Part shown: positions 1-64,000 of the stretch, one piece after another
Layout of the letters: the number at the start of each line of letters is the position of its first letter
Numbering within the stretch: position 1 is the first letter of the stretch
Assembly (NCBI RefSeq): GCF_037031285.1
Contig: NZ_JAYEZO010000002.1
Location: 1,116,001 to 1,180,000, forward strand
Direction of reading: 5' to 3'
DNA length: 64,000 nt
Origin: Halobellus sp. LT62
GTDB lineage: Archaea; Halobacteriota; Halobacteria; Halobacteriales; Haloferacaceae
Program-made: the position numbers and the translations under genes
Notes under the pieces: generated by a model
Databases searched by the model: none
The model's input: only the letters and a program-made list of their open reading frames with translations
What the model was told of the DNA's origin: nothing

Positions 1-144
1 CCCGCCGACTGGAAGGTCGAGCGGGTGCGGGAGTACCTCGCCGACGGCGACGACTTCGCCGACGCGGTCGCCGAGATGCAGCGCGACTACGTGCGAAAGC
101 AACGCGAGACCTTCCTCGACGGCTCCTTCGCCGACTGGCTGTAG
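1..144 (+). CDS. C-terminal end of an unidentified protein (5' truncated)
   Basis: An open frame runs in from the window edge and gives 47 residues before a TAG stop. The tail is acidic and helical, with alternating Glu/Arg/Asp residues, and ends in Phe-Ala-Asp-Trp-Leu. The composition is that of a haloarchaeal cytoplasmic protein. There are no cysteines, membrane segments or recognisable catalytic motifs, so I cannot name it. It converges on psmB, whose stop lies about 100 bp downstream. Confidence 0.6.
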   Translation, partial: PADWKVERVREYLADGDDFADAVAEMQRDYVRKQRETFLDGSFADWL

Positions 145-248
145 TCGGTCGCGGGTCGAAGCCGCACTCGCGGCTCTCGGGAACCGGAGAGATCGGAAAA
201 GCGAGAATCGTTCGAGACGGGAGTGAGATTCTCGTTGTGAGCGGCCGG

Positions 249-980
249 TTACAGGACCTCGGCGAAGTCCTTGTGCTGGCTGATCTCGACGCCCTCTTCA
301 GTCACGACGCAGACGTTGATCCCGTTACCCGAGGCGAGGTCGCGCTCGACGGCGCTCTTGATCGCGCGGGCGGAGACGGTCTTGGCCTCGTCGATCGACA
401 GGTCGCCGCTGTACTCCTGTTCGAGGACACCCAGTGCGTACTGGCTGCCCGAGCCGGTGACGGTGTACTCCTCTTCGAGGATCGAGCCGGCGGGGTCGAT
501 GCTGTAGATGTGTGGTCCTTCCTCGTCGACGCCGCCGAGGATCGGCTGGACGATGAAGAACGCGCCCGAGCGGAGGAAGTTGCCGAGAAGCGTCGAGAGC
601 GCCTGCATACTCATATCCTCGCTGCGTCGCGCCTCGTAGAGGCGGACCTCCGCGCGGATCGAACTGATCAGCGACTGGGCGGCCGACACCGAGCCGGCAA
701 TGGTGAGCGCGCCGGTCGGGTGGATCTCCTCGACCTTCTGGACGTTCTTCGAGGAGACCATGTGGCCCATACTCGCGCGCATATCGGTCGCGAGGACGAC
801 GCCCTCGCTCGTCTTCAGACCGACGGTCGTCGTGCCCGTTTTGGTCTCTTTGTCACTCATCTGCTCGGCGCGCTGCTCGGCGTTCGAGAACTCGCCGAGT
901 TCCGGAGAGAACACGTCCGAGTGCTCGCCGTTCAGCGGATCGAGACGGCCCGAAGGATCATCGCTCATAGGGGTACGCAT
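249..980 (-). CDS. psmB: Proteasome beta subunit (20S core peptidase)
   Basis: This is the catalytic beta subunit of the archaeal 20S proteasome, an N-terminal threonine hydrolase that degrades unfolded or tagged proteins in the cytoplasm. The 243-residue protein starts MRTPMSDDPSG. It has a 49-residue propeptide ending KETKTG just before Thr50 of TTTVG, the mature catalytic threonine. The family signatures ATDMRASMG, GSGSQYALGVLE and the AKTVSARAIKSAVERD block are present. The frame stays open for 56 codons upstream, but position 980 is the right start: it matches the known haloarchaeal N-terminus, and a TATA-like box lies about 27 nt upstream (plus-strand gataaa, 1005-1010), which fits a leaderless transcript. 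Confidence 0.97.
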   Translation of the reverse strand: MRTPMSDDPSGRLDPLNGEHSDVFSPELGEFSNAEQRAEQMSDKETKTGTTTVGLKTSEGVVLATDMRASMGHMVSSKNVQKVEEIHPTGALTIAGSVSAAQSLISSIRAEVRLYEARRSEDMSMQALSTLLGNFLRSGAFFIVQPILGGVDEEGPHIYSIDPAGSILEEEYTVTGSGSQYALGVLEQEYSGDLSIDEAKTVSARAIKSAVERDLASGNGINVCVVTEEGVEISQHKDFAEVL

Positions 981-1002
981 TACCCGGAGTAGTCGCCCGT
1001 CG

Positions 1003-1012
1003 CTGATAAATG
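1003..1012 (-). promoter_or_regulatory. TATA-like box of psmB
   Basis: Read on the minus strand this is cattTATCag. Its centre is about 27 nt before the psmB ATG at 980, the spacing expected for leaderless haloarchaeal transcripts. It supports choosing 980 over the longer open frame. Confidence 0.5.
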
Positions 1013-1153
1013 CCACCCTTCCCACCGCTGTTGCCCGTACTGGCGGGAGCCGTTCGCTGTGGATACCCCGGTTGGCGGCGTCGACGTGGGGACCCGACAC
1101 AGTCGTCACTCGTCGGAATCGTCGGTCGTTCGGAAAACGAGTCGGCAACCCGC

Positions 1154-1339
1154 TCAGCGGTGCCGTCCGCGTCCGCCGGCGCGTTCGTAGGTTCGTTCTG
1201 CGGATTCGATAAGCGGTCGAACCGGCAGCGTGAGCCCGAGTCGGCGCGCGAACAGGGCAAGCGGCATCGCGAGGATCCCGAAGAGCAGCGTGCTCTGGTA
1301 CAGCAGGAAGGCCGCGCTCCGGTGGAGGTCTGTCATCAT
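1154..1339 (-). CDS. Small conserved haloarchaeal membrane protein
   Basis: A 61-residue protein, MMTDLHRSAAFLLYQSTLLF..., with one clear hydrophobic helix (about residues 8-30) followed by an Arg-rich tail. It probably sits in the cytoplasmic membrane with the basic tail inside. It lies upstream of psmB on the same strand with about 170 bp between, and psmB has its own promoter. An AT-rich box (1369-1379) precedes it. The function is unknown. I accept it as a gene because of its start, promoter and typical membrane-protein composition, not because of a motif. Confidence 0.65.
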   Translation of the reverse strand: MMTDLHRSAAFLLYQSTLLFGILAMPLALFARRLGLTLPVRPLIESAERTYERAGGRGRHR

Positions 1340-1647
1340 CGCCTTGCTCGACGGGGCGAGACGGGAGTATATAAACCTATTCTATCATAAACTCCCATTT
1401 AGGTCGACGCAGTGACGCGATTAAAACGAAGTTGTTATCGAGACAACTACGCTTTCGCGATTGGACCCTCACGCCGTAGGGACAGCGTCAACAGTCAGCT
1501 TCGTCGGCATAACTTATGTGCAGTATTGGAGTGGCGTACGCACCGGTCCCGGTAGCGGTTCCGGCCCTCCGGCCGCAACGATGATACTGATTATCACGGG
1601 CGCGAGCGAACCACAAGACACGAAACCCCGCGGCACGTCCCGCTCGT
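1340..1647. other. 308-bp intergenic region between divergent genes
   Basis: This is noncoding spacer between the small membrane protein (minus) and the UPF0212 gene (plus). It contains the minus-strand TATA-like box at 1369-1379. That box is flanked by an imperfect inverted repeat, gggagtatat (1363-1372) and ataaactccc (1387-1396), which could be an operator. A short hairpin gttgt/acaac lies at 1431-1447. I see no RNA gene or further open frame here. Confidence 0.4.
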
Positions 1648-2016
1648 ATGAGCAACTATCTCGTCGCGATGGAGGCCGCGTGGCTGGTCCGCGATGTCGA
1701 GGATATCGACGACGCGATCGGCGTCGCCGTCAGCGAAGCGGGGAAGCGACTCAACGATCAGAACAAGGAGTACGTCGAGGTCGAAGTGGGCGCGACGACG
1801 TGTCCTGCCTGCGGCGAGCCGTTCGACTCCGCGTTCATCGCGGCCAACACCGCGCTCGTCGGACTCCTCCTCGAAATCGACGTCTTCAACGCCGACGGCG
1901 AGGAGCACGCCTCCCGGATCGCCAAGAGCGAGGTCGGCGGCGCGCTCCGCGACGTTCCGCTGTCGGTCATCGACATCGTCGAGACCGACGAGGACGCCCA
2001 CGAGCGCGACGAGTAG
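1648..2016 (+). CDS. UPF0212 / DUF555 family protein
   Basis: A 122-residue protein of the archaeal UPF0212 (DUF555) family, MSNYLVAMEAAWLVRDVEDI.... Residues about 50-56 hold a CPACG motif, a single zinc-knuckle-like Cys pair typical of this family, whose biochemical role is unknown. The length is normal. The gene is followed 61 bp later by a separate HTH-CBS gene with its own AT-rich promoter region (2052-2074), so operon membership is not required. Confidence 0.88.
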   Translation: MSNYLVAMEAAWLVRDVEDIDDAIGVAVSEAGKRLNDQNKEYVEVEVGATTCPACGEPFDSAFIAANTALVGLLLEIDVFNADGEEHASRIAKSEVGGALRDVPLSVIDIVETDEDAHERDE

Positions 2017-2077
2017 CGCTCGATCCGCACCGCAACGACCCCGAAACCTTTTCGTATAACTTCCGGTAATTAGCGGT

Positions 2078-2620
2078 ATGGAACTCCCGACCCCACAAGA
2101 CCTGCGCCAGCGCCGTACGGAGTTGGATCTCACCCAGAGCACGCTCGCGGAGATGGCCGATGTCTCCCAACCGCTGATCGCCCGCATCGAGGGCGGCGAC
2201 GTCGACCCTCGGCTCTCGACGCTCCGCCGGATCGTCAACGCGCTCGAAGAGGCCGAGGGAAGCGTCGTCCGCGCGTCCGACCTGATGAACGAGAACGTCG
2301 TGAGCGTCGCCCCCGACGACTCCGTCCGCTTCGCGCGGGACGTCATGCTCGATGAGGGCTTCTCGCAACTGCCGGTGATCCGCGACGGCCGCCCGGTCGG
2401 GATCATCTCGAACAGCGATATCCGTCACACACAGGAGGAAGACGACGTCGGCACGCTCCCCGTTGCGGACGTGATGCGCGAATCCGTGACGACCGTCGAG
2501 CCGTCGGCGACGCTCGAAGAGATCGACGCCGCCTTAGATCACCACTCCGCGGTGCTCGTCGTCGAGAGCGGCGAGACCACCGGGATCATCACCGAGGCCG
2601 ACGTCGCGGCGCACGTATAA
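2078..2620 (+). CDS. XRE-type HTH protein with two CBS domains
   Basis: A 180-residue protein with an N-terminal XRE/Cro helix-turn-helix (about residues 6-60, including LTQSTLAEMADVSQPLIARIE). A tandem CBS pair follows (about residues 66-180, with LMNENVVSV, GIISNSDI, VMRESVTTV and GIITEADV). CBS pairs usually bind adenine nucleotides or SAM, so this is probably a ligand-sensing DNA-binding regulator. This fusion is common in archaea. No target is evident nearby: the downstream P450 gene is on the other strand and ends 109 bp away. Confidence 0.9.
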   Translation: MELPTPQDLRQRRTELDLTQSTLAEMADVSQPLIARIEGGDVDPRLSTLRRIVNALEEAEGSVVRASDLMNENVVSVAPDDSVRFARDVMLDEGFSQLPVIRDGRPVGIISNSDIRHTQEEDDVGTLPVADVMRESVTTVEPSATLEEIDAALDHHSAVLVVESGETTGIITEADVAAHV

Positions 2621-2729
2621 GAGGCGTCGCAGTCGGCACCGGCCCTCTCGCGCTCAGCGGCGCGCTCGCAGTCTGCGTGTTCGCGCTCGTCGCGACCGTC
2701 GGCGGGAGCGCTCGGACTCGTCGCGGTCG

Positions 2730-4136
2730 CTACCGCCGGTAGACTCGCATCGGCACGTCGCCCGCCGGCTGGTTCGTCATCGCCGGCGAGAGCGACAGGT
2801 CGCCGTCGCCGACCCGCTCGAAGCGGAAGCGACGGAGGAGTTCCGCGAGGACGATGCTCACCTCCACGCGTGCGAACGTCTCGCCGACACACCGTCTCGG
2901 CCCCGCGCCGAACGGCAGGTACGCCGCGTCCGACCGCTCTCTGTCGTGCCATCGAGAGGGATCGAACGTCTCCGGGCGCTCCCAGAAGCGCGGATCACGT
3001 TGCAGCGCGTATACCGACACCAGCACTTCGCTCCCGGCCGGGACGACGTCGCCGTCGAAGTCGACCGGTCGCACCGCCTCCCGCGGGAGCGAGTAAACCG
3101 GGGGATACAGCCGGAGGCTCTCGTCGACGGCGCGTTCGAGTGTCGCCAAGTCGTCGAGGTGTTCCCAGCTGACCGGACCGTCGCCGAGGACGTCGTCGAC
3201 TTCGGCCTCAACCGCCCGATACGCCTGTGGATTCGTCGCGAGGCAGTGCAGCGTGAACGTCAGCGTCAGGGCCGTGGTCTCGTGGCCGGCGAAGACGAGG
3301 CCGATGAGTTGGTCGATCGCGTCCTCGGCGATCGGTGCGTACCCCTCCGTATCGTCGGTGCTGTCATCATCGCTCGGCCGCATTGCCGACGCCAGCGCGG
3401 AAACGAGGCTGTCGTCGGCTTCCGCGTCGCGCTCGGCGTCTGCGAGCAACGTCCGGAGCTCTCGCCGGAGCGTCGACTTCGCCTCTTCGAACCGCCGTCG
3501 GCTCGGCGTGGGAACCCAGTTCGGCAGCGCCCACGTCAGCGGGTCGAAGTAGGCGTTCAGATCGTCGGCGGCGCGTCGGAGCTCCTCGCGGTTGGACTCG
3601 GGGTCGAAATCCAGAATCGTCGTTGCCAGCACGTCGAACGTCAGCGCCTGCATCTCCGAGAGCGTCTCGATCGCCGACGCGTCGTCCCACGACTCCGTCC
3701 GCTCGATCGTCCGTCGGCGCATCGTCGGCAGGGACGAGCGGATCCGCGGGCCGAAGAAGAACGGACTGAGGAACTCCCGCTGTTCGCGCCAGTCCTCTCC
3801 CTCGACGGCGACGACGCTGTCGCCGAACGCCAGCGCGAAGTCGTCGGTCTTCTCGAAGGCGTCGCGTTCGGAGACGAGGACGCGCGTCGCGTACTCCGGG
3901 TGGGCGACCACGTATCGGTCGCCGACGGGGAGTTCGATGCGGAACACGTCCCCGACGTTCTCGACCGCGTCGGTGGTGAACGTCAGCGGATCGCGCGCGA
4001 ACGCCACGGCGTTACCGAGCAGCGGAAGCCCGTCCGGTGCCGGTGGACGCCGATCGGACGCCGGCGAACCGGGCCGTCGGTCCGCGGTCGACGAACGGCC
4101 CTGTCGGTCCGAGGTCGACTGACCAGAATCGGACAT
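2730..4136 (-). CDS. Cytochrome P450
   Basis: A 468-residue haem monooxygenase. It has the I-helix oxygen-activation motif AGHETT (residues 283-288), the K-helix ExxR (Glu339-Arg342) and the haem-binding loop FGAGPRRCVG (409-418, ligand Cys416). The first roughly 30 residues are a low-complexity Ser/Arg/Asp extension, and there is no membrane anchor, so the enzyme should be soluble. It begins 13 nt after the purM stop and is probably cotranscribed with it. No reductase is adjacent. A single-cluster ferredoxin gene at 11.0-11.4 kb is a possible electron donor. The substrate is unknown. Confidence 0.96.
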   Translation of the reverse strand: MSDSGQSTSDRQGRSSTADRRPGSPASDRRPPAPDGLPLLGNAVAFARDPLTFTTDAVENVGDVFRIELPVGDRYVVAHPEYATRVLVSERDAFEKTDDFALAFGDSVVAVEGEDWREQREFLSPFFFGPRIRSSLPTMRRRTIERTESWDDASAIETLSEMQALTFDVLATTILDFDPESNREELRRAADDLNAYFDPLTWALPNWVPTPSRRRFEEAKSTLRRELRTLLADAERDAEADDSLVSALASAMRPSDDDSTDDTEGYAPIAEDAIDQLIGLVFAGHETTALTLTFTLHCLATNPQAYRAVEAEVDDVLGDGPVSWEHLDDLATLERAVDESLRLYPPVYSLPREAVRPVDFDGDVVPAGSEVLVSVYALQRDPRFWERPETFDPSRWHDRERSDAAYLPFGAGPRRCVGETFARVEVSIVLAELLRRFRFERVGDGDLSLSPAMTNQPAGDVPMRVYRR

Positions 4137-4149
4137 TGTCGTCCGACTC

Positions 4150-5157
4150 TCAGAGCTCCAGCCCGCGGATCGAAACGCCGTCTCCCGACTCGACGCGCCC
4201 GATCACGCGACCCTCGGTGGCGTCGGCGAGCGCCGCCGCGTCGTCGGAATCGAGCGCGCAGACGAACCCCGTGCCCATATTGAACGTCCGGTGCATCTCC
4301 TCGTCGGAAACGTTGCCCCCCGTCTGCACGAACTCGAAGACGGGCTGGGGGTCGAACGCGTCCTCGACGACGTAGCGGTTCTCGCCGAGCCGTTCGAGGT
4401 TCGTCCACCCGCCGCCGGTGACGTGGGCCGCCGCGTGAACGCCGTGTTCGCGCATCGGATCCAGCAGATGCGTGTAAAGCCGGGTGGGTTCGAGCAGCGC
4501 GTCACCGAGCGTGTCGTAGTCGCCGAAGGAACAGGGATCGGTGTACTCGTGCTCGCGGGTGACGGCAGTCCGCGCGAGCGTCAGACCGTTGGAGTGGATC
4601 CCCGACGACTCGAAGCCGACCAAGGCGTCGCCCGGTTCGGCCTCGCCGGTGAAGATCGCGTCTTTCGCGGCGAGCCCCGCGCACGTGCCGGCGAGGTCGA
4701 GCCCGTTTATCACCTCGGGCATCACGGCCGTCTCACCGCCGACGAGTTCGAGGTCGGCCTCCTCGGAACCGGCGCGCAGCCCTTGGCCGACCTGTTCGGC
4801 GAACGTCTCGTCCGGCTCGTCCACCGCGAGGTAGTCGACGAAGGCGACCGGTCGGACGCCCGCGGCGACGAGGTCGTTGGCGTTCATCGCGATGCAGTCG
4901 ATGCCGATCGTCGAGTAGTCGGCGAGCGCCTCGGCGACCAAGAGCTTCGTCCCGACGCCGTCGGTCGCCAGCGCGAGGTAGCGGTCGCCGATGTCGAGCA
5001 GCCCCGCGTAGTCGCCCTCGCTCTCGCCGACGGCCCCGATCAGCGCCGCCGTCGCGGCCTCGCTCGCGTCGATGTCGACACCCGTCTCCGCGTAGGTCAG
5101 TTCCTCTCCGTTCTCGGGGCCGTCTCCTCTCGGTGCCCCGGGGTCGTCGTCGGTCAT
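4150..5157 (-). CDS. purM: Phosphoribosylformylglycinamidine cyclo-ligase (AIR synthetase)
   Basis: PurM converts FGAM to aminoimidazole ribotide in purine synthesis, using ATP. The 335-residue protein shows the family N-terminus LTYAETGVDIDA, the KLLVAEAL/D-T-IGIDCIAMNANDL region, LVGGETAVMPEVI, GIHSNGLTLAR and HVTGGGWTNLERL. I use the internal ATG at 5157 rather than the longer open frame to 5214. It matches the start of family conservation, and a TATA-like tattttc lies about 30 nt upstream. A near-perfect palindrome lies between that box and the ATG. Confidence 0.95.
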   Translation of the reverse strand: MTDDDPGAPRGDGPENGEELTYAETGVDIDASEAATAALIGAVGESEGDYAGLLDIGDRYLALATDGVGTKLLVAEALADYSTIGIDCIAMNANDLVAAGVRPVAFVDYLAVDEPDETFAEQVGQGLRAGSEEADLELVGGETAVMPEVINGLDLAGTCAGLAAKDAIFTGEAEPGDALVGFESSGIHSNGLTLARTAVTREHEYTDPCSFGDYDTLGDALLEPTRLYTHLLDPMREHGVHAAAHVTGGGWTNLERLGENRYVVEDAFDPQPVFEFVQTGGNVSDEEMHRTFNMGTGFVCALDSDDAAALADATEGRVIGRVESGDGVSIRGLEL

Positions 5158-5164
5158 ACCGAAA

Positions 5165-5179
5165 CCCCCGTCACGGGGG
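5165..5179 (-). promoter_or_regulatory. GC-rich hairpin at the purM transcription start
   Basis: The sequence cccccg-tca-cggggg is a 6-bp perfect stem with a 3-nt loop. It lies between the purM TATA-like box (about 5184-5190) and the ATG at 5157. At that place it could be an operator, or an RNA hairpin at the very 5' end of the transcript. The structure is plain in the sequence; a regulatory role is inference. Confidence 0.35.
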
Positions 5180-5245
5180 GAGAAAATACGTCCGGTCTCT
5201 CCCGTCTCTCGCACCCACCACGGTAGCGGACGAGTCGGGATCGAT

Positions 5246-5283
5246 GCGATGCCGGAAATCGGACGCGATGCCGGAGATCGGAC
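5246..5283. repeat. 19-bp tandem direct repeat (two copies)
   Basis: gcgatgccggaaatcggac (5246-5264) is followed directly by gcgatgccggagatcggac (5265-5283), matching 18 of 19 bases, and a partial third copy begins at 5284 (gcgattgcg). The repeat lies upstream of the purM promoter. It may be replication slippage or a tandem protein-binding site. Confidence 0.7.
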
Positions 5284-5484
5284 GCGATTGCGTCGAGAGG
5301 CATACGAACTTTCGAAATCGAGAGAAAATCTCCCAGAATCGCTTTTGAACGGTTTAGGGCGATTTGAGGCGTTCGTAAAACGTCGATGAAACGTCTTTGA
5401 TGCCTCATAAACCGTCGCGAAACGATTGAACGCTCGTCGCGTTATATGGGGGTGGCCCTCCTACGGAGGAGTGAGGCGAAACAG

Positions 5485-5748
5485 ATGTCAAGCGTCCCCC
5501 ACACCCCCGACCTCCCCCTCGAACGCGACACCTTCCGTCGCGGTCTCGGCGTCGCGAACGCCGCCGTTCGTACCGGCCTCCGAAACGCCAAAGCCGCGAG
5601 CTTCTGGGCGGCGATCGTGCTCCCCTTCACCTACCTCCCGCTGCTCGCAGGGGGACTGACCGGCGGCGAAGCCCTCCTCTTCGCCGGTCTCGTCGCCGTC
5701 AACGCGCTCGCGTTCGTCGGCGGCCACGGGTACGAACCCGCGGAATAG
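5485..5748 (+). CDS. Small two-helix haloarchaeal membrane protein
   Basis: An 87-residue protein with two hydrophobic segments (about residues 34-52 and 56-74) and short polar ends, so probably an integral membrane protein. The frame extends 13 codons upstream, but the ATG at 5485 is preferred because a TATA-like box lies at 5441-5448 and purine-rich sequence precedes it. A hairpin cctcc-tac-ggagg at 5457-5469 pairs a Shine-Dalgarno-like ggagg, which could modulate translation. Function unknown. It converges on the M50-type protease gene 20 bp away. Confidence 0.7.
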   Translation: MSSVPHTPDLPLERDTFRRGLGVANAAVRTGLRNAKAASFWAAIVLPFTYLPLLAGGLTGGEALLFAGLVAVNALAFVGGHGYEPAE

Positions 5749-5768
5749 CGGTAGGCCGATCGCACAGA

Positions 5769-6404
5769 TTAGAAGCCGAATCCGAAGACGAACGCGCCGA
5801 CGGTCAGCGCCAACACGGGCGCGAAGAACGCGGCGAAGGCGATCTTGCTCCAGCCGAGGACCGTCTTGCCGTCGAGCGGTCCGAACGGCAGCATATTGAA
5901 CGCCGCGAGAAAGAGGTTGATCATCAGCCCCCGCGAGCCCGCGAGCGCGAGGAACTCCGAGCCGGCGAGGATGCCCACGAAGAACAGCGGGAGGAACAAC
6001 ACCGCGAGCGCGACGTTGGTCGCGGGGCCCGCTAACGCGATCAGCCCGTGTTCGCGGGGCGTCAATCGTCCGCGGTGATACACCGCGCCCGGGGCCGCGA
6101 AGATGAATCCGGCGAGCGAGCTTACGACAGCCAGAAAGAGCATCCCGTAGTCGGCGCGGAACTCCGCGATCTGGCCGAACCGGACGGCGACGACCTTGTG
6201 CGCCACCTCGTGCAGGAGGAAGCCGACGCCCGCGGTCAGAAGACTCAGCAGAACCGGACCGACCACGCCGCCGTCGAGGATCGCGGTCACGGCGCGTTGG
6301 CCGCCGCCGGCGAAGAAGATGGCGAACGCGACGCCGAGTGCGACCCACGCGACGCCGAGGTCTCGAAGCTCCTGTGAACTGAACGAGAGCCGCGAGACGC
6401 TCAC
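5769..6404 (-). CDS. Site-2 protease-like (M50 family) membrane metallopeptidase
   Basis: A 211-residue polytopic membrane protein with the zinc-protease motif HEVAH (65-69) inside a hydrophobic helix and the second family motif NMLPFGPLDG (170-179), whose Asp178 is the third zinc ligand. These are the two hallmarks of M50 intramembrane proteases, which cut substrates within the bilayer. There is no PDZ or CBS domain, so it is a minimal form. The start is GTG at 6404, overlapping the TGA of the TraB-family gene as gtga, so the two are translationally coupled. A longer open frame to 6947 is only a shadow through that gene. Confidence 0.9.
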   Translation of the reverse strand: MSVSRLSFSSQELRDLGVAWVALGVAFAIFFAGGGQRAVTAILDGGVVGPVLLSLLTAGVGFLLHEVAHKVVAVRFGQIAEFRADYGMLFLAVVSSLAGFIFAAPGAVYHRGRLTPREHGLIALAGPATNVALAVLFLPLFFVGILAGSEFLALAGSRGLMINLFLAAFNMLPFGPLDGKTVLGWSKIAFAAFFAPVLALTVGAFVFGFGF

Positions 6405-8068
6405 CGGATCGTCCCCCAGAGGATCTCCCAGCCGTTCTCCGCGCCCTCGAAGAGCAACTGCGTCACGCCCGCCGCGCCGCCGAGATCGAGCGCGAACAGG
6501 GGAAGTAAGTACGCGACGAAGAGCGCCGAGGCGATGACGCTCCCGATGTTCGTCGCGGCGACGACGACGATGAGGCGGAACAGCGGCACCGCGAACAGCT
6601 CGCTGACGAGATCGGGGATCGGCTTCTCCTCGTCGGCCAAGAGGTCGTTGAGCGTGCCGATATCGGAGACGTTGACCGGGTCGTACTGCAGTTCGATGTA
6701 GCCGGTGAACCACCCGGGCGCGAGGAACGGATTGATCGACGTCATCCACGCGACCGCGCCGCCGACGAGCGAGGAGGTCCACCGCGCGCCCGCCGCCTTC
6801 GCCAGTCCGGCGGCGAAGACGCCGTTGACGAGGAACCACGCGCCGAAGAGCCGAAGCAGGGTGTCGTCCCCGGCCGACGAGAGCGCGAGCAGCACGAAGA
6901 ACCCGATCACGACCACCGAGATGGCCGTGCCGACGAGCTTCGCCCACGGAATTCTTCCACCGGAAGTCCCGGTGATCGACGACATCGGCGGGAGTTCCTC
7001 GGGGTGTTCGAGGTAGCGTTCGATCCCCTCGCGGTGGCCGGCCCCGACGACCGCCACGACGTCAGCGCCGGACTGCCGAAGCGCCAGCAGCTTGTGCGCG
7101 ATGAACGCGTCGCGTTCGTCGATGAGCGCGGCCGCGCCGCCCGGGGAGAACTGTCGGAATTCCTCCATCATCGCGCTCACGACGTCCGTGTCGGTCAGCT
7201 GTGACATATCGAACTCCTCTGCGTCCTCGTCGGCGACCTCGGCCACCCCGAGGGTGGACGCGATCTGACCGAGGACGCCCCCGACGAGGACGCCCCCGAC
7301 GACGCCGACCGTCATACTCCCGACCACGCGGGCGGTGAAGTCGCCCAGGAGGTCGGCGACGGGCGTTGCGAATCCGAGGCCGACGCCGGCGAGCCCGCCG
7401 ACCGCGACGCCCAGTCCGAGCGCAGCGAGCAGGCGGTCCTCCGCGGAGAGCAGTGACGCGCCGAACACCCAGACGGCCGCAGCGGTCGCGACCGCCAAGA
7501 CCGCGCTCCCGGCGACCACCGAGAGTACCGGGAGTCCGAGCCCCACGCTGCCGCCGAAGATGGCCACGAGCGGTCCGAAAAAGAGCCCCAGAACGACCCC
7601 GAAGGCGAGTCCGACGCCGCGGCTGTCGCCGAGGCCGAAGGCGAGGCCGCCGATCATCCGGAACTTCTCGACGAATCCCATCTGCGACCAGAACCGCTGC
7701 ATCGTCTCGTTGATGTCGCGGTCGACGAGCGCGACGTCGATACCCAACTCCTCGGCGGTCTCGACCGCAGAGAGCATATCCGCGCCGGGTGTCACGTCGA
7801 ACCTCTCGCCCAAGCGGGCCTGCACGTACGACAGCATCCAGTAGGCGATGAACTGAAAGACGGTGTTGCCGCGGAGCAGGTCTCCCGGTTCGATGTCGTC
7901 CGGCTCGCCGCCTTTCAATTGTCGGTACCGCCCCTCGTCGAGTTCGACGGCGACGACGTCCGGCCGCTCGGCCTCGATCGTCTCCTCGACCTCTCTGACG
8001 CTCTCTTCGGAGACGTGCGCGGTGCCGACGACCCGGACGCGACCCTCTTCGGCCGCTTCCTGACTCAT
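6401..8068 (-). CDS. TraB / PrgY-family membrane protein
   Basis: A 555-residue protein. The N-terminal half is the TraB fold with GTAHVS (residues 15-20), VAVELDEGRYRQL and later VVGAGHREGIERYLEH, the conserved His/Glu signature of TraB/PrgY proteins. These proteins were first known for shutting down peptide pheromones, and a metalloprotease-like activity has been proposed for the fold. The centre and C-terminus hold about eight hydrophobic helices. I use ATG 8068 because the family motif begins just after it. The downstream M50 protease gene overlaps its stop codon. The true substrate in archaea is unknown. Confidence 0.9.
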   Translation of the reverse strand: MSQEAAEEGRVRVVGTAHVSEESVREVEETIEAERPDVVAVELDEGRYRQLKGGEPDDIEPGDLLRGNTVFQFIAYWMLSYVQARLGERFDVTPGADMLSAVETAEELGIDVALVDRDINETMQRFWSQMGFVEKFRMIGGLAFGLGDSRGVGLAFGVVLGLFFGPLVAIFGGSVGLGLPVLSVVAGSAVLAVATAAAVWVFGASLLSAEDRLLAALGLGVAVGGLAGVGLGFATPVADLLGDFTARVVGSMTVGVVGGVLVGGVLGQIASTLGVAEVADEDAEEFDMSQLTDTDVVSAMMEEFRQFSPGGAAALIDERDAFIAHKLLALRQSGADVVAVVGAGHREGIERYLEHPEELPPMSSITGTSGGRIPWAKLVGTAISVVVIGFFVLLALSSAGDDTLLRLFGAWFLVNGVFAAGLAKAAGARWTSSLVGGAVAWMTSINPFLAPGWFTGYIELQYDPVNVSDIGTLNDLLADEEKPIPDLVSELFAVPLFRLIVVVAATNIGSVIASALFVAYLLPLFALDLGGAAGVTQLLFEGAENGWEILWGTIR

Positions 8069-8168
8069 TGTGCCACGTACCGCACCGTGGTTTTTACCCC
8101 TGTCGGAGAATTCCCGCGATTTCGGGCCCAAACGTCCCGCGAGTAATGGTTAGATCGGTGAAACTAAT

Positions 8169-8192
8169 ACTACGAGTACTGGTACTAGTCGT
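8169..8192 (+). promoter_or_regulatory. 24-bp imperfect palindrome directly before a start codon
   Basis: Of 24 positions, 18 are symmetric around the centre, with the core AGTAC-tg-GTACT. The palindrome ends at the base before the ATG of the following gene. If that transcript is leaderless, a bound regulator here would block the initiation site. No AT-rich box is certain; taata lies at 8165-8169. Confidence 0.45.
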
Positions 8193-9008
8193 ATGAGAGA
8201 TGACGCAGCGCGTCCGGACGGCGGATCGGACGTGCTGTTCGGGAACGCGGTCAGGACGCCGTTGCCCGATCGCCGGGCCGAGTGTCTCTTTCACGAGAAT
8301 ATGACCGCAGTCGCGGAGGGTCGCGAGTGGAAAGCAGAGCTGCTGGCGGATCCGTCAGTCTCGGTGGCCAAAGCCTACGAGACCGAATTCGAGCGCGTCG
8401 CAGAGAGCTTCAGGCGGCGGCTTCGTCACATCGCCGGTGACGACTACGAGGACATTGCGCGAGCGTATCTCCGCGGCGAACGCGAGGATCTCACAGGCGA
8501 GCTCACGGCGTACTACATCGAGGGCCTGTGGCGGATCCAGCAGCGCTCGACGGTCTCGGAGATGCTGTTTTTCCCGCTGATCCTCAGATACCCGGACAGC
8601 TTCACGATGAACCTCCGATTCGCCGCCGCGCACTCGACGACGGAATCGGTTCGGTTCGAATCGCCCCAACACGGCGACGTCGACGACGACGCGCCGCACA
8701 CCCAGCAGTATTTCGACGAGAGCCAGTACGAACAGGATCGGGCCGCGGAGTACCTCCGCGAAACGGCGGGGATCATCCGCGAACAGTTTCCGCACCCCGA
8801 CGAGGTCCCTTTCTCGGAACGGAAATATGGCGGAATCGTCTCCGCGGGCGGGCGACACGACTCGGAGTTCACGGAGATGCTGACCCGCGTGCGACCGGAT
8901 CCGGATCGGTTTTCCGAACCGGTCTCGGAGTCGACGCTGGTACCCGCGGGCGAGGAGGCCGAGTGGACCGAAAAACGGTATCTCCCCGCGGCGAAAGTGA
9001 TTATTTGA
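8193..9008 (+). CDS. Unrecognised 271-aa acidic protein
   Basis: I do not recognise a family. The protein is soluble and strongly acidic, has no signal peptide or membrane segment, and is mostly predicted helical in the first 130 residues (for example YEDIARAYLRGERED and TGELTAYYIEGLWRIQQRS). A Pro/Asp/His-rich middle follows (about 150-190), then a charged tail ending KVII. It has one cysteine (residue 31) and no catalytic motif I can name. It stands alone behind a palindromic promoter and beside a tRNA-Leu locus with broken tRNA 3' copies, so transfer from a mobile element is possible but not shown: the base composition resembles its neighbours. Confidence 0.75.
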   Translation: MRDDAARPDGGSDVLFGNAVRTPLPDRRAECLFHENMTAVAEGREWKAELLADPSVSVAKAYETEFERVAESFRRRLRHIAGDDYEDIARAYLRGEREDLTGELTAYYIEGLWRIQQRSTVSEMLFFPLILRYPDSFTMNLRFAAAHSTTESVRFESPQHGDVDDDAPHTQQYFDESQYEQDRAAEYLRETAGIIREQFPHPDEVPFSERKYGGIVSAGGRHDSEFTEMLTRVRPDPDRFSEPVSESTLVPAGEEAEWTEKRYLPAAKVII

Positions 9009-9046
9009 GTGTCGGCGTCGTGGTCTCGCTGTCGCTCGGACACGTT

Positions 9047-9178
9047 ATGCGGGGGATGCGAATCGAACTGCTCGCTTCGCTCACGGATTCAGATGCGGGG
9101 GATGGGATGTTGAACCGAAACCAGACGTGCTCGCTCGCTACGCTCGCTGTGCGCGACTGGTAGGGTTCAAATCCCATC
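9047..9178. repeat. Degenerate copies of the tRNA-Leu 3' end (possible att scars)
   Basis: Three partial copies of the neighbouring tRNA-Leu 3' end precede the intact gene. Copy 1 (9047-9068) shares atgcgggggatg and gaac. Copy 2 (9093-9116) shares the 16-nt atgcgggggatgggat and ttgaacc. Copy 3 is inverted: gggttcaaatcccatc (9163-9178) is the exact reverse complement of 9223-9238 in the tRNA. The copies are separated by ctcgcttcgctc-type repeats. Such tRNA 3' duplications are typical attachment-site remains of integrated elements. Confidence 0.6.
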
Positions 9179-9215
9179 GTGCGAGAAATAGCGCTCGCTT
9201 CGCTCGCGCAATTTA

Positions 9216-9300
9216 TGCGGGGGATGGGATTTGAACCCACGAACCCCTACGGGAGCGGATCTTAAGTCCGCCGCCTTTGGCCTAGCTCAGCCACCCCCGC
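9216..9300 (-). tRNA. tRNA-Leu (UAA anticodon)
   Basis: The minus strand folds as a class II tRNA. The acceptor stem is GCGGGGG (from 9300) paired with CCCCCGC (ending 9217), with discriminator A at 9216. The D-arm contains TGGCTGAGCTAGGCC. The anticodon stem GCGGA/TCCGC encloses loop CTTAAGA with anticodon TAA. A long variable arm (CTCCCGTAGGGG) and the T-arm TGGGTTCAAATCCCA follow. The CCA end is not encoded. The length is 85 nt and I see no intron. The first bases after its 3' end are duplicated upstream as partial copies. Confidence 0.93.
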
Positions 9301-9588
9301 GCACACGAAAGTTCCGCGGACGGTCGGTTAGTGGTTTCGTTTTGGGAGACCGATGGACGTGTTCGAATCCACGGCGGGCTTCTCCGCGCGGGCGTCTAAT
9401 CGGACCACCCCCGCTGTCGGTGCGGCACCGACCGCCTATCAGTATCGTTTTACCCTCACTGAGAGAGCATTCAACCGAATGCTGTGCGACCACGGATCGT
9501 CGACGAAACCGCAACGGGGGTCTCTAACGCGCCGTGTGGCGCGCGCCCGTTCTGAGACGACAGTGGCGAGACTCGCCGTTGTGGCTCG
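9301..9588. other. 288-bp intergenic region between tRNA-Leu and an MFS gene
   Basis: Noncoding spacer upstream of tRNA-Leu (minus) and the MFS transporter (plus). The open frames across it lack credible starts and look like chance GC-rich frames. A T-arm-like gtgttcgaatccac at 9358-9371 does not extend to a tRNA fold. A TATA-like box for the tRNA is expected about 30 bp beyond 9300 but is not striking. Confidence 0.4.
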
Positions 9589-10938
9589 ATGACGTCCGGA
9601 TACGTTCCCGCTTCGCTCGAAGGGGTCCCGCGGGTCATCCTCGCTGTCGTCGCCAGCACGTTCTTCGTCGGGTTCGGCGGCGGCGTCGTGTTTCCGATCC
9701 TCCCGAACCTCGGTGCCGTGCTAGGCATCTCCGCGTTTGTGGTCGGACTGATCCTGTCGGCGAACCGTTGGGTCAGGTTAGTGGCCAACGCACCCGCTGG
9801 GGCGCTCGTCGATCGGTTCGGCGTCAGAAAGCCGTTCGTTTACGGGCTGTTCATCGAGGGCGTCGCGACGTTCGGGTACGTCGTCGCGCTCGTCCTTCCC
9901 GACCCGGCGTCGGTCTCGTGGGTCGCGTACGCGCTCCCGACCGTCGAGTTGGGACCGATCACCCTCGGCGTCGAACAGTGGCTGTTGGTCCTCGAAGGCG
10001 TTCTCGCACCCGAAGCGTGGTTCCTACTGGCTCGAATCCTCTGGGGGGTCGGCTCCGCGGCGGTGTTCGCGACCGCCTATACCATCGCCGCCGACGTCTC
10101 CGACGGGGGCTCCCGCGGGCTGAATATGGGGATCGTCCGCGGCGGGATGCTGCTCGGGTTCCCGTCGGGAATGGTTCTCGGCGGCGTCGTGAGCTCGCTC
10201 GCCGGCGAAGTCGTGGCGTTCGGTTTGGCGGCGCTCTTCGCACTGATCGCCAGCGGCGTCGCGTTCGTGCTCGTTCCGGAGACGCACGTCACCGAACGCG
10301 AATCCCGGGCAGTGAAACCGTGGGATATCGAAACCTCGCTCCCCGCACTTACCGTCGGTCTCGTGAACTTCGGGCTGATGTTCGCGTACTTCGGCGTGTT
10401 GTTTTCTACGCTGGTGTTGCTCTTAGCCGAGAAATCGCTCACTTCGTTCGGTCTCAACGCGCAGGGGATGTCCGGGATATTCATGGCCGTGACCGTGGTC
10501 ACTGCGGGCGTCGCGATGGTGGTCGGCGGGCGTCTCTCGGATACGCACGCCTCGAGAGTCCCCGTCCTACTCGCCTTCTTAGGCTCGTTTTTCGTTGGCT
10601 TTCTGCTGTTGGCGCGCTCCGCGTCGATCGAGGGCCTGTTCGTCGCCTGCATCTGTATCGGCGCGGGGCAAGGAGGGACGAGCGGCCCGATGATGGCGCT
10701 GCTCGCCGATCTGATGCCCGACGATCGGATGGGACGGGCCTCGGGGACGAACAACGTGTTGGGCGACGTAGGCGGTGGACTCGGTCCGATGATCTCGCTT
10801 CCGGCGATTGAGATCTTCGGGTTCCCTCCGGTGTACGCGGTGAGTGCGCTCATCCCGCTGATCGCGGGTGCCGTCTTACTGCTGGGCGTGCGTAAGGAGA
10901 CCGGGACGTTTTATCCGGGACGAACGGCGTCCGATTGA
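9589..10938 (+). CDS. Major facilitator superfamily transporter
   Basis: A 449-residue polytopic membrane protein with about 12 hydrophobic helices. It carries the MFS loop motif between helices 2 and 3 (GALVDRFGVRKPFVYGLF) and its counterpart in the second half (GGRLSDTHASRVPVLLAF). A longer-than-usual loop lies between helices 3 and 4 (about residues 104-135). MFS proteins move small solutes or drugs by secondary transport; the substrate cannot be deduced. It stands alone, converging on the ferredoxin gene. Confidence 0.93.
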   Translation: MTSGYVPASLEGVPRVILAVVASTFFVGFGGGVVFPILPNLGAVLGISAFVVGLILSANRWVRLVANAPAGALVDRFGVRKPFVYGLFIEGVATFGYVVALVLPDPASVSWVAYALPTVELGPITLGVEQWLLVLEGVLAPEAWFLLARILWGVGSAAVFATAYTIAADVSDGGSRGLNMGIVRGGMLLGFPSGMVLGGVVSSLAGEVVAFGLAALFALIASGVAFVLVPETHVTERESRAVKPWDIETSLPALTVGLVNFGLMFAYFGVLFSTLVLLLAEKSLTSFGLNAQGMSGIFMAVTVVTAGVAMVVGGRLSDTHASRVPVLLAFLGSFFVGFLLLARSASIEGLFVACICIGAGQGGTSGPMMALLADLMPDDRMGRASGTNNVLGDVGGGLGPMISLPAIEIFGFPPVYAVSALIPLIAGAVLLLGVRKETGTFYPGRTASD

Positions 10939-11013
10939 ACCGACCGGACCGCATCCCGGCCTGAACGTCCGCGTACGCTCGACCCGAGTCGGGAGTGACC
11001 GCTACGCGGAGGA

Positions 11014-13529
<2,516 letters not shown>

Positions 13530-16130
13530 ATGAGTTCTGACGCACCTGAGGCGTTCGACCCCGAAACGGGCATCGCCGCCAGCGTCGAGACCGCACGGAT
13601 CGAACAGGAGATGGAACAGTCCTACATCGACTACGCGATGTCGGTCATCGCGGGCCGGGCGCTTCCGGACGTCCGCGACGGCCTCAAGCCGGTGCATCGC
13701 CGCATTCTCTATGCGATGCACGAGGCGGGCGTCACCGCCCGCTCCTCGCATCGGAAGTCCTCCTCGATCGTCGGTGAGACGATGGGTGACTACCACCCGC
13801 ACGGCGACAGCGCGATCTACGACACGCTCGCGCGGATGGCGCAGGATTTCTCGATGCGCTATCCCCTCGTCGACGGCCAAGGGAACTTCGGCTCCGTCGA
13901 CGGCGATCCGCCGGCCGCGATGCGCTACACGGAGGCGCGGATGGCCCCCATCGCCGAGGAGCTGCTCGACGATATCGAGATGGACACGGTCGACTTCCAG
14001 TCGAACTACGACGACCGCCTCGAAGAGCCCGAAGTCCTTCCTGCCGCCCTCCCGAACCTCCTCGTCAACGGCTCCTCGGGCATCGCAGTCGGGATGTCGA
14101 CGAACATTCCGCCGCACAACTTGGGAGAAGTGATCGACGCGACGGTACACCTCATCGAGGACCCCGACGCGACGATCGAGGACCTGATGGAGCACGTGAA
14201 GGGGCCGGACTTCCCGACCGGCGCGAACATCGTCGGCCGCAACGCGATCCACAAGGCGTACAAGACGGGTCGCGGGCGGATCCGCGTCCGCGCGGAGTTC
14301 GAGGTCGAAGACGACGACCGCATCGTCATCACCGAACTGCCCTTCCAAGAGAACAAGGCGCGGCTCGTCGAGCGCATCGCCGACGACGTCAACGAGGGGA
14401 AGATCGAAGGCATCCGCGACCTGCGCGACGAGTCAGACCGCGACGGTATCCGCGTCGTCGTCGAGCTCAAGCGCGGCGCGAACGCCGAAGTGGTGAAAAA
14501 CCAGCTGCTCGAACATCACCTCGAATCGACCTTCGGCGTGATCAACCTCGCTCTCGTCGACGGACAACCGAAGGTCCTCACGCTCAAGGAGACGCTCGTC
14601 GAGTACCTCGAACACCGACGCGACGTGGTGCGCCGGCGCTCGGCGTACGAACTCGAGGAGAAGAAGGACCGCGCGCACATCCTCGAAGGCCGGCTGACGG
14701 CCTTAGAGCACGTCGACGACGTTGTCGAGGTCATCCGGAACTCCGCGAGCCGCGACGACGCGAAGGCGGCGCTGCGCGGCGAGCACGTCGTCGAGGTCGA
14801 CGGCGAGGCGCTGTCGACCTTCGACTTCTCGGTGGCACAAGCCGACCACATCGTTGCGATGCAGTTGGGGTCGCTCACCGCGATGGAGGCCGACGAGATC
14901 GAATCCGAGTACGAGGACGTCAGAGATCGCATCGAGCGGCTCGAAACGATCCTCGACGACGCCGACGAGCTCGACGACGTCGTCCGCGGGGAACTCTTGG
15001 AAATCAAAGACGAGTACGACGACGACCGCCGGACCTCGATCATCGAGGACACCGGGACGGTCACCCACGAGGACCTCATCGCCGAGGAGGACGTCGTCGT
15101 CGTCGTCACCGAGGACGACTACATCAAGCGGATGCCGCTCGACAACTTCCGCGCGCAGAACCGCGGCGGGAAGGGGATCATCGGCACGGAGTTGAAGGAG
15201 GGCGATCGCGTCTCCTCGGTGTACGTCGCCAGCACGCACGACTATCTCCTGTACTTCACCAACCACGGACAGGTCTATCAGTTGAAGACCTACCAAATTC
15301 CGGAGATGTCGCGCACGGCCCGCGGGAAGTCCGCGGTCAATCTGCTGGATCTCGACGACGGCGAGGAGATCACCGCCGTCGTCAACACCGCCGAGATGGA
15401 GTCCGACGAGGAGCAGTTCCTCACGATGGTCACGACGAACGGCTACATCAAGCGGACGAACGTCGAGAACTTCCAGAACATCCTCTCGACGGGGATCATC
15501 GCGACGAAACTCGACGAGGACGACGCGCTCGCGGACGTCGAAGTCACCGACGGGACGCAGGATCTGGTCCTCGCGAGTCGCGGCGGGATGGCGATCCGGT
15601 TCGCCGAGAGCGAAGTCCGCGCGATGGGTCGCTCGGCGCGCGGGGTCCGCGGGATCAAACTCGAAGGCGGCGACGAGGTCGCTGCCCTCGCTGCGATCGA
15701 TCCCGACCGCCACCGGTGGGTGCTCACCGTCACCGAGAACGGCTACGGCAAGCGCACCGACATCGAAAAATACCGCCGGCAGTCACGAAACGGCAAGGGG
15801 CTCATCGACATCAAGACGAACGAGCGCAACGGGCGCGTCTGCGAAATGGAGACAGTCGGCCCCAACGACAGCCTGTTCGTGATGAGCGGCGACGGGCAGA
15901 TCCTTCGGACGCCCGTCGAGGACCTCTCGACCGTCGGACGAAACACGATGGGCGTCATCGTAATGGATCTCGACGCCGGCGACAGCGTCGCCAGCGTCGA
16001 CGTGCACTCGGCGGTCGAGGAAGCGGACAACGAGTCGAATGCGGCCGCGGACGACGAGTCGGAACGCGAGTCCGATGGAGTCGCGGAAGACGCCACGGAC
16101 GCCGATTCAGCGGCTGCGGACGACGCGTAA
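13530..16130 (+). CDS. gyrA: DNA gyrase subunit A
   Basis: The breakage-reunion subunit of gyrase, 866 residues. Catalytic Tyr133 lies in AAMRYTE. The quinolone-determining region [11 protein letters not shown] keeps Ser94 and Asp98, equivalent to E. coli Ser83 and Asp87, so no resistance substitution is visible. The C-terminal beta-pinwheel is present with repeated GRSARGVRG- and [10 protein letters not shown]-type blades; the GyrA box appears as QNRGGKG. A Ser/Ala/Asp/Glu-rich tail of about 40 residues is typical of halophiles. It starts directly after gyrB with no gap, so the two are one operon. Confidence 0.98.
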
Positions 16131-16217
16131 ACCACGGACGAACCGGCTCATTTCACCGGAAACCCGGTGTGTGTTCTCGTCGCACGCGAGGCTCGGTGGC
16201 CGCTATCGACGGCGTCG

Positions 16218-17126
16218 TTACAGAATCTTCGTCCCGAGCGCGCTCGCCGCCAACTCCGTCGCGAGCGACGCCGTCTCGTTTCGCTCGTCGAGGATCGGAT
16301 TGACTTCGACGAGCTCCATCGATCTGAGGCGGTCGCGTTCGGCGACGGCCTCCAAGGCCGCGTGGGCCTCGCGGTAGGTGACGCCGCCGCGGACGGGCGT
16401 CCCCACGCCGGGGGCCTCCCGCGGATCGAGCCAGTCGAGATCGAGGCTCACGTGAACGCCGTCGGTCCCGGCGGTCGCGACGTCGAGGGCGTCGTCGGCG
16501 ACGCTCGCGATCCCTCGCTCGTCGATGTCGGACATCGTGAACGTCGTCACGCCGCTGTCGGCGATCGCGTCGCGCTCTCTCTCGTCGACCGAGCGGAGAC
16601 CGACGATCGCGACGTTCTCGGGGCTGAGCCCCGTGGCTGTCGCCCACTGGGCGTTCGCGAACTCCCCGACGCCGAGCACGGCCGCCAGCGGCATCCCGTG
16701 GACGTTCCCCGAGGGCGACGTTTCGGGGGTGTTGAAGTCGCCGTGGGCGTCGAACCAGACCACGCCGATATCGGCGTTCCGCGCCGATCCAGTGACTGAA
16801 CCGATCGCGACCGAGTGGTCGCCGCCGAGGACGAGCGGGAGTTCGCCGCTCGCGAGCGCGCGCTCGACGCGGTCGGCGAGGCCGGTCGCGACCTCTCGGG
16901 TCTCGCGGAGGAACTTGGCCCGCCCGTTCGCGGGCGGTTCGGCCTCGGGGTCGCGTTCCTCTGCGCGCGGGGCGCGCACGTCGCCGTCGTCTACGACCGT
17001 GACGTTCGCCCGTTCCAGTTGCTCGGCCAAGCCCGCATAGCGGATGGCGGAGGGTCCCATATCGACGCCGCGGCGGTTCGTCCCGTAGTCGATCGGTGCG
17101 CCGATGACGCGGACGGTTTGGGTCAT
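16218..17126 (-). CDS. Arginase (ureohydrolase family)
   Basis: Arginase hydrolyses L-arginine to ornithine and urea using a binuclear manganese centre. The 302-residue protein has all metal motifs: GGDHS, DAHGDFN and SLDLDWLDP. It also has the arginase-type substrate loop NTPETSPSGNVHGMPLA and the C-terminal VEVNPILDERNETA, which favour arginase over agmatinase. The length is normal. It stands alone between gyrA (convergent) and the epimerase gene, whose start lies further upstream on the same strand. Confidence 0.93.
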   Translation of the reverse strand: MTQTVRVIGAPIDYGTNRRGVDMGPSAIRYAGLAEQLERANVTVVDDGDVRAPRAEERDPEAEPPANGRAKFLRETREVATGLADRVERALASGELPLVLGGDHSVAIGSVTGSARNADIGVVWFDAHGDFNTPETSPSGNVHGMPLAAVLGVGEFANAQWATATGLSPENVAIVGLRSVDERERDAIADSGVTTFTMSDIDERGIASVADDALDVATAGTDGVHVSLDLDWLDPREAPGVGTPVRGGVTYREAHAALEAVAERDRLRSMELVEVNPILDERNETASLATELAASALGTKIL

Positions 17127-17177
17127 ACTTCCTCTACTCGCTCCCCTCCCTTTTGACTGCTTGTCCGATCTATGGGA

Positions 17178-18095
17178 TCACTGCTCGTAGAGCGCACAGA
17201 CGCGAGCGACGCCCTCCTCGAAGGAGATCTCGGGCTCCCAGCCGGTCGCTTCGCGCATCTTCGTCGCGTCGGCCATCGTGTCGTGGACGTACACGTCAAG
17301 GGGATTCTCGATGTACTCTGGATCTACGTCGGTTCCCAGCTCCTCGTTGATCATCGCGATCATCTCGTTGAACGTGTAGCTCTCGCCCGTTCCGAGGTTG
17401 TAGATCCCCTGCAGCCGGTGGTCGGCGGCGAGTTCGATTCCGCGGACGATGTCGTCGACGTGGGTGAAATCGCGCGTTTGGGACCCGTCGCCGAAGACTT
17501 TCGGCCGCTCGCCGCCCGCGATCTTGTCCGTAAACTGTGCGACGGTGTTGGCGTACTCGCCTTTGTGTTCCTCCGCGCCCCCGTATCCTTGGTACACAGA
17601 GAAGAATCGAAGTCCGGCGAGCGTCATCCCGTAGTGGTGGTGGAAGTACTCGCCGTACTGCTCTCTGGCGAGTTTCGATGCCTCATAGCACGTGCGTGCC
17701 TCGACCGGGAGGTCCTCGGAGGAAGGCTCGGTCCGGGAGCCGTAAATCGACGAGGTCGACGCGTAGACGACGGTGTCGCAGCCGTCCTCGCGGGCCTGTT
17801 CGACGGCGTTGACGAAGCCCTCGACATTCACGCGCGTCGCTTTGCGTTTGTGCTCCTCGGCCATCGTGTAGGAGGAGTACGCCGCGAGGTGAAACAGGGC
17901 GTCGACGCCTTCCGTCGGGAGGTCGTCGTCGAGGACGCTCGCGTCGACGAACTCGACGTCGGAGTCCAGATTTTCGGGCGTTCCGAGGTGTAAGTCGTCG
18001 ACGGCGACGACGTCGTTGTTCGCGGCCAGATGGTTCGCGAGGTTCGAACCGATGAACCCCGCCCCACCCGTGACGAGGACGCGTTGGTTCTCCAT
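17178..18095 (-). CDS. NAD-dependent nucleotide-sugar epimerase/dehydratase
   Basis: A 305-residue extended short-chain dehydrogenase. The NAD-binding motif is TGGAGFIGS (residues 8-16), the catalytic Tyr-x3-Lys is in CYEASK, and ASTSSIYG precedes it as the conserved Ser/Thr segment. Closest in character to UDP-glucose 4-epimerase-like enzymes of surface-glycan synthesis. The substrate cannot be fixed. I use ATG 18095, which places the Rossmann motif at the usual distance. The gene stands alone; the UDP-glucose dehydrogenase (38.5 kb) and GT2 (55 kb) may serve the same glycosylation pathways. Confidence 0.92.
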   Translation of the reverse strand: MENQRVLVTGGAGFIGSNLANHLAANNDVVAVDDLHLGTPENLDSDVEFVDASVLDDDLPTEGVDALFHLAAYSSYTMAEEHKRKATRVNVEGFVNAVEQAREDGCDTVVYASTSSIYGSRTEPSSEDLPVEARTCYEASKLAREQYGEYFHHHYGMTLAGLRFFSVYQGYGGAEEHKGEYANTVAQFTDKIAGGERPKVFGDGSQTRDFTHVDDIVRGIELAADHRLQGIYNLGTGESYTFNEMIAMINEELGTDVDPEYIENPLDVYVHDTMADATKMREATGWEPEISFEEGVARVCALYEQ

Positions 18096-18437
18096 ACCGA
18101 GCACACGAGCGAGCGGCCACAAATCGGTACCGGAAGCGAGCGGAGAACGCGCGCGGTGAAACGGGTGAGAGGCGACGGTGCGAGCGGTATGCGGCGCGAC
18201 CCGTCGCGATCGCGAACTACGATTCGACGGGGGATCGAACGCGCTGCTCAGCTTGGAAGGAGGGTATATTGACGACGCCCTTTCTTGAGCGGTATCGAAC
18301 GATCTGCCGAGTACTGTGGCCCGGTTCGCCGAAAAAACGAAACGAATGACGCCGAATCGAAAGAAAAGCAGGACACTCTTTCACAGTGTGTAGATCCATC
18401 CACCGGATTTAAGACCGTATGCGGCCAACGATTGGTT
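18096..18437. other. 342-bp divergent intergenic region
   Basis: Spacer between the epimerase (minus) and an Rrf2-like regulator (plus). A TATA-like ggtatatt lies at 18264-18271. A second AT-rich box, gatttaag (18410-18417), lies about 25 nt before the regulator ATG and fits a leaderless start. The frame continues upstream of that ATG, but it crosses the promoter and is probably chance. I found no tRNA or repeat here. Confidence 0.4.
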
Positions 18438-18971
18438 ATGTCATCTATCGAGCTCACGTCCAGTCAGAAAACCATTCTGACCGCACTCATCAACCTCCAC
18501 CGCGAGAGCGAGGACGCGGTCAAAGGCGAGGACATCGCCGCGGAAGTGGATCGAAACCCCGGCACGATCAGAAATCAGATGCAGAGTCTGAAAGCCCTCC
18601 AGCTCGTCGAGGGCGTCCCGGGGCCGAAGGGCGGCTACAAGCCGACGGCCAACGCCTACGAGGCGCTCGACGTCAACCAGATGGATGAGCCCGCGTTCGT
18701 CCCTCTGTATCACGACGGCGAGGAGGTCGAGAACGCCAACGTCGACGAGATCGACCTCTCCTCCGTTCACCACCCCGAACTGTGCCGCGCGGAGATCCAC
18801 ATCCAAGGCTCCGTGCGCGACTTCCACGAGGGAGACAAGGTGACGGTTGGACCGACGCCGCTCTCGAGGCTCGTGATCGAGGGCGTCGTCGACGGCAAGG
18901 ACGACACCGGGAACATCCTCATCCTCCGGATCGAGGATATGCGCGCACCAGTCGGCGACGCGTCGCACTGA
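18438..18971 (+). CDS. Rrf2-like winged-helix transcriptional regulator
   Basis: A 177-residue protein. The N-terminal winged helix (about residues 5-70, with KGEDIAAEVDRNPGTIRNQMQSLKAL split across the turn) resembles the Rrf2 group, including the wing segment VEGVPGPKGGYKPT. The C-terminal half (about 95-177) is a beta-rich domain with one cysteine (CRAEIHIQGSV) and no CxxC cluster. It may sense a ligand or redox state. It is a widespread haloarchaeal arrangement of unknown target. The start is ATG 18438, with a promoter box about 25 nt upstream. Confidence 0.8.
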   Translation: MSSIELTSSQKTILTALINLHRESEDAVKGEDIAAEVDRNPGTIRNQMQSLKALQLVEGVPGPKGGYKPTANAYEALDVNQMDEPAFVPLYHDGEEVENANVDEIDLSSVHHPELCRAEIHIQGSVRDFHEGDKVTVGPTPLSRLVIEGVVDGKDDTGNILILRIEDMRAPVGDASH

Positions 18972-19113
18972 ACGGAATCAGACGCAGGCGACTCCGTCTC
19001 TTTCGTTCTTCTCACTCCGCCGGACGAACTGCGAGCGCTGCGGCTGTGAGTCGTCTCGTGAACGTATGGAGTTGCGGCAAATCGGCTGCCGTGCGGTCTC
19101 TCGGTTCCGTTTC

Positions 19114-20298
19114 CTACAGGCTATCCCACGCGTCGAAGGCGTTCTTTTTCGACGAAACGTCGGCGATCCAGCGGGCGGCGATGGCCTTCTTCAGGTTGCG
19201 CGCCGCCGGGCCGCCGAAGACGTTCATCGGGAACGAGCCGAGCACCGGAAGCTTGACGTCGTGAGCGACGGCGTCGTCGCCGACGGAGACGACCGTCCCC
19301 TTGTCCTCGTGTCGCCACGTCTTCAGCGGCTTGTTCGCGACGGCGCGCGCGACGTTCTCACCCGCGACGTCCGCGGCCTGCCACGCGGCCTGCGCCGTCG
19401 GCGGCGCGACCGAGTCGGGGCCCTGCTCGACCAAGGCGGTGTCGCCGAGGGCGAAAACGCGCTCGTCTGAGGTCTGGAAGTCGGCGTCGGCGAAGACGCG
19501 ATGGGAGCGCTCGTCCTGATCGAGTTCCATTCCGCGGACCTCCTCGTGGCCGGTGATGCCGCCCGTCCAGATCAGCGAGTCGTAGGCGAGTTCGGGATCG
19601 TCCTCGCCGCCGCCGAGGTAGACCGTCTCCTCGTCGACCTTCGAGATGAAGTCGCCGGTGAGGATCTCGATATCGAGCGCTTCCAGCCGCTTTCGGAGCG
19701 CGCCCTGCAGTTCGGGGTCGTTGTTCGGGAACACTTCGTCGAGACCCTCGACGAGCGTGATGTCGATCGGCGCGCGGTGCTCGTCGCGGTACTCGGCGAT
19801 CTCACCGGCCGTCTGGATGCCCGAGAGGCCCGCACCGCCGACGATGATCTGCGCCGGGTCGTCGCGGGAGGCGTCTTCGGCGGCCGACTTGATCTCCGCG
19901 TGGATCGCTCGGGCGTCGTCGAGGCTCTTCAGCTCGGTTGAGTACTCCTGCAGCCCCTCGATGCCGAAGAAGGCGGTGCCCGAACCGATCGCAAGGAGCA
20001 GGTAGTCGTATTCGATCTCGTCGTCTCGGAGTTCGACGACACGCTCGTCGACGTCGACGTCCGTGACGTGGTCCTTGCGGAACTCCGTCGAGTCGGATTT
20101 GATTTCGTCGATCGGGATCGTGATCTTCGATTCGACGCTCGGATCGCGGATGCAGCGATGGACCTCGTGGAGGACGAGGTGATAGTCGTTCTCGGAGATC
20201 CACGTCAGTTCTGCGCCCGCGTCGAGTTCGTCTTCGAGTCGTTTGACGGCACCGGCACCCGCGTAGCCGGAGCCGACGACGACGACCTGTGTGCTCAT
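19114..20298 (-). CDS. FAD-dependent pyridine-nucleotide oxidoreductase (NDH-2 like)
   Basis: A 394-residue two-dinucleotide-binding flavoprotein. The N-terminal FAD motif is VVVGSGYAGAGAVKRL, the second Rossmann motif is IIVGGAGLSGIQTAGEIAE, and the C-terminal FAD contact is VFALGDTALV. APPTAQAAWQAADVAGENVARA is the signature region of type II NADH dehydrogenases, which pass electrons from NADH to quinone at the membrane face without pumping protons. ATG 20298 is the start; the frame upstream is low complexity. The gene is monocistronic as far as seen. Confidence 0.9.
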   Translation of the reverse strand: MSTQVVVVGSGYAGAGAVKRLEDELDAGAELTWISENDYHLVLHEVHRCIRDPSVESKITIPIDEIKSDSTEFRKDHVTDVDVDERVVELRDDEIEYDYLLLAIGSGTAFFGIEGLQEYSTELKSLDDARAIHAEIKSAAEDASRDDPAQIIVGGAGLSGIQTAGEIAEYRDEHRAPIDITLVEGLDEVFPNNDPELQGALRKRLEALDIEILTGDFISKVDEETVYLGGGEDDPELAYDSLIWTGGITGHEEVRGMELDQDERSHRVFADADFQTSDERVFALGDTALVEQGPDSVAPPTAQAAWQAADVAGENVARAVANKPLKTWRHEDKGTVVSVGDDAVAHDVKLPVLGSFPMNVFGGPAARNLKKAIAARWIADVSSKKNAFDAWDSL

Positions 20299-20460
20299 AT
20301 CAGAACCTGTACCCGCATCGGATAAAGGAACTGCGAAACGCCGCCGAATGCAGTGTACGACAGATGTCGTTGCGTTTCGTCCATCCACCGCCTCACTCTC
20401 GTTAACCGACCTACGGCCATCGACCGCCTCACACCCGCTAGCCATCCCCGGTCGAACGCC

Positions 20461-21279
20461 CTACTCGATCGATAGCCCCGGATGCCAGTGGTCGACGCCG
20501 GCCTCCCGCTTCGCCTCGTCCATCTTCGCGAGCAGGTGGACCGCCAGACTCGCGGTTTCCGCCGCCCGCGACTCGCCCTCGGTGCGGAACTCTCCCGTTA
20601 ATCGGTTCGCGTAAACCGAACAGACCGCGCCCGCCCGAAGCCCGTAGATGTTCGCCACTGTGAGGAGCGCGGCGGCCTCCATCTCGATGTTCTTGACGTT
20701 CGCATCGCGGAGCTCCTCGACGAGCGATTCCGAGCCGGCGGCGCGGAAGTCCTCGAATCCGGGACGGCCCTGCCCCGCGTAAAACGAATCGGCGCTCATC
20801 GTCAGCCCGACGTGGTAGTCGTAGCCGAGTCGCTCTGCGGCGGCGACGAGCGCGGCGACGACCTCGTGGTCCGCGACGGCCGGGTAGTCCTCGCGGACGT
20901 ACTCCTTGGAAGTCCCTTCCTGTCGGACGGCTCCGGAGGTGATGACCAAGTCTCCGACGCCCATCTCGGGCTGGATCGCCCCACAGGAGCCGACGCGGAT
21001 GAACGTCCCGGCGTCGACGCGGGCGAGTTCCTCGATCGCGATGGCCGCCGAGGGGCTCCCGATCCCCGTCGACGTCACCGAGATGGGCGTCCCCTCGTAG
21101 GTCCCCGTCGCCGTCCGGTATTCGCGGTGGTACGCCTTCTCCTCGTGGTCGTCCCACAGCGCGGTGATCTTGTCGACGCGCTCGGGGTTCCCGGGCAAGA
21201 GCACGCTGTCCGCGACGTCCTCGGGACCGACGTCGAGGTGGTACTGCACGTCGTCGTTGGGGTCTTCGCTGTCGCTCAT
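20461..21279 (-). CDS. udp: Uridine phosphorylase (nucleoside phosphorylase family)
   Basis: Cleaves uridine with phosphate to uracil and ribose-1-phosphate. The 272-residue protein has the PNP/UDP family 1 motifs: VLLPGNPERVDKI, VTSTGIGSPSAAIA, FIRVGSCGAIQPE and NIEMEAAALLTVANIYG, the last binding ribose. It lies 51 bp behind the cytidine deaminase gene on the same strand, so the pair can take cytidine to uracil. The assignment of uridine over purine substrate rests on this pairing and on the family pattern. Confidence 0.9.
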   Translation of the reverse strand: MSDSEDPNDDVQYHLDVGPEDVADSVLLPGNPERVDKITALWDDHEEKAYHREYRTATGTYEGTPISVTSTGIGSPSAAIAIEELARVDAGTFIRVGSCGAIQPEMGVGDLVITSGAVRQEGTSKEYVREDYPAVADHEVVAALVAAAERLGYDYHVGLTMSADSFYAGQGRPGFEDFRAAGSESLVEELRDANVKNIEMEAAALLTVANIYGLRAGAVCSVYANRLTGEFRTEGESRAAETASLAVHLLAKMDEAKREAGVDHWHPGLSIE

Positions 21280-21330
21280 ACGACTTCTCCCGCGCGCAGC
21301 GAAAATAGCCTGTCGGCTCCGGGAACGCCG

Positions 21331-21774
21331 TTAGGGCTCCCGCTCGATGTCGTCGTCGCCGGCCTCCCGTTGAGCCTCCGCCGCCGACAGCGTCTCCAGC
21401 GAGATCGTGTTCGGAAGTAGTTCGCCGAGCGTGTACGTCGAGGTCTCGCCGCCGCCCTCGTCGCAGACGACTTCCAAGCCCGCCCCGGCGAACTCAGCGA
21501 GCGTCTGTCGGCACATCCCGCAGGGAGTCACGCCGTCGCGCGCCCCTGAGCTGACCGCGATCCGGTCGAATTCGCGGTGCCCGTCTTGGATCGCCGAGGC
21601 GATCGCGACCTCCTCGGCGTGGAGGCTGTTCGAGTAGTTGGCGTTCTCGATGTTGCAGCCGACGTACACCGAACCGTCGGCGGTCCGCAGCGCCGCGCCG
21701 ACGCGGTACTCGGAGTACGGGACGTACGCGTCGTCGAGGGCGTCGCGAGCGCGTTCGAGGAGTTCGTCAGTCAT
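21331..21774 (-). CDS. cdd: Cytidine deaminase
   Basis: Deaminates cytidine or deoxycytidine to uridine. The 147-residue zinc enzyme has HAEE (His52, catalytic Glu54) and PCGMC (Cys85, Cys88), the complete zinc and proton-shuttle set, plus the N-terminal VPYSEYRVGAAL signature. The C-terminal tail is acidic. I use ATG 21774, standard for the family, not the low-complexity frame that continues to 22008. It is the first gene of a probable cdd-udp salvage operon. Confidence 0.95.
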   Translation of the reverse strand: MTDELLERARDALDDAYVPYSEYRVGAALRTADGSVYVGCNIENANYSNSLHAEEVAIASAIQDGHREFDRIAVSSGARDGVTPCGMCRQTLAEFAGAGLEVVCDEGGGETSTYTLGELLPNTISLETLSAAEAQREAGDDDIEREP

Positions 21775-21895
21775 TGGACGCCGGTTCGGTCGGCGTCGGT
21801 TTGTAGGTTGCCGTCGCGGTGGACGCTCCGGTCCCCCACCGTCATCGCGATCAGGAATGACAAGGGCAAAGCCCGTTGCGGACGTACGATCGGGC

Positions 21896-22192
21896 GTGCA
21901 ATCGAGTACGGACGCGGGACGCCCGGGGCTCGGCCGCGAGATTATGCTGTGGGTCGGTGCGGTCGTGGTGGTGCTGTCCGCCGGGATCGGCTGGCTCGTC
22001 GGCAGCAACGGCTCGGTCGAGGTTTCCGAGGCCGCGATCTTGGGAACGTCGGTGACGGTTCCGGTGACGCCCGCGGCGCTCGCGTTCTACGGCGTCGTCG
22101 TTTCGGTGCTCCTCCTCGGCGGGCTCTTCGGTCTCGTCGAATTCGCCTCGCGGCTCGAAGGCGAAAAGGCGGGATCGGGGCCGCGTTCCTGA
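21896..22192 (+). CDS. Two-helix haloarchaeal membrane protein
   Basis: About 98 residues with two hydrophobic segments (LWVGAVVVVLSAGIGWLVG and a second LAFYGVVVSVLLLGGLFGL) joined by a beta-like linker, and a short charged tail. The GTG at 21896 leaves a short cytoplasmic N-terminus. ATG 21857 would add 13 residues and is the alternative. An inverted repeat gggcaaagccc (21864-21874) lies just upstream of the GTG. Function unknown. Confidence 0.6.
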   Translation: MQSSTDAGRPGLGREIMLWVGAVVVVLSAGIGWLVGSNGSVEVSEAAILGTSVTVPVTPAALAFYGVVVSVLLLGGLFGLVEFASRLEGEKAGSGPRS

Positions 22193-22291
22193 CGCGGGAG
22201 GCGGAGACGGGCGCTCGCGCGACGATCGACCCCGACAACCGTCCACGGCGGACAGCGCGGTGCTTTTATCGCTCGCTTTCCAACGTCGGAT

Positions 22292-22567
22292 ATGGCCTCT
22301 CCCACGTCGGCCGAGAACGCTTCGGACGTCGCCGACGAGGAGTTCGACCCGAACGCGCCGCTTGAGTCCGAGTCGGGCGGGAGAAACCGCAAACGAGCCG
22401 CGCTCGCGGTCGCGCCGTTCCTCGCGATCGGGCTCGCAGACGTGGTCCTGCTCCTCGGGTGGGGCATCGAACCCCTGTGGGCGTTCGCGATCCTCCCGCC
22501 GATCCTCTTCTGTAGCGTCCTCGCGTACATCGTCTTCAGCACCGACTTCCTCGCCGATCGGACCTGA
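22292..22567 (+). CDS. Small two-helix membrane protein
   Basis: A 91-residue protein with an acidic disordered N-terminus (about 30 residues) and two hydrophobic helices (about 39-56 and 62-82). A TATA-like gcttttatc (22262-22270) lies about 26 nt before the ATG, fitting a leaderless start. It follows another small membrane protein gene by 99 bp but has its own promoter. It converges on the GNAT gene. Function unknown. Confidence 0.75.
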   Translation: MASPTSAENASDVADEEFDPNAPLESESGGRNRKRAALAVAPFLAIGLADVVLLLGWGIEPLWAFAILPPILFCSVLAYIVFSTDFLADRT

Positions 22568-22600
22568 GCGGAACGGCCGAACCGACGCTTCGGTTTCGGG

Positions 22601-22646
22601 TGTCGTTCCTTAGTTTCCAGTGTCGTTCCTTAGTTTCCGGTGTCGT
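22601..22646. repeat. 20-bp tandem duplication over the end of the GNAT gene
   Basis: tgtcgttccttagtttccag (22601-22620) is repeated as tgtcgttccttagtttccgg (22621-22640), with 6 more bases of a third copy. The second unit carries the functional stop codon of the GNAT gene (22630-22632); the first unit is an untranslated copy of its last codons. This is consistent with recent slippage duplication. Confidence 0.85.
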
Positions 22647-23217
22647 ACTTGTAGGTCGCCTTCGAGGAGTCGATACCGAAGTCCTCGGCCGTCTCCTCGG
22701 CGCTGTCGCCCTCGCGCTTGTCGGCCGGTGAGGCCTCCTTGAACCGCTCGCGGAACGAGTCCGGGACGTCGAAGTCGTCCGCCTGAACGGCCATCGCGAT
22801 GACGTCGTCGCCGCGCTCCGCGCGGACTTCTTCGAGCCGCGACCCGACCGGGGTCGGCAGCGATCCGGTGTCCTGCGGCTCGAATCCGAACGGGGTGAAG
22901 TATTCGGGCTGGCGCGTGAACGTGTACACCGTATCGTATCCCTCGCCGCTGGCCCGGTCGACGAGGCGCTCGATGACGTGCGCGCCCACGCCCTGCTGTC
23001 GCCACGGCGGCAGCGTGTAGACGAACGCGAGTTCGCAGAACTCCCCGGAATCGGTTTTGTGAACCCGGATGCGACCGAATCCGGCCTTCCGCGACATCTC
23101 CTCGTCGAGGGCGATCACGTAGTCCCGGGACCGGAACGCGGGATCGTCGATGTCCGCCTCCTCGATTCTGTCGAGTAACCAGACCTCGTCGCGGTTTTTC
23201 GCGTCCCGGACGTACAT
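22630..23217 (-). CDS. GNAT-family N-acetyltransferase
   Basis: A 195-residue acetyl-CoA-dependent acyltransferase fold. The central motif A region reads CELAFVYTLPPWRQQGVGAH (Q/R-x-x-G-x-G/A pyrophosphate loop), followed by a helix and TRQPEYFTPFGFEP, a typical motif B. The C-terminal 50 residues are charged and probably flexible. The acceptor is unknown. ATG 23217 is used because the longer frame runs through the divergent promoter region. Its stop lies in a 20-bp tandem duplication. Confidence 0.85.
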   Translation of the reverse strand: MYVRDAKNRDEVWLLDRIEEADIDDPAFRSRDYVIALDEEMSRKAGFGRIRVHKTDSGEFCELAFVYTLPPWRQQGVGAHVIERLVDRASGEGYDTVYTFTRQPEYFTPFGFEPQDTGSLPTPVGSRLEEVRAERGDDVIAMAVQADDFDVPDSFRERFKEASPADKREGDSAEETAEDFGIDSSKATYKYDTGN

Positions 23218-23325
23218 ACGCACCCGTATGAGAGCGGGACGCAAGTGTATTGCGGAGCCGTCCACTGGGTCTGTGTCCGGACGGAGGCAACAGGTTTGTA
23301 TCGGTCTACGTTCTACGGGGTGTCG

Positions 23326-23940
23326 ATGGCTCGCCTCTTGCCCTCCCAATCCGAGCCCGACGTCGACGCCTCGCCGCGCGTCGTTGGGCTCGACGACGAC
23401 GACGCCGACGACCTCCTGTCGGCGCTCTCCTCGGCGACCGCTCGTCGCGTCCTCGCGGCGCTGCACGAGGAACCGACGAACCCCGCCGCCCTCGCGGAGT
23501 CGGTTGACACGTCCCTGCAGAACGTCCAGTACCACCTCGGTCGGCTGGAGTCCGCGGGCGCGGTCGAGGTAGTCGACACCGTCTACTCGGAGAAAGGCCG
23601 CGAGATGAAGGTGTACGCGCCGGCGGACCGCCCGCTGGTCGTCGTCGCCGCCGACGATGACGAGACGACGGGGCTCGCGACCGCTCTCAAGCGTCTGCTC
23701 GCTGGCGTCGGCATCGTCGGTGTCGTGAGCCTGTTCGCGCAGTTCGCGATCGAGGGGTTCCCGTTCGTCGCCCAGACCGGTGGAGCCGACGGCGCGGCGA
23801 CCACCGAGTCCGTACAGCTCGCCGCCGACACCGCCACGGGGGCGGCCGCGACCGGACCGCCGCCGGGACTGTTGGTGTTCCTCGGCGGCTTGACCGTCCT
23901 CCTGCTGTGGTTCGGGGTCTGGTTCGTCCGGCAGCGGTAG
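23326..23940 (+). CDS. Membrane-anchored ArsR-like winged-helix regulator
   Basis: A 204-residue protein. The N-terminal half (about 25-105) is an ArsR-type winged helix (LLSALSSATARRVLAALHEE, QNVQYHLGRLESAGAVEVV). The C-terminal half holds two hydrophobic segments (about 122-145 and 180-200) separated by an Ala/Thr-rich extracytoplasmic stretch. The layout suggests a DNA-binding domain tethered to the membrane, which is frequent in haloarchaea. The signal sensed is unknown. Confidence 0.88.
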   Translation: MARLLPSQSEPDVDASPRVVGLDDDDADDLLSALSSATARRVLAALHEEPTNPAALAESVDTSLQNVQYHLGRLESAGAVEVVDTVYSEKGREMKVYAPADRPLVVVAADDDETTGLATALKRLLAGVGIVGVVSLFAQFAIEGFPFVAQTGGADGAATTESVQLAADTATGAAATGPPPGLLVFLGGLTVLLLWFGVWFVRQR

Positions 23941-24020
23941 CGACTCACCTCTTCCGTTCGAGTGACAGACGACCGGCAGTCTCCCGTAAGTATTCGTACC
24001 CGGACGGAGTACTCTCTCGT

Positions 24021-24530
24021 ATGAACCACGCGGGCGAGGTCGAGGGGATCGCCGTTGGTGTCGACGCGGACGGCGAGAACATCCCGGCAGTCGTCATCGC
24101 GGCCCGAGCGGAGCTACTACCGATCGTTGTCACGGCCGATCAGGCCCGGGCGATCCAACTCGCGATCACCGGTGACGCCTTCGAGCGACCGCTGACGCAC
24201 GACCTCCTCGTGGAGATGCTCACGGAGTTCGGCGGCGCGATCGACAGGGTCCGCATCGACGACGTCGCCGACGGGACCTTCTACGCGAAGGTCGACGCCG
24301 AGCGATACGAGAACGGCGAACCCCAACAGTTCGTCTTCGACGCGCGCCCGAGCGACGCCGTCGCGCTCGCGGTCCGCGTCGACTGCCCGATCGAGATCTC
24401 GGACGTCGTCCTCGACGAGGCCGGCCAACCGCCCGAACGCTTCGACTTCGGTGGCGGCTCCGGCCCCGAAGGCGTCGACGACGAGCCGAACGACCTCGAC
24501 GACTTCAGCGAGTTCGGCGACGAGAGGTGA
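24021..24530 (+). CDS. DUF151 (bifunctional nuclease) domain protein
   Basis: A 169-residue protein with the DUF151/BFN domain (about residues 5-135), including LPIVVTADQARAIQLAI, TGDAFERPLTHDLL and FDARPSDAVALAVRVDCPI. Family members in plants and Thermotoga have been described as nucleases or regulators; the archaeal role is untested. The tail is an Asp/Glu/Gly-rich extension. ATG 24021 is chosen over an upstream frame that starts inside the previous gene. It lies 80 bp behind the wHTH gene. Confidence 0.88.
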   Translation: MNHAGEVEGIAVGVDADGENIPAVVIAARAELLPIVVTADQARAIQLAITGDAFERPLTHDLLVEMLTEFGGAIDRVRIDDVADGTFYAKVDAERYENGEPQQFVFDARPSDAVALAVRVDCPIEISDVVLDEAGQPPERFDFGGGSGPEGVDDEPNDLDDFSEFGDER

Positions 24531-24645
24531 GACACGGCGCGCGGAGACCCGTTCGCTCGCCGTAGGGACAGGGGCGTTCGTGAGTCTCTTTTCTACCTCT
24601 AGCCGAGGGAGCAACGCTTTCACACGTGCCGGCACTACACCGGGT

Positions 24646-25104
24646 ATGAGTCTCGATGTGCCCGTTCCCGACCCGCCCGAACTGGAGGAGCTCGATCCGA
24701 ACGAGTACGAAGACGCCGAGGTGGTCGGGGACACGGATTACAAGCGCGAGGAGATCGAACAGTTGCTACGGACCGGTGCGTGGGAGGAGGCGTTCACCGA
24801 GTGGGCCTCACAGACGGACCTCACCGAGAGCGATTTCGCCATCATCACCGACCTAGATATGCTACAGCGGTTCGATTTCTTCTGGGACTCGTTCGCCGAG
24901 CGCGTGGGCTATCACGCTCCGGGGATACCGGAGGATTGGAAGGAACGCGACTACCACCCCGACTTGGAGTCTTGGGGCTCGGTGTCGGCGATCAACGCCG
25001 GACTCACCGAGTTGGGACAGATCGTCTGTGACGTCCTGAAAGACGAATACATCGAGTGGGAAACGGAGTACGAGGCCCCGGACGACCTCCCAGACTTCTC
25101 GTAA
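24646..25104 (+). CDS. Unrecognised 152-aa acidic haloarchaeal protein
   Basis: I do not recognise a family. The protein is soluble and very acidic, opening with a Pro-rich stretch (PVPDPPELEELDPNEYED), then alpha-helical with many Trp and Phe residues (WEEAFTEWASQ, MLQRFDFFWDSFAERVGYH). It has one cysteine and no membrane segment. The ATG at 24646 follows a spacer of 115 bp after the DUF151 gene. The upstream frame is low complexity. It is probably real, from composition and length. Confidence 0.7.
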   Translation: MSLDVPVPDPPELEELDPNEYEDAEVVGDTDYKREEIEQLLRTGAWEEAFTEWASQTDLTESDFAIITDLDMLQRFDFFWDSFAERVGYHAPGIPEDWKERDYHPDLESWGSVSAINAGLTELGQIVCDVLKDEYIEWETEYEAPDDLPDFS

Positions 25105-25235
25105 GCTGTACAGTGTGGGAGTGTGACCCCTGTGAACCGCTCTCCCTCCCGTTCACCCTATGCGTCAGTGTCCTTTTCTGTGTGTAGACTGTGGTGATTA
25201 TTATGGTGGAACTCGCTCTGGAGGGGGTGTAATGG

Positions 25236-26408
25236 GTGACTTGTTCCGAACTGACCACTCAGGAAGCAAGAGAGGAGATGTACGAACTGGTCCGAAGAGA
25301 CGTTCCGTTCGAGCAGAAAGCGCGGGACGTGCTTGACCTCGGCATTCGATATCTTGAAGTCGAAAACGGACACCTCACACGGATTGACCGGATTACCAAC
25401 CACTGGGAGGTGATGGTCAGCACCGATTCGGTCGGCGAGCAGTTTCCGCCCGGCCTCGAACTCGACCTCGGGACCACGTACTGCCGTCGAACCGTCCAAT
25501 CGGACGGCCAGATATCGCTCTCCGACGCCCCGAACCAGGGGTGGGCCGACGACCCGGCCTTCGAGACGCACGGCCTCCGCTGCTATCAGGGAACGACGCT
25601 CGTCCTCCGTGATGAGACGTACGGGACGGTCTGCTTCGTCGACGAAGACGCGCGCACGGAGTTCAGCACCGACGAGACGATGTTCACCGAACTCCTCACC
25701 CGGTTGCTCGAGCGCGAACTCGAACGGGTGCGACACGAGACGGAGGTCACGAGGCAGATCAACCTCGCCGGCGTGTTGAATCGGGTGCTTCGGCACAACC
25801 TCCGGAACGAACTTTCCATCGTTCGCGGGTACACCCAGCGGATGGCCGACAAACTGCCAGAGGATACCGCCGGGGACGTCACGATCCGTCACGTCGATAC
25901 CCTCCTACGGTTGAGCCGGAAAGCCCGCGAGGTGAACCAAGTCACGACTACTGACTCCGACCGCGAGATGAGAGAGATCAACGCGCTCGTCGAGCGGGTC
26001 GTAGAGACTACCGCGCGGGAGTATCCGTCGGCGTCCGCCACCGTCGACTATGACGACACGGTTACCGCGCCGGTACTGCCGAGTTTCGAGAAGGCGATCC
26101 GGGAGCTGACCGAGAACGCGATGAAACACAGCCACGACGCCACCATCAGCGTGACCGTCGAATGCGTCCCGAACGCCGTTGAGGTCCGGATCGCGGACGA
26201 CGGACCCGGACTGCCCCAATCCGAGGTCGAGGTCCTCGAAAGCGGTGTCGAGACGCCGCTGAACCACGGGAGCGGACTGGGGCTGTGGCTCACCCAATGG
26301 ATCGTGACCAGTCACGAGGGGGAAGTCGAGGTATGGTCCCCCGATGAGGGGACGACCATAACGCTCTCGATCCCGCGAAAGCGACCGGCGGACCTCCGCG
26401 AGAGGTGA
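25236..26408 (+). CDS. GAF-domain sensor histidine kinase
   Basis: A 390-residue soluble kinase. An N-terminal GAF-like sensor (about residues 15-170) is followed by a dimerisation/phosphoacceptor segment with His at RVLRHNLRNELSIVRGY and a HATPase_c domain (N-box ELTENAMKHSH, G1 DDGPGLP, G2 GSGLGLWLTQWI). No membrane segment is present, so it senses a cytoplasmic signal, often redox or light in haloarchaea. No response regulator is adjacent, an orphan arrangement. The start is GTG 25236, about 35 nt after a TATA-like attatta (25197-25203); ATG 25278 is the alternative. Confidence 0.92.
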   Translation: MTCSELTTQEAREEMYELVRRDVPFEQKARDVLDLGIRYLEVENGHLTRIDRITNHWEVMVSTDSVGEQFPPGLELDLGTTYCRRTVQSDGQISLSDAPNQGWADDPAFETHGLRCYQGTTLVLRDETYGTVCFVDEDARTEFSTDETMFTELLTRLLERELERVRHETEVTRQINLAGVLNRVLRHNLRNELSIVRGYTQRMADKLPEDTAGDVTIRHVDTLLRLSRKAREVNQVTTTDSDREMREINALVERVVETTAREYPSASATVDYDDTVTAPVLPSFEKAIRELTENAMKHSHDATISVTVECVPNAVEVRIADDGPGLPQSEVEVLESGVETPLNHGSGLGLWLTQWIVTSHEGEVEVWSPDEGTTITLSIPRKRPADLRER

Positions 26409-26637
26409 GAATGGAAGGCGCGAGAACCCACCTCTCCGCGAGAGCGACGTGAACCGACTCGCGAAGGGAAGTGGACCGACCGCCGGGGCTGGTGCCGACG
26501 GCGATGACGCCGGTCGGTACGTCACCGGTCGATACGCCGGCGATGCCGGGATCGATCGAAGCGTCCCGGAGCGGCCAACGTGCGACGCACGCCGCAGTTC
26601 CACGGATTTCATATACGTCCGCCGGTACTCCACCAGT

Positions 26638-29600
26638 ATGGACGAAGTCGACGACCAGTACACGCCCGGGGACGTCGAGTCCGCGGTCGAGACGTACTGG
26701 GACGACGCAGACGCCTACGAGGCGACGAAGGAGGCGCACGCCGACGACCCCGCCTTCTTCTTCGTCGACGGGCCGCCGTACACCTCCGGGCAGATGCACC
26801 TCGGGACGGCGTGGAACAAGACGCTGAAGGACGCCGTCATCCGTCACAAGCGGATGACCGGCCACCGCGTCACCGACCGCCCGGGCTACGACATGCACGG
26901 GCTGCCGATCGAGGTGAAAGTCGAGGAGGAACTCGGCTTCGAGTCGAAGCGCGACATCGAGGAGTACGGGATGGAGTCGTTCATCGACGAGTGCAAGCGG
27001 TTCGCCGAGGAGAACCGCGAGGCGATGGACGAGGACTTCCAGTCGATCGGCGTCTGGATGGACTGGGACGATCCCTACGAGACGATCTCGCCCGAGTATA
27101 TGGAAGCCGCGTGGTGGGCGTTCCAGCAGGTCGACGAGCGCGACCTCGTCGAACAGGGCAAGCGCTCGGTCAACTACTGCCCGCGGTGTCAGACCGCCAT
27201 CGCGGCCAACGAGGTCGAGTACGACGAAATCACCTCACCGTCGATCTACGTGAAGTTCCCGCTGCGAGACCGCGAGGGCAGCCTCGTCATCTGGACGACG
27301 ACGCCGTGGACGATTCCGGCCAATACCTTCGTCGCGGTCGACGGCGAGATGACCTATCAGGCCGTCCGCGCGGAGAAAGGCGGTGAGTCCGAGGTCCTCT
27401 ACGTCGCCGAACCCTGCGTCGAGGACGTCCTGAAACAGGGTCGCTACGCGGACTACGAGGTCGTCGACGAGTTCTCCGGCGAGGAGATGGTCGGGTGGAC
27501 CTACGACAACCCGCTCGAACCGCACCTGAACGAGGTCGCAGACTTCGAGGGCGCAGGCGAGGTATACACCGCCGATTACGTCGAAGCTGACCGAACCGGA
27601 CTGGTCCACTCCGCGCCCGGGCACGGGCAAGAGGACTTCGCCCGCGGCGAGGAGCTCGGACTCGACGTCTACGTCCCCGTTGACGGCCGCGGGGAGTTCA
27701 GCGAGCAGGCGGGCGACTACGCGGGCACGTTCGTCCGCGACGCCAACGACGACATCGTCCGCGACCTCGAGGAGTCGGGCGCGCTGCTCGCGTCGGGCGA
27801 GCACGACCACCGCTACGGACACTGCTGGCGCTGCGATACGGACATCATCTTCCTCGCCACCGACCAGTGGTTCATCACGGTCACCGACATCAAAGACGAG
27901 TTACTGGAGAACATCGAGGAGACCGAGTGGTACCCGCAGTGGGCCCGCGACAACCGCTTTCGCGACTTCGTCTCCGACGCCCCCGACTGGAACATCTCCC
28001 GGCAGCGCTACTGGGGCATCCCGCTGCCGATCTGGCAGGCCGACGACAGCGAGTGGATCGTGGTCGGCACGCGCGAGGAGCTCGCCGAGCGCGTCGATCA
28101 GGACGTCGACCCCGACGAGGTCGACCTGCACCGACCGTCCGTCGACCCGCTGACGATCACGGAGAACGGGAAAACGTACGAGCGCGTCCCGGACGTCTTC
28201 GACGTCTGGATCGACTCCTCGGTCGCGACGTGGGGGACGATCGACTACCCCTCCGAGACCGAGGCGCACGAGGAACTGTGGCCCGCCGACTGGATCGTCG
28301 AGGCGCACGACCAGACCCGCGGGTGGTTCTGGTCCCAACTCGGGATGGGAACCGCCGCGGTCGGGCAGGCCCCCTACGAGGAGGTGATGATGCACGGCTT
28401 CGTGAACGACGAGGACGGGCGAAAAATGTCGAAGTCTCGCGGGAACATCGTCACGCCCGAGGAGGCCATCAATCGGGCCGGACGCGACCCGCTTCGGGCG
28501 TACCTACTCAGCCACGACCAGCAGGGCGTCGATCTCTCCTTCGAGTGGAACGGCCTCGGAGAGATGCAGTCGACGCTCAACATCTTCTGGAACGTGTTCC
28601 GGTTCCCGCTGCCGTATATGGAACTGGACGGCTACGGCCCCGCCGACGCGGACCTCGACGACGGCGATCTGACGGTCGTCGACGAGTGGGTGCTCTCGCG
28701 GCTGCAGACCGTCGAGGCCGAGGCCGAGGAGGCGTGGGAGAACTACGAGGTCAGCGACGCGCTCAACGCTGTGCTCGACTTTCTCACAGAGGACGTCTCG
28801 CGCTTTTACGTGAAGGCGATCCGCGAGCGGATGTGGGAGGAGGAGGACTCCGCCTCCAAGCGCGGCGCGTACGCCACGCTGTCGACCGTGCTCGAAGAGA
28901 CGATTCGGCTCCTCGCGCCCTTCACGCCCTACCTCGCAGAGCAGATGTACCAGCACCTCGACGGGAGCGCGACGACGGTCCACGCGCTGTCGTACCCGAC
29001 GCCCGACGAGACGCTGCGCGACGAGGATCTGGAGCGAAATATGGCCGTTCTCCGCGACGTCGAGGAGGCGGCGGCGAACGCGCGCCAGCAGGGCGGGCGA
29101 AAGCTCCGCTGGCCCGTCCAGCGCGTCGTCGTCGCCACCGATGAGGACGAGGTCGCCGACGCTGTCGAGTCGCTCTCGGTTCTCCTCGCAGAGCGCGTCA
29201 ACGCCCGCACGATCGAGGTCGTCGGCGAGTTCGACGAACTCGTCGAGCGCGCGGAGCCCCAGATGGGCGTCATCGGCCCCGCCTTCGGTGGCGACGCCCA
29301 GAAGGTGATGGAAGCCGTGCGAGGAAAGACGTGCGAGGAGATCGAAGATGGCGTCGCGGTCGACGGCGAGACCTACGACCTCGACGACGAGATGGTGACC
29401 TACGAGGCCGAACCGCCGGAACACATCTCCGGGGCCGACTTCGAGGGCGGCACCGTCTACGTCGACACCGAACTGACAGAGGAAATCGAAGCCGAGGGCT
29501 ACGCTCGCGACGTGATCCGACGGATCCAGGAAATGCGCAAGCAGCTCGATCTGGAGGTCGACGCCGAGATCGACACCGCCGTCGACGTCGCCGACGATCG

Positions 29601-29766
29601 GATCGCCGAGTTCGTCGACCGCCACCGCGACGTCGTCGCCGAGGAGACGCGAACGCGCGAGTTCACCACCGGTGAGGTCGGAACCGAGGACGAGTGGGCG
29701 CTCGTCGAGGAGTGGGACGTCGAGGACGTGCGCGTGACGATCGGCGTCGATCCCACGCAAGCGTGA
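26638..29766 (+). CDS. ileS: Isoleucyl-tRNA synthetase
   Basis: Charges tRNA-Ile with isoleucine. The 1042-residue class Ia synthetase has the HIGH-type motif HLGT (from His54), the KMSKS motif (596-600), an editing CP1 domain between them (WTTTPWTIPANTFVAV, GLVHSAPGHGQEDF) and an anticodon-binding C-terminus. A CxxC pair NYCPRCQTAI and a second HCWRCDTDI are the zinc sites. ATG 26638 follows a TATA-like tcatatac (26609-26616) by about 26 nt, which decides the start against the longer frame. The gene is monocistronic. Confidence 0.98.
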   Translation: MDEVDDQYTPGDVESAVETYWDDADAYEATKEAHADDPAFFFVDGPPYTSGQMHLGTAWNKTLKDAVIRHKRMTGHRVTDRPGYDMHGLPIEVKVEEELGFESKRDIEEYGMESFIDECKRFAEENREAMDEDFQSIGVWMDWDDPYETISPEYMEAAWWAFQQVDERDLVEQGKRSVNYCPRCQTAIAANEVEYDEITSPSIYVKFPLRDREGSLVIWTTTPWTIPANTFVAVDGEMTYQAVRAEKGGESEVLYVAEPCVEDVLKQGRYADYEVVDEFSGEEMVGWTYDNPLEPHLNEVADFEGAGEVYTADYVEADRTGLVHSAPGHGQEDFARGEELGLDVYVPVDGRGEFSEQAGDYAGTFVRDANDDIVRDLEESGALLASGEHDHRYGHCWRCDTDIIFLATDQWFITVTDIKDELLENIEETEWYPQWARDNRFRDFVSDAPDWNISRQRYWGIPLPIWQADDSEWIVVGTREELAERVDQDVDPDEVDLHRPSVDPLTITENGKTYERVPDVFDVWIDSSVATWGTIDYPSETEAHEELWPADWIVEAHDQTRGWFWSQLGMGTAAVGQAPYEEVMMHGFVNDEDGRKMSKSRGNIVTPEEAINRAGRDPLRAYLLSHDQQGVDLSFEWNGLGEMQSTLNIFWNVFRFPLPYMELDGYGPADADLDDGDLTVVDEWVLSRLQTVEAEAEEAWENYEVSDALNAVLDFLTEDVSRFYVKAIRERMWEEEDSASKRGAYATLSTVLEETIRLLAPFTPYLAEQMYQHLDGSATTVHALSYPTPDETLRDEDLERNMAVLRDVEEAAANARQQGGRKLRWPVQRVVVATDEDEVADAVESLSVLLAERVNARTIEVVGEFDELVERAEPQMGVIGPAFGGDAQKVMEAVRGKTCEEIEDGVAVDGETYDLDDEMVTYEAEPPEHISGADFEGGTVYVDTELTEEIEAEGYARDVIRRIQEMRKQLDLEVDAEIDTAVDVADDRIAEFVDRHRDVVAEETRTREFTTGEVGTEDEWALVEEWDVEDVRVTIGVDPTQA

Positions 29767-29846
29767 AAGCCGTCTGAGAGGCGTCAGCTGAACCGAAACT
29801 GTCCCGGTATCTATCACGATAGTATCTCAGAACCACGTCGGTACTA

Positions 29847-29895
29847 ACGAACGGTATCGGCTAACGACCTCGTAAAAACGGCCATACCCGTTCGT
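29847..29895 (+). promoter_or_regulatory. Inverted repeat flanking the AhpD-like gene promoter
   Basis: acgaacggtat (29847-29857) and atacccgttcgt (29884-29895) form arms of 11-12 bp with one bulged base, 26 bp apart. They bracket a TATA-like cgtaaaaacg (29871-29880) upstream of the AhpD-like gene (ATG 29930). A second small palindrome ctatcacgatag lies at 29812-29823. Paired sites around a TATA box suggest repressor binding. Confidence 0.4.
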
Positions 29896-29929
29896 GCCGT
29901 TCGTTACCACGCCCCAAAGAGGGGCGATT

Positions 29930-30337
29930 ATGTCAACCGAACAGGGATACAGCGAAGCAAAAGCGGATCTCGAAGAGACCTTCGGGATGGTGCCACCGCC
30001 GTTGGACACGATTCCCGAGGAGGATGCCGCTCGAGAGTGGCCAACGTTCAAGAAATACACCGTCGGCGAATCGGAGATCCCGCCGAAATATCGCGAGCTG
30101 ATCGGGCTCGCTATCGCGGCGAACATCAAATGCCCGTACTGTGCCCATTTCCACGGTGCGGCCGCGGAGTTACACGGTGCCACGGAGGCAGAGCTCGAAG
30201 AAGTGTATTTCCTGTCGAGTTTCACCGCGCGCTACAGCAGTATGCTCCACGCGCAGGAGTACGATCTCGACGAGTTCAAGGACAAGGTGCACCAGATCGG
30301 CGGACATCTGCAAGAACAGTTAGCAGCCGACGACTAG
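29930..30337 (+). CDS. Carboxymuconolactone decarboxylase / AhpD-family protein
   Basis: A 135-residue all-helical protein of the CMD/AhpD superfamily. It has the thiol-peroxidase motif CxxCxxxH as Cys68-Pro-Tyr-Cys71...His75. The motif supports an AhpD-like disulfide-reducing activity in peroxide detoxification rather than a decarboxylase. No AhpC-like partner is next to it. The start is ATG 29930. A pair of inverted arms surrounds its promoter, so regulated expression is likely. Confidence 0.9.
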   Translation: MSTEQGYSEAKADLEETFGMVPPPLDTIPEEDAAREWPTFKKYTVGESEIPPKYRELIGLAIAANIKCPYCAHFHGAAAELHGATEAELEEVYFLSSFTARYSSMLHAQEYDLDEFKDKVHQIGGHLQEQLAADD

Positions 30338-30425
30338 CTGCTAGCTGCTCGTCTTCTTTCGGGAGTCGACCGACCGCTACTCGGTCGCTGACGACGAGTA
30401 ACAGACGAGACGAAACGCCGAGTGT

Positions 30426-31796
30426 CTAACAGAGCGCTTCTTCGAGCAACTGCAGCGGGTGTTTGATCTCGTAGCCCGTGCCGTGCTCCATCTGCATCGC
30501 GCAGGTCGGACACTCGGTCATTCCGACGTCGCCCGCGGCGTCGTGCATATGCTCGAACATGTCTCCGCCGATCTTCATCGAGGTCTCGTACTTCTCCTCC
30601 TTCCAACCGTAGGTGCCCGAAATACCGGAACAGGAGTCGCCGACGTCCTCGACGACGACGCCGTCGAGGTCGCGGAACAGCTCGATCGCCTGTCTGTCGA
30701 CCCCCTGATTCCGCGCGTGACACGGCGCGTGGTAGGCGAACGCCTGCTCCTCGACGCTGGCCTCGGCGATTTGTCCCTCCAAATCCTCCTGAATACGGAG
30801 GTATTCGAGCGCCTCGAAGGTGTTCTCGGCGACCTCGTCGATACCGTCGATGTCGAACAGCTCGGGGTACTCTTGCTTGAGCGCCATCGAGCAGGAAGTG
30901 CAGGAGGCCACCGCGTCATAGCCCCTCTCGACGAGATCGGCGAACGAGGAGACGTTCACTTCCGCCGCGCGCTCGGCGTCAGCGAGCATCCCGTTTGCGA
31001 ACATCGGCGTGCCGGAGCAGCGCTGCTCGGGCGCGACGATCTCGTAGCCGAACGACTCGAAGACGCGCACGAGCGCCTTCGCGACCTCGGGCGTGTTGTA
31101 GTTCGAGTAGCAGCCGTGGAAGTACGCGACTTTCTTTTCCGCATCGACGGCCTCGCCGCGGCGCTCGCGGGCCGCTCTCGCGTTCTCCCGGGAGGCGTCG
31201 GCTCCGCCGCGCTCGCGCCACCACTCGCGAAACGTCTGCGCCGCGAACGCGGGGAACTCCCGCTCGCTCGTGACGCCCATCGCCTTCTCCATCAGCCAGC
31301 GCGCCGGGCCGAAGTTCATCGCGAAGTTCGCGAGCCGCGGGACCTTGCTGGCGAACCACGCCGACGTCCGGTAGTTCGCGAGGACGCGATTGCGGACGTA
31401 CTCGACCGACAGTTTGTCCATCTGCTCGTCGACGTACTCGCCGCGCGCCGCGTTGTGCATCTGCGAGAGCGGCACGCTCGACGGGCACGCGTCGTCGCAG
31501 CGCATACAGTTCGAACAGGACATAATCGAGTCGTCGATTTCCCCCTCATCCTTGCGCTTGAGCCGCCACTGCTCGGGACCTTGGAACTTCGGTCCCGGGA
31601 AGTCGTCGTCGACCTCGGCGACCGGGCAGGTCGTATCGCAGACCGAGCACTTGTAGCAGTTGTCCGCGCCGGGGCGGAGGTCCATCGTCGAGTCGTCGTC
31701 GAAGACCGACACCGGCTCGAAGTCGGGATCGGGGCTCGCCCGCTGTTCGTTCGGTTCGATCGATTCCGTCGTCTGTGGGCTCTCTGCGTCGCTCAT
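30426..31796 (-). CDS. glpC: Anaerobic-type glycerol-3-phosphate dehydrogenase subunit C
   Basis: The iron-sulfur, quinone-linked subunit of GlpABC. The 456-residue protein has two ferredoxin-type 4Fe-4S motifs near residues 45-110 (CYKCSVCDTTCP and CSNCMRCDDACP) and two cysteine-rich CCG domains (YFHGCYSNYN...PEQRCSGTPM and YHAPCHARNQG...DSCSGISGTYG). It lies 40 bp behind glpB in the same orientation. In haloarchaea this enzyme feeds glycerol carbon into triose phosphates and passes electrons to the membrane quinone pool. Confidence 0.95.
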   Translation of the reverse strand: MSDAESPQTTESIEPNEQRASPDPDFEPVSVFDDDSTMDLRPGADNCYKCSVCDTTCPVAEVDDDFPGPKFQGPEQWRLKRKDEGEIDDSIMSCSNCMRCDDACPSSVPLSQMHNAARGEYVDEQMDKLSVEYVRNRVLANYRTSAWFASKVPRLANFAMNFGPARWLMEKAMGVTSEREFPAFAAQTFREWWRERGGADASRENARAARERRGEAVDAEKKVAYFHGCYSNYNTPEVAKALVRVFESFGYEIVAPEQRCSGTPMFANGMLADAERAAEVNVSSFADLVERGYDAVASCTSCSMALKQEYPELFDIDGIDEVAENTFEALEYLRIQEDLEGQIAEASVEEQAFAYHAPCHARNQGVDRQAIELFRDLDGVVVEDVGDSCSGISGTYGWKEEKYETSMKIGGDMFEHMHDAAGDVGMTECPTCAMQMEHGTGYEIKHPLQLLEEALC

Positions 31797-31836
31797 CTGG
31801 GCTGGGCCTCCTGTTCGCTCGTCACCGCTACTCGAT

Positions 31837-33138
31837 TCATCGGGTCGCTTCCTCCGCTTCTCTGCCGGTCACGCTCTCGCCCGCGCGACGGCCAGCGTAC
31901 GCCCCGGTCGCGATCGAGACGCCTGCGGCCGACTTCTCGCGCGCGGTGTCGGCACCGCCGAGGACGCCGCCCGCGGCGCGGAGGTTCTCGAAATCGGCGT
32001 CGCCGGAACCGTCCGTCGGCCGCAGGTCGCCATCGGGCACGACGCCGAATCGGGCGAACTCGTGCGCGCCGAACGCCGCCGGTTCCGACCAGTCGTAGCG
32101 GTCCTCGGGGTGCGGGACGTGGCAGTCGAAAACCGGCTCGGAGACCGACTCCCGGTCGGAATCGATCCCCTTGCCGACGAGCCCGCCCGTCGCGAGAACG
32201 AACTCGTCGGCCGCGTAGGGGACCTCTCGTCCGCGGCGGTCGACGAGCACCGACTCGATGCGTCCGTCGGCCGCTTCGTAACCGACCGCGGGGTTCCCCG
32301 AAGAGAGCCGAACGCCGGCCTCGTCGAGGGCGTCGAAAAGCAGGTCTTCGAGCCGCAGACCGAGCAGGCTCGGGGGGCCGGTCGGGATCTCGAACACCGC
32401 CGCGCCGAGTCGGTCTTCGAGTTCCGCGCGGACCTCGCGACGGTCGTCGTCGCCGAGCATCGCCGGGAACCCGACCCGCTCGTGACCGTCGAGGTGGTCG
32501 GCGACCGCGTCTGTGAGTCCTCGCCGCGCGCCCGACTCGTCGGTGTCGAGTGCCTTCGCGAGCCGCGTCGTCAGCGCGTCGTCGCGGAACTCGACGGGGA
32601 AGGGAACGGTCGCGCCGTCGACCTCGAAGGGGACGCCCGCCGCGTCGAGGTGCGACGCGGCCACGGGCGCGTCGAAATCGGTGAGCCCCGCGAAGCCGAC
32701 GAGCAGCGTCTTCTCTGCAGCGCTCGCGAGGCCGGGCGCGACGGATTCGGGGTAGCGTGCGGTCGGCTTGACCGTCCCGCCGTGGGTGAGGACGAGGGCG
32801 TTACGATCAGTGTGGGTTCCGGCGTAGGCGTCGCCGACGGCCTCATCGAAGACGCGGAGTCCGTCGCGGATCCCCGCCGCGCCGACGACGCGGTACGGAT
32901 GGGAGTTCGGCAGTCGTTCGACCGCCTCGAACGGATCGGCGACCAGTCCGGACGGTTCGACCTCGGTGCCGTTGTCGCCGACCGCGCCGAGCACGTCGAT
33001 CAGGCCGCTCGCCTGTCGGAGTGTGCTCTTCTTGTGCGAGAGCAGTCTGACCTGCGCGCCCGTCTCGGCGGCCGCGAGCGCCGCGGTCGCCCCGGCGATG
33101 CCGCCGCCGACGACGAGGACGTCCTCACGAATCGCCAT
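31837..33138 (-). CDS. glpB: Anaerobic-type glycerol-3-phosphate dehydrogenase subunit B
   Basis: A 433-residue flavoprotein subunit with the FAD motif [19 protein letters not shown] near the N-terminus and the GlpB-typical [17 protein letters not shown] segment. The start is ATG 33138, and the first 14 nt overlap the end of glpA, so translation is coupled. ORF extension upstream to 33159 is not needed. GlpB joins GlpA (the catalytic flavoprotein) to the Fe-S subunit GlpC. Confidence 0.93.
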
Positions 33139-34891
33139 CGACCACTCCCCTCGCTGCATCTTCCCGTCGGTCGCCGGTACTCGCGTCTGCGGGTCCCTCG
33201 GCCCTTCCCGCGTCGAACGCGTCGAAGTCGACTGTTCCTTCGGTCGCCGCGGGGTCGCCGTCGCGGTTCATCGTCGTCGCGTGCAGGTGGTGCTTCAGCA
33301 TCGCCTGTGAGAGCTGTTCGCCCCACAGCGCGTGGCGCTCGCCCTTCCAACGCTCTTGGTAGAGGTCGTCGAGCGCCTCGCGTGCGGTCGACTCGTCGTA
33401 CTCGGGCACCAGTTCGTTCGCGATCCGATGACAGCAGAACGCGCCCTGACAGTTCCCCATCGACGCGCGAGTGCGGATGCGGACGGCGTTGAGCTCAGTC
33501 CCCGACTGCGAGATGGCGTCGTTGATCTCCGCGCGGGTGACGGCCTCGCACTCGCAGACCGTCGGGTTGGGTCCGTCCCACTCGCCGAGCACCTCGTCGA
33601 CTCGGGAGCCGAGCCGTTCGGCGCTCCGGAGGCCCACCGGCGAGCGGAGCCCGAACTCGTCCATCCACTCTCTGAGGACCGAGAAGTCCGCAGAGCCGGG
33701 GAGCGGCTCCTCGGCCGTCCGGCACGCCGCGTCGACGCCGAGCGTCTCGCAGACGTGGTCGGCGATGTCCTCGGCCATCATCCGGTAGGTGGTGAGCTTC
33801 CCGCCGACGATGGAGGCCATCCCCGGCAGCCCGTCGCGCTCAGCGTGATCGAGCAGGAAGAAATCGCGGGTGATGTCGGTCGGATCCTCGCTGCCGACTT
33901 CCGGGGGTTCATAGAGCGGGCGGACGCCCCAAAAGGAGCGGATCGTTCTCGCTTCCGAGAGTATGGGGACGAGTTCCGAAAGGGTGTCGATCATCAGGTC
34001 GACCTCCCAGCCCTCCTCGGGGTAGTCTTCGGGGTCCTCGACCTCCTCGTCGGTCGTGCCGAGAATACAGGTCGTCTCGTGCGGGACGACGATGTCGGCG
34101 TCGCCCTTCGGTCGACAGCGGTTGATGACGGTGTCGACCTGCCGGACGTTCATAATCGTCATCACGCCTTTTGAGGGCCGGACGGCGACCTCGACGCCCG
34201 CCATCTCGCCGATCTGGCCCGCCCACGCGCCGGTCGCGTTGACGACGTAGTCGGCGTACAGCTCCGACGTCTCGCCCGGCTCGCCGTGGACGAACGAATC
34301 GAGGCCGTCCGCGGAACCACCGCCGGAGGCGTGTTCGACCTCGACGCCGACGACCTCGCCCTCTTCGACGAGGACGTCTGTCACCTCGGCGTGCGTCTCG
34401 ACACGCGCGCCGTGGTCGATCGCGTCGGCCGCGTTGGCGACGCAGAGCCGGAACGGGTCGACGGCCCCGTCGGGAACGCGGATCGCGCGCTGGATGTCGT
34501 CGGCGAGGTACGGCTCGATCTCGCGGGCCTCCTCGGCGGACAGCACCTCCGCGGGGATGCCGCACTCGCGGCAGCCACGTAGTTTCTCCTCGAAGTACTC
34601 GTCGTCGTCCTCGGGGCGCTGGACGAACAGGCCGCCGGTCATCTCGACGCAGTGGCTCGCGATCCGCCGGAGGACGCGGTTCTCCTCGATGCACTCCTCG
34701 GCGGACGCCTGATCGGAGACGGCGTAGCGCCCGCCGCTGTGGAGGAGGCCGTGCATCCGCCCGGTCGTCCCGTGGGTCAGGTTCCCCTTCTCGACGAGGG
34801 TGACGTCGACGCCGCGCATCGCGAGGTCCCGCGCGATACCGCAGCCGGTCGAACCCCCGCCGAGCACGAGGACGCTCGGCGTTTCACTCAT
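33125..34891 (-). CDS. glpA: Anaerobic-type glycerol-3-phosphate dehydrogenase subunit A
   Basis: The catalytic FAD subunit oxidises glycerol-3-phosphate to dihydroxyacetone phosphate. The 588-residue protein has [21 protein letters not shown] at the N-terminus, the DAO-fold segment [15 protein letters not shown], and a C-terminal BFD-like [2Fe-2S] region with Cys-x-Cys and Cys-x4-Cys-Cys ([19 protein letters not shown]). The acidic tail of about 45 residues is a haloarchaeal feature. It leads the glpABC operon. A TATA-like cagtaaagtatg (minus strand, about 34915-34926) lies upstream. Glycerol kinase is not in this window. Confidence 0.96.
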
Positions 34892-35075
34892 TCACGTTTC
34901 GTAGTTTGTCAGCACATACTTTACTGTAGCGCCTACCGGCACCAGTCATAATATACGCAGTCCGCTTCGGTCACGTACTAGATCCCCTTCTACCACGTAC
35001 TCGGTCGCCTTCGGCACGCGTCACCGGTCCACTGCGAGCGGTGGGTCTTTGTTTCACCGTCCCCAATCCGCGGCG

Positions 35076-35756
35076 ATGACTGCCGATACGCCCCCGCTCG
35101 CGCTCGACATCGACGGAACGCTCACGGACGGGTCCGGTCGCCTCGATCCGCGGACGTTCAGCTATCTGCAGGCGTGGGACGCGCCGGTCGTCCTCGCGAC
35201 GGGCAAGGCGTTCCCCTACCCCGTGAGCCTCTCGCATTACCTCGGCATCGAACGGAACGTGATCGCCGAGAACGGCGGCGTCGTCCTCGCCGACGGGGCC
35301 GTCTCCTATCAGGGCGACAGAGAGCGCGCGCAGGCCGCCGCCGACGCGTTCGTCGAGCGCGGCGGCGATCTCGGGTGGGGCGAATTCGACGCGATCAACG
35401 AGTGGCGACGCACCGAGATCGCGGTGAATCTCGACGCCGACGAGGACCTGCTCAGATCCGTCGCGGGCGAGTTCGAGCTCGACGTCTTCGACACGGGCTA
35501 CGCTTACCACGTCAAGACGCCCGGCGTCGAGAAGGGAACGGGGCTGGAGGCCGTCGCCGACGCGCTCGGCTACGAGCCCGCGGACTTCGTCGCCGTCGGC
35601 GACAGCGAGAACGACGTCTCGACGTTCTCGGTCGCCGGGCGATCGTTCGCCGTCGCGAACGCGGACGCCGCCGCGCGCGAGGCGGCCGACATCGTCGTCG
35701 AAGCGTCGTACTTCGACGGCACGGCCTCGGTGTTGGAGTCGCTCGCGGATAACTGA
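35076..35756 (+). CDS. HAD-family phosphoglycolate phosphatase
   Basis: A 226-residue HAD-superfamily IIB phosphatase. Motif I is ALDIDGTLTD (nucleophile Asp near residue 10), motif II is the Thr in VVLATGK, motif III is the Lys of VEKGTGLE, and motif IV is VGDSENDVSTF. The archaeal phosphoglycolate phosphatase subgroup shares this layout. Substrate specificity is inferred from family. An 84-bp palindromic element follows 13 bp after the stop. Confidence 0.9.
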   Translation: MTADTPPLALDIDGTLTDGSGRLDPRTFSYLQAWDAPVVLATGKAFPYPVSLSHYLGIERNVIAENGGVVLADGAVSYQGDRERAQAAADAFVERGGDLGWGEFDAINEWRRTEIAVNLDADEDLLRSVAGEFELDVFDTGYAYHVKTPGVEKGTGLEAVADALGYEPADFVAVGDSENDVSTFSVAGRSFAVANADAAAREAADIVVEASYFDGTASVLESLADN

Positions 35757-35769
35757 TTACGACGGGACC

Positions 35770-35853
35770 TATAGTAGCGTTTGCAAGTCTTCACTCACCC
35801 GATCGCACGACAGCGTACGATCGGGTGACAGGTCAGTTGCAAACGCTACTATA
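35770..35853. mobile_element. 84-bp palindromic MITE-like element
   Basis: The ends are a perfect 17-bp inverted repeat: tatagtagcgtttgcaa (35770-35786) and ttgcaaacgctactata (35837-35853). Inside lies a second perfect 11-bp pair, tcacccgatcg (35795-35805) and cgatcgggtga (35818-35828), with a 12-nt loop. It encodes no protein and sits exactly between two convergent genes, touching the stop codon of one. The terminal repeats with TA at both ends suggest a non-autonomous transposable element. It may now also act as a bidirectional terminator. Confidence 0.6.
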
Positions 35854-36048
35854 TCACGCCTCGGCGCTGTCGCACTCGAACGGCACGAACGAGCCGTTGA
35901 TATCCCACTCGTGGATGCAGTAGGGGCTGCCGACGACCCGTTCGTCGTCGCCCGCTAGCTGCCACGATCCGACGTCGTCCGCCCAGACCTCGGTGCGGCC
36001 GCAGCGCTCACAGGTCCGTTCAGTCGGGAACCGGAGTGTCGGTGCCAT
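35854..36048 (-). CDS. HEWD-family small zinc-finger protein
   Basis: A 64-residue haloarchaeal protein with one CxxC pair near the N-terminus (CERCGRTE), a third cysteine before the family motif HEWDINGSF, and a final cysteine in the tail. The HEWD motif defines the family, whose function is unknown; four cysteines suggest a zinc site. ATG 36048 fits the family N-terminus (MAPTLRFPTERTC); the longer frame is noncoding. Its TGA stop abuts the 84-bp palindrome. Confidence 0.85.
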   Translation of the reverse strand: MAPTLRFPTERTCERCGRTEVWADDVGSWQLAGDDERVVGSPYCIHEWDINGSFVPFECDSAEA

Positions 36049-36231
36049 GTCGTCTCGATACTCGGGATCGAACCGGATAACGTTGACTGACGCGGCAGCG
36101 GATCTCCCGTCGAAACGACCGACGGGGCGGACCACGATCTCGACGGTCGCCGCGTCGCGAGACCACCAGCCCGTGTGTGATACCCACTCTCGTTGCGTGC
36201 CCCTTTAGGTAACACCGATCGTATCCTCCCT

Positions 36232-36786
36232 ATGGGATTTCACACGTTCGACATCGAACGGGCGGAGGCGCTCGAAGACGCGGGTCGGTATCGCTTCTGC
36301 TCTCGCGAGGAGTTGCTCGGCGCGCTGGAGCCGTCCCCGGCGGACGTCGTCGCCGATATCGGCAGCGGCACGGGCTTTTATACTGACGAGGCCGCGCCGT
36401 TCGTCGAGCGGATGTACGCGGTCGACGTGCAATCGGAGATGCACGAGCGCTACCGGGAGAAGGGCGCACCCGACAACGTCGAGTTCGTGACCGCCGGCGC
36501 GTCGTCGATGCCGTTCGACGACGGCGAACTCGACGCCGCGTTCTCGACGATGACGTACCACGAGTTCGCCGAGGACGAGGCGCTCGAAGAACTCGCGCGT
36601 GTCGTCCGTCCCGGCGGTCGCGTGGTCACGCTCGATTGGTCGCGCTCGGGGACCGGCGACGACGGCCCGCCGGTGGACGAACGATTCGCCCTCGGCGACG
36701 CCGTCGACGCGTTCGAGTCGGTCGGCTTCTCCACTGTCGACGGACAGACGAGAAAAGAGACGTTTATCCACATCTGTACCAAATAA
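36232..36786 (+). CDS. Class I SAM-dependent methyltransferase
   Basis: A 184-residue methyltransferase of the UbiE/Methyltransf_11 type. Motif I reads VADIGSGTGFYTDEAA, the acidic post-I residue is in YAVDVQSEMH, motif II is DAAFSTMTYHEF, and motif III is RVVRPGGRVVTLDW. The substrate is not predictable. The ATG at 36232 matches the family start; the 13-codon upstream extension is not needed. The region after its stop is AT-rich (36787-36896). Confidence 0.9.
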   Translation: MGFHTFDIERAEALEDAGRYRFCSREELLGALEPSPADVVADIGSGTGFYTDEAAPFVERMYAVDVQSEMHERYREKGAPDNVEFVTAGASSMPFDDGELDAAFSTMTYHEFAEDEALEELARVVRPGGRVVTLDWSRSGTGDDGPPVDERFALGDAVDAFESVGFSTVDGQTRKETFIHICTK

Positions 36787-36896
36787 GAACAATAATATCC
36801 GCTATATTCCCAATATATTAGGATAATTGGTGTGTATAGGGTTCATTTCGTTATATCAGGATAACAGTTATTTATGCTTGGTCATCGGTAGCACGT

Positions 36897-37046
36897 ATGG
36901 TGATATACAACGGACGTATCGATCCATATTCCCCGGAAGAGAGCCGCTACGAGTGCCAGTCTTGCGGTGCCCGCGTCGACAGCGGTGGTCGCTGCGAGGG
37001 TTGCGGCAGCGAATCGCTTGTGAACCTTGCCGTTCCCCGGGAGTGA
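36897..37046 (+). CDS. 49-aa rubrerythrin-like zinc-ribbon protein
   Basis: A short gene of 49 codons with ATG 36897 and TGA 37044-37046. It has two CxxC knuckles (CQSCG and CEGCG) framed by an acidic N-terminus (DPYSPEESRYE) and the tail NLAVPRE. This is the pattern of the small haloarchaeal rubrerythrin-like-domain proteins that probably bind one zinc or iron. A TATA-like stretch with gttatttatg lies about 26 nt upstream, in an AT-rich spacer. The role is unknown. Confidence 0.8.
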   Translation: MVIYNGRIDPYSPEESRYECQSCGARVDSGGRCEGCGSESLVNLAVPRE

Positions 37047-37286
37047 TAGAGGAGGCGAGTAACGACCGTCGGCGGAACGGACGGCGATGTCATCCGTGAT
37101 CGAGTGACTGTTCGTGTCCCCTGTTCGCCGACAACTGCGTATCTGAGCGTCCGTCCGGCCGTGTCGCCGGCGTTCGATTCCGCCCCGTTGGGACGCTTCG
37201 TCGGGACCGATTACCGATGCGGTCGGCCATCCTGCGGCCTGTTACGTATCCTGTGGTTTCTCGCAGCCTACGTTCCTTCTCGTTCG

Positions 37287-38327
37287 CTACCGGGTATCAG
37301 ACGCCTCACCGTCGATATCGGCCATCCCCGTGTAGCGATCCAAGAGCCACACGAGGAGCGCGCCGACGACCGCCGCGCCGACGAACACCCCGACTGCCGT
37401 GGGTGTCCACGCTCGCCCGAGTTCCGCCAACTGGTCGCCGGTCCGAACGACCGGGGCGCGGAGCGCGCCGACGATCAGCGCGACGAGGAACACGAGCGTC
37501 GCCTCGCGGGCGCGGTCGAGCGCCCAGCGGACCGCGTGCGCGACGGTGAACAGGCCGACGAACGCGCCGCCGACGAACGCGATCACGACGAGTCCGTGCT
37601 CCCGTACGGGTGCGACCGGTCCGCCAGTCACGAGTCCGAGGAGTCCGTCGACGAACGCCGACAGCGTGCCGGTCATGTACTCGTACTGGCCGAGGATGAT
37701 GAGAAGCAGCGATCCGGAGATCCCCGGGAGGATCATCGCGCTGACGGCGATCGCGCCGGCGAAGACCGTCACTGCGAGTCCGTCGCTCAGCGTCGCGGCC
37801 GCCTGACCGGAGACGAGAAACGCGAGGAGGAAGCCGAGAACGGCCGCGGCCGCACGGGGGAGCGTGTCGACGTCGACCTCCGAGAAGAGCACCCACGCGG
37901 AGGCCGCGATGAGCCCGAAGAAGAATCCGAACGTGAGGACGGGGTGGGTCTGGATTCCGACGTGCACGACGCGCGTGATCGTCACGATCGCGGTCGCGAT
38001 CCCCGCCCCGAGCGCGAGCAGGAACCCGGCGTCGACCGCGCGGAGGGCGTCGACCGCGTCGTCGCGACGGCCCGGGAAGGCCCCGAGTAAGACGGCGGCG
38101 ATTCGCGCGGGCGAGACGGCCGTAATCGCCCCGATCAACCGCTCGTAGATTCCCACGACGAGCGCGATCGTGCCGCCCGAGACGCCGGGAACGGCGTCGG
38201 CCGCGCCCATACAGACCCCCTTCAGATAGACGACCGGCCACGACGTCCCGACGACGGAATCTGGGTTCGTCACGGCCTCACGGGACCGGTCTGCGGTCCC
38301 GTGGGCGTCGTCTCCATCCTTCGACAT
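37287..38327 (-). CDS. DUF368 membrane protein (polyprenyl-phosphate transporter family)
   Basis: A 346-residue polytopic membrane protein with about nine hydrophobic helices and the two repeated DUF368 motifs, GVCMGAADAVPGVSGGT (about residues 37-53) and SAMILPGISGSLLLIILGQ. Bacterial DUF368 proteins (PopT) return undecaprenyl phosphate across the membrane. By family, this one may recycle dolichyl-type phosphates used in archaeal N-glycosylation. That use is inference. It is divergent from the UDP-glucose dehydrogenase gene, which supplies glycan precursors. Confidence 0.9.
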   Translation of the reverse strand: MSKDGDDAHGTADRSREAVTNPDSVVGTSWPVVYLKGVCMGAADAVPGVSGGTIALVVGIYERLIGAITAVSPARIAAVLLGAFPGRRDDAVDALRAVDAGFLLALGAGIATAIVTITRVVHVGIQTHPVLTFGFFFGLIAASAWVLFSEVDVDTLPRAAAAVLGFLLAFLVSGQAAATLSDGLAVTVFAGAIAVSAMILPGISGSLLLIILGQYEYMTGTLSAFVDGLLGLVTGGPVAPVREHGLVVIAFVGGAFVGLFTVAHAVRWALDRAREATLVFLVALIVGALRAPVVRTGDQLAELGRAWTPTAVGVFVGAAVVGALLVWLLDRYTGMADIDGEASDTR

Positions 38328-38376
38328 AGCCTACCGTTCGGCGTCCCCCTACTCCGGGCTTTCGCTTCCGTCCGAC

Positions 38377-38426
38377 GGATCATCCGCGAAGGATCACCCG
38401 CGAAGCGGCACTGAATCACCCGTGAA
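38377..38426. repeat. Three short direct repeats in the aglM upstream region
   Basis: ggatcatccgcgaa (38377-38390) is followed directly by ggatcacccgcgaa (38391-38404), and after 8 bp by gaatcacccgtgaa (38413-38426). They lie between DUF368 and UDP-glucose dehydrogenase, just upstream of the latter's promoter region. They may be slippage products or iterated binding sites. Confidence 0.6.
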
Positions 38427-38511
38427 GCGACATCTGACCGCCCTCGAAGCGACGTCGACGTCGATACCGGAGACGCGAAAATTGAAACCGTCGGGTGGCG
38501 ACGGTTCGAGT

Positions 38512-39804
38512 ATGCAACTGAGCATCGTCGGCAGCGGCTACGTCGGCACGACGATCGCGGCCTGCTTCGCCGAGGTCGGCCACGACGTGGTCAACGTCGA
38601 CATCGACGAGGAGGTCGTCGCGGCGCTCAACGACGGCGACGCGCCGATTCACGAACCCGGGCTCGACGAACTCGTCGCCGAGCACGCAGGAGATCGACTC
38701 CGCGCGACGACCGACTACGCGGCCGTCCGCGACACCGACGTCACGTTCCTCGCGCTCCCGACTCCCTCGGAGGACGACGGCCACATCGACCTCTCGATTA
38801 TGGAGGCCGGCGCGCGCTCCCTCGGCGCGGCACTCGCCGAGAAGGACGGACACCACCTCGTCGTCACCAAGAGCACGGTCGTCCCGACGACGACCGAAGA
38901 GGTGATCGCGCCCATACTCGCCGAGGAGTCGGGCAAGACGCTGGGCGAAGACCTCGACGTGGGGATGAACCCCGAGTTCCTGCGGGAGGGCAGCGCGGTC
39001 GAGGACTTCCTCTCGCCCGATAAGGTCGTTCTCGGCTCCGAGACCGACGCGGCGGCCGCCGCGCTTCGGGACGTCTTCGACCCGCTGGTCGCCCAAGCCG
39101 ACGACCCGCCGGTCGTCGAGACTGGCGTCGCCGAGGCCGAGATGATCAAGTACGCCAACAACGGCTTTCTGGCGGCGAAGATCTCGCTGGCGAACGACAT
39201 CGCGAACGTCTGCAAGGAGTACGACATCGACTCCGAGGAGGTTCTCTCCGCCATCGGTCTCGATCACCGCATCGGCGCGTCGTTCCTCGGCGCGGGCGTC
39301 GGCTGGGGCGGTAGCTGCTTCCCGAAGGACGTCGCCGCGATCATCGCGGCCGCCCGCGACGTCGGCTATGACCCCACGATGTTGGAGGCCGCCGTCGAGG
39401 TCAACGACCGCCAGCCGGTTCGGCTGCTCGAACGTCTCCGCGAGCACGTCGGCCCCGACGGCGCGCGCGTCGCGGTGCTCGGCCTCGCGTTCAAGCCCGG
39501 CACCGACGACGTTCGGAACTCTCGAGCGATCCCGCTGGTCGAAGCGCTGCTCGATGCGGGCGCGGATGTCGTCGGCTACGACCCCGTCGCGACCGAGAAT
39601 TTCCGCGAGCGCTACCCCGAAATCGAGTACGCCGATTCTGCAGACGCGGCGCTCGACAGCGCGGACGCCGCGCTCGTCGTCACCGATTGGCCCGCGTTCG
39701 CCGACCTCGACGCCGAATTCGACGAAATGGCGACGCCCGTCGTCGTCGACGGCCGCCGGATCGTGACCCGCCGCGACGGCATCGTCTACGAGGCGCTGGT
39801 CTGA
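38512..39804 (+). CDS. aglM: UDP-glucose 6-dehydrogenase
   Basis: Oxidises UDP-glucose to UDP-glucuronate with two NAD, supplying hexuronic acid for archaeal N-glycans. The 430-residue protein has the NAD motif IVGSGYVGTTIAACF, ALPTPSEDDGHIDLS, KSTVVPTTTEEV, the central-helix motif EMIKYANNGFLAAKISLANDI and the catalytic Cys269 in GWGGSCFPKD. The C-terminal domain begins at VLGLAFKPGTDDVRNSRA. It is the homologue of AglM of the Haloferax pathway. ATG 38512 is chosen; the longer frame crosses the repeat region. Confidence 0.93.
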   Translation: MQLSIVGSGYVGTTIAACFAEVGHDVVNVDIDEEVVAALNDGDAPIHEPGLDELVAEHAGDRLRATTDYAAVRDTDVTFLALPTPSEDDGHIDLSIMEAGARSLGAALAEKDGHHLVVTKSTVVPTTTEEVIAPILAEESGKTLGEDLDVGMNPEFLREGSAVEDFLSPDKVVLGSETDAAAAALRDVFDPLVAQADDPPVVETGVAEAEMIKYANNGFLAAKISLANDIANVCKEYDIDSEEVLSAIGLDHRIGASFLGAGVGWGGSCFPKDVAAIIAAARDVGYDPTMLEAAVEVNDRQPVRLLERLREHVGPDGARVAVLGLAFKPGTDDVRNSRAIPLVEALLDAGADVVGYDPVATENFRERYPEIEYADSADAALDSADAALVVTDWPAFADLDAEFDEMATPVVVDGRRIVTRRDGIVYEALV

Positions 39805-39851
39805 TTCCGATCGGCGCGTTCACGCCCGTTGTCGGCGCTCCGAGTCCGCAG

Positions 39852-40148
39852 CTACGATCTTTGCACCCGCCGGAGCAGCCACCGCCGCAGCCGAGGATAG
39901 CTCACGCAGACGCTCACCCACGCGACGTACCACGCGAAGATGAACAGAAAGACGAGCGCGGTCGTCGAGAGCACGCCGAGTCCGTGCGTCAACTCGGTTA
40001 ACGCGGGGAACGCGACGGCGAAGCCGGCGACCGTTATGACGCCGCCGAGCAACACTTCGAGGTAGGTAGCGAGCGTGCTCTGTCCCGGGTTCGCCTCCCG
40101 GGCGCGTCGCGGTCGCCGCTCGCCCGCTGTGGGCTCCGGTACGACCAT
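39852..40148 (-). CDS. Small two-helix membrane protein
   Basis: A 98-residue protein with a basic N-terminus (about 25 residues rich in Arg/Pro/Glu), two hydrophobic helices (about 27-50 and 58-80) and a strongly basic tail RLRRWLLRRVQRS. AT-rich sequence with a TATA-like ttatattta (minus strand, about 40164-40172) lies 16-24 nt before the ATG at 40148. Function unknown. It converges on aglM. Confidence 0.7.
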   Translation of the reverse strand: MVVPEPTAGERRPRRAREANPGQSTLATYLEVLLGGVITVAGFAVAFPALTELTHGLGVLSTTALVFLFIFAWYVAWVSVCVSYPRLRRWLLRRVQRS

Positions 40149-40280
40149 CCATATCCCTCACATAAATATAACGGTCGTATATGATAAATACATATCCGTC
40201 GCTGCTCTCGTGACCAACTCGACGCCAACTCTGAGCCGAAAGACGGAAACCTACTTCCGACCGTCGGTCGACTCACACGT

Positions 40281-41456
40281 ATGCTCTCGGTAGCACTCGC
40301 CGGCAAGCCCAACGCGGGCAAGTCTACCTTCTACAAGGCCGCGACGATGGCCGACGTCGACGTCGGCAACTACCCGTTCACGACGATCGATCCCAACCGC
40401 GGCGTGACCCACGCCCGGACGCGCTGTCCCTGTCTCGACCGCGAGGAACGCTGCGGCAACTGTGAGGGCGGCGTCCGCTACGTCCCGGTCGAACTGCTCG
40501 ACGTGGCGGGGCTCGTCCCCGGCGCGCACGAGGGGAGGGGGTTGGGCAATCAGTTCCTCGACGCGCTCACCGACGCCGACGTCATCCTCGCGGTCGTCGA
40601 CGCCGCGGGCGGGACGAACGCCGAGGGCGAGCCCGTCGAGGTCGGCACCTACGACCCCGTCGAGGAGGCCGACTTCGTCGAGGTGGAACTCGAACAGTGG
40701 CTCGTCGGCATCATCGAGCGGAACTGGGAGAGCGTCGTCCGGAAGTCGCGCTCGCCGGATTTCGACATCGACGAGGCGTTGACGGAAATGCTGACGGGCT
40801 TCGGCGCGACCGAGTACGACGTCGCGGCGTCGCTGCGCGCGCTCGACTATCCCGACGACCCCCAGCAGTGGAGCGACGAAGACCAAGAACGACTGGCGCG
40901 CGACATCCGGCAGCGAACGAAACCGATCGTCCTCGTCGCCAACAAGGCCGACATCGCGCCGCCGGAGAACCTCGAACGCCTCGCCAAATCGGACAAGCCC
41001 GTCATCCCGACGACCGCGGACGGCGAGCTCGCGCTCCGGAACGCGACCGAGGCGGGCATCGTCGAATACCTCCCCGGCGACGAGGACTTCGAGGTCGTCG
41101 GCGACGTCTCCGACGCCCAGATGCAGGGGCTCGAAACGATCCGCGAGGTGATGAGCGAGCGGGGCGGTACTGGCGTCCAGCGGGCCATCGACACCGCCGT
41201 CTACGACGTCCTCGATATGGTGACGGCGTACCCGGTCCAGAACGAGACGAAGTGGACGGATGGAACCGGGGAAATGCTGCCCGACGCCTTCTTACTCGCC
41301 CGTGGGTCGACGCCGAAGGACCTCGCCTTCGCGGTCCACTCCGATATCGGCGAGGGCTATCTCCACGCGGTCGACGCCCGCTCGAAACGCCGGATCGCCG
41401 AGGATTACGAACTGGAGGAGGGCGACGTGATCAAGATCGTCAGCACGGCGTCGTAG
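40281..41456 (+). CDS. YchF/OBG-family GTPase
   Basis: A 391-residue P-loop NTPase. G1 is GKPNAGKST, G3 is DVAGLVPGAHEG, G4 is NKAD, and the C-terminal TGS domain ends with DVIKIVSTAS. The archaeal subgroup carries a four-cysteine insert CPCLDREERCGNC before G3, seen here at about residues 51-63. It may bind a metal. Bacterial and eukaryotic homologues hydrolyse ATP and associate with ribosomes. The ATG is at 40281. It converges on the aminotransferase gene. Confidence 0.94.
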   Translation: MLSVALAGKPNAGKSTFYKAATMADVDVGNYPFTTIDPNRGVTHARTRCPCLDREERCGNCEGGVRYVPVELLDVAGLVPGAHEGRGLGNQFLDALTDADVILAVVDAAGGTNAEGEPVEVGTYDPVEEADFVEVELEQWLVGIIERNWESVVRKSRSPDFDIDEALTEMLTGFGATEYDVAASLRALDYPDDPQQWSDEDQERLARDIRQRTKPIVLVANKADIAPPENLERLAKSDKPVIPTTADGELALRNATEAGIVEYLPGDEDFEVVGDVSDAQMQGLETIREVMSERGGTGVQRAIDTAVYDVLDMVTAYPVQNETKWTDGTGEMLPDAFLLARGSTPKDLAFAVHSDIGEGYLHAVDARSKRRIAEDYELEEGDVIKIVSTAS

Positions 41457-41501
41457 CGGCTGCGTTCCGAACCTGTCTCGGCCGTCCAGTGGTTGGAAGC
41501 G

Positions 41502-42623
41502 TTATCGCACAGCGTCGTACGCCTCGCCCATAATTTCGAGCGCCTCGCGCAGCGACTCCTCGTCGGTCGCATACGAGAGCCGCGCGTATCCCGCGCCGTG
41601 CTCGCCGAACGCCTCGCCGGGGACGATGACGACGCCGCGGTCGAGACACTCGTCGACGAAGCCCTCCGGGACCTCAGGCATACAGTAGAACGCTCCGCCC
41701 GGCGTGGGCACGTCGAGACCGATGTCGGTGAGGCCGTCGACGACGATGTCGCGGCGACGCTGGAAGGAGTCGGTCATTTCGTCGACTTGGTCCTGCGGTC
41801 CGGTGAGCGCGGCCTCGGCGGCGAACTGCGAGGGAGCCGACGCGCAGGCTTGGGCGTACTGATGGACGCGGAGCATCCGCTCGATCCGTCGGTTCGAGGA
41901 GACGACCCAGCCGAGCCGCCAGCCGGTCATCGAGTAGAGTTTCGAGGCCGAGTTGACGACGACGACGTTGTCGCTGTCGGCGAACTCGATCGGCGAGCGG
42001 AACTCGCCGTCGAAGACGGTGTACTCGTAGACTTCGTCCGAGATACAGAGCACGTCGTGTTCGTCGGTGATGCGGGCGAACTCGCGGACGTCTTCGGGCG
42101 GCGAGACCGCGCCGGTCGGGTTGCCGGGGCTGTTGACGACGAAGGCGACCGTGTCGTCGGTGATCGCCGCTTCGACCGCCGCGGGATCGATCGTCAGGTC
42201 GTCGCGGAGCGGAACCGGGACGGGTGTCCCGCCGGTGAGCTTCGTGAGCGCGTCGTAGGAGACGAATCCGGGATCGGGGATGACGACCTCGTCGCCGGGG
42301 TCGACGTGGGCTTCGAGGGCGATGTGCAGCGCTTCCGACCCGCCCGCGGTGGCGATGACGTCGCCGGGGTCGACGTCGACGCCCTGATCGCGGGCGTGCT
42401 TGTCGGCGATGGCTTCGCGGAGCGATTTCATACCCTTGTTCTCGGTGTAGCCGTCCGCGCGCCCCGCGGTGATCGCCTCGGCGGCCGCCTCCCGGGCGTG
42501 CGGCGGGGCCGAAAAGTCGGGCTGTCCCAGTCCGAGGTTGATCGCGTCCTCGCCCGCGGCCTCGAACACCTCGCGGATCCCGCTGATCGACACCTGCTCG
42601 ACTCGCTCCGAAAAGTGTACCAT
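41502..42623 (-). CDS. Class I/II PLP-dependent aminotransferase
   Basis: A 373-residue fold-type I aminotransferase. The PLP lysine is in SASKLYSMTGWRLGW, the NPTG loop is NSPGNPTG, and the aspartate contacting the pyridine N is in CISDEVYEY. The aspartate/aromatic aminotransferase subfamily shares these features. The amino donor is not predictable from sequence. ATG 42623 is the start: the upstream 7 codons (MAPPNLR) lie in the promoter. A 23-bp palindrome lies between this gene and the ABC importer. Confidence 0.92.
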   Translation of the reverse strand: MVHFSERVEQVSISGIREVFEAAGEDAINLGLGQPDFSAPPHAREAAAEAITAGRADGYTENKGMKSLREAIADKHARDQGVDVDPGDVIATAGGSEALHIALEAHVDPGDEVVIPDPGFVSYDALTKLTGGTPVPVPLRDDLTIDPAAVEAAITDDTVAFVVNSPGNPTGAVSPPEDVREFARITDEHDVLCISDEVYEYTVFDGEFRSPIEFADSDNVVVVNSASKLYSMTGWRLGWVVSSNRRIERMLRVHQYAQACASAPSQFAAEAALTGPQDQVDEMTDSFQRRRDIVVDGLTDIGLDVPTPGGAFYCMPEVPEGFVDECLDRGVVIVPGEAFGEHGAGYARLSYATDEESLREALEIMGEAYDAVR

Positions 42624-42684
42624 ACGCAGGTTCGGGGGGGCCACCGGGTTAGGTTTTGCTTCATCGACCGGTCGTTGTCCGGAT

Positions 42685-42707
42685 ATACAAGCAAATATTG
42701 TTTGTAT
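42685..42707. promoter_or_regulatory. 23-bp palindrome between aminotransferase and ABC importer
   Basis: ATACAA-g-CAA, five central bases, TTG-t-TTGTAT: 18 of 23 positions are symmetric. It sits 62 bp before the aminotransferase start and 154 bp before the importer start. Its AT-rich half sites and dyad make it a good operator candidate for one or both genes. Confidence 0.5.
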
Positions 42708-42860
42708 CTCTGACAGCCGGCGTTATCCTCGGGGAACCACTGGGAGGCCTCTCACGGACCTGAGCGTCCAAATACGGTCTACTCAGGCGTCAATACTCGA
42801 TGCGACCTTCGCCGCGTGCACGTTTCAAATATACGTAGGGTCCCAAACGGAGATCAGAGA

Positions 42861-43931
42861 ATGAGGAATTCGACTGACGAGCGATCGGCAGTTTCGCGGC
42901 GACGCTTCCTCCGAACGACCGCGGCCGCCTCGGCGACGGGACTGGCTGGGCTCGCCGGCTGTTCGGGCGCGACGGGCGGCGGAAGCGGCGGACTCGACGA
43001 GATCCGCGTCGCGTACATGCCGATCTACCCCGATATGCAGTACTTCATTATGCGGGAGGAGGGGTACTTCGACGAGCTCTCGGCGACCGTCGAGGGAGAG
43101 GTGTTCTCCGACGGGCCGAGCATCGTGCAGGCCTCCGCGACCGGCGATTTCGACGTGATGCTGTTCGGCATCGTTCCGGCGATGATCGTGATGGACAAGG
43201 ACATCCCCGCGAAGATCACCGCGGCGAACATCCAGAACGCGATGCAGATCCTCGCGCACGACGACTTCGCGTCGATCTGGGCCGAGGCCGACTCGGGGGC
43301 CGACGCGTTCGCGCGCTTCGAGGAGGAGCAGGGTCGGAAGTTCACGTTCGGGACGTTCCCGCCGGGATCGGTCCCGGAGATCCTGCTGCGCTACTGGCTC
43401 TCGGAGACCGTCGGCGTCGATCCCGACTCCGACGTCAATATCACCGCTCTCGGCGGTGCGGGACCAGTCCGACAGGCGCTTCTCGCCGGAGAAATCGACG
43501 GGACGTCGATTATGGAACCCGTCCCGACGGTCGTCGAGATGGAGGACGCGCCGTACCAATCGATCGCATGGGCCGGCGACTTTATGCCCGGCCAGCCCGC
43601 GGCGGTCACGCTGATGCACGATCGGCTCCGCGAGGACAACCCCGAGCAGGCGGCGGCGTTCGTCGAGCAGCATCAGCGCGCGACGAACTTCGCCAACGAG
43701 AACCCCGACGGGGCGGCCCAGCACGCCAGCACCGTCATCGGCGAGTCGTCGCTCCCGGTCGAGACGGCGCGCCGGGCGATGGACTCGCCCGCCTCCGATT
43801 TCATCACCGATCCGCACAAGATCGAAGACGGCGCACAGATCTTCTCGGAGTACGCCGCTGAGGCGGGACGAATCGACGAGGCGCTCTCGAACGACGAACT
43901 GTTCGACTTCGAGGTGTACGACTCGATATGA
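42861..43931 (+). CDS. ABC importer substrate-binding lipoprotein (nitrate/sulfonate/taurine class)
   Basis: A 356-residue secreted solute receptor. It opens with a Tat signal (RRRFLRTT from residue 13) ending in the lipobox LAGC with lipid-anchored Cys34. The mature part is the SsuA/NMT1-like fold (IRVAYMPIYPDMQYFIMREEG; FTFGTFPPGSVPEILLRYWL; ALLAGEIDGTSIMEPVPT). The ligand could be a sulfonate, taurine, a thiamine precursor or an inorganic anion. It overlaps the permease gene by ATGA at 43928-43931. Confidence 0.92.
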   Translation: MRNSTDERSAVSRRRFLRTTAAASATGLAGLAGCSGATGGGSGGLDEIRVAYMPIYPDMQYFIMREEGYFDELSATVEGEVFSDGPSIVQASATGDFDVMLFGIVPAMIVMDKDIPAKITAANIQNAMQILAHDDFASIWAEADSGADAFARFEEEQGRKFTFGTFPPGSVPEILLRYWLSETVGVDPDSDVNITALGGAGPVRQALLAGEIDGTSIMEPVPTVVEMEDAPYQSIAWAGDFMPGQPAAVTLMHDRLREDNPEQAAAFVEQHQRATNFANENPDGAAQHASTVIGESSLPVETARRAMDSPASDFITDPHKIEDGAQIFSEYAAEAGRIDEALSNDELFDFEVYDSI

Positions 43932-44821
43932 GCGTCGAGGTCGGGACCGACTCCGAGACGAGCGCGACGACAGAACGCGGCCCGACGCAGGAAGACCGCG
44001 GGGAGTCGTCGAACGCGTCTCTCGGCGACCTCGACACCGTCGGTCTCGCTTACGGAGCGGCCGGTTCGGCGGTCTTCCTCGCAGTCTGGCAGGCCGCCGC
44101 GATGGCCGTGGGCCGGACCTATCTGCTTCCCTCGCCGATCGAGGTCGCGAGCGCGTTCCTCGTCGAGCTGACGGCGTCCACGACGTTTACCGTGCCGTTC
44201 GTCGGCGTCACCGTGCCCGCGACGCGGCTTATCGCAAACCTCCTGCAGAGCCTCTTGCACTACCTGCCCGGACTCGTCGTCGGGAGCGTTCTGGGCATCT
44301 CACTCGGCGTCGCAATGGGCTGGAGCGGTCGCCTCGACGACGCGCTCACACCGGTCACGCGATTTCTCCGACCGATCCCGCCGCTGGCGTGGATAGTCTT
44401 CGCGATCGTGTGGATCGGGATCGGCCACGGCGGCGCGGCGTTCATCGTCGGAATCGGGGCGTTCTGGATCAACTTCTACAACGCCTACGCCGGCGTCGAG
44501 GGCGTCTCGACGCACCTGCGGGAGGTGGCGTCGACCCTCGGCGTCGACGACGATCTGACGATGATCCGCAAGGTCGTGCTCCCGGCGGCGACGCCGTCGA
44601 TCGCGACCGGTGTCAGAACGAGCATCGGACAGTGTTGGATGATCGTCGTCGCCGCCGAGCTGTTCGGTGCGCCCGGCGTCGGATTCCAGATCATCAACGC
44701 TGCGCAGAACCTCGCGACGGACGTCAGCGTGGCGTATATGGCCGTCATCAGTCTCGTGTTCCTCGTGAGCGACGGGGCGTTCAGACGGATCGAACGGAGG
44801 GCCTTGGCGTGGCGGGACTGA
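43928..44821 (+). CDS. ABC importer permease (SsuC/TauC type)
   Basis: A 297-residue permease with an acidic cytoplasmic N-terminus (about 35 residues), then six hydrophobic helices. The EAA-like loop that contacts the ATPase is STHLREVASTLGVDDDLTMIRKVVLPAATPSI (in parts: EVASTLGVDD, KVVLPAATPS). It overlaps the receptor gene by 4 nt and the ATPase gene by 13 nt, so all three are one coupled operon. Only one permease gene is present, so it should act as a homodimer. Confidence 0.93.
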   Translation: MSVEVGTDSETSATTERGPTQEDRGESSNASLGDLDTVGLAYGAAGSAVFLAVWQAAAMAVGRTYLLPSPIEVASAFLVELTASTTFTVPFVGVTVPATRLIANLLQSLLHYLPGLVVGSVLGISLGVAMGWSGRLDDALTPVTRFLRPIPPLAWIVFAIVWIGIGHGGAAFIVGIGAFWINFYNAYAGVEGVSTHLREVASTLGVDDDLTMIRKVVLPAATPSIATGVRTSIGQCWMIVVAAELFGAPGVGFQIINAAQNLATDVSVAYMAVISLVFLVSDGAFRRIERRALAWRD

Positions 44822-45609
44822 GTGACTCCGAGGGGACCCGACCGGACTCTCCGACGCCGACCGAGACGCCGAAAGTCGTCGTCGACGGCGTCGACAAGGT
44901 CTACGAGTCCGAGCGCCAACGCGTCGAGGCGCTCTCGGACGTGAACTTCTCGGTACCAGAGGGCGAGTTCGTCTGTCTCGTCGGCCCCTCGGGCTGCGGA
45001 AAGACGACGCTCATCCGGACGATCGCCGGGCTGGAAGCGCCGACCGGCGGCGAGATCAGACTCGACGGCGAGGTCGTCACCGGCCCGGGAACCGACCGGG
45101 GAATGGTCTTCCAAGAGTACGGGCTGTTCCCGTGGCGGACCGTCCGCGGGAACGTCGCGTTCGGGCTCGAAGAGCAGGGCGTCGAGGAGCCCGAGCGGAG
45201 CAGACGTATCGGGCAGATGCTCGATCTCGTCGGCCTCGGCGAGTTCGCCGACGCGTATCCCAAGGAGCTCTCCGGCGGGATGAAACAGCGCGTCGGCATC
45301 GCCCGCGCGCTCGCGGTCGATCCGGAGATCCTGCTCGCGGACGAACCGTTCGGTAGCGTCGACGCCCAGACCCGGGATATGCTCCACGACGAGCTGCTTC
45401 GGATCTGGTCCGAGACGGGGAAGACCGTCCTGTTCGTCACTCACGATGTCGAAGAGGCCGTGAAGCTCTCCGATCGCGTCGTCGTGATGGCCGCCGACCC
45501 GGGTCGGGTCCGAGAGGTCGTCGACGTCGACATCAACCGCCCACGTGAGCGGACCGATCCGGCCTTCGCCCAGTACGTCGATCGCATCCGCGGGTTGATC
45601 GGCGAGTAG
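44809..45609 (+). CDS. ABC importer ATP-binding protein (SsuB/TauB type)
   Basis: A 266-residue ATPase with Walker A GPSGCGKTT, Q-loop VFQEYGLFPW, signature LSGGMKQR, Walker B ILLADEPFGSVD and H-loop VTHDVEEA. The start is GTG 44809. It is preceded by ggagg (44796-44800) with 8-nt spacing and overlaps the permease stop by 13 nt. A longer frame from 44389 is a shadow inside the permease gene. It energises uptake of the ligand bound by the upstream receptor. Confidence 0.94.
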   Translation: MAGLSDSEGTRPDSPTPTETPKVVVDGVDKVYESERQRVEALSDVNFSVPEGEFVCLVGPSGCGKTTLIRTIAGLEAPTGGEIRLDGEVVTGPGTDRGMVFQEYGLFPWRTVRGNVAFGLEEQGVEEPERSRRIGQMLDLVGLGEFADAYPKELSGGMKQRVGIARALAVDPEILLADEPFGSVDAQTRDMLHDELLRIWSETGKTVLFVTHDVEEAVKLSDRVVVMAADPGRVREVVDVDINRPRERTDPAFAQYVDRIRGLIGE

Positions 45610-45636
45610 CGACGCTCGAAACGTTGTTTCTGAGGG

Positions 45637-45840
45637 TCAGTCTCGGTTCTCGTGAATGTCTCGGAGCGTCTCGACGTGGTTCATCACGACAGCCAGCGTC
45701 GCGTCCGCGTCGGTGTATCCACGGTCGTAGTCGTCGTGTGCGGCGTCGACATCGCTGAGGAACTGGGCGACGGCGTCGTCGATGTCGGCGGCTTGCTCGG
45801 CGGCGGCGGAATCGTCGTCTGCGGCAGCGTCGTCGGTCAT
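45637..45840 (-). CDS. Small acidic haloarchaeal protein
   Basis: A 67-residue helical protein, strongly acidic (MTDDAAADDDSAAAEQ...), with heptad-like spacing and one Met-Asn-His segment near the end (VMNHVETLRDIHENRD). No cysteines or membrane segment. It is divergent from the XPB helicase gene, whose TATA box lies 90 bp away. It is probably real from codon use; the function is unknown. Confidence 0.6.
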   Translation of the reverse strand: MTDDAAADDDSAAAEQAADIDDAVAQFLSDVDAAHDDYDRGYTDADATLAVVMNHVETLRDIHENRD

Positions 45841-45927
45841 ATCGGGACCTCAGATCGCGAGCGACAAAAGCGACCCGTCCTGTGACGGACGGGGCGCGTT
45901 CCCGATGCACCGCGCCAGCGGCCGACA

Positions 45928-45938
45928 GTATATATACG
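45928..45938 (+). promoter_or_regulatory. TATA box of the XPB helicase gene
   Basis: agTATATATAcg is the clearest TATA box in the window. Its centre (45932) is 27 nt before GTG 45959. That places transcription start at the GTG and argues against an ATG at 45905, which lies upstream of the box. Confidence 0.6.
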
Positions 45939-45958
45939 ATCGCGACGCAGACGGGAGT

Positions 45959-47308
45959 GTGATCACGCTGCGGTTCGAGGACGGCACGATCCGACTCGAC
46001 GGGCTCGGGGAGTCGGACCCGGCGGTCGAGTCGCTACCGGGGGTTGCGTGGGACGAACGGGGGCTCGTCGCCCGCGCGCCGGCACACCGGTACGCCGACC
46101 TCCGCGAGGCGCTCGAACGCGAGGACGCGGCCTTCGAGGACCGCGTCCTCTCAGAGGAGGAACTGTCGCTCTCGCACGCGTACGACCTCCGACCCTACCA
46201 GCGCGAGGCGGTGGAGGCGTGGCGCGAGAACGGCGACCGCGGCGTCGTCGAACTGCCGACGGGGGCGGGCAAGACTGTCCTCGCTATCGACGCAATCGCC
46301 GCGCTCGGCGTCCCGACGCTGGTCGTCGTCCCGACGATCGACCTCCTCGAACAGTGGCGACGCGAGCTCGAAACGGAGTTCGGGGTCCCAGTCGGGCAGT
46401 TCGGCGGCGGCGAACAGGTCCGAGAGTCGATCACGGTGTCGACGTACGACTCCGCGTACCTGCGCGCGGAGGGCGTCGGCGGCGACTTCGGACTCGTCGT
46501 CTTCGACGAGGTGCACCACCTCGGCGGCGAGGGCTACCGCGACGCCGCGCGCCTGCTCGCCGCGCCCGCCAGACTCGGGCTGACGGCCACCTTCGAGCGC
46601 CCCGACGGCGCGCACGAGGTCGTCGCCGACCTCGTCGGGCCGAAGGTCTACGAGGCCGCCGTCGACGACCTCGCGGGCGAACACCTCGCCGACTACGAGG
46701 TCCGGCGGGTCGAGGTCGCGCTCGGCCCCGACGAGCGCGACGCCTACGAGGAGGCGCAGGGGACGTTCGTCGACTATCTGAAGCGCTCGAACCTCTCGCT
46801 TCGGAGCGGATCCGATTACAGAAAGCTCGTGATGCGCTCGGGGACGGACCCGAAGGCGCGGGAGGCGCTGCTCGCGAAGCAGCGCGCGCGGCGGATTATG
46901 ATGAACGCCGACGCGAAGGTGGAGACGCTCGGGCGGCTGCTCGATCGCCACCGCGAGGACCGCGTTATCGTCTTCACCGCGCACACCGACCTCGTGTATC
47001 GGCTCTCCGATCGGTATCTCCTCCCGGCGATCACGAGCGAGACCGGGGCCGAGGAGCGCCGAGAGATCCTCGAACGCTTCCGCGAGGGGACGTACTCGCG
47101 GGTCGTGACCGCGAACGTCCTCGACGAGGGCGTCGACGTCCCCGACGCCAACGTCGCGGTCGTCCTCGCCGGGTCCGGCTCCGAGCGGGAGTTCACCCAG
47201 CGGCTCGGTCGGATTCTTCGTCCCAAGGCGGACGGGGGTCGCGCGCTGCTCTACGAGGTCGTCAGCGAGGAGACCGCAGAGGAGCGCGTGGCCGACCGGC
47301 GTCGATAA
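45959..47308 (+). CDS. rad25: XPB/Rad25-type DNA helicase
   Basis: An SF2 helicase of the archaeal XPB group, a DNA-repair translocase. The 449-residue protein has Walker A LPTGAGKT (about 99-106), the DEVHH box (183-187), GLTATFERPDG (motif III region), and C-terminal motifs IVFTAHTD and QRLGRILRP (motif VI). I start at GTG 45959, giving MITLRFEDGTIRL, because of the TATA box 27 nt upstream; ATG 45905 would precede that box. The Bax1/DUF790 nuclease gene lies downstream in the same direction, but an opposite lipoprotein gene is between them. Confidence 0.92.
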   Translation: MITLRFEDGTIRLDGLGESDPAVESLPGVAWDERGLVARAPAHRYADLREALEREDAAFEDRVLSEEELSLSHAYDLRPYQREAVEAWRENGDRGVVELPTGAGKTVLAIDAIAALGVPTLVVVPTIDLLEQWRRELETEFGVPVGQFGGGEQVRESITVSTYDSAYLRAEGVGGDFGLVVFDEVHHLGGEGYRDAARLLAAPARLGLTATFERPDGAHEVVADLVGPKVYEAAVDDLAGEHLADYEVRRVEVALGPDERDAYEEAQGTFVDYLKRSNLSLRSGSDYRKLVMRSGTDPKAREALLAKQRARRIMMNADAKVETLGRLLDRHREDRVIVFTAHTDLVYRLSDRYLLPAITSETGAEERREILERFREGTYSRVVTANVLDEGVDVPDANVAVVLAGSGSEREFTQRLGRILRPKADGGRALLYEVVSEETAEERVADRRR

Positions 47309-47332
47309 GAGGTGAGGACAGAGACAGGCCGT

Positions 47333-47734
47333 TCACTCGACGGTCACGTTGAGGTCGCCGCCGGCCGCGAACTCGTCGTAGGCGACGTCGAACGTCACCG
47401 ACCACTCGACCGTCTCGTCGGGATCGACCGCGACGTCGACCTCGCGGGTGGCGCTTCCACCGTCGGTCTGGACAGTGACGACCACGGTCCCCGTTCGCTC
47501 CGCGTCACCGCGGTTCTCGACGGTCCCGAACACGCGCAGCGCCCCCTCGTCGTCCGCCTCGAAGTCGAACGTCCCGACGACGAGGTCGGGTTGCTCGGGC
47601 GTGCGCCGCGGCTGGTCGGCGGGCGCGTCGGGCGGGTTCCGCGGCCCCGTCGCGCGCGGCCACGAGCCGAGGCACCCGCCGAGGAGCGCCGTCAGGGAGA
47701 CGCCGGCGGCGCGGAGGGCGCGTCGTCGCTCCAT
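47333..47734 (-). CDS. Small secreted lipoprotein with FxLYD-like domain
   Basis: A 133-residue protein. A basic N-terminus (ERRRALRAAG) with a hydrophobic stretch ends in a lipobox LLGGC, lipid Cys21. A Pro/Arg-rich linker (24-50) leads to a beta-sandwich domain (about 50-133) with the FxLYD-like pattern RVFGTVENRGDAERTGTVVV. Members of this class are surface lipoproteins of unknown function. It lies antisense between rad25 and the Bax1 gene. Confidence 0.8.
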   Translation of the reverse strand: MERRRALRAAGVSLTALLGGCLGSWPRATGPRNPPDAPADQPRRTPEQPDLVVGTFDFEADDEGALRVFGTVENRGDAERTGTVVVTVQTDGGSATREVDVAVDPDETVEWSVTFDVAYDEFAAGGDLNVTVE

Positions 47735-47854
47735 CGTGCGCCAGAGGGTCGGCGGCGCGTATCGGTCTTTCGATGCGCCCGCTAGGCCCGGACGCGTCCG
47801 CCCGCCCGCTCGATCAGCGGCAGTCTCTTGGGCCGTCCCCGCGAAGTCGCGGCC

Positions 47855-49420
47855 GTGCTGAGAAAGGATCTCCTCCGCGTCTCCCGCGCGGGCGGCGGGT
47901 ACCATCCGCAGTTCGCGGGTCGGGAGGATCGTCCCCTCGCCGCTCGGGTCATCGGCGTCTTTCAGGGTCACGTCGGAGAGCCGCGGCACCGCCTCGACGA
48001 CGCGCTCGCGGAGCTCGAACGCGAGGCCGACGACTTCAAGTTGATCAGGGGATTCGCCGCGCTGCTGGAACGCGAGGCCGTCTTCGAGACGCGCGCGCCG
48101 CTGCCCCCCGAACGCGTTCGGCGGGTCGCCTTCGAGTCCGCCGAGGCCGTCGGCGCGGTCGTCGACAGCGCGACCCGAGAGCGCGCGATCGAGTCGACTG
48201 CCGATCGGCTTGGGACGAGCGCCGACGCCGTCGAGCGGTCGCTGTACGCCGACCGCGACGTCAACGAGGTGCTCGCGTCGTTCGGCGCGCGGTGGGACCC
48301 CGCCCAACTCGTCGAGCAGTACAACCTCTCGCTGGCGCAGACGGCGCTGTTCGACGCGACCGAGGTCCGAATCCGGAGTTCGGATCCGAAGCGGCTCGTC
48401 TCGGCGGTCAAGCGGCTGGGGCTGCTCTACGAGATCCGTCGGAACGGGGCCGACGGCGGAGGTGGTGGAGACGACCCGACGACCGAGGAGCGCGTCCTCG
48501 TCGTCACCGGCCCCGACGCGCTCTTCCGCCGGACCCGCCGCTACGGCACCGCGTTCGCTCGACTGCTCCGCAGCGTCGCGACCACCGCCGAGTGGTCGCT
48601 GTCGGCGACGATCGACGACCGCGGCACCGACCGCGAGCTTCATTTGGGCCCGGACGACGTCTCCGTCCCCGACGTCGAACCGGTCGCCGAACCGACCTAC
48701 GACAGCGGTGTCGAGGCCGACTTCGCCGCGCGCTTTGGGAACCTCGGTCTCGACTGGGAGCTGTCTCGGGAACCGGAACCGCTCGCGGCGGGCGCGCGGG
48801 CGATGATCCCCGACTTCGCGTTCGACTACCGACCGGCCGGGGCTGACGCCGATTCAGACAGCCCCTTCCGCATCTACTTCGAGGTGATGGGCTTTTGGAC
48901 GCCCGAGTACGTCGAGAAGAAACTGGAGCAGTTCGGGAGCGTCGCCGACGACGTCGAGTTGCTGGTCGCGGTTGATGAGTCACTCGGCGTCGGCGAGGAG
49001 ATCGCCGCGCTCGATCACCGCGTGGTCACGTTCTCGGGCAACGTGCGCGTGAAGGACGTCGTCGACGCGCTCCGCGAATACGAGACCCATCTCGTCGAGG
49101 CCGCCGCCGAGTCGCTCCCCGACGAACTGATTCCGGACGCGGACGTCGTCGACATCGACGCGCTGGCGGCCGAGCGGGGCGTGAGCGTCGACGCGCTCGA
49201 TGCGGTGGCGTTCCCGGAGCACGAGCGCGTCGGCGGCGCGCTGGTCCGGCCCGGGGTGTTCGATGCGCTGGCGGCGGAGATCGAACCAGGGATGTCGCTG
49301 TCGGACGCGGAGACCGTGCTCGACGAGCACGGCGTCGACGACGCCTCGGCGGCGCTGTCGCGGCTCGGCTATCGGGTCGCGTGGGAGGGGCTCTCCGGCG
49401 GGACCGTCGAGGAGAAGTGA
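47855..49420 (+). CDS. DUF790 protein, Bax1-like XPB partner nuclease
   Basis: A 521-residue protein of the DUF790 family, which includes Bax1. In characterised archaea Bax1 binds XPB and cuts DNA bubbles, and the genes are adjacent. Features include the N-terminal LRKDLLRVSRAGGGYHPQF, the nuclease core with PDFAFDY and IYFEVMGFWTPEYVEKKL (PD-(D/E)xK-like Asp and Glu-x-Met-Gly), and a C-terminal helical tail. The start is GTG 47855 in the frame preceded by an unconserved region. A lipoprotein gene on the other strand separates it from rad25, unlike the usual tandem. Confidence 0.88.
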   Translation: MLRKDLLRVSRAGGGYHPQFAGREDRPLAARVIGVFQGHVGEPRHRLDDALAELEREADDFKLIRGFAALLEREAVFETRAPLPPERVRRVAFESAEAVGAVVDSATRERAIESTADRLGTSADAVERSLYADRDVNEVLASFGARWDPAQLVEQYNLSLAQTALFDATEVRIRSSDPKRLVSAVKRLGLLYEIRRNGADGGGGGDDPTTEERVLVVTGPDALFRRTRRYGTAFARLLRSVATTAEWSLSATIDDRGTDRELHLGPDDVSVPDVEPVAEPTYDSGVEADFAARFGNLGLDWELSREPEPLAAGARAMIPDFAFDYRPAGADADSDSPFRIYFEVMGFWTPEYVEKKLEQFGSVADDVELLVAVDESLGVGEEIAALDHRVVTFSGNVRVKDVVDALREYETHLVEAAAESLPDELIPDADVVDIDALAAERGVSVDALDAVAFPEHERVGGALVRPGVFDALAAEIEPGMSLSDAETVLDEHGVDDASAALSRLGYRVAWEGLSGGTVEEK

Positions 49421-49472
49421 GGGATCGGAACTTGAGCGGCCGACGCGACGGCGACCGCCGGGTGCGACGCCG

Positions 49473-50096
49473 TTAGGACAGATCCTCTCGCCGCCCCTTC
49501 GGGACGGTCGAGCGGAGCTCGCCGTGGAGATAGAGACCGACGCCGATCGGTTCGACGTCACCGGCTTCGCCGGTTGCCCGAGGCGTCTCCGACGCCTCGC
49601 TGTCGCCCGCGATCTCGTGGGCGGCGATCACGTAGCCCCAGTCGCCCTCCCAGCGGGGGAGGTCCTGATCGTCGCCCCTCGCGAACGTCGTCGCCTCCTC
49701 GCCGTCGAGTACGACGACGTTCTTCGTCGCCTCGCGGCCGAAGCGCTGCACAGCGTTCGTCGAGGGCTTCCAGTGCTCTTGGCGAGCGCGGAGGATCCGC
49801 ATTCCCAACCCCTCGACGCCGATCGGCGTGACGACGTCGGCGGCGAACGCCCAGAGCTTCCCGTTGCCCTTCTCCCAGAACGTGTGGCCGTCCCACGTCT
49901 CCGGCGGGACCTCGTAGCGTTCTTCCCACCAGCGGACGACCTCCTCGCGGGTCGGCCGGCCGGGCACGACGCGCTCGTCCGCCGTTTCCGGGATCCGGTC
50001 GAAGCGCTGGCCGTCGTTTTCTGGTCGCTCCCCCGACGGTTCTCCGGCACCGGCGTCGCCGCCGCCATCGCCCGCGTCGCGTTCGGGATCGCTCAC
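49473..50096 (-). CDS. DUF7122-like partner of the NOP2/Sun methyltransferase
   Basis: A 207-residue protein with a Gly/Asp/Glu-rich N-terminus (about 30 residues) and a core containing ERYEVPPETWDGHTFWEKG, LGMRILRARQEHWKPSTNAVQRFG and GYVIAAHEI. The pattern resembles the RNA-binding domain paired with the methyltransferase. The GTG start at 50096 overlaps the upstream TGA as gtga, so it is translationally coupled. In many archaea this module is fused or adjacent to NOP2/Sun methyltransferases, which suggests it helps bind the target RNA. Confidence 0.75.
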   Translation of the reverse strand: MSDPERDAGDGGGDAGAGEPSGERPENDGQRFDRIPETADERVVPGRPTREEVVRWWEERYEVPPETWDGHTFWEKGNGKLWAFAADVVTPIGVEGLGMRILRARQEHWKPSTNAVQRFGREATKNVVVLDGEEATTFARGDDQDLPRWEGDWGYVIAAHEIAGDSEASETPRATGEAGDVEPIGVGLYLHGELRSTVPKGRREDLS

Positions 50097-51031
50097 GCGC
50101 TCACCTCCAGTTTGGCGCAGAAGAACCCGCCCGTGTCGTTCCGGTGCGGGTAGACTCTGTGCGCCAGTTCGACCGCGGGGTCGAACGTTTCGCCGTTCCA
50201 TTCGGCGATTCCGGGATCGGTCTCGAAGCCCGCCGGGGCGTCCCATTCCCGCATCTCGCAGTCCTCCTCGTCGAGGACGTGATCCAGCACGGCCTCGTTC
50301 TCCTCGGGCGCGAACGTACAGGTCGAGTAGACGACGGTGCCGCCGGGGCGCGTCGCCTGAATCGCCCGCCGGAGGATCCCCTTCTGGATACCAACGATGC
50401 CCTTGATCTGCTCTAGCGACCAGCGGTCCAGCGCGTCGGGGTTCTTGCGGATCGTCCCCTCACACGAGCAGGGTGCGTCGACGAGCGCGCGGTCGAACGC
50501 CTCGATCCGGTTTTCCGCCTCGGTTCGGTCCCCGAACGGCTTAAACGAGAAGTTGCGCGCGTCTTGGTTCGTCACCGCGAGGTTCGTGACGCCCAACCGC
50601 TCGGCGTTGTGCCGCAGCGCCGACAGCCGCCCGAGGTTGTTGTCGTTGCCGACGAGGACGCCGGTGTCGTCCATCAGGTCCGCGATCTGCGTGGTCTTGC
50701 TGCCCGGCGCGGCGCAGGCGTCCCAGACGACCTCGCCCGGTTGGGGATCGAGCGCGAGGGCGGGCAGCGCCGAGACCTCCTCTTGGCCGTGCAGCCAGCC
50801 GTGGAAGTACGGCCACGAGGTGCCGGGGCCTCGCTCCTCCAGTCGGAGGACGCCGGGGTGCCAGTCGGTGACTTCGTAGGCGACCCCCTCGGCGTCGAGC
50901 GCGTCGCGAGCGCGTTCGATCGACGCCTTCAGCGTGTTGACGCGGACGACCGAGGGAAGCGGCCGTTCGCACGCCGCGCGAAACGCGTCGAAGTCCGAGA
51001 GGAGCGACGCGTACCGCTCCAGTGGTTCCAT
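50093..51031 (-). CDS. NOP2/Sun-type RNA (cytosine-5) methyltransferase
   Basis: Transfers a methyl group from SAM to C5 of cytosine in tRNA or rRNA. The 312-residue protein has motif I ACAAPGSKTTQIAD, the two catalytic cysteines in DAPCSCEGT and STCTFAPEEN, and motif X-like RHNAERLGVTN. It lacks the long N-terminal RNA-binding extension of bacterial RsmB. The substrate position is not predictable. It overlaps the downstream partner gene by 4 nt. Confidence 0.93.
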   Translation of the reverse strand: MEPLERYASLLSDFDAFRAACERPLPSVVRVNTLKASIERARDALDAEGVAYEVTDWHPGVLRLEERGPGTSWPYFHGWLHGQEEVSALPALALDPQPGEVVWDACAAPGSKTTQIADLMDDTGVLVGNDNNLGRLSALRHNAERLGVTNLAVTNQDARNFSFKPFGDRTEAENRIEAFDRALVDAPCSCEGTIRKNPDALDRWSLEQIKGIVGIQKGILRRAIQATRPGGTVVYSTCTFAPEENEAVLDHVLDEEDCEMREWDAPAGFETDPGIAEWNGETFDPAVELAHRVYPHRNDTGGFFCAKLEVSA

Positions 51032-51162
51032 ATGGCGAGAAATTCGTCGCGGCCGCTTGTGGGTGTCGGTTCCGCGCGGGACCCGTCTCTCCCCGTCTCT
51101 CCCCGGCTCGCGCCGTCGGTTCCGCCCGCAGTTTTACCACGGTGCTTGTCGTACCGCCGCGC

Positions 51163-51900
51163 ATGGCTCGGATCGATCCAAAATCCGCCGTCGATCTCAC
51201 GGACCCGACCCTCGTCGAGGGCTTCCCCGGCGTCGGTCTCGTCGGGAAAATCGCCGCCGACCACCTCGTCGAGGAGTTCGAGATGACGCACTACGCGAAC
51301 GTCCACTGCGAGGGAATCCCGAAAGTGGCCGTCTATCAGGAGAACGACGCCGAACTGCACCCCCCGGTCAGACTCTACGCCGACGAGGAGACGGATCTCG
51401 TGGCGTTGCAGAGCGACGTTCCCATCCAACCGCAGGCCGCCACCGAACTGGCGAACTGCCTTTCGGGGTGGTTCGACGAGCACTCGGTGACGCCGATCTA
51501 CCTCTCCGGGATCCCCCGCGAGAAGGACGGAGAGGTACCCGCGCTGTACGGGCTCGGCGTCGGAGACGGCGTCGACCTCGTCGCCGAGGCGGGAATCGAA
51601 GCGCCCGACGAGACCGGCCTCGTCTCGGGGCCGACGGGCGTCCTCCTGAACGCGGCGGTCGAGGCCGAGCGGACGGCCGTCGGCCTCGTCGTCGAGTCGG
51701 ACCCGCAGTTCCCCGACCCCGAGGCCGCGCGCGTGCTGATCAAACGCGGGATCGAGCCGCTCACCGGGATCGAGGTCTCTGTCGACGACCTCGTCGAGCG
51801 CACCGAACAGATCCGAGAGGCGAAAGAACGCCTCGCAAAGCGGATGCAGGACGCCGGCGAGGAGAGCTCGCAGGCGCGGCCGATCGGAATGTACCAGTAG
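51163..51900 (+). CDS. PAC2-family proteasome assembly chaperone-like protein
   Basis: A 245-residue protein of the PAC2 family. It begins near LVEGFPGVGLVGKIAADHL and has YLSGIPREKDGE, LVSGPTGVLLNAA and a C-terminal helix ending in a tail (SSQARPIGMYQ). Archaeal PbaB-type members are ATP-independent chaperones related to proteasome assembly. The last residues lack a clear HbYX motif, though Tyr is penultimate. A TATA-like gttttacc (51131-51138) lies 25 nt before ATG 51163. psmB lies at the other end of the window. Confidence 0.85.
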   Translation: MARIDPKSAVDLTDPTLVEGFPGVGLVGKIAADHLVEEFEMTHYANVHCEGIPKVAVYQENDAELHPPVRLYADEETDLVALQSDVPIQPQAATELANCLSGWFDEHSVTPIYLSGIPREKDGEVPALYGLGVGDGVDLVAEAGIEAPDETGLVSGPTGVLLNAAVEAERTAVGLVVESDPQFPDPEAARVLIKRGIEPLTGIEVSVDDLVERTEQIREAKERLAKRMQDAGEESSQARPIGMYQ

Positions 51901-51981
51901 GGTCGCTCCCCGCCACTCCAGTACGCGTCGTTTCCACCGCCTTTCTACAGCCTTAAGGCTCGCCGACCACTCCTCACGGGT

Positions 51982-52722
51982 ATGAGCGAGGAGTCTCCCG
52001 AGCGCACTACGACGGTCGAGTCCGACGACACGGACGCCGAGGGCGTCGATCGCGAGCAGGACGGAACCGACCCGGCGACGAACGGTGTCGAGGAAGATGC
52101 CGGGATCGACGAATCGAACGGCGAAACCGACGCCGACGGAGACGCGGCGGCCGACGTGCCGGCTCTGTCGTCCCGAGTCGGCGAGTTCGACGACGACCTC
52201 GCCGCGGAGGTCTCGAAGTTGGAGTCGCGGCTCGCGGCGGTCGAAGCCGAGCTCGAATCCCGCGAGGAACGCGTCGAGGAGCTCGAATCCGCGCTGAAGC
52301 GCTCGAAGGCGGACTTCAAGAACTACAAACAGCGCGCGAAGAAGCGTCAGGAGGAGATCAGAGAGCGCGCGACTGAGGATTTCGTCGGTCGCGTCGTCAG
52401 CGTCCGAGACAACCTCGTGCGCGCGCTCGGTCAGGACGAAGAGGCCGACATCCGCCCGGGGATCGAGTCGACCTTAGAGGAGTTCGACCGGATCCTCGAA
52501 GACGAGAACGTCTCGGCGATCGATCCCGCGGCGGGCGAGGACGTCGACCCGACGCGTCACGAGGTGCTGATGCGCGTCGACGACGACCGCCCCGAGGGAA
52601 CCGTCGTCGACGTCTTTCAGCCCGGCTACGAGATGGCCGGGTCGGTCCTCCGCGAGGCGCAGGTGACCGTCAGCACCGGCGAGGGCGAAGCGAGCGACCA
52701 GACCGCTGATAACGATTCCTAG
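51982..52722 (+). CDS. grpE: GrpE nucleotide-exchange factor
   Basis: A cochaperone that releases ADP from DnaK. The 246-residue protein has a very acidic N-terminal 70 residues (typical of halophiles), a long coiled coil (about 74-135: ESRLAAVEAELESREERVEE) and the GrpE head domain (DFVGRVVSVRDNLVRAL, HEVLMRVDDDRPEGTVVDV, QPGYEMAGSVLREAQVTV). The ATG is at 51982. dnaK and dnaJ are not in this window. Confidence 0.95.
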   Translation: MSEESPERTTTVESDDTDAEGVDREQDGTDPATNGVEEDAGIDESNGETDADGDAAADVPALSSRVGEFDDDLAAEVSKLESRLAAVEAELESREERVEELESALKRSKADFKNYKQRAKKRQEEIRERATEDFVGRVVSVRDNLVRALGQDEEADIRPGIESTLEEFDRILEDENVSAIDPAAGEDVDPTRHEVLMRVDDDRPEGTVVDVFQPGYEMAGSVLREAQVTVSTGEGEASDQTADNDS

Positions 52723-52763
52723 GCGTTCCCCGCCGCCGCGCAGATTTCAGTTCGTTCGCGGCC

Positions 52764-53693
52764 TCATTCTCCCGATCGATACCCGCGCGTGGCCCGCCAG
52801 AGCACGCCGCCAACGACGAGCACTGGCAGCGCGAACGCGAGGAAGTACGGGAGCGCGAACGCGAAGGCGACGACGGTCGCGCGTGCGACGACCACGACGC
52901 CGTCGACCGACTGCATAAACGCCGAGAGGACCGGCGTGTCGTACCAGCGGTCGGGCGCGACGCGGTTCGGGGTCGGCCGCGGTTCCTCCAGTCTGACGGT
53001 CAGCGTCGAGTACGCGACTTGATCTTCCAGCGACTGCTGTCTGGCTTCCAAGCGCTCGATCTCGCCCTGCACGTCCGAGAGCTCCCGCTGGACGGCGAGG
53101 ACGTCTTCCGTCGTGTTCGCTTGGTCGTAGAGTTCTCGAAGCCTATCGCGCTCGGCGCGGAGGTTCTCCAACCGGGCCTCGATATCGACGAGTTGGCCGG
53201 TCACGTCTCTCGAATTCACTTCGACGGACTGCACCTCACCGAGCGCGCGCGTGTCGTTGAGGAAGGCGTCGAAGTCCTCGCTGGGAACGCGAAGCACCAA
53301 CTCGCCGCGGACCCACGTCTCGTTGTCGATCTCACGGCGATCCTGCCGGCTGTCGCTGACGTACCCGCCGTAGGATTCGACCGTTGAGGTCAGCTCCGTC
53401 TGCGCGGACTCGTAGTCGTCGACCTCGACGTGAACAGTCCCGGTGCGGATGATCGCGCGGTCGTCAATGTTGACGTCACCGTCGCCTCCGTCAGCGGACC
53501 CGCCACCGGAGCCGTCGGACGGAGCCTCAGTCGGTTCGCCTGTCGCCTGCGGTCGATCGTTCGCTGCGAGTTCGGTCGCCGCGTCGTAGCCGCCGGCGCT
53601 GCCACCGTCGCTCCCGCTCCCGGTCATCCCGCATCCGGCGAGCGCGACGAGCGCGACCAATCCGACGACCGCGAGTGTGCGTCTCGATACCAT
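52764..53693 (-). CDS. DUF4349 membrane-anchored lipoprotein
   Basis: A 309-residue protein. The N-terminal signal ends in a lipobox LAGC (Cys21). A Gly/Ser/Asp-rich linker leads to a DUF4349 domain (RTGTVHVEVDDYESAQ, SYGGYVSDSRQDRREI, LVLRVPSEDFDAFL) with a coiled coil of about 60 residues (IEARLENLRAERDRLREL), and one C-terminal transmembrane helix pair (about 275-302). The layout, anchored at both ends, is standard for DUF4349. The function is unknown, and a role in envelope sensing is only a guess. The start is ATG 53693. Confidence 0.88.
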   Translation of the reverse strand: MVSRRTLAVVGLVALVALAGCGMTGSGSDGGSAGGYDAATELAANDRPQATGEPTEAPSDGSGGGSADGGDGDVNIDDRAIIRTGTVHVEVDDYESAQTELTSTVESYGGYVSDSRQDRREIDNETWVRGELVLRVPSEDFDAFLNDTRALGEVQSVEVNSRDVTGQLVDIEARLENLRAERDRLRELYDQANTTEDVLAVQRELSDVQGEIERLEARQQSLEDQVAYSTLTVRLEEPRPTPNRVAPDRWYDTPVLSAFMQSVDGVVVVARATVVAFAFALPYFLAFALPVLVVGGVLWRATRGYRSGE

Positions 53694-53829
53694 TTGAAGC
53701 CACCAACGACGGCGACCGGGAAAATCGCGTTGAAGGCACAAACGGCCCTTTGAGTTACGCCGCCACGACCGCTGTGGGCGCTTCGGTACTACATCTGTCA
53801 CGCTTCGGTACCCCGTCCGTCGCGCCGCC

Positions 53830-54681
53830 CTACTCCGTCTCTCTGGCGGCCTTCGAGCGGACGAGCCGCATATCGCCCGACGCGCGGATCGTGCCGTCGA
53901 CGTCGGCGTCGTCGTGGAGTTCGAGGTCCGCACAGGAGACGTCGCCGAGGATCTGCGCGCCGTCGGCGATGGTGACCGTGCCGTCGCGGGTGGTCACGTC
54001 GCCGTGGACGCGCGTCCCCTCGCCGACCTCGATGTCGCCGCGGGCGCGGAGGCTCCCGAAGATGTTGTTGTCTTCGCCGACCGTGATCGTCTCCGCGCGG
54101 ACGTTGCCGTGGAGCCGGCACTCGTCGCCGATCGTCGCGGGCGTCGAGGCCCGCCACGCGTCGTCGGAGACCGTCGACCCGCGCGGGAGCACGAGCGGGT
54201 CGTGTTCGCTCTCACCGGAGAGCGCGCTCGCGAGTTCGTCGGCGCTCTCGTTCTCGCCGAGATGGAGGAGTTGCGAGAGCACGACGAAGTAGAAGACGAG
54301 CGTCGGCACCGGATTGCGAATGACGATCCAGCCGTTGGCCTCGAATCCCTCCTCGATGTCGACGTCGTCGCCGATGTCCAGATCTCCGGAGACCATCAGC
54401 CGCCCGCCGATGTGAACGCGCTCGCCGAGGTAGGCGTCCTCGCCGACGAGGACGTTGCCAGCGACGTCGCACCAGACGTCGAGTCGGCAGTCGCCCTCGG
54501 CTTCGATGTCGCCGCCGAAGGTGGCGCGCTCGCCGGCGAGGACGTTCCGCCCGCGGACGCCGAACTCGATCGTGCTCTGTCCGCCGACGACGATGTCGCC
54601 GTCGGTCACGAGGTCGTGCTCCTCGACGGTCGTCCCGTCGGGTATCTCTAAGGCGTCGAGTCGGTCCTGACCGAGTGCCAC
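53830..54681 (-). CDS. Bactofilin-like polymer-forming protein with a membrane-type insert
   Basis: A 283-residue protein with two blocks of Gly/Asp/Val repeats that form left-handed beta helices (VVGGQSTIEFGVRGRNVLAG; VGEDNNIFGSLRARGDIEV), the bactofilin/polymer-forming pattern. A hydrophobic segment PTLVFYFVVLSQLLHL (about residues 124-139) is inserted between them and could anchor the filament at the membrane. Haloarchaeal bactofilin homologues (halofilins) shape the cell; homology here is by pattern. A TATA-like box (54705-54711) lies 27 nt before GTG 54681, which I choose over GTG 54696. Confidence 0.78.
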   Translation of the reverse strand: MALGQDRLDALEIPDGTTVEEHDLVTDGDIVVGGQSTIEFGVRGRNVLAGERATFGGDIEAEGDCRLDVWCDVAGNVLVGEDAYLGERVHIGGRLMVSGDLDIGDDVDIEEGFEANGWIVIRNPVPTLVFYFVVLSQLLHLGENESADELASALSGESEHDPLVLPRGSTVSDDAWRASTPATIGDECRLHGNVRAETITVGEDNNIFGSLRARGDIEVGEGTRVHGDVTTRDGTVTIADGAQILGDVSCADLELHDDADVDGTIRASGDMRLVRSKAARETE

Positions 54682-54799
54682 ACTCCGGAGCAACACGTGC
54701 GGCGTAATAAACGGCGCGTCAGACGTTCGTCGGACGGCGTGGATCTGGCCGTGACTCCGGACTGATGCGCTTTTACTCCGTGACCGACTACCGGGAACT

Positions 54800-54997
54800 A
54801 TGACTGCACTCTCTTTTGACGAGAACGGCGTCGACGTCGTCTACGATGGGACCGAATTCCGGCTCGAAAAGTCCCTCATCGAGGAGGCGACCGAGAAGGC
54901 CTACCCCGACGTGACCGATCACGAGGTGCTGAAGATCGTCGAGAAGGAACCGTCGCTGAGCGGCGAGCCGCGACAGATCGCCGACATCATCCGGTAA
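54800..54997 (+). CDS. DUF5800 small protein
   Basis: A 65-residue acidic protein with the DUF5800 pattern SFDENGVDVVYDGTEFRLE, YPDVTDHEVLKIVEKEPSLSGEP and the C-terminus IADIIR. It is a conserved haloarchaeal family of unknown function. The start is ATG 54800. The last 15 bases before its stop are duplicated 24 bp further on. Confidence 0.88.
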   Translation: MTALSFDENGVDVVYDGTEFRLEKSLIEEATEKAYPDVTDHEVLKIVEKEPSLSGEPRQIADIIR

Positions 54998-55018
54998 CGG
55001 ACTGCCGACATCATCCGG
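54980..55018. repeat. 15-bp direct repeat at the end of the DUF5800 gene
   Basis: gccgacatcatccgg occurs at 54980-54994, forming the last codons of DUF5800, and again at 55004-55018 beyond its TAA. The second copy is untranslated. This resembles the duplicated gene end at 22601-22646. Confidence 0.75.
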
Positions 55019-55049
55019 CGATGAATCGCCGACGACCCGCAGCGACGAC

Positions 55050-55733
55050 TCAGTCGAACCGCTCTTCGAGACACACCTTCACGATCGACTTCGCGATGGC
55101 GGCCCCGCCGCCGAAGGGGTCCAACTTCGTCTCTCCGGCGCGTTCGCGGTACGGGATCGGCTCCTCGCGGATCTCGTAGCCGCGCATCAGCGGTCGGATC
55201 AGCAGCTCCGCCGACAGCCCGGTGTTCTCGGTCCACTCGATGTCGTGGAGCAGTTCCCGGCGGTACGCTCGCATCCCGGTCGTGGTGTCGTGGACGCGCT
55301 CGCCCATCAGCGCCGAGGCGAGGACGGCGAAGGCGGCGTTGCCGAGGCGGTTCAGGCCGGGCATCGCCTCCGCGCCGTAGTAGAGTCGGTCGCCGGAGAC
55401 GACGTCGTAGCCCTCGTTGATCAGATCGAGGAACTCCGGGAGCTTCTCCATCGGGTACGTGTCGTCGCAGTCGGTGGTGACGACGACCGGCCGGTCGGGC
55501 GCGAGGACGGCCTCCCGAACCGCGTACCCGTAGCCCATCGGGGGTTGTTCGATGACCGTCGCCCCGTGCTCGCGCGCGATCTCGGGCGTCCTATCGCTGG
55601 AACTGTCGGCGCAGACGACTTCCGCGCGCCCGTCGGTCACCTCCTCGATGTCAGTCAGCACCGTCTCTATGGCCGCTTCCTCGTTGTAGGTACCCATCAC
55701 GACGGCGAGGTCGTCGAAGGTGTACTCGCTCAT
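55050..55733 (-). CDS. Family 2 glycosyltransferase (dolichyl-phosphate sugar synthase type)
   Basis: A 227-residue GT-A enzyme. The nucleotide-sugar region is VVMGTYNEEAAIETVLTDI, the metal-binding acidic triad is in VVTTDCDDTYP, and the acceptor region is TGMRAYRRELLHDI. Short members of this class charge dolichyl phosphate with a sugar for glycosylation. The specificity is unknown. It ends about 50 bp from the DUF5800 gene. The minus-strand exonuclease gene lies upstream, 58 bp away. Confidence 0.9.
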   Translation of the reverse strand: MSEYTFDDLAVVMGTYNEEAAIETVLTDIEEVTDGRAEVVCADSSSDRTPEIAREHGATVIEQPPMGYGYAVREAVLAPDRPVVVTTDCDDTYPMEKLPEFLDLINEGYDVVSGDRLYYGAEAMPGLNRLGNAAFAVLASALMGERVHDTTTGMRAYRRELLHDIEWTENTGLSAELLIRPLMRGYEIREEPIPYRERAGETKLDPFGGGAAIAKSIVKVCLEERFD

Positions 55734-55762
55734 TACCCGTCGTTGCCGCCGGGGGTATTTGT

Positions 55763-55783
55763 GTTTTTAGGTTCGCCAAAAAC
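55763..55783 (-). terminator. Hairpin with T-rich arm between exonuclease and glycosyltransferase genes
   Basis: gttttt (55763-55768) and aaaaac (55778-55783) form an inverted repeat around a 9-nt loop. On the minus strand it begins with a run of T residues just after the exonuclease stop, fitting an archaeal T-tract terminator. The downstream glycosyltransferase would then have its own promoter. Confidence 0.35.
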
Positions 55784-55791
55784 AACGTCGT

Positions 55792-56592
55792 CTAGTTGAT
55801 AGATTGCTCCGCGGTCGGATCCGGGATTCCGCACGGTTCGCCGCAGACCGCGCCCAGCGAGTCGTCGTGCAGGCGTCGGGTGACGACGTCCGCGAGGTTC
55901 TGGAGGTTCTCGGTGTCGTCGCGGTTGTACGAGACGAGTGTGTCGAGCGCGTCGTCGTCGCCGTCGCGTTCGTACTGGTACCAGAGCCGAACCGCGTCGC
56001 GTCCGGAGAGGTCGGGGCGGTCGCGGTCGATGCCGACCTCCTGCTCGATCGACTTCAACCCTCCCGTGAGGTCGATCCGGCGGCACGGGAACATCAGATC
56101 GAGGTGCGGAGCGTCGATCGAGACGTCGAAGTTGTCCTCGAGGAACGGCACGTCGAACTGCTTTCCGTTGAACGAGACGACGAGCGGGGCGTCGCGGAAC
56201 CGCTCGCGAAGCGCCTCGTCGGTGAGATCCTCCCCCCGGATCAGCGTCGACGTGTCGCCGCCGCGCGTGAACGAGACAGTCGTGACGTCCTCGCGTCGGG
56301 AGTCGAGCCCGGTCGTCTCGATGTCGAAGAAGAGCGCCTCGTTCCGAAAGTTCTCGTAGAACCGCCAGACTTCCCCTGAGGGAAACCGCTCGCCGAAGTA
56401 CCGCGCGTCGCCGTCGTCGAGGCGTTCCAGCGCCTCGGAGACGAAGGACTCGACCCGCTCGCCGGTTTTCGGCCCCAGCGGCGCGCGCGCGGGATCGAAC
56501 TCCCCCCACGTGAGGATGCCCGACTCCCACAGCGACCGCTCGCGGCCCTCGCCGATCCCCTCCGCGGGAACGAAGCTGTTCTCGATTCGCAT
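55792..56592 (-). CDS. RNase H-fold 3'-5' exonuclease (YprB-like)
   Basis: A 266-residue protein with a DnaQ-like ribonuclease H exonuclease domain: ExoI FFDIETTGLDS, ExoII VVSFNGKQFDVPFL, and ExoIII YNRDDTENLQNL (Asp). Together these give the DEDD catalytic acids. An N-terminal helical region of about 85 residues precedes it. YprB-type enzymes degrade single-stranded nucleic acid and are common in archaea. The start is ATG 56592. It is divergent from the decayed SRAP gene. Confidence 0.88.
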   Translation of the reverse strand: MRIENSFVPAEGIGEGRERSLWESGILTWGEFDPARAPLGPKTGERVESFVSEALERLDDGDARYFGERFPSGEVWRFYENFRNEALFFDIETTGLDSRREDVTTVSFTRGGDTSTLIRGEDLTDEALRERFRDAPLVVSFNGKQFDVPFLEDNFDVSIDAPHLDLMFPCRRIDLTGGLKSIEQEVGIDRDRPDLSGRDAVRLWYQYERDGDDDALDTLVSYNRDDTENLQNLADVVTRRLHDDSLGAVCGEPCGIPDPTAEQSIN

Positions 56593-56705
56593 ATCCGAGT
56601 GAGCGGGCGGCGACGGCCTAAACCCTTCGAGGCGCGTCGTCGTTCTCGTCCGCGAACACACGCACCGGCCGCGAGCGTTTTGCCCGAGCGGCACGTCGAA
56701 CCGGT

Positions 56706-57123
56706 ATGTGCGGCCGCTACACCCTCTTCACTCCGGCGGAGGAGTTGGAATCCCGGTTCGGTGCTGACTTCGACGAGCCCTTCGAGCCGAGGTACAACTG
56801 CGCGCCCGGCCAGTCGCTTTCGGTCGTCACGAACGAGGATCCAGATGTATTTCGTCGGTTCCGCTGGGGGCTGATCCCCTCGTGGGCCGACGATGAATCC
56901 GTTGGTAACGACCTGATCAACGCCCGCGCGGAGACGGTCGACGAGAAGCCGAGTTTCAGCGAGGCGTACAGCGGCGTCGGTGTCTCGTTCCCGCCGACGG
57001 GTTCTACGAGTGGGTACGGGGGGGGGGGGGGGCGGATCGAAACAGCCCTACCGCGTCGCGCTCGACGACGACCCCGCCAACGACGCGGCCGAGTTGATCG
57101 AGCCCGTCGAAGCCGGTCAGTAA
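56706..57123 (+). pseudogene. SRAP-domain (YedK/HMCES) gene, broken
   Basis: SRAP proteins link covalently to abasic sites in ssDNA through Cys2. The N-terminus is intact (MCGRYTLFTPAEE, YNCAPGQ, WGLIPSWADD, LINARAET), but the frame is lost near 56966-56970: CLVPADGFYEW continues one base earlier in another frame. After a run of 15 G (57018-57032) the reading resumes in a third frame (SKQPYRVALDDD) and jumps straight to the usual C-terminal sequence [14 protein letters not shown]. Two one-base losses and an internal loss of roughly 100 residues, including the catalytic His region, make the gene nonfunctional. Its end overlaps the tungstate ATPase gene by 7 bp. Confidence 0.85.
57018..57032. 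repeat. Run of 15 G residues
   Basis: A poly-G run inside the broken SRAP gene, at a Gly-coding stretch. It is the longest homopolymer in the window and a likely slippage or sequencing-error site. One more G would restore the frame across it. Confidence 0.95.
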
Positions 57124-57881
57124 ACGAGTTCCCCGGAGACGAACTTCCGGGTGCGTTCGTCGGCGGGATCTTCGAACACGGTGTCGGCGGGACCGATCTC
57201 GGTGAAGCCGTCGCCGAGCAGCACCGCGACCCGGTCGGCGATGCGCTCGGCCTGATGCATGTCGTGGGTCGCGACGACGACGCCGATGTCGCGGTCGCGC
57301 GCCTCCAGAATCGCCTCCTCGATCGCGCCGGTGTTCCGCGGGTCCAAGTCCGACGTGGGCTCGTCGAGCAGGAGATACGCCGGGTCGTACGCGAGCGCCC
57401 GCGCGAAGGAGACCCGCTGAGCTTCACCGCCCGAGAGCGACCGGGCCGGCTGATCGGTCTTCTCGCTCAGGCCGACGACGTCGAGCGACCGCTCGACGGC
57501 TTCCGGCGTCCCGTTCGATGCGACGAGCGAGTGCATCGCGTCTTCGAGCCGCTCGCTCCACGACTGTCGCACCCGGAGTCCGTACTCGACGTTCCGGGTC
57601 ACCGTGGCGTCGAACAGGCTCGCGTCCTGAAAGACCATCCCGATGCGGCGTCGGAGCGCGAGACGCTCCTCTTCGTCGACGTCCCACACCGACTGGCCGT
57701 CCAGTTCGACGGTCCCGTCGGTCGGTCGAGTGAACAGCGCCAGAACCCGGAGTAACGTCGTCTTGCCGACGCCCGAGGGACCGATGATGGCGACGACCTC
57801 ACCCCGTTCGATCGACAGCGAGAGGTCCTCGACGATGGTCTCCTCGTCGTAGGCGTGTGTGACGTTCGAGAGTCGGATCAT
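57117..57881 (-). CDS. tupC: Tungstate ABC transporter ATP-binding protein
   Basis: A 254-residue ATPase with Walker [11 protein letters not shown]-loop [11 protein letters not shown], signature [16 protein letters not shown], Walker [13 protein letters not shown] and H-loop VATHDMHQA. It overlaps the permease gene by 4 nt (ATGA). It belongs with the Tup-type receptor and permease upstream, so tungstate is the likely substrate, although molybdate cannot be excluded. The end overlaps the SRAP remnant. Confidence 0.9.
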
Positions 57882-58597
57882 CGGTTCATCGACCCCTCGT
57901 CACCGAATCGGACGACGACGGCGTTGATCGAAAGCACGAGCACCAAGAGCACCACGCCGAGGATCATCGCCGTGTCGTACTGTCCCTGTCTGGCCTCCAG
58001 TTGAATCGCGGTCGTCAGCGTCCGGGTCTTCGAGATTCCGCTCGCACTCGTGATGTTGCCGCCGACGATGAGGACGGAACCGACCTCGCTGATCGCGCGA
58101 CCGAACCCCGCGAGGATGGCCGTCGCGATCCCGTAGCGAGCCTCCTTGATCACGACCAACGCGACGTCGAGCCGGGTGCCACCGAGCGCGCGGGCGGCGT
58201 CGCGGACGTTCTCGCTGACACCGGTGATGGCCGCGAGGCTGATCGCGGTGATCGGTGGCGTCGCGAGCACGAACTGCGAGATGATCATCGCCTCGGTCGT
58301 GAAGATGAGTTCCAGCGGCCCGAGCGGTCCCTGATTGGACACGACGAAGAGGACGAGCAGCCCGACGACGACGCTCGGCAACCCCATTCCGGTGTTGATG
58401 ACCGACTTCACGAACTGCTTGCCCCGGAAGTCGGTGAATCCCATCACGATCGCGACGGGGATGCTGAACAGCGTGCTCAGCACCACCGCGGTCCCGCTGA
58501 CGTACAGCGAGACGTAGATGATACTCCGGACGTACCCCTCCCGGAATGGAAGTTCGGCGATTGCCGGCAGCAGTTGGACGACCACTTCGGGCGGCAC
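57878..58597 (-). CDS. tupB: Tungstate ABC transporter permease
   Basis: A 239-residue permease with five to six hydrophobic helices and an EAA-like loop ([21 protein letters not shown]). The segment [24 protein letters not shown] and [19 protein letters not shown] are shared with TupB-type permeases. It starts 2 bp after the receptor gene and overlaps the ATPase by 4 nt, so the three form one operon. Confidence 0.92.
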
Positions 58598-58599
58598 AG

Positions 58600-59586
58600 T
58601 TACTCGCTTTCGGAGTCGCTACTCCAACCTTCCGGAACGTATTGTCGGAAGTCGGGGTCCTCGGAGACCGCCTCGGGGAAGAACAGCTGCTCCCCGTTCG
58701 TCTCGTAGTTCGAGATGGCATCTTGGGCCTCCGGACTGGTGATCCACCCGATGTACGCCATCGCGAGATCGTAGTTGGCGTTCTCGTGGACGCCCGGGTT
58801 GACGGCCATAATGCCGTAGGGGTTCGAGAGGATCTCCGGGCCGTCCTCGATCGGGCCCTGCACGAGGATGACGAGATCGATCTCCGACCGTTGTGAGATG
58901 AAGGTCCCGCGGTCCGAGAGGGTGTACGCGCCCTGCTGATTGGCGACGTTCAGCGCCTCGCCCATTGCGGCCCCGGTCTCTTGGTACCAGTCGCCGCCGG
59001 GCTCCGTTCCCGCGGCCTCCCAGAGATTGCGTTCCTTCGTGTGGGTCCCGGAGTTGTCGCCTCGGGAGACGAACGTCGCTTCGGCCTCCGCGATGGCGGT
59101 GAGCGCATCGGTCGCCGATCCCGTCCCTTCGATCCCCGCCGGGTCGTCCTCGGGCCCGACGATCACGAAGTCGTTGAACATCAGATCGCGTCGATTGATC
59201 CCGTACCCGTTCTGCATAAACTCGTCTTCGAGACCGCGGGCGTGGACCATCACGACGTCCGAGTCCCCGTTGCGCGCGGATTCCAAGGCCGCACCGGTTC
59301 CCTGCGCGACCGCGTCGACCACCACACCGTACATCTCCTCGAAGTCGGTGTGGATCTCGGTTAAGAGCCCGGTGTCGTAGGTACTCGTCGTCGTCGTCAG
59401 CGTGAGCGTCTCACCGCTGACACCGACCTGTTCCTCCTCGCTTTGTCCGCTAACGGAAAGCCCCGAACAGCCGGCGATTGCCGTGATCCCCGCCGCAGCG
59501 GTGGCTCCGAGAAACGCCCTCCGCGACGTTGCGTCGGTAGAGTCGGACGTGTTCTGCTCGTTCGACTGCGACCGTTGTTTCGTCAT
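58600..59586 (-). CDS. tupA: Tungstate ABC transporter substrate-binding lipoprotein
   Basis: A 328-residue secreted receptor. A Tat signal (SRRAFLG, 21-27) ends in a lipobox IAGC (Cys40). The mature domain carries the Tup signature [14 protein letters not shown], the anion contact [16 protein letters not shown] and [14 protein letters not shown]. These match TupA-type tungstate receptors, which prefer tungstate over molybdate. Haloarchaea use tungsten or molybdenum in aldehyde ferredoxin oxidoreductases and nitrate or DMSO reductases. The ATG at 59586 faces the ModE-like gene. Confidence 0.93.
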
Positions 59587-59650
59587 CGATACAACCGGGT
59601 TGCATCAGGGGAGACATAATGCTTTTGCTCGCCATAGGACAGGTGTGACT

Positions 59651-60352
59651 ATGGACACGCGCCCCGCGTTCGACGCGTACATCAGCAGTGACGGCGTGAC
59701 GCTCGACGATCGTGACGTCGTGCTCTTGCGTGCGATCGACCGGGAGGGATCGCTCAACACCGCAGCGGAGTCGCTCGGGCGGTCGTATGCGCACGCTCAG
59801 CGGCGCATCGTCGAACTCGAAGACGCCTTCGGCTCGCTCGTCGAACGACAGCGCGGGGGCTCCGGCGGCGGCGGCAGCACGCTGACCCAGACGGCGAGAG
59901 AGCTACTGGCCGCGTTCGAGCGAACGCGAGCGTCCTTCGAGGGCGTCGCCGAAATAGCCGAGACGGTGCTCACCGGAACGATCGCCGAACGCGACGGCGA
60001 ACTCGTGACCGTCGAGACGCGGGCGGGGCCGATTCGGGCGCTCGTCCCCGAGGGGAACGGACGGGCCCAACTGTCGCTTCGAGCGGACGCGGTGACGCTC
60101 ACCGATCCGGCGGACACGCCGGTCCCCGAGCACACCAGCGCGCGCAATCGATTTACCGGGACGATCGTCGGCGTGGAGTCGGGCGAACGGATCGTCCGCG
60201 TCGCGGTCGACGTGGGCATCGAAGAACCGATACTGGCGCTCGTGACCGAGGACAGTCGGGAAACGCTCGGGCTCGAAGCCGGCAGCGACGTGGTCGTCTC
60301 GTTCAAAGCCACGGCCACGCGCGGCGTCGCTGTGGAAGTGACTGAGTCGTGA
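59651..60352 (+). CDS. ModE-like regulator with TOBE domains
   Basis: A 233-residue protein. The N-terminal ModE/LysR-type winged helix (LLRAIDREGSLNTAAESLGRSYAHAQRRIVEL, residues about 28-58) includes the ModE RIVELE helix and the QRGGSGGGGSTLTQTARELL wing. The C-terminal part (about 110-233) is two TOBE-like beta folds that bind molybdate or tungstate in relatives (TGTIAERDGELVTVETRAG; FTGTIVGVESGERIVRVAV). It is divergent from tupABC across a 64-bp promoter and probably represses it when oxyanion is sufficient. ATG 59651 is chosen over a longer frame through the tupA 5' end. Confidence 0.9.
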   Translation: MDTRPAFDAYISSDGVTLDDRDVVLLRAIDREGSLNTAAESLGRSYAHAQRRIVELEDAFGSLVERQRGGSGGGGSTLTQTARELLAAFERTRASFEGVAEIAETVLTGTIAERDGELVTVETRAGPIRALVPEGNGRAQLSLRADAVTLTDPADTPVPEHTSARNRFTGTIVGVESGERIVRVAVDVGIEEPILALVTEDSRETLGLEAGSDVVVSFKATATRGVAVEVTES

Positions 60353-60466
60353 GTTGTTAACTAGTTATAGTTATATCCTGATGTTCGCGTAACCGACTTT
60401 ACATCGGGAATGTCGCCTGCGTCCGGATTCAAAGTCGTTATGTGACCGGCGGGGTAGTGTGTAGTA
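60353..60466 (+). other. 114-bp spacer between ModE-like and MOT1-like genes
   Basis: AT-rich at its start (ttaactagttatagttatat, 60358-60377), which may be the terminator and promoter area, with a second AT-rich word cgttatg about 27-33 nt before the permease ATG. The gap suggests that the permease has its own promoter. No open frame or repeat is seen. Confidence 0.4.
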
Positions 60467-61552
60467 ATGGAATTTCGGTCCGGGAGCGCGCGCCAGCGAG
60501 CCATCGATCTCTCGCGCGGAGAGCTCACCGGCGCGATAGGGGATTCGGTTACGGTCCTGCCGATCGTCGTCGCCGTCGCCGCACTGACCGATCTCTCGTT
60601 GGCACACCTTCTGCTGGGGTTTGGGGTGTTTCAGGTCGTCTGGGGGCTCTACTACGCGCTCCCGGTCTCGGTCGAGCCGATGAAGGCGCTGGCGGCGCTG
60701 GTCATCGCCGGTGGCCTCACAACGGGCGAACTCGCCGTCGCCGGCGTACTCGCCGGGATCGTCCTCCTCGGAGTCGGGGCGACGGGCACGCTCGCGCGAC
60801 TCCAACTGTACGTCGGCCGCCCGGTGATTCGGGGCGTCCAACTTGCGGTCGCGCTGGTCCTGTTGCAGACCGGCGTCCAGTTGAGTCTCGACGGTCTCGG
60901 CTACGCGCTCGCGGCCGCCGCCGTCGTCGGCATCGCGGTCGCGTTCGGTCGGACCCAGCTGAGTTCGCTCGCCGTGCTCGCGGTCGGTGTCGCCGTCGCG
61001 CTGACGCAGACCGGACTCCCGGTGCCGCAGCTGCCGCCGATCGACGTGTCGCTTCCCGCCGCGTCCGCGCTGTCGTCATCGTCGCTCGGCGCGACCGCGG
61101 CGCAGCTCGCGATGACGATCGGCAACGCGGCGGTCGCAACGTCGCTTCTACTCTCGGATTACTACGACGCGGACGTCTCGCCCGACGAGCTCGCGACGAG
61201 TATGGGCGCGATGAACCTGCTCGCGATCCCGTTCGGGGCGATGCCGATGTGTCACGGCAGCGGCGGCGTCGCGGGGAAGTACGCCTTCGGCGCGAGAACC
61301 GCCGGAGCGAATCTCCTCCTCGGCGGACTGTACGCGATCGCCGCCCTCGTCGCCGTCGGCGTCGTCGCCGCGTTCCCGCTCGCGATGCTCGGGGTCATCC
61401 TCGTCGTGATCGCGGTCGAACTCGGACGGGTCGGCCTCGACAGCCGCGATCGACTCCTGACGGTCGGGATCGGACTTTTGGGTCTGCTGACGAACATCGG
61501 CATCGCGTTCGTCGTCGGCGTCGCGGCGTATCAGCTCCGCGAGCGTATTTGA
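60467..61552 (+). CDS. MOT1-like molybdate/sulfate permease
   Basis: A 361-residue membrane protein with about ten hydrophobic helices, of the SulP-related MOT1 class. The two typical segments are present: LTGAIGDSVTVLPIVVA near the N-terminus and the motif MPMCHGSGGVAGKYAFGAR. Eukaryotic MOT1 members import molybdate with high affinity. The placement next to a ModE-like gene and tupABC supports a molybdate or tungstate substrate. Sulfate remains possible. Confidence 0.88.
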   Translation: MEFRSGSARQRAIDLSRGELTGAIGDSVTVLPIVVAVAALTDLSLAHLLLGFGVFQVVWGLYYALPVSVEPMKALAALVIAGGLTTGELAVAGVLAGIVLLGVGATGTLARLQLYVGRPVIRGVQLAVALVLLQTGVQLSLDGLGYALAAAAVVGIAVAFGRTQLSSLAVLAVGVAVALTQTGLPVPQLPPIDVSLPAASALSSSSLGATAAQLAMTIGNAAVATSLLLSDYYDADVSPDELATSMGAMNLLAIPFGAMPMCHGSGGVAGKYAFGARTAGANLLLGGLYAIAALVAVGVVAAFPLAMLGVILVVIAVELGRVGLDSRDRLLTVGIGLLGLLTNIGIAFVVGVAAYQLRERI

Positions 61553-61614
61553 GGACAACGCCCGCGGTGGGGAATACTCACATAGGGGACATCGAACGGA
61601 ACCGCTAAACGGGT

Positions 61615-61632
61615 TGACTGACTATTCAATCA
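61615..61632. promoter_or_regulatory. TetR-type operator at the efflux operon start
   Basis: TGAcTGAcTAtTCAaTCA is a dyad in which all trinucleotide arms match: TGA-TGA / TCA-TCA. It ends 3 bp before the GTG start of the TetR gene, so binding would cover the transcription start. It is probably the autoregulatory site. Confidence 0.6.
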
Positions 61633-61635
61633 CTA

Positions 61636-62247
61636 GTGTCGAACGCCATCTCGTTTCTGGACGCTCCGAACGGAACACGCGAGGAGATAATGCGCGCGAC
61701 GTATCTCGCCCTCTGTGAACACGGCTACGCCGACCTCACGATCCAGCGGATCGGCGAGGTGTTTCCGAAGAGCAAATCGCTCATCTATCACCACTACGAC
61801 AGCAAAGACGAACTCCTCCTCGATCTGCTCGAGTTCGTCCTCGAACGCTACGAGGCGACGCTGCCCGCGGCCGAGGCCGACGGGGCGGACGAGCGGCTGC
61901 GCGCCGTGTTTGACCACGTGTTCGCCCCGTCGTTGTCGGCTGATCGAGAGCGGTTCATCGCCGCGATGGTCGACTTGCGGGCGCAGGCGACCCACGACGA
62001 CCGCTATCGCGACCACTTCACGCGACACGATCGCTTCTTCCGAGACCGAATCGCCGATATCGTCGCGGAAGGCGTCGCCGAAGGCGTGTTCGAACCGGTG
62101 AACGCGGACGCCGTCGCGACGTCTCTCCTGTCGACGATCACGGGCACGATGACGAGGCAGGTCACGACCGACGGCGTCGACATCGCGGGGCTGCGCGAAC
62201 AGATCGACGCGTACGTCGACGACGCGCTCCGCGCGGGGAGTCGATGA
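61636..62247 (+). CDS. TetR-family repressor
   Basis: A 203-residue regulator. The N-terminal HTH (TREEIMRATYLALCEHGYADL, TIQRIGEVFPKSKSLIYHHY) is classic TetR/AcrR, followed by a helical ligand domain. The start is GTG 61636, directly after a dyad operator. The stop overlaps the MATE gene by ATGA. The pair fits a drug-inducible repressor and efflux pump. Confidence 0.93.
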   Translation: MSNAISFLDAPNGTREEIMRATYLALCEHGYADLTIQRIGEVFPKSKSLIYHHYDSKDELLLDLLEFVLERYEATLPAAEADGADERLRAVFDHVFAPSLSADRERFIAAMVDLRAQATHDDRYRDHFTRHDRFFRDRIADIVAEGVAEGVFEPVNADAVATSLLSTITGTMTRQVTTDGVDIAGLREQIDAYVDDALRAGSR

Positions 62248-63728
62248 GCCGCGGGCCGGGAGCGGAGCGCGCGGTGAACCTCACCGACGGACCGCTTTTG
62301 AAGCCGCTGTTTGTGCTCTCCGTGCCGATCGTCGTCACCAACCTCCTACAGGTGGCGTACAATTTGGCCGATACGTTCTGGGTCGGCCGATTAGGTGCCA
62401 CCGCGGTCAGCGCCATCTCGTTCTCGTGGGCCATCGTCTTTCTCATCATCACGCTCGCGGCCGGGTTCACGGTCGCGGGGACGGTCCTCGTCGCGCAGAA
62501 CAAGGGAGCGGGGAACCTCGATCGAATCAGCGCCGTCGCCGGGCAGACGATCGCGTTCGTGATCGCGCTGTCGATCGTCCTCTCGGTCCTCGGATACTTG
62601 CTCGCACCGCAGCTTCTCGCGCTCGTCGGCGCGACGCCCGGGACCGAGGTGTTCGAGCTCTCCGTGACCTACACGCGAACGATGTTTCTCGGGATCCCGT
62701 TCGTGTTCGGCTTCTTCATCTTCCAGTCGTTGCTGCAGGGATGGGGCGACACGAAGACGCCGCTGTATCTGATGCTGCTCGGCGTCGTGCTGAACGTCGT
62801 CATCGACCCGTTCCTCATACTGGGCTTCCGAGACAACCTCCTGTTCGAGCTCGCGGGACTCACCGCGCTGGAAGCGGAGCTGTACGCGTCGACCGGGTTC
62901 AACGGCTTCGGCGTCCAAGGTGCGGCTATCGCGACGATCGCCTCACGCGGCATCGGCGCGGTCATCGCGATCTTCCTGCTGCTCACCGGTCGCGTCGGAA
63001 TCCATCTCGCACCCGCCGATTTCGTCCCGACACGAGAGACCGTCAAGACGCTCGTACGGATCGGCGCGCCGGCGAGTATCGAGATGAGTACCCAGTCTCT
63101 CGGGATCACCGCCCTCACAGCGCTCGTCGCGCTCGCCGGCGCGGAGGCCGTCGCCGCGTACGGGATCGGAACTCGTGTGACCTCGTTGGTCGTCTTACCC
63201 GCGTTGGGCCTCGCCCGCGGGACGGAGACCGTCGTCGGTCAGAACCTCGGAGCGAAACAGCCCGACCGCGCGTGGAGGGCGGTATTCGCGAGCGTCGGGA
63301 TCACCGCCGCCGTTCTGGCCGCCACCTCGGCTGTGATCTACCTCAACGCCGCCTCGATCATCGGCGTTTTCATCACCGGTTCGGAGGCCGCGGCCGTCAT
63401 CGAAATCGGAGCGCAGTACCTTCGCATCGTCGGGGCTACGTACGTATTCCTCGGCGTGTTCCACGTCATTCAGGGGGCGTACCGTGGAAGCGGCAGCACG
63501 CGGCTCGCGATGCTCTTCGGCATCCTCGGGCTCATCGTACTGCGTCTCCCGCCCGCGTACGGACTGTTGGTGTGGGGAGGTTTCGGGGCGACAGGCGTGT
63601 GGTACGGCATCGCCCTCGCAAACGTCGTGATGGTGGCGTTGTCCGGGCTGTACTTCCGCCGCGGGACGTGGACGGGCGGGATCGTCGACCGCAACCGGAG
63701 AGATGTAACCGATCCCGAGATCAAGTGA
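62244..63728 (+). CDS. MATE-family efflux transporter
   Basis: A 494-residue membrane protein with about 12 helices and the MATE pattern (LFVLSVPIVVTNLLQVAYNLADTFWVGRLG near the N-terminus; second-half PASIEMSTQSLGITALTALV). MATE proteins export organic cations or drugs using sodium or protons. It is coupled by a 4-nt overlap to the TetR gene, so inducible export is likely. Substrate unknown. Confidence 0.95.
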   Translation: MSRGPGAERAVNLTDGPLLKPLFVLSVPIVVTNLLQVAYNLADTFWVGRLGATAVSAISFSWAIVFLIITLAAGFTVAGTVLVAQNKGAGNLDRISAVAGQTIAFVIALSIVLSVLGYLLAPQLLALVGATPGTEVFELSVTYTRTMFLGIPFVFGFFIFQSLLQGWGDTKTPLYLMLLGVVLNVVIDPFLILGFRDNLLFELAGLTALEAELYASTGFNGFGVQGAAIATIASRGIGAVIAIFLLLTGRVGIHLAPADFVPTRETVKTLVRIGAPASIEMSTQSLGITALTALVALAGAEAVAAYGIGTRVTSLVVLPALGLARGTETVVGQNLGAKQPDRAWRAVFASVGITAAVLAATSAVIYLNAASIIGVFITGSEAAAVIEIGAQYLRIVGATYVFLGVFHVIQGAYRGSGSTRLAMLFGILGLIVLRLPPAYGLLVWGGFGATGVWYGIALANVVMVALSGLYFRRGTWTGGIVDRNRRDVTDPEIK

Positions 63729-63907
63729 AGATATAGCATAATGCAATTTATATGATCGCGGTCCGACGCCGTTGATCTATCAGAAAGGAAATCTGAGATA
63801 CCGTTTCGGAGCCAATATTGGCAGAGACCAATCCTCCAGCACTCCGGATTATCTGCTAGCACCCGGTAGAAATATTTATTGATCCTCAACGGACATTATT
63901 ATGTAAT
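63729..63907. other. 179-bp AT-rich intergenic region
   Basis: AT-rich spacer after the MATE gene. A TATA-like gaaatatttattg (63870-63882) lies about 27-38 nt before the next ATG. No repeat or RNA fold is evident. Confidence 0.4.
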
Positions 63908-64000
63908 ATGGTTTACAGTCGGAACGGAGCAGATCCTTCCGCACGGCCCACGGATAGCCTCGCTCAGTTATCCGATGACCGGCTGTACCAAGCGCTCGCC
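63908..64000 (+). CDS. N-terminal fragment, probably a DUF7344-type protein (3' truncated)
   Basis: The window ends 31 codons into this gene: MVYSRNGADPSARP... then SLAQLSDDRLYQALA. The segment LSDDRLYQALA resembles the opening of haloarchaeal DUF7344 winged-helix regulators, but the rest lies outside. The start ATG 63908 is preceded by a TATA-like tatttattg about 27-35 nt upstream. The family call is tentative. Confidence 0.5.
   Translation, partial: MVYSRNGADPSARPTDSLAQLSDDRLYQALA

Follow-up and report, generated by a model that had tools for sequence, protein, structure and literature searches.

Partial copies of a tRNA gene lie beside the intact tRNA-Leu(UAA) gene of Halobellus sp. LT62, and the question is what these copies are and how they came to stand there. 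The 3' ends of tRNA genes are well-known places of entry for mobile DNA, and each large element is usually pictured as leaving a single copy of the tRNA tail. The window, i.e., the whole stretch of 64,000 nt that was analyzed, carries two direct copies of the tRNA tail and one inverted copy, which a first-pass annotation had taken for the residue of several integration and excision or deletion events.

The locus behind the tRNA-Leu(UAA) gene

The direct partial copies and the perfect 16-nt inverted copy are real, as was confirmed by ARAGORN, Rfam and repeat comparison. They had been said to precede the tRNA; the gene is located on the minus strand, and therefore they follow its 3' end. From the tRNA outward, the following parts were revealed:

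9216..9300, minus strand: intact tRNA-Leu(UAA) (ARAGORN; Rfam RF00005, 52.3 bits)
9216..9237, minus strand: R0, tRNA nt 52-73, the 22-nt 3' end copied by the units (per-position identity over units; the same nt 52-73 form the Haloquadratum prophage repeat)
9176..9215, minus strand: S1, 40-nt spacer with the cap GAGCGAAGCGA at 9195 (minus) (sequence; unit parse)
9166..9175, minus strand: I, inverted T-loop/T-stem arm of 10 nt, GGGATTTGAA on the minus strand (repeat comparison; unit parse)
9115..9165, minus strand: C, type-A core CCCTACCAGTCGCGC...GAGCACGTCTGGTTTCGG with the cap GAGCGTAGCGA (core pattern; folds)
9094..9116, minus strand: R1, direct copy of tRNA nt 52-73 with one inserted T-loop base (TTCAACATCCC) (repeat comparison; unit parse)
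9069..9093, minus strand: S2, second spacer with cap, followed by neither inverted arm nor core (sequence; cap scan)
9048..9068, minus strand: R2, second direct copy, diverged (T-loop included), of a decayed unit (repeat comparison)

The locus consists of one complete and one decayed tRNA-tail hairpin unit, a unit being composed of a spacer hairpin (S), an inverted T-arm (I), a hairpin core (C) and a 22-nt copy of the tRNA 3' end (R). Both direct copies are present as annotated, but 9094-9116 contains the inserted T-loop base and the T-loop of 9048-9068 has diverged; matches to the 16-nt reference are 100% at 9093-9108 and 88% at 9047-9062. C and R1 overlap by two bases (GG), which close the former and open the latter, and neighboring tail copies are 122 and 46 bp apart. 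The inverted pair (9163-9178 and 9223-9238) is 100% complementary over 16 nt, i.e., the complementarity of arm I to the tRNA reaches across 9163-9178, with three extra pairs per side. The sequence ctcgcttcgctc, which had been regarded as filler between the copies, occurs three times (at 9070, 9133 and 9193) and is a hairpin cap; three of the five copies of the motif GARCGNAGYGA in the window fall in this array (9072, 9135 and 9195, minus strand). The minus strand of 9094-9178 folds with -39.5 kcal/mol as RNA (z -5.24) and with -21.8 as DNA (z -4.57), and in neither case was any of 200 shuffles as good. Chance repeats were ruled out by the shuffled folds and by the same arrangement behind other tRNAs.

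Two similarities were also observed outside the gene: 10 nt of the tRNA-Leu 5' end are repeated (CCACCCCCGC, plus strand) at 9405-9414 of the window, some 100 nt ahead of the start of the tRNA, and the sequence GTTCGAATCCACGGCGGG near 9360 resembles a T-arm.

The unit behind other tRNA genes

A search with this region in 60 genomes of relatives gave many secondary matches. In the two genomes considered in detail, the tRNAs followed by copies were of many kinds, and every copy ended in the tail of its own tRNA. For the window's genome we used a sample chosen independently of the unit, namely 42 tRNA genes among 44 Rfam hits, with a downstream span of 700 nt; left out were one tRNA-Asn lacking the T-loop motif used and one hit not called by ARAGORN (L179). 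A direct copy was found downstream of 17 of the 42 genes vs. upstream of one (a neighboring tRNA-Asp gene pair yields one of the 17 and the sole upstream case), and an inverted arm downstream of 22 vs. upstream of one. Either part was present at 24 genes, both at 15 and neither at 18.

The pattern GATTYGAA-N18..48-TTCRAATC was then applied to 390 genomes of the phylum with a completeness of 90 or more. Of the 103 genomes belonging to the window's order, taken to be Halobacteriales from the named relatives, 101 contain it, with up to 24 copies each, and it was revealed in 37 of 287 genomes outside the order, nearly all with a single copy; the reversed-pattern control was found in 0/103 and 9/287 genomes, respectively. 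This class of hairpin units with tRNA tails is close to universal in the haloarchaeal order concerned. At 213 distinct tRNA loci, many of them picked because of a unit, we parsed 190 units behind 137 tRNAs representing 16 isotypes and 32 anticodons; units upstream of the tRNA were present at only two of the 213. The inverted copy, earlier considered an unusual att duplication, is instead the regular left arm of a hairpin, found behind all these 16 isotypes.

The core pattern detected 75 stretches in named genomes, all from haloarchaea by title except for one 'uncultured archaeon'. In these stretches 65 of 79 core copies had a same-strand tRNA 47-504 nt upstream, and some of the other 14 were cut by the locus ends or lay behind a tRNA 3' fragment. 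A dispersed repeat independent of tRNAs is ruled out by the 65 copies; the common dispersed repeat considered earlier as another source of the copies is right in that the unit is widespread and wrong in that it is tied to tRNA 3' ends.

The edges of R are sharp: identity is 0.30 at nt 51, 0.85 at nt 52 and 0.95 at nt 73, after which it returns to the base line. The inverted arm spans tRNA nt 54 to 62-63 across units, positions 54-63 being favored by the search itself. Successive tail copies are spaced by 80-180 bp in 172 of 190 units, and 22 of the 190 right copies lack the initial TTC, mainly with a 1-base T-loop insertion. The acceptor part of R agrees with the local tRNA at 11.67 of 12 nt on average (143/190 copies perfect) vs. 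5.65 of 12 for other isotypes (none perfect). Copying from mature tRNA is disfavored because CCA follows only one of the 192 tail copies counted, a few of them twice. Decayed units were found at other loci as well (L148, L150, L163). It should be mentioned that shorter tail copies of about 12-13 nt (3' strand of the T-stem plus acceptor) occur farther out at L137, L138, L176, L045 and L055, with GGGAC or GGGAT instead of the T-loop ahead of them.

The cores belong to several families, each recurring behind different tRNAs, and type A accounts for 60 of 180 de-duplicated units. At L033, L165 and L176 the arm ends in GAG and the core starts with CAGCGAGC, forming a further family. In the cap GAxCGNAGyGA Watson-Crick pairing is kept in 118 of 122 cases (G-C 58, A-T 55, C-G 5). 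The R-Y pair of GARCGNAGYGA covaries, and the motif looks like a hairpin cap, presumably made of tandem G-A pairs, two base pairs and a GNA loop. Two pairs were counted in the 60 type-A cores: one is C-G in 53, T-A in three, G-C in two and other in two, and the next is A-T in 28, G-C in 16, C-G in one and other in 15.

Within the genus, six tRNA-Leu(UAA) loci whose shared downstream gene was judged by eye (L001, L002, L006, L007, L010, L012) differ in unit content. The window and L002 have the spacer and a mutated tail copy in common and a different core, which a deletion between two inverted arms in a two-unit ancestor resembling L002 would explain. Core pairs at least 0.97 alike number 0 of 476 within genomes across tRNAs and 8 of 14842 between genomes; cores at least 0.9 alike make up 6.6% of the 732 between-genome pairs at the same tRNA vs. 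1.6%. Since cores of different genomes are more alike at the same tRNA and show no within-genome excess, their similarity points to inheritance more than to recent spread. Recent within-genome transposition is unsupported, as cores within a genome are no more alike than those between genomes. Five further tRNA-Leu(UAA) loci of the genus (L014, L015, L016, L019, L020) have no unit in the 420 nt behind the tRNA, and their flanks are AT-richer.

Integrase-bearing elements ending in the same tRNA tails

Archaeal tyrosine recombinases duplicate an att site at the tRNA 3' end, which is 13 bp long in SNJ2 (excerpts of PMC8371274). A prophage in tRNA-Ala of Haloquadratum walsbyi C23 is accompanied by a 22-nt tRNA duplication (excerpts of PMC3119063). 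In the genome that we took as this strain, the prophage repeat GGTTCAAATCCCGGCGAGTCCA equals tRNA-Ala nt 52-73, a core-C-like sequence is located ahead of the distal copy, and an integrase gene (PF00589, PF02899) adjoins this copy. The prophage is similar to the units in the 22-nt duplication of nt 52-73 and, marginally, in the core-like sequence before the distal copy, but differs from them in its size (19.7 kb), its integrase and the absence of an inverted arm.

Relatives of this integrase were detected in 45 of 59 genomes. We fetched 30 integrase loci, 26 of them with full flanks. In eight of the 26, vs. 0.8 expected, the 250 bp upstream of the integrase match contain an inverted T-loop motif; L424 has the motif too and was omitted from this count for its short flank. 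At L414 and L417 an intact tRNA-Ala lies near the other end of the integrase. The neighborhoods of seven of the eight motif-bearing loci (all except L421) were followed up, and in all seven an intact tRNA was located 4.2-54.9 kb off, on the other side of the integrase, the identical repeats being 22-33 bp long; the distance of 54.9 kb belongs to G103, where we deal with a putative single element. Together with the prophage, this makes eight of eight integrase-bearing elements bounded by the same tRNA tail, a sample selected either because a copy lies near the integrase or because of a published report. To this extent the idea of an att residue is supported; a reading of the parts behind tRNA-Leu(UAA) as unrelated broken pieces is not. 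The repeat starts at nt 52 in G038, G056, G103 and the prophage, at nt 46 in G433, nt 54 in G224, nt 43 in G279 and nt 48 in G055.

The right ends of these elements were compared with unit cores, using 60 shuffles for each. Scores exceeded the shuffled maximum in G038 (48 vs. 33), G056 (51 vs. 38), G103 (39 vs. 26) and, narrowly, G433 (29 vs. 28); for the prophage (27) two of 60 shuffles were as good, and the ends of G224, G279 and G055 displayed no resemblance to unit cores. With the cap masked and 200 shuffles, G056 (51) and G103 (39) remained clear (0/200), G433 was thin (29, null maximum 27) and the prophage marginal (26, 4/200). The right end of G038 was rejected as core-like, its score falling to 23 with 154 of 200 shuffles as good. 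Judged by these scores, the right ends appear core-like clearly in two elements, marginally in two, via the cap only in one and not in three. Left ends like unit spacers were found in only two of eight (G038 and G433), and an inverted arm at the right end in G103 only. Next to the element of G056 there is a short second unit with the same right end as the element and with the first bases of its left end (34 vs. a null mean of 13; 0/200). This short unit, located at the tRNA-Tyr gene (L447), holds a longer, altered stretch of tRNA-Tyr, from the anticodon arm to the T-stem, ahead of the core.

As for the window's locus, this genome has seven matches to one integrase family (E<=1e-10), all outside the window; no integrase was seen between the copies at tRNA-Leu(UAA), and no integrase-bearing element was seen there. 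At L104, L111 and L115 an open frame upstream of the units reads by eye as an integrase C-terminus and is followed by a short tRNA-Ala tail, as in SNJ2-type sites.

Among the matches listed in viral and phage searches no virus-borne unit was found. Of 80 listed viral-search loci that were checked, one contains a real unit (L244), which stands beside its own tRNA-Glu; matches of 47 nt among these loci were rejected as units and appear to be long arms of tRNA-Ser. A second search led back to the contig of L244. Of the contigs from two further searches, 25 had no T-loop after the match, two read as ordinary tRNA sequence and none had a unit. The only plasmid match was to a Natronorubrum megaplasmid, whose annotation was looked at.

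Compared with archaeal att duplication as presented in the excerpts of PMC8371274, the units are similar in the direct 3'-end copy, the intact tRNA that is kept and the presence elsewhere of integrase elements between the copies. They are different in being about 120 bp long, integrase-free and stacked, in the inverted T-arm and hairpin core, and in the length of the copy (22 nt vs. 13 bp for SNJ2). In Haloferax gibbonsii LR2-5 partial tRNAs adjoin full ones, and the integrase is near the complete-tRNA end, while it is at the far end in the elements considered here; the excerpted account of that genome does not describe a hairpin unit (PMC7921747). tRNA att sites and tRNA remnants are treated in the excerpts of PMC8371274, PMC7921747 and PMC9897764. 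A literature search by title and beginning of abstract, with subscription papers and supplements outside its scope, yielded tRNA remnants in haloarchaea and not these units; prior notice of them elsewhere is possible.

Origin of the units

We consider it somewhat probable (roughly 0.55) that the units represent non-autonomous forms or footprints, about 120 bp in size, of elements mobilized by tRNA-targeting tyrosine recombinases. According to this scheme, R would be the att core of such recombinases, and S and C-R would correspond to the left and right ends, respectively, of an element that had integrated at the 3' end of the tRNA. Tandem non-autonomous units would stack behind the tRNA and could later multiply, be lost or exchange parts via short direct repeats, while the inverted arm and hairpin would belong to the element end as features of a folded site. 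The core resemblance at element ends and the match of R to the element repeats lend partial support to the att idea. The scheme also draws on the sharp edges of R at nt 52 and nt 73, the agreement of R copies with the local tRNA, the rarity of CCA behind them, the excess of inverted T-loop motifs near integrases and the varying unit content of same-genus loci. Speaking against it are the three right ends unlike cores and the loss of the G038 resemblance under masking, the spacer-like left ends in only two of eight elements, the inverted arm at a single right end, the lack of virus-borne units among the matches listed, and the core similarities that point to inheritance. Insertion of the small units by a recombinase, and a role of the hairpin in it, would be expected from the scheme; no insertion event itself was caught among the loci compared. 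Random decay of large elements is disfavored because of the tight unit length and good preservation.

Integron attC arrays consist of imperfect hairpins with an unpaired internal loop and a variable tip, repeated along the array. An imperfect hairpin with an internal loop and a variable tip was observed in the units too, but they leave no space for the usual gene cassettes (172/190 are 80-180 bp), and their arms are tRNA sequence. It may be speculated, as a rather unlikely extension, that the units form a gene-free integron-like system, in which tiny folded-site hairpin cassettes would be stacked at many tRNA 3' ends by resident tRNA-targeting tyrosine recombinases, each insertion acquiring both its tail and its inverted T-arm from the tRNA entered. 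In E. coli, the tandem repeats behind tyrT contain the tRNA 3' end and are similar to the units in standing behind a tRNA and carrying its 3' end; to our knowledge, they concern one tRNA of one bacterium and have no inverted arm. A MITE or another short mobile repeat, with element-specific terminal inverted repeats and spread through a genome, does not fit, as the inverted arm tracks the local tRNA and there is no within-genome excess of similarity.

Nearly every sampled genome of the order contains stacks of hairpin units, each about 120 bp long and bearing a copy of the tail of the tRNA ahead of it. If recombinases move them, they would constitute a minimal gene-free cassette system and a model for archaeal folded-site recombination; if they act as RNA, they would be an undescribed layer of tRNA trailer structure. 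Either reading would account for many of the partial tRNA copies of haloarchaea.

The latter reading, in which units are transcribed with the tRNA as a functional trailer and their hairpins serve 3' processing, termination or small RNAs, seems to us unlikely, though several observations speak for it. Units are situated behind and not ahead of tRNAs (137 vs. 2 of the 213 loci, partly chosen for their units), the pairing of the cap is held in 118 of 122 cases, and between genomes cores are more alike at the same tRNA. The cap in units lies on the tRNA-sense strand in a ratio of 118:18, and within 300 nt downstream of tRNAs it was counted 157 times in sense and 42 times in antisense orientation (2 vs. 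0 upstream). When sense and antisense RNA were compared, the sense strand gave the better fold in 141 of 190 units and the poorer one in 49 (p 6e-13); for cores without the rest of the unit the ratio was 104 vs. 67 (p 1.6e-4). Because of this strand bias of the cap and the sense-favored folding, strand matters for the unit, either as RNA or as single-stranded DNA. Against a trailer function, unit number and core type vary between species of the same genus, 18 of 42 tRNAs of the window's genome have neither unit part, mismatches in the arm show no wobble bias (27 for G.T and T.G vs. 32 for A.C and C.A), and the exact copying of nt 52-73 is left unexplained.

Replication slippage or template switching, in which the R repeats would arise by unequal exchange and the inverted arm by fold-back synthesis without any recombinase, is a more doubtful explanation. 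It agrees with the identical tandem units of L005, L034 and L076, with the almost wobble-free compensatory cap pairs and with the behavior of the inverted arm where the right copy is unlike the tRNA, the arm following the tRNA in eight cases, the copy in three and neither in two. However, local slippage does not explain the same core families behind different tRNAs and in different genera, nor does it fit the integrase elements that terminate in the same R.

Finally, the proposal of the first-pass annotation, in which the copies would simply be scars left to decay after several large integrations and deletions independent of one another, is improbable: integrase elements do occupy these tRNA ends and decayed units exist (R2 here and the three loci named above), but random deletion is unlikely to leave 172 of 190 units at 80-180 bp and would not be expected to give conserved cores and 143 perfect acceptor copies among 190.
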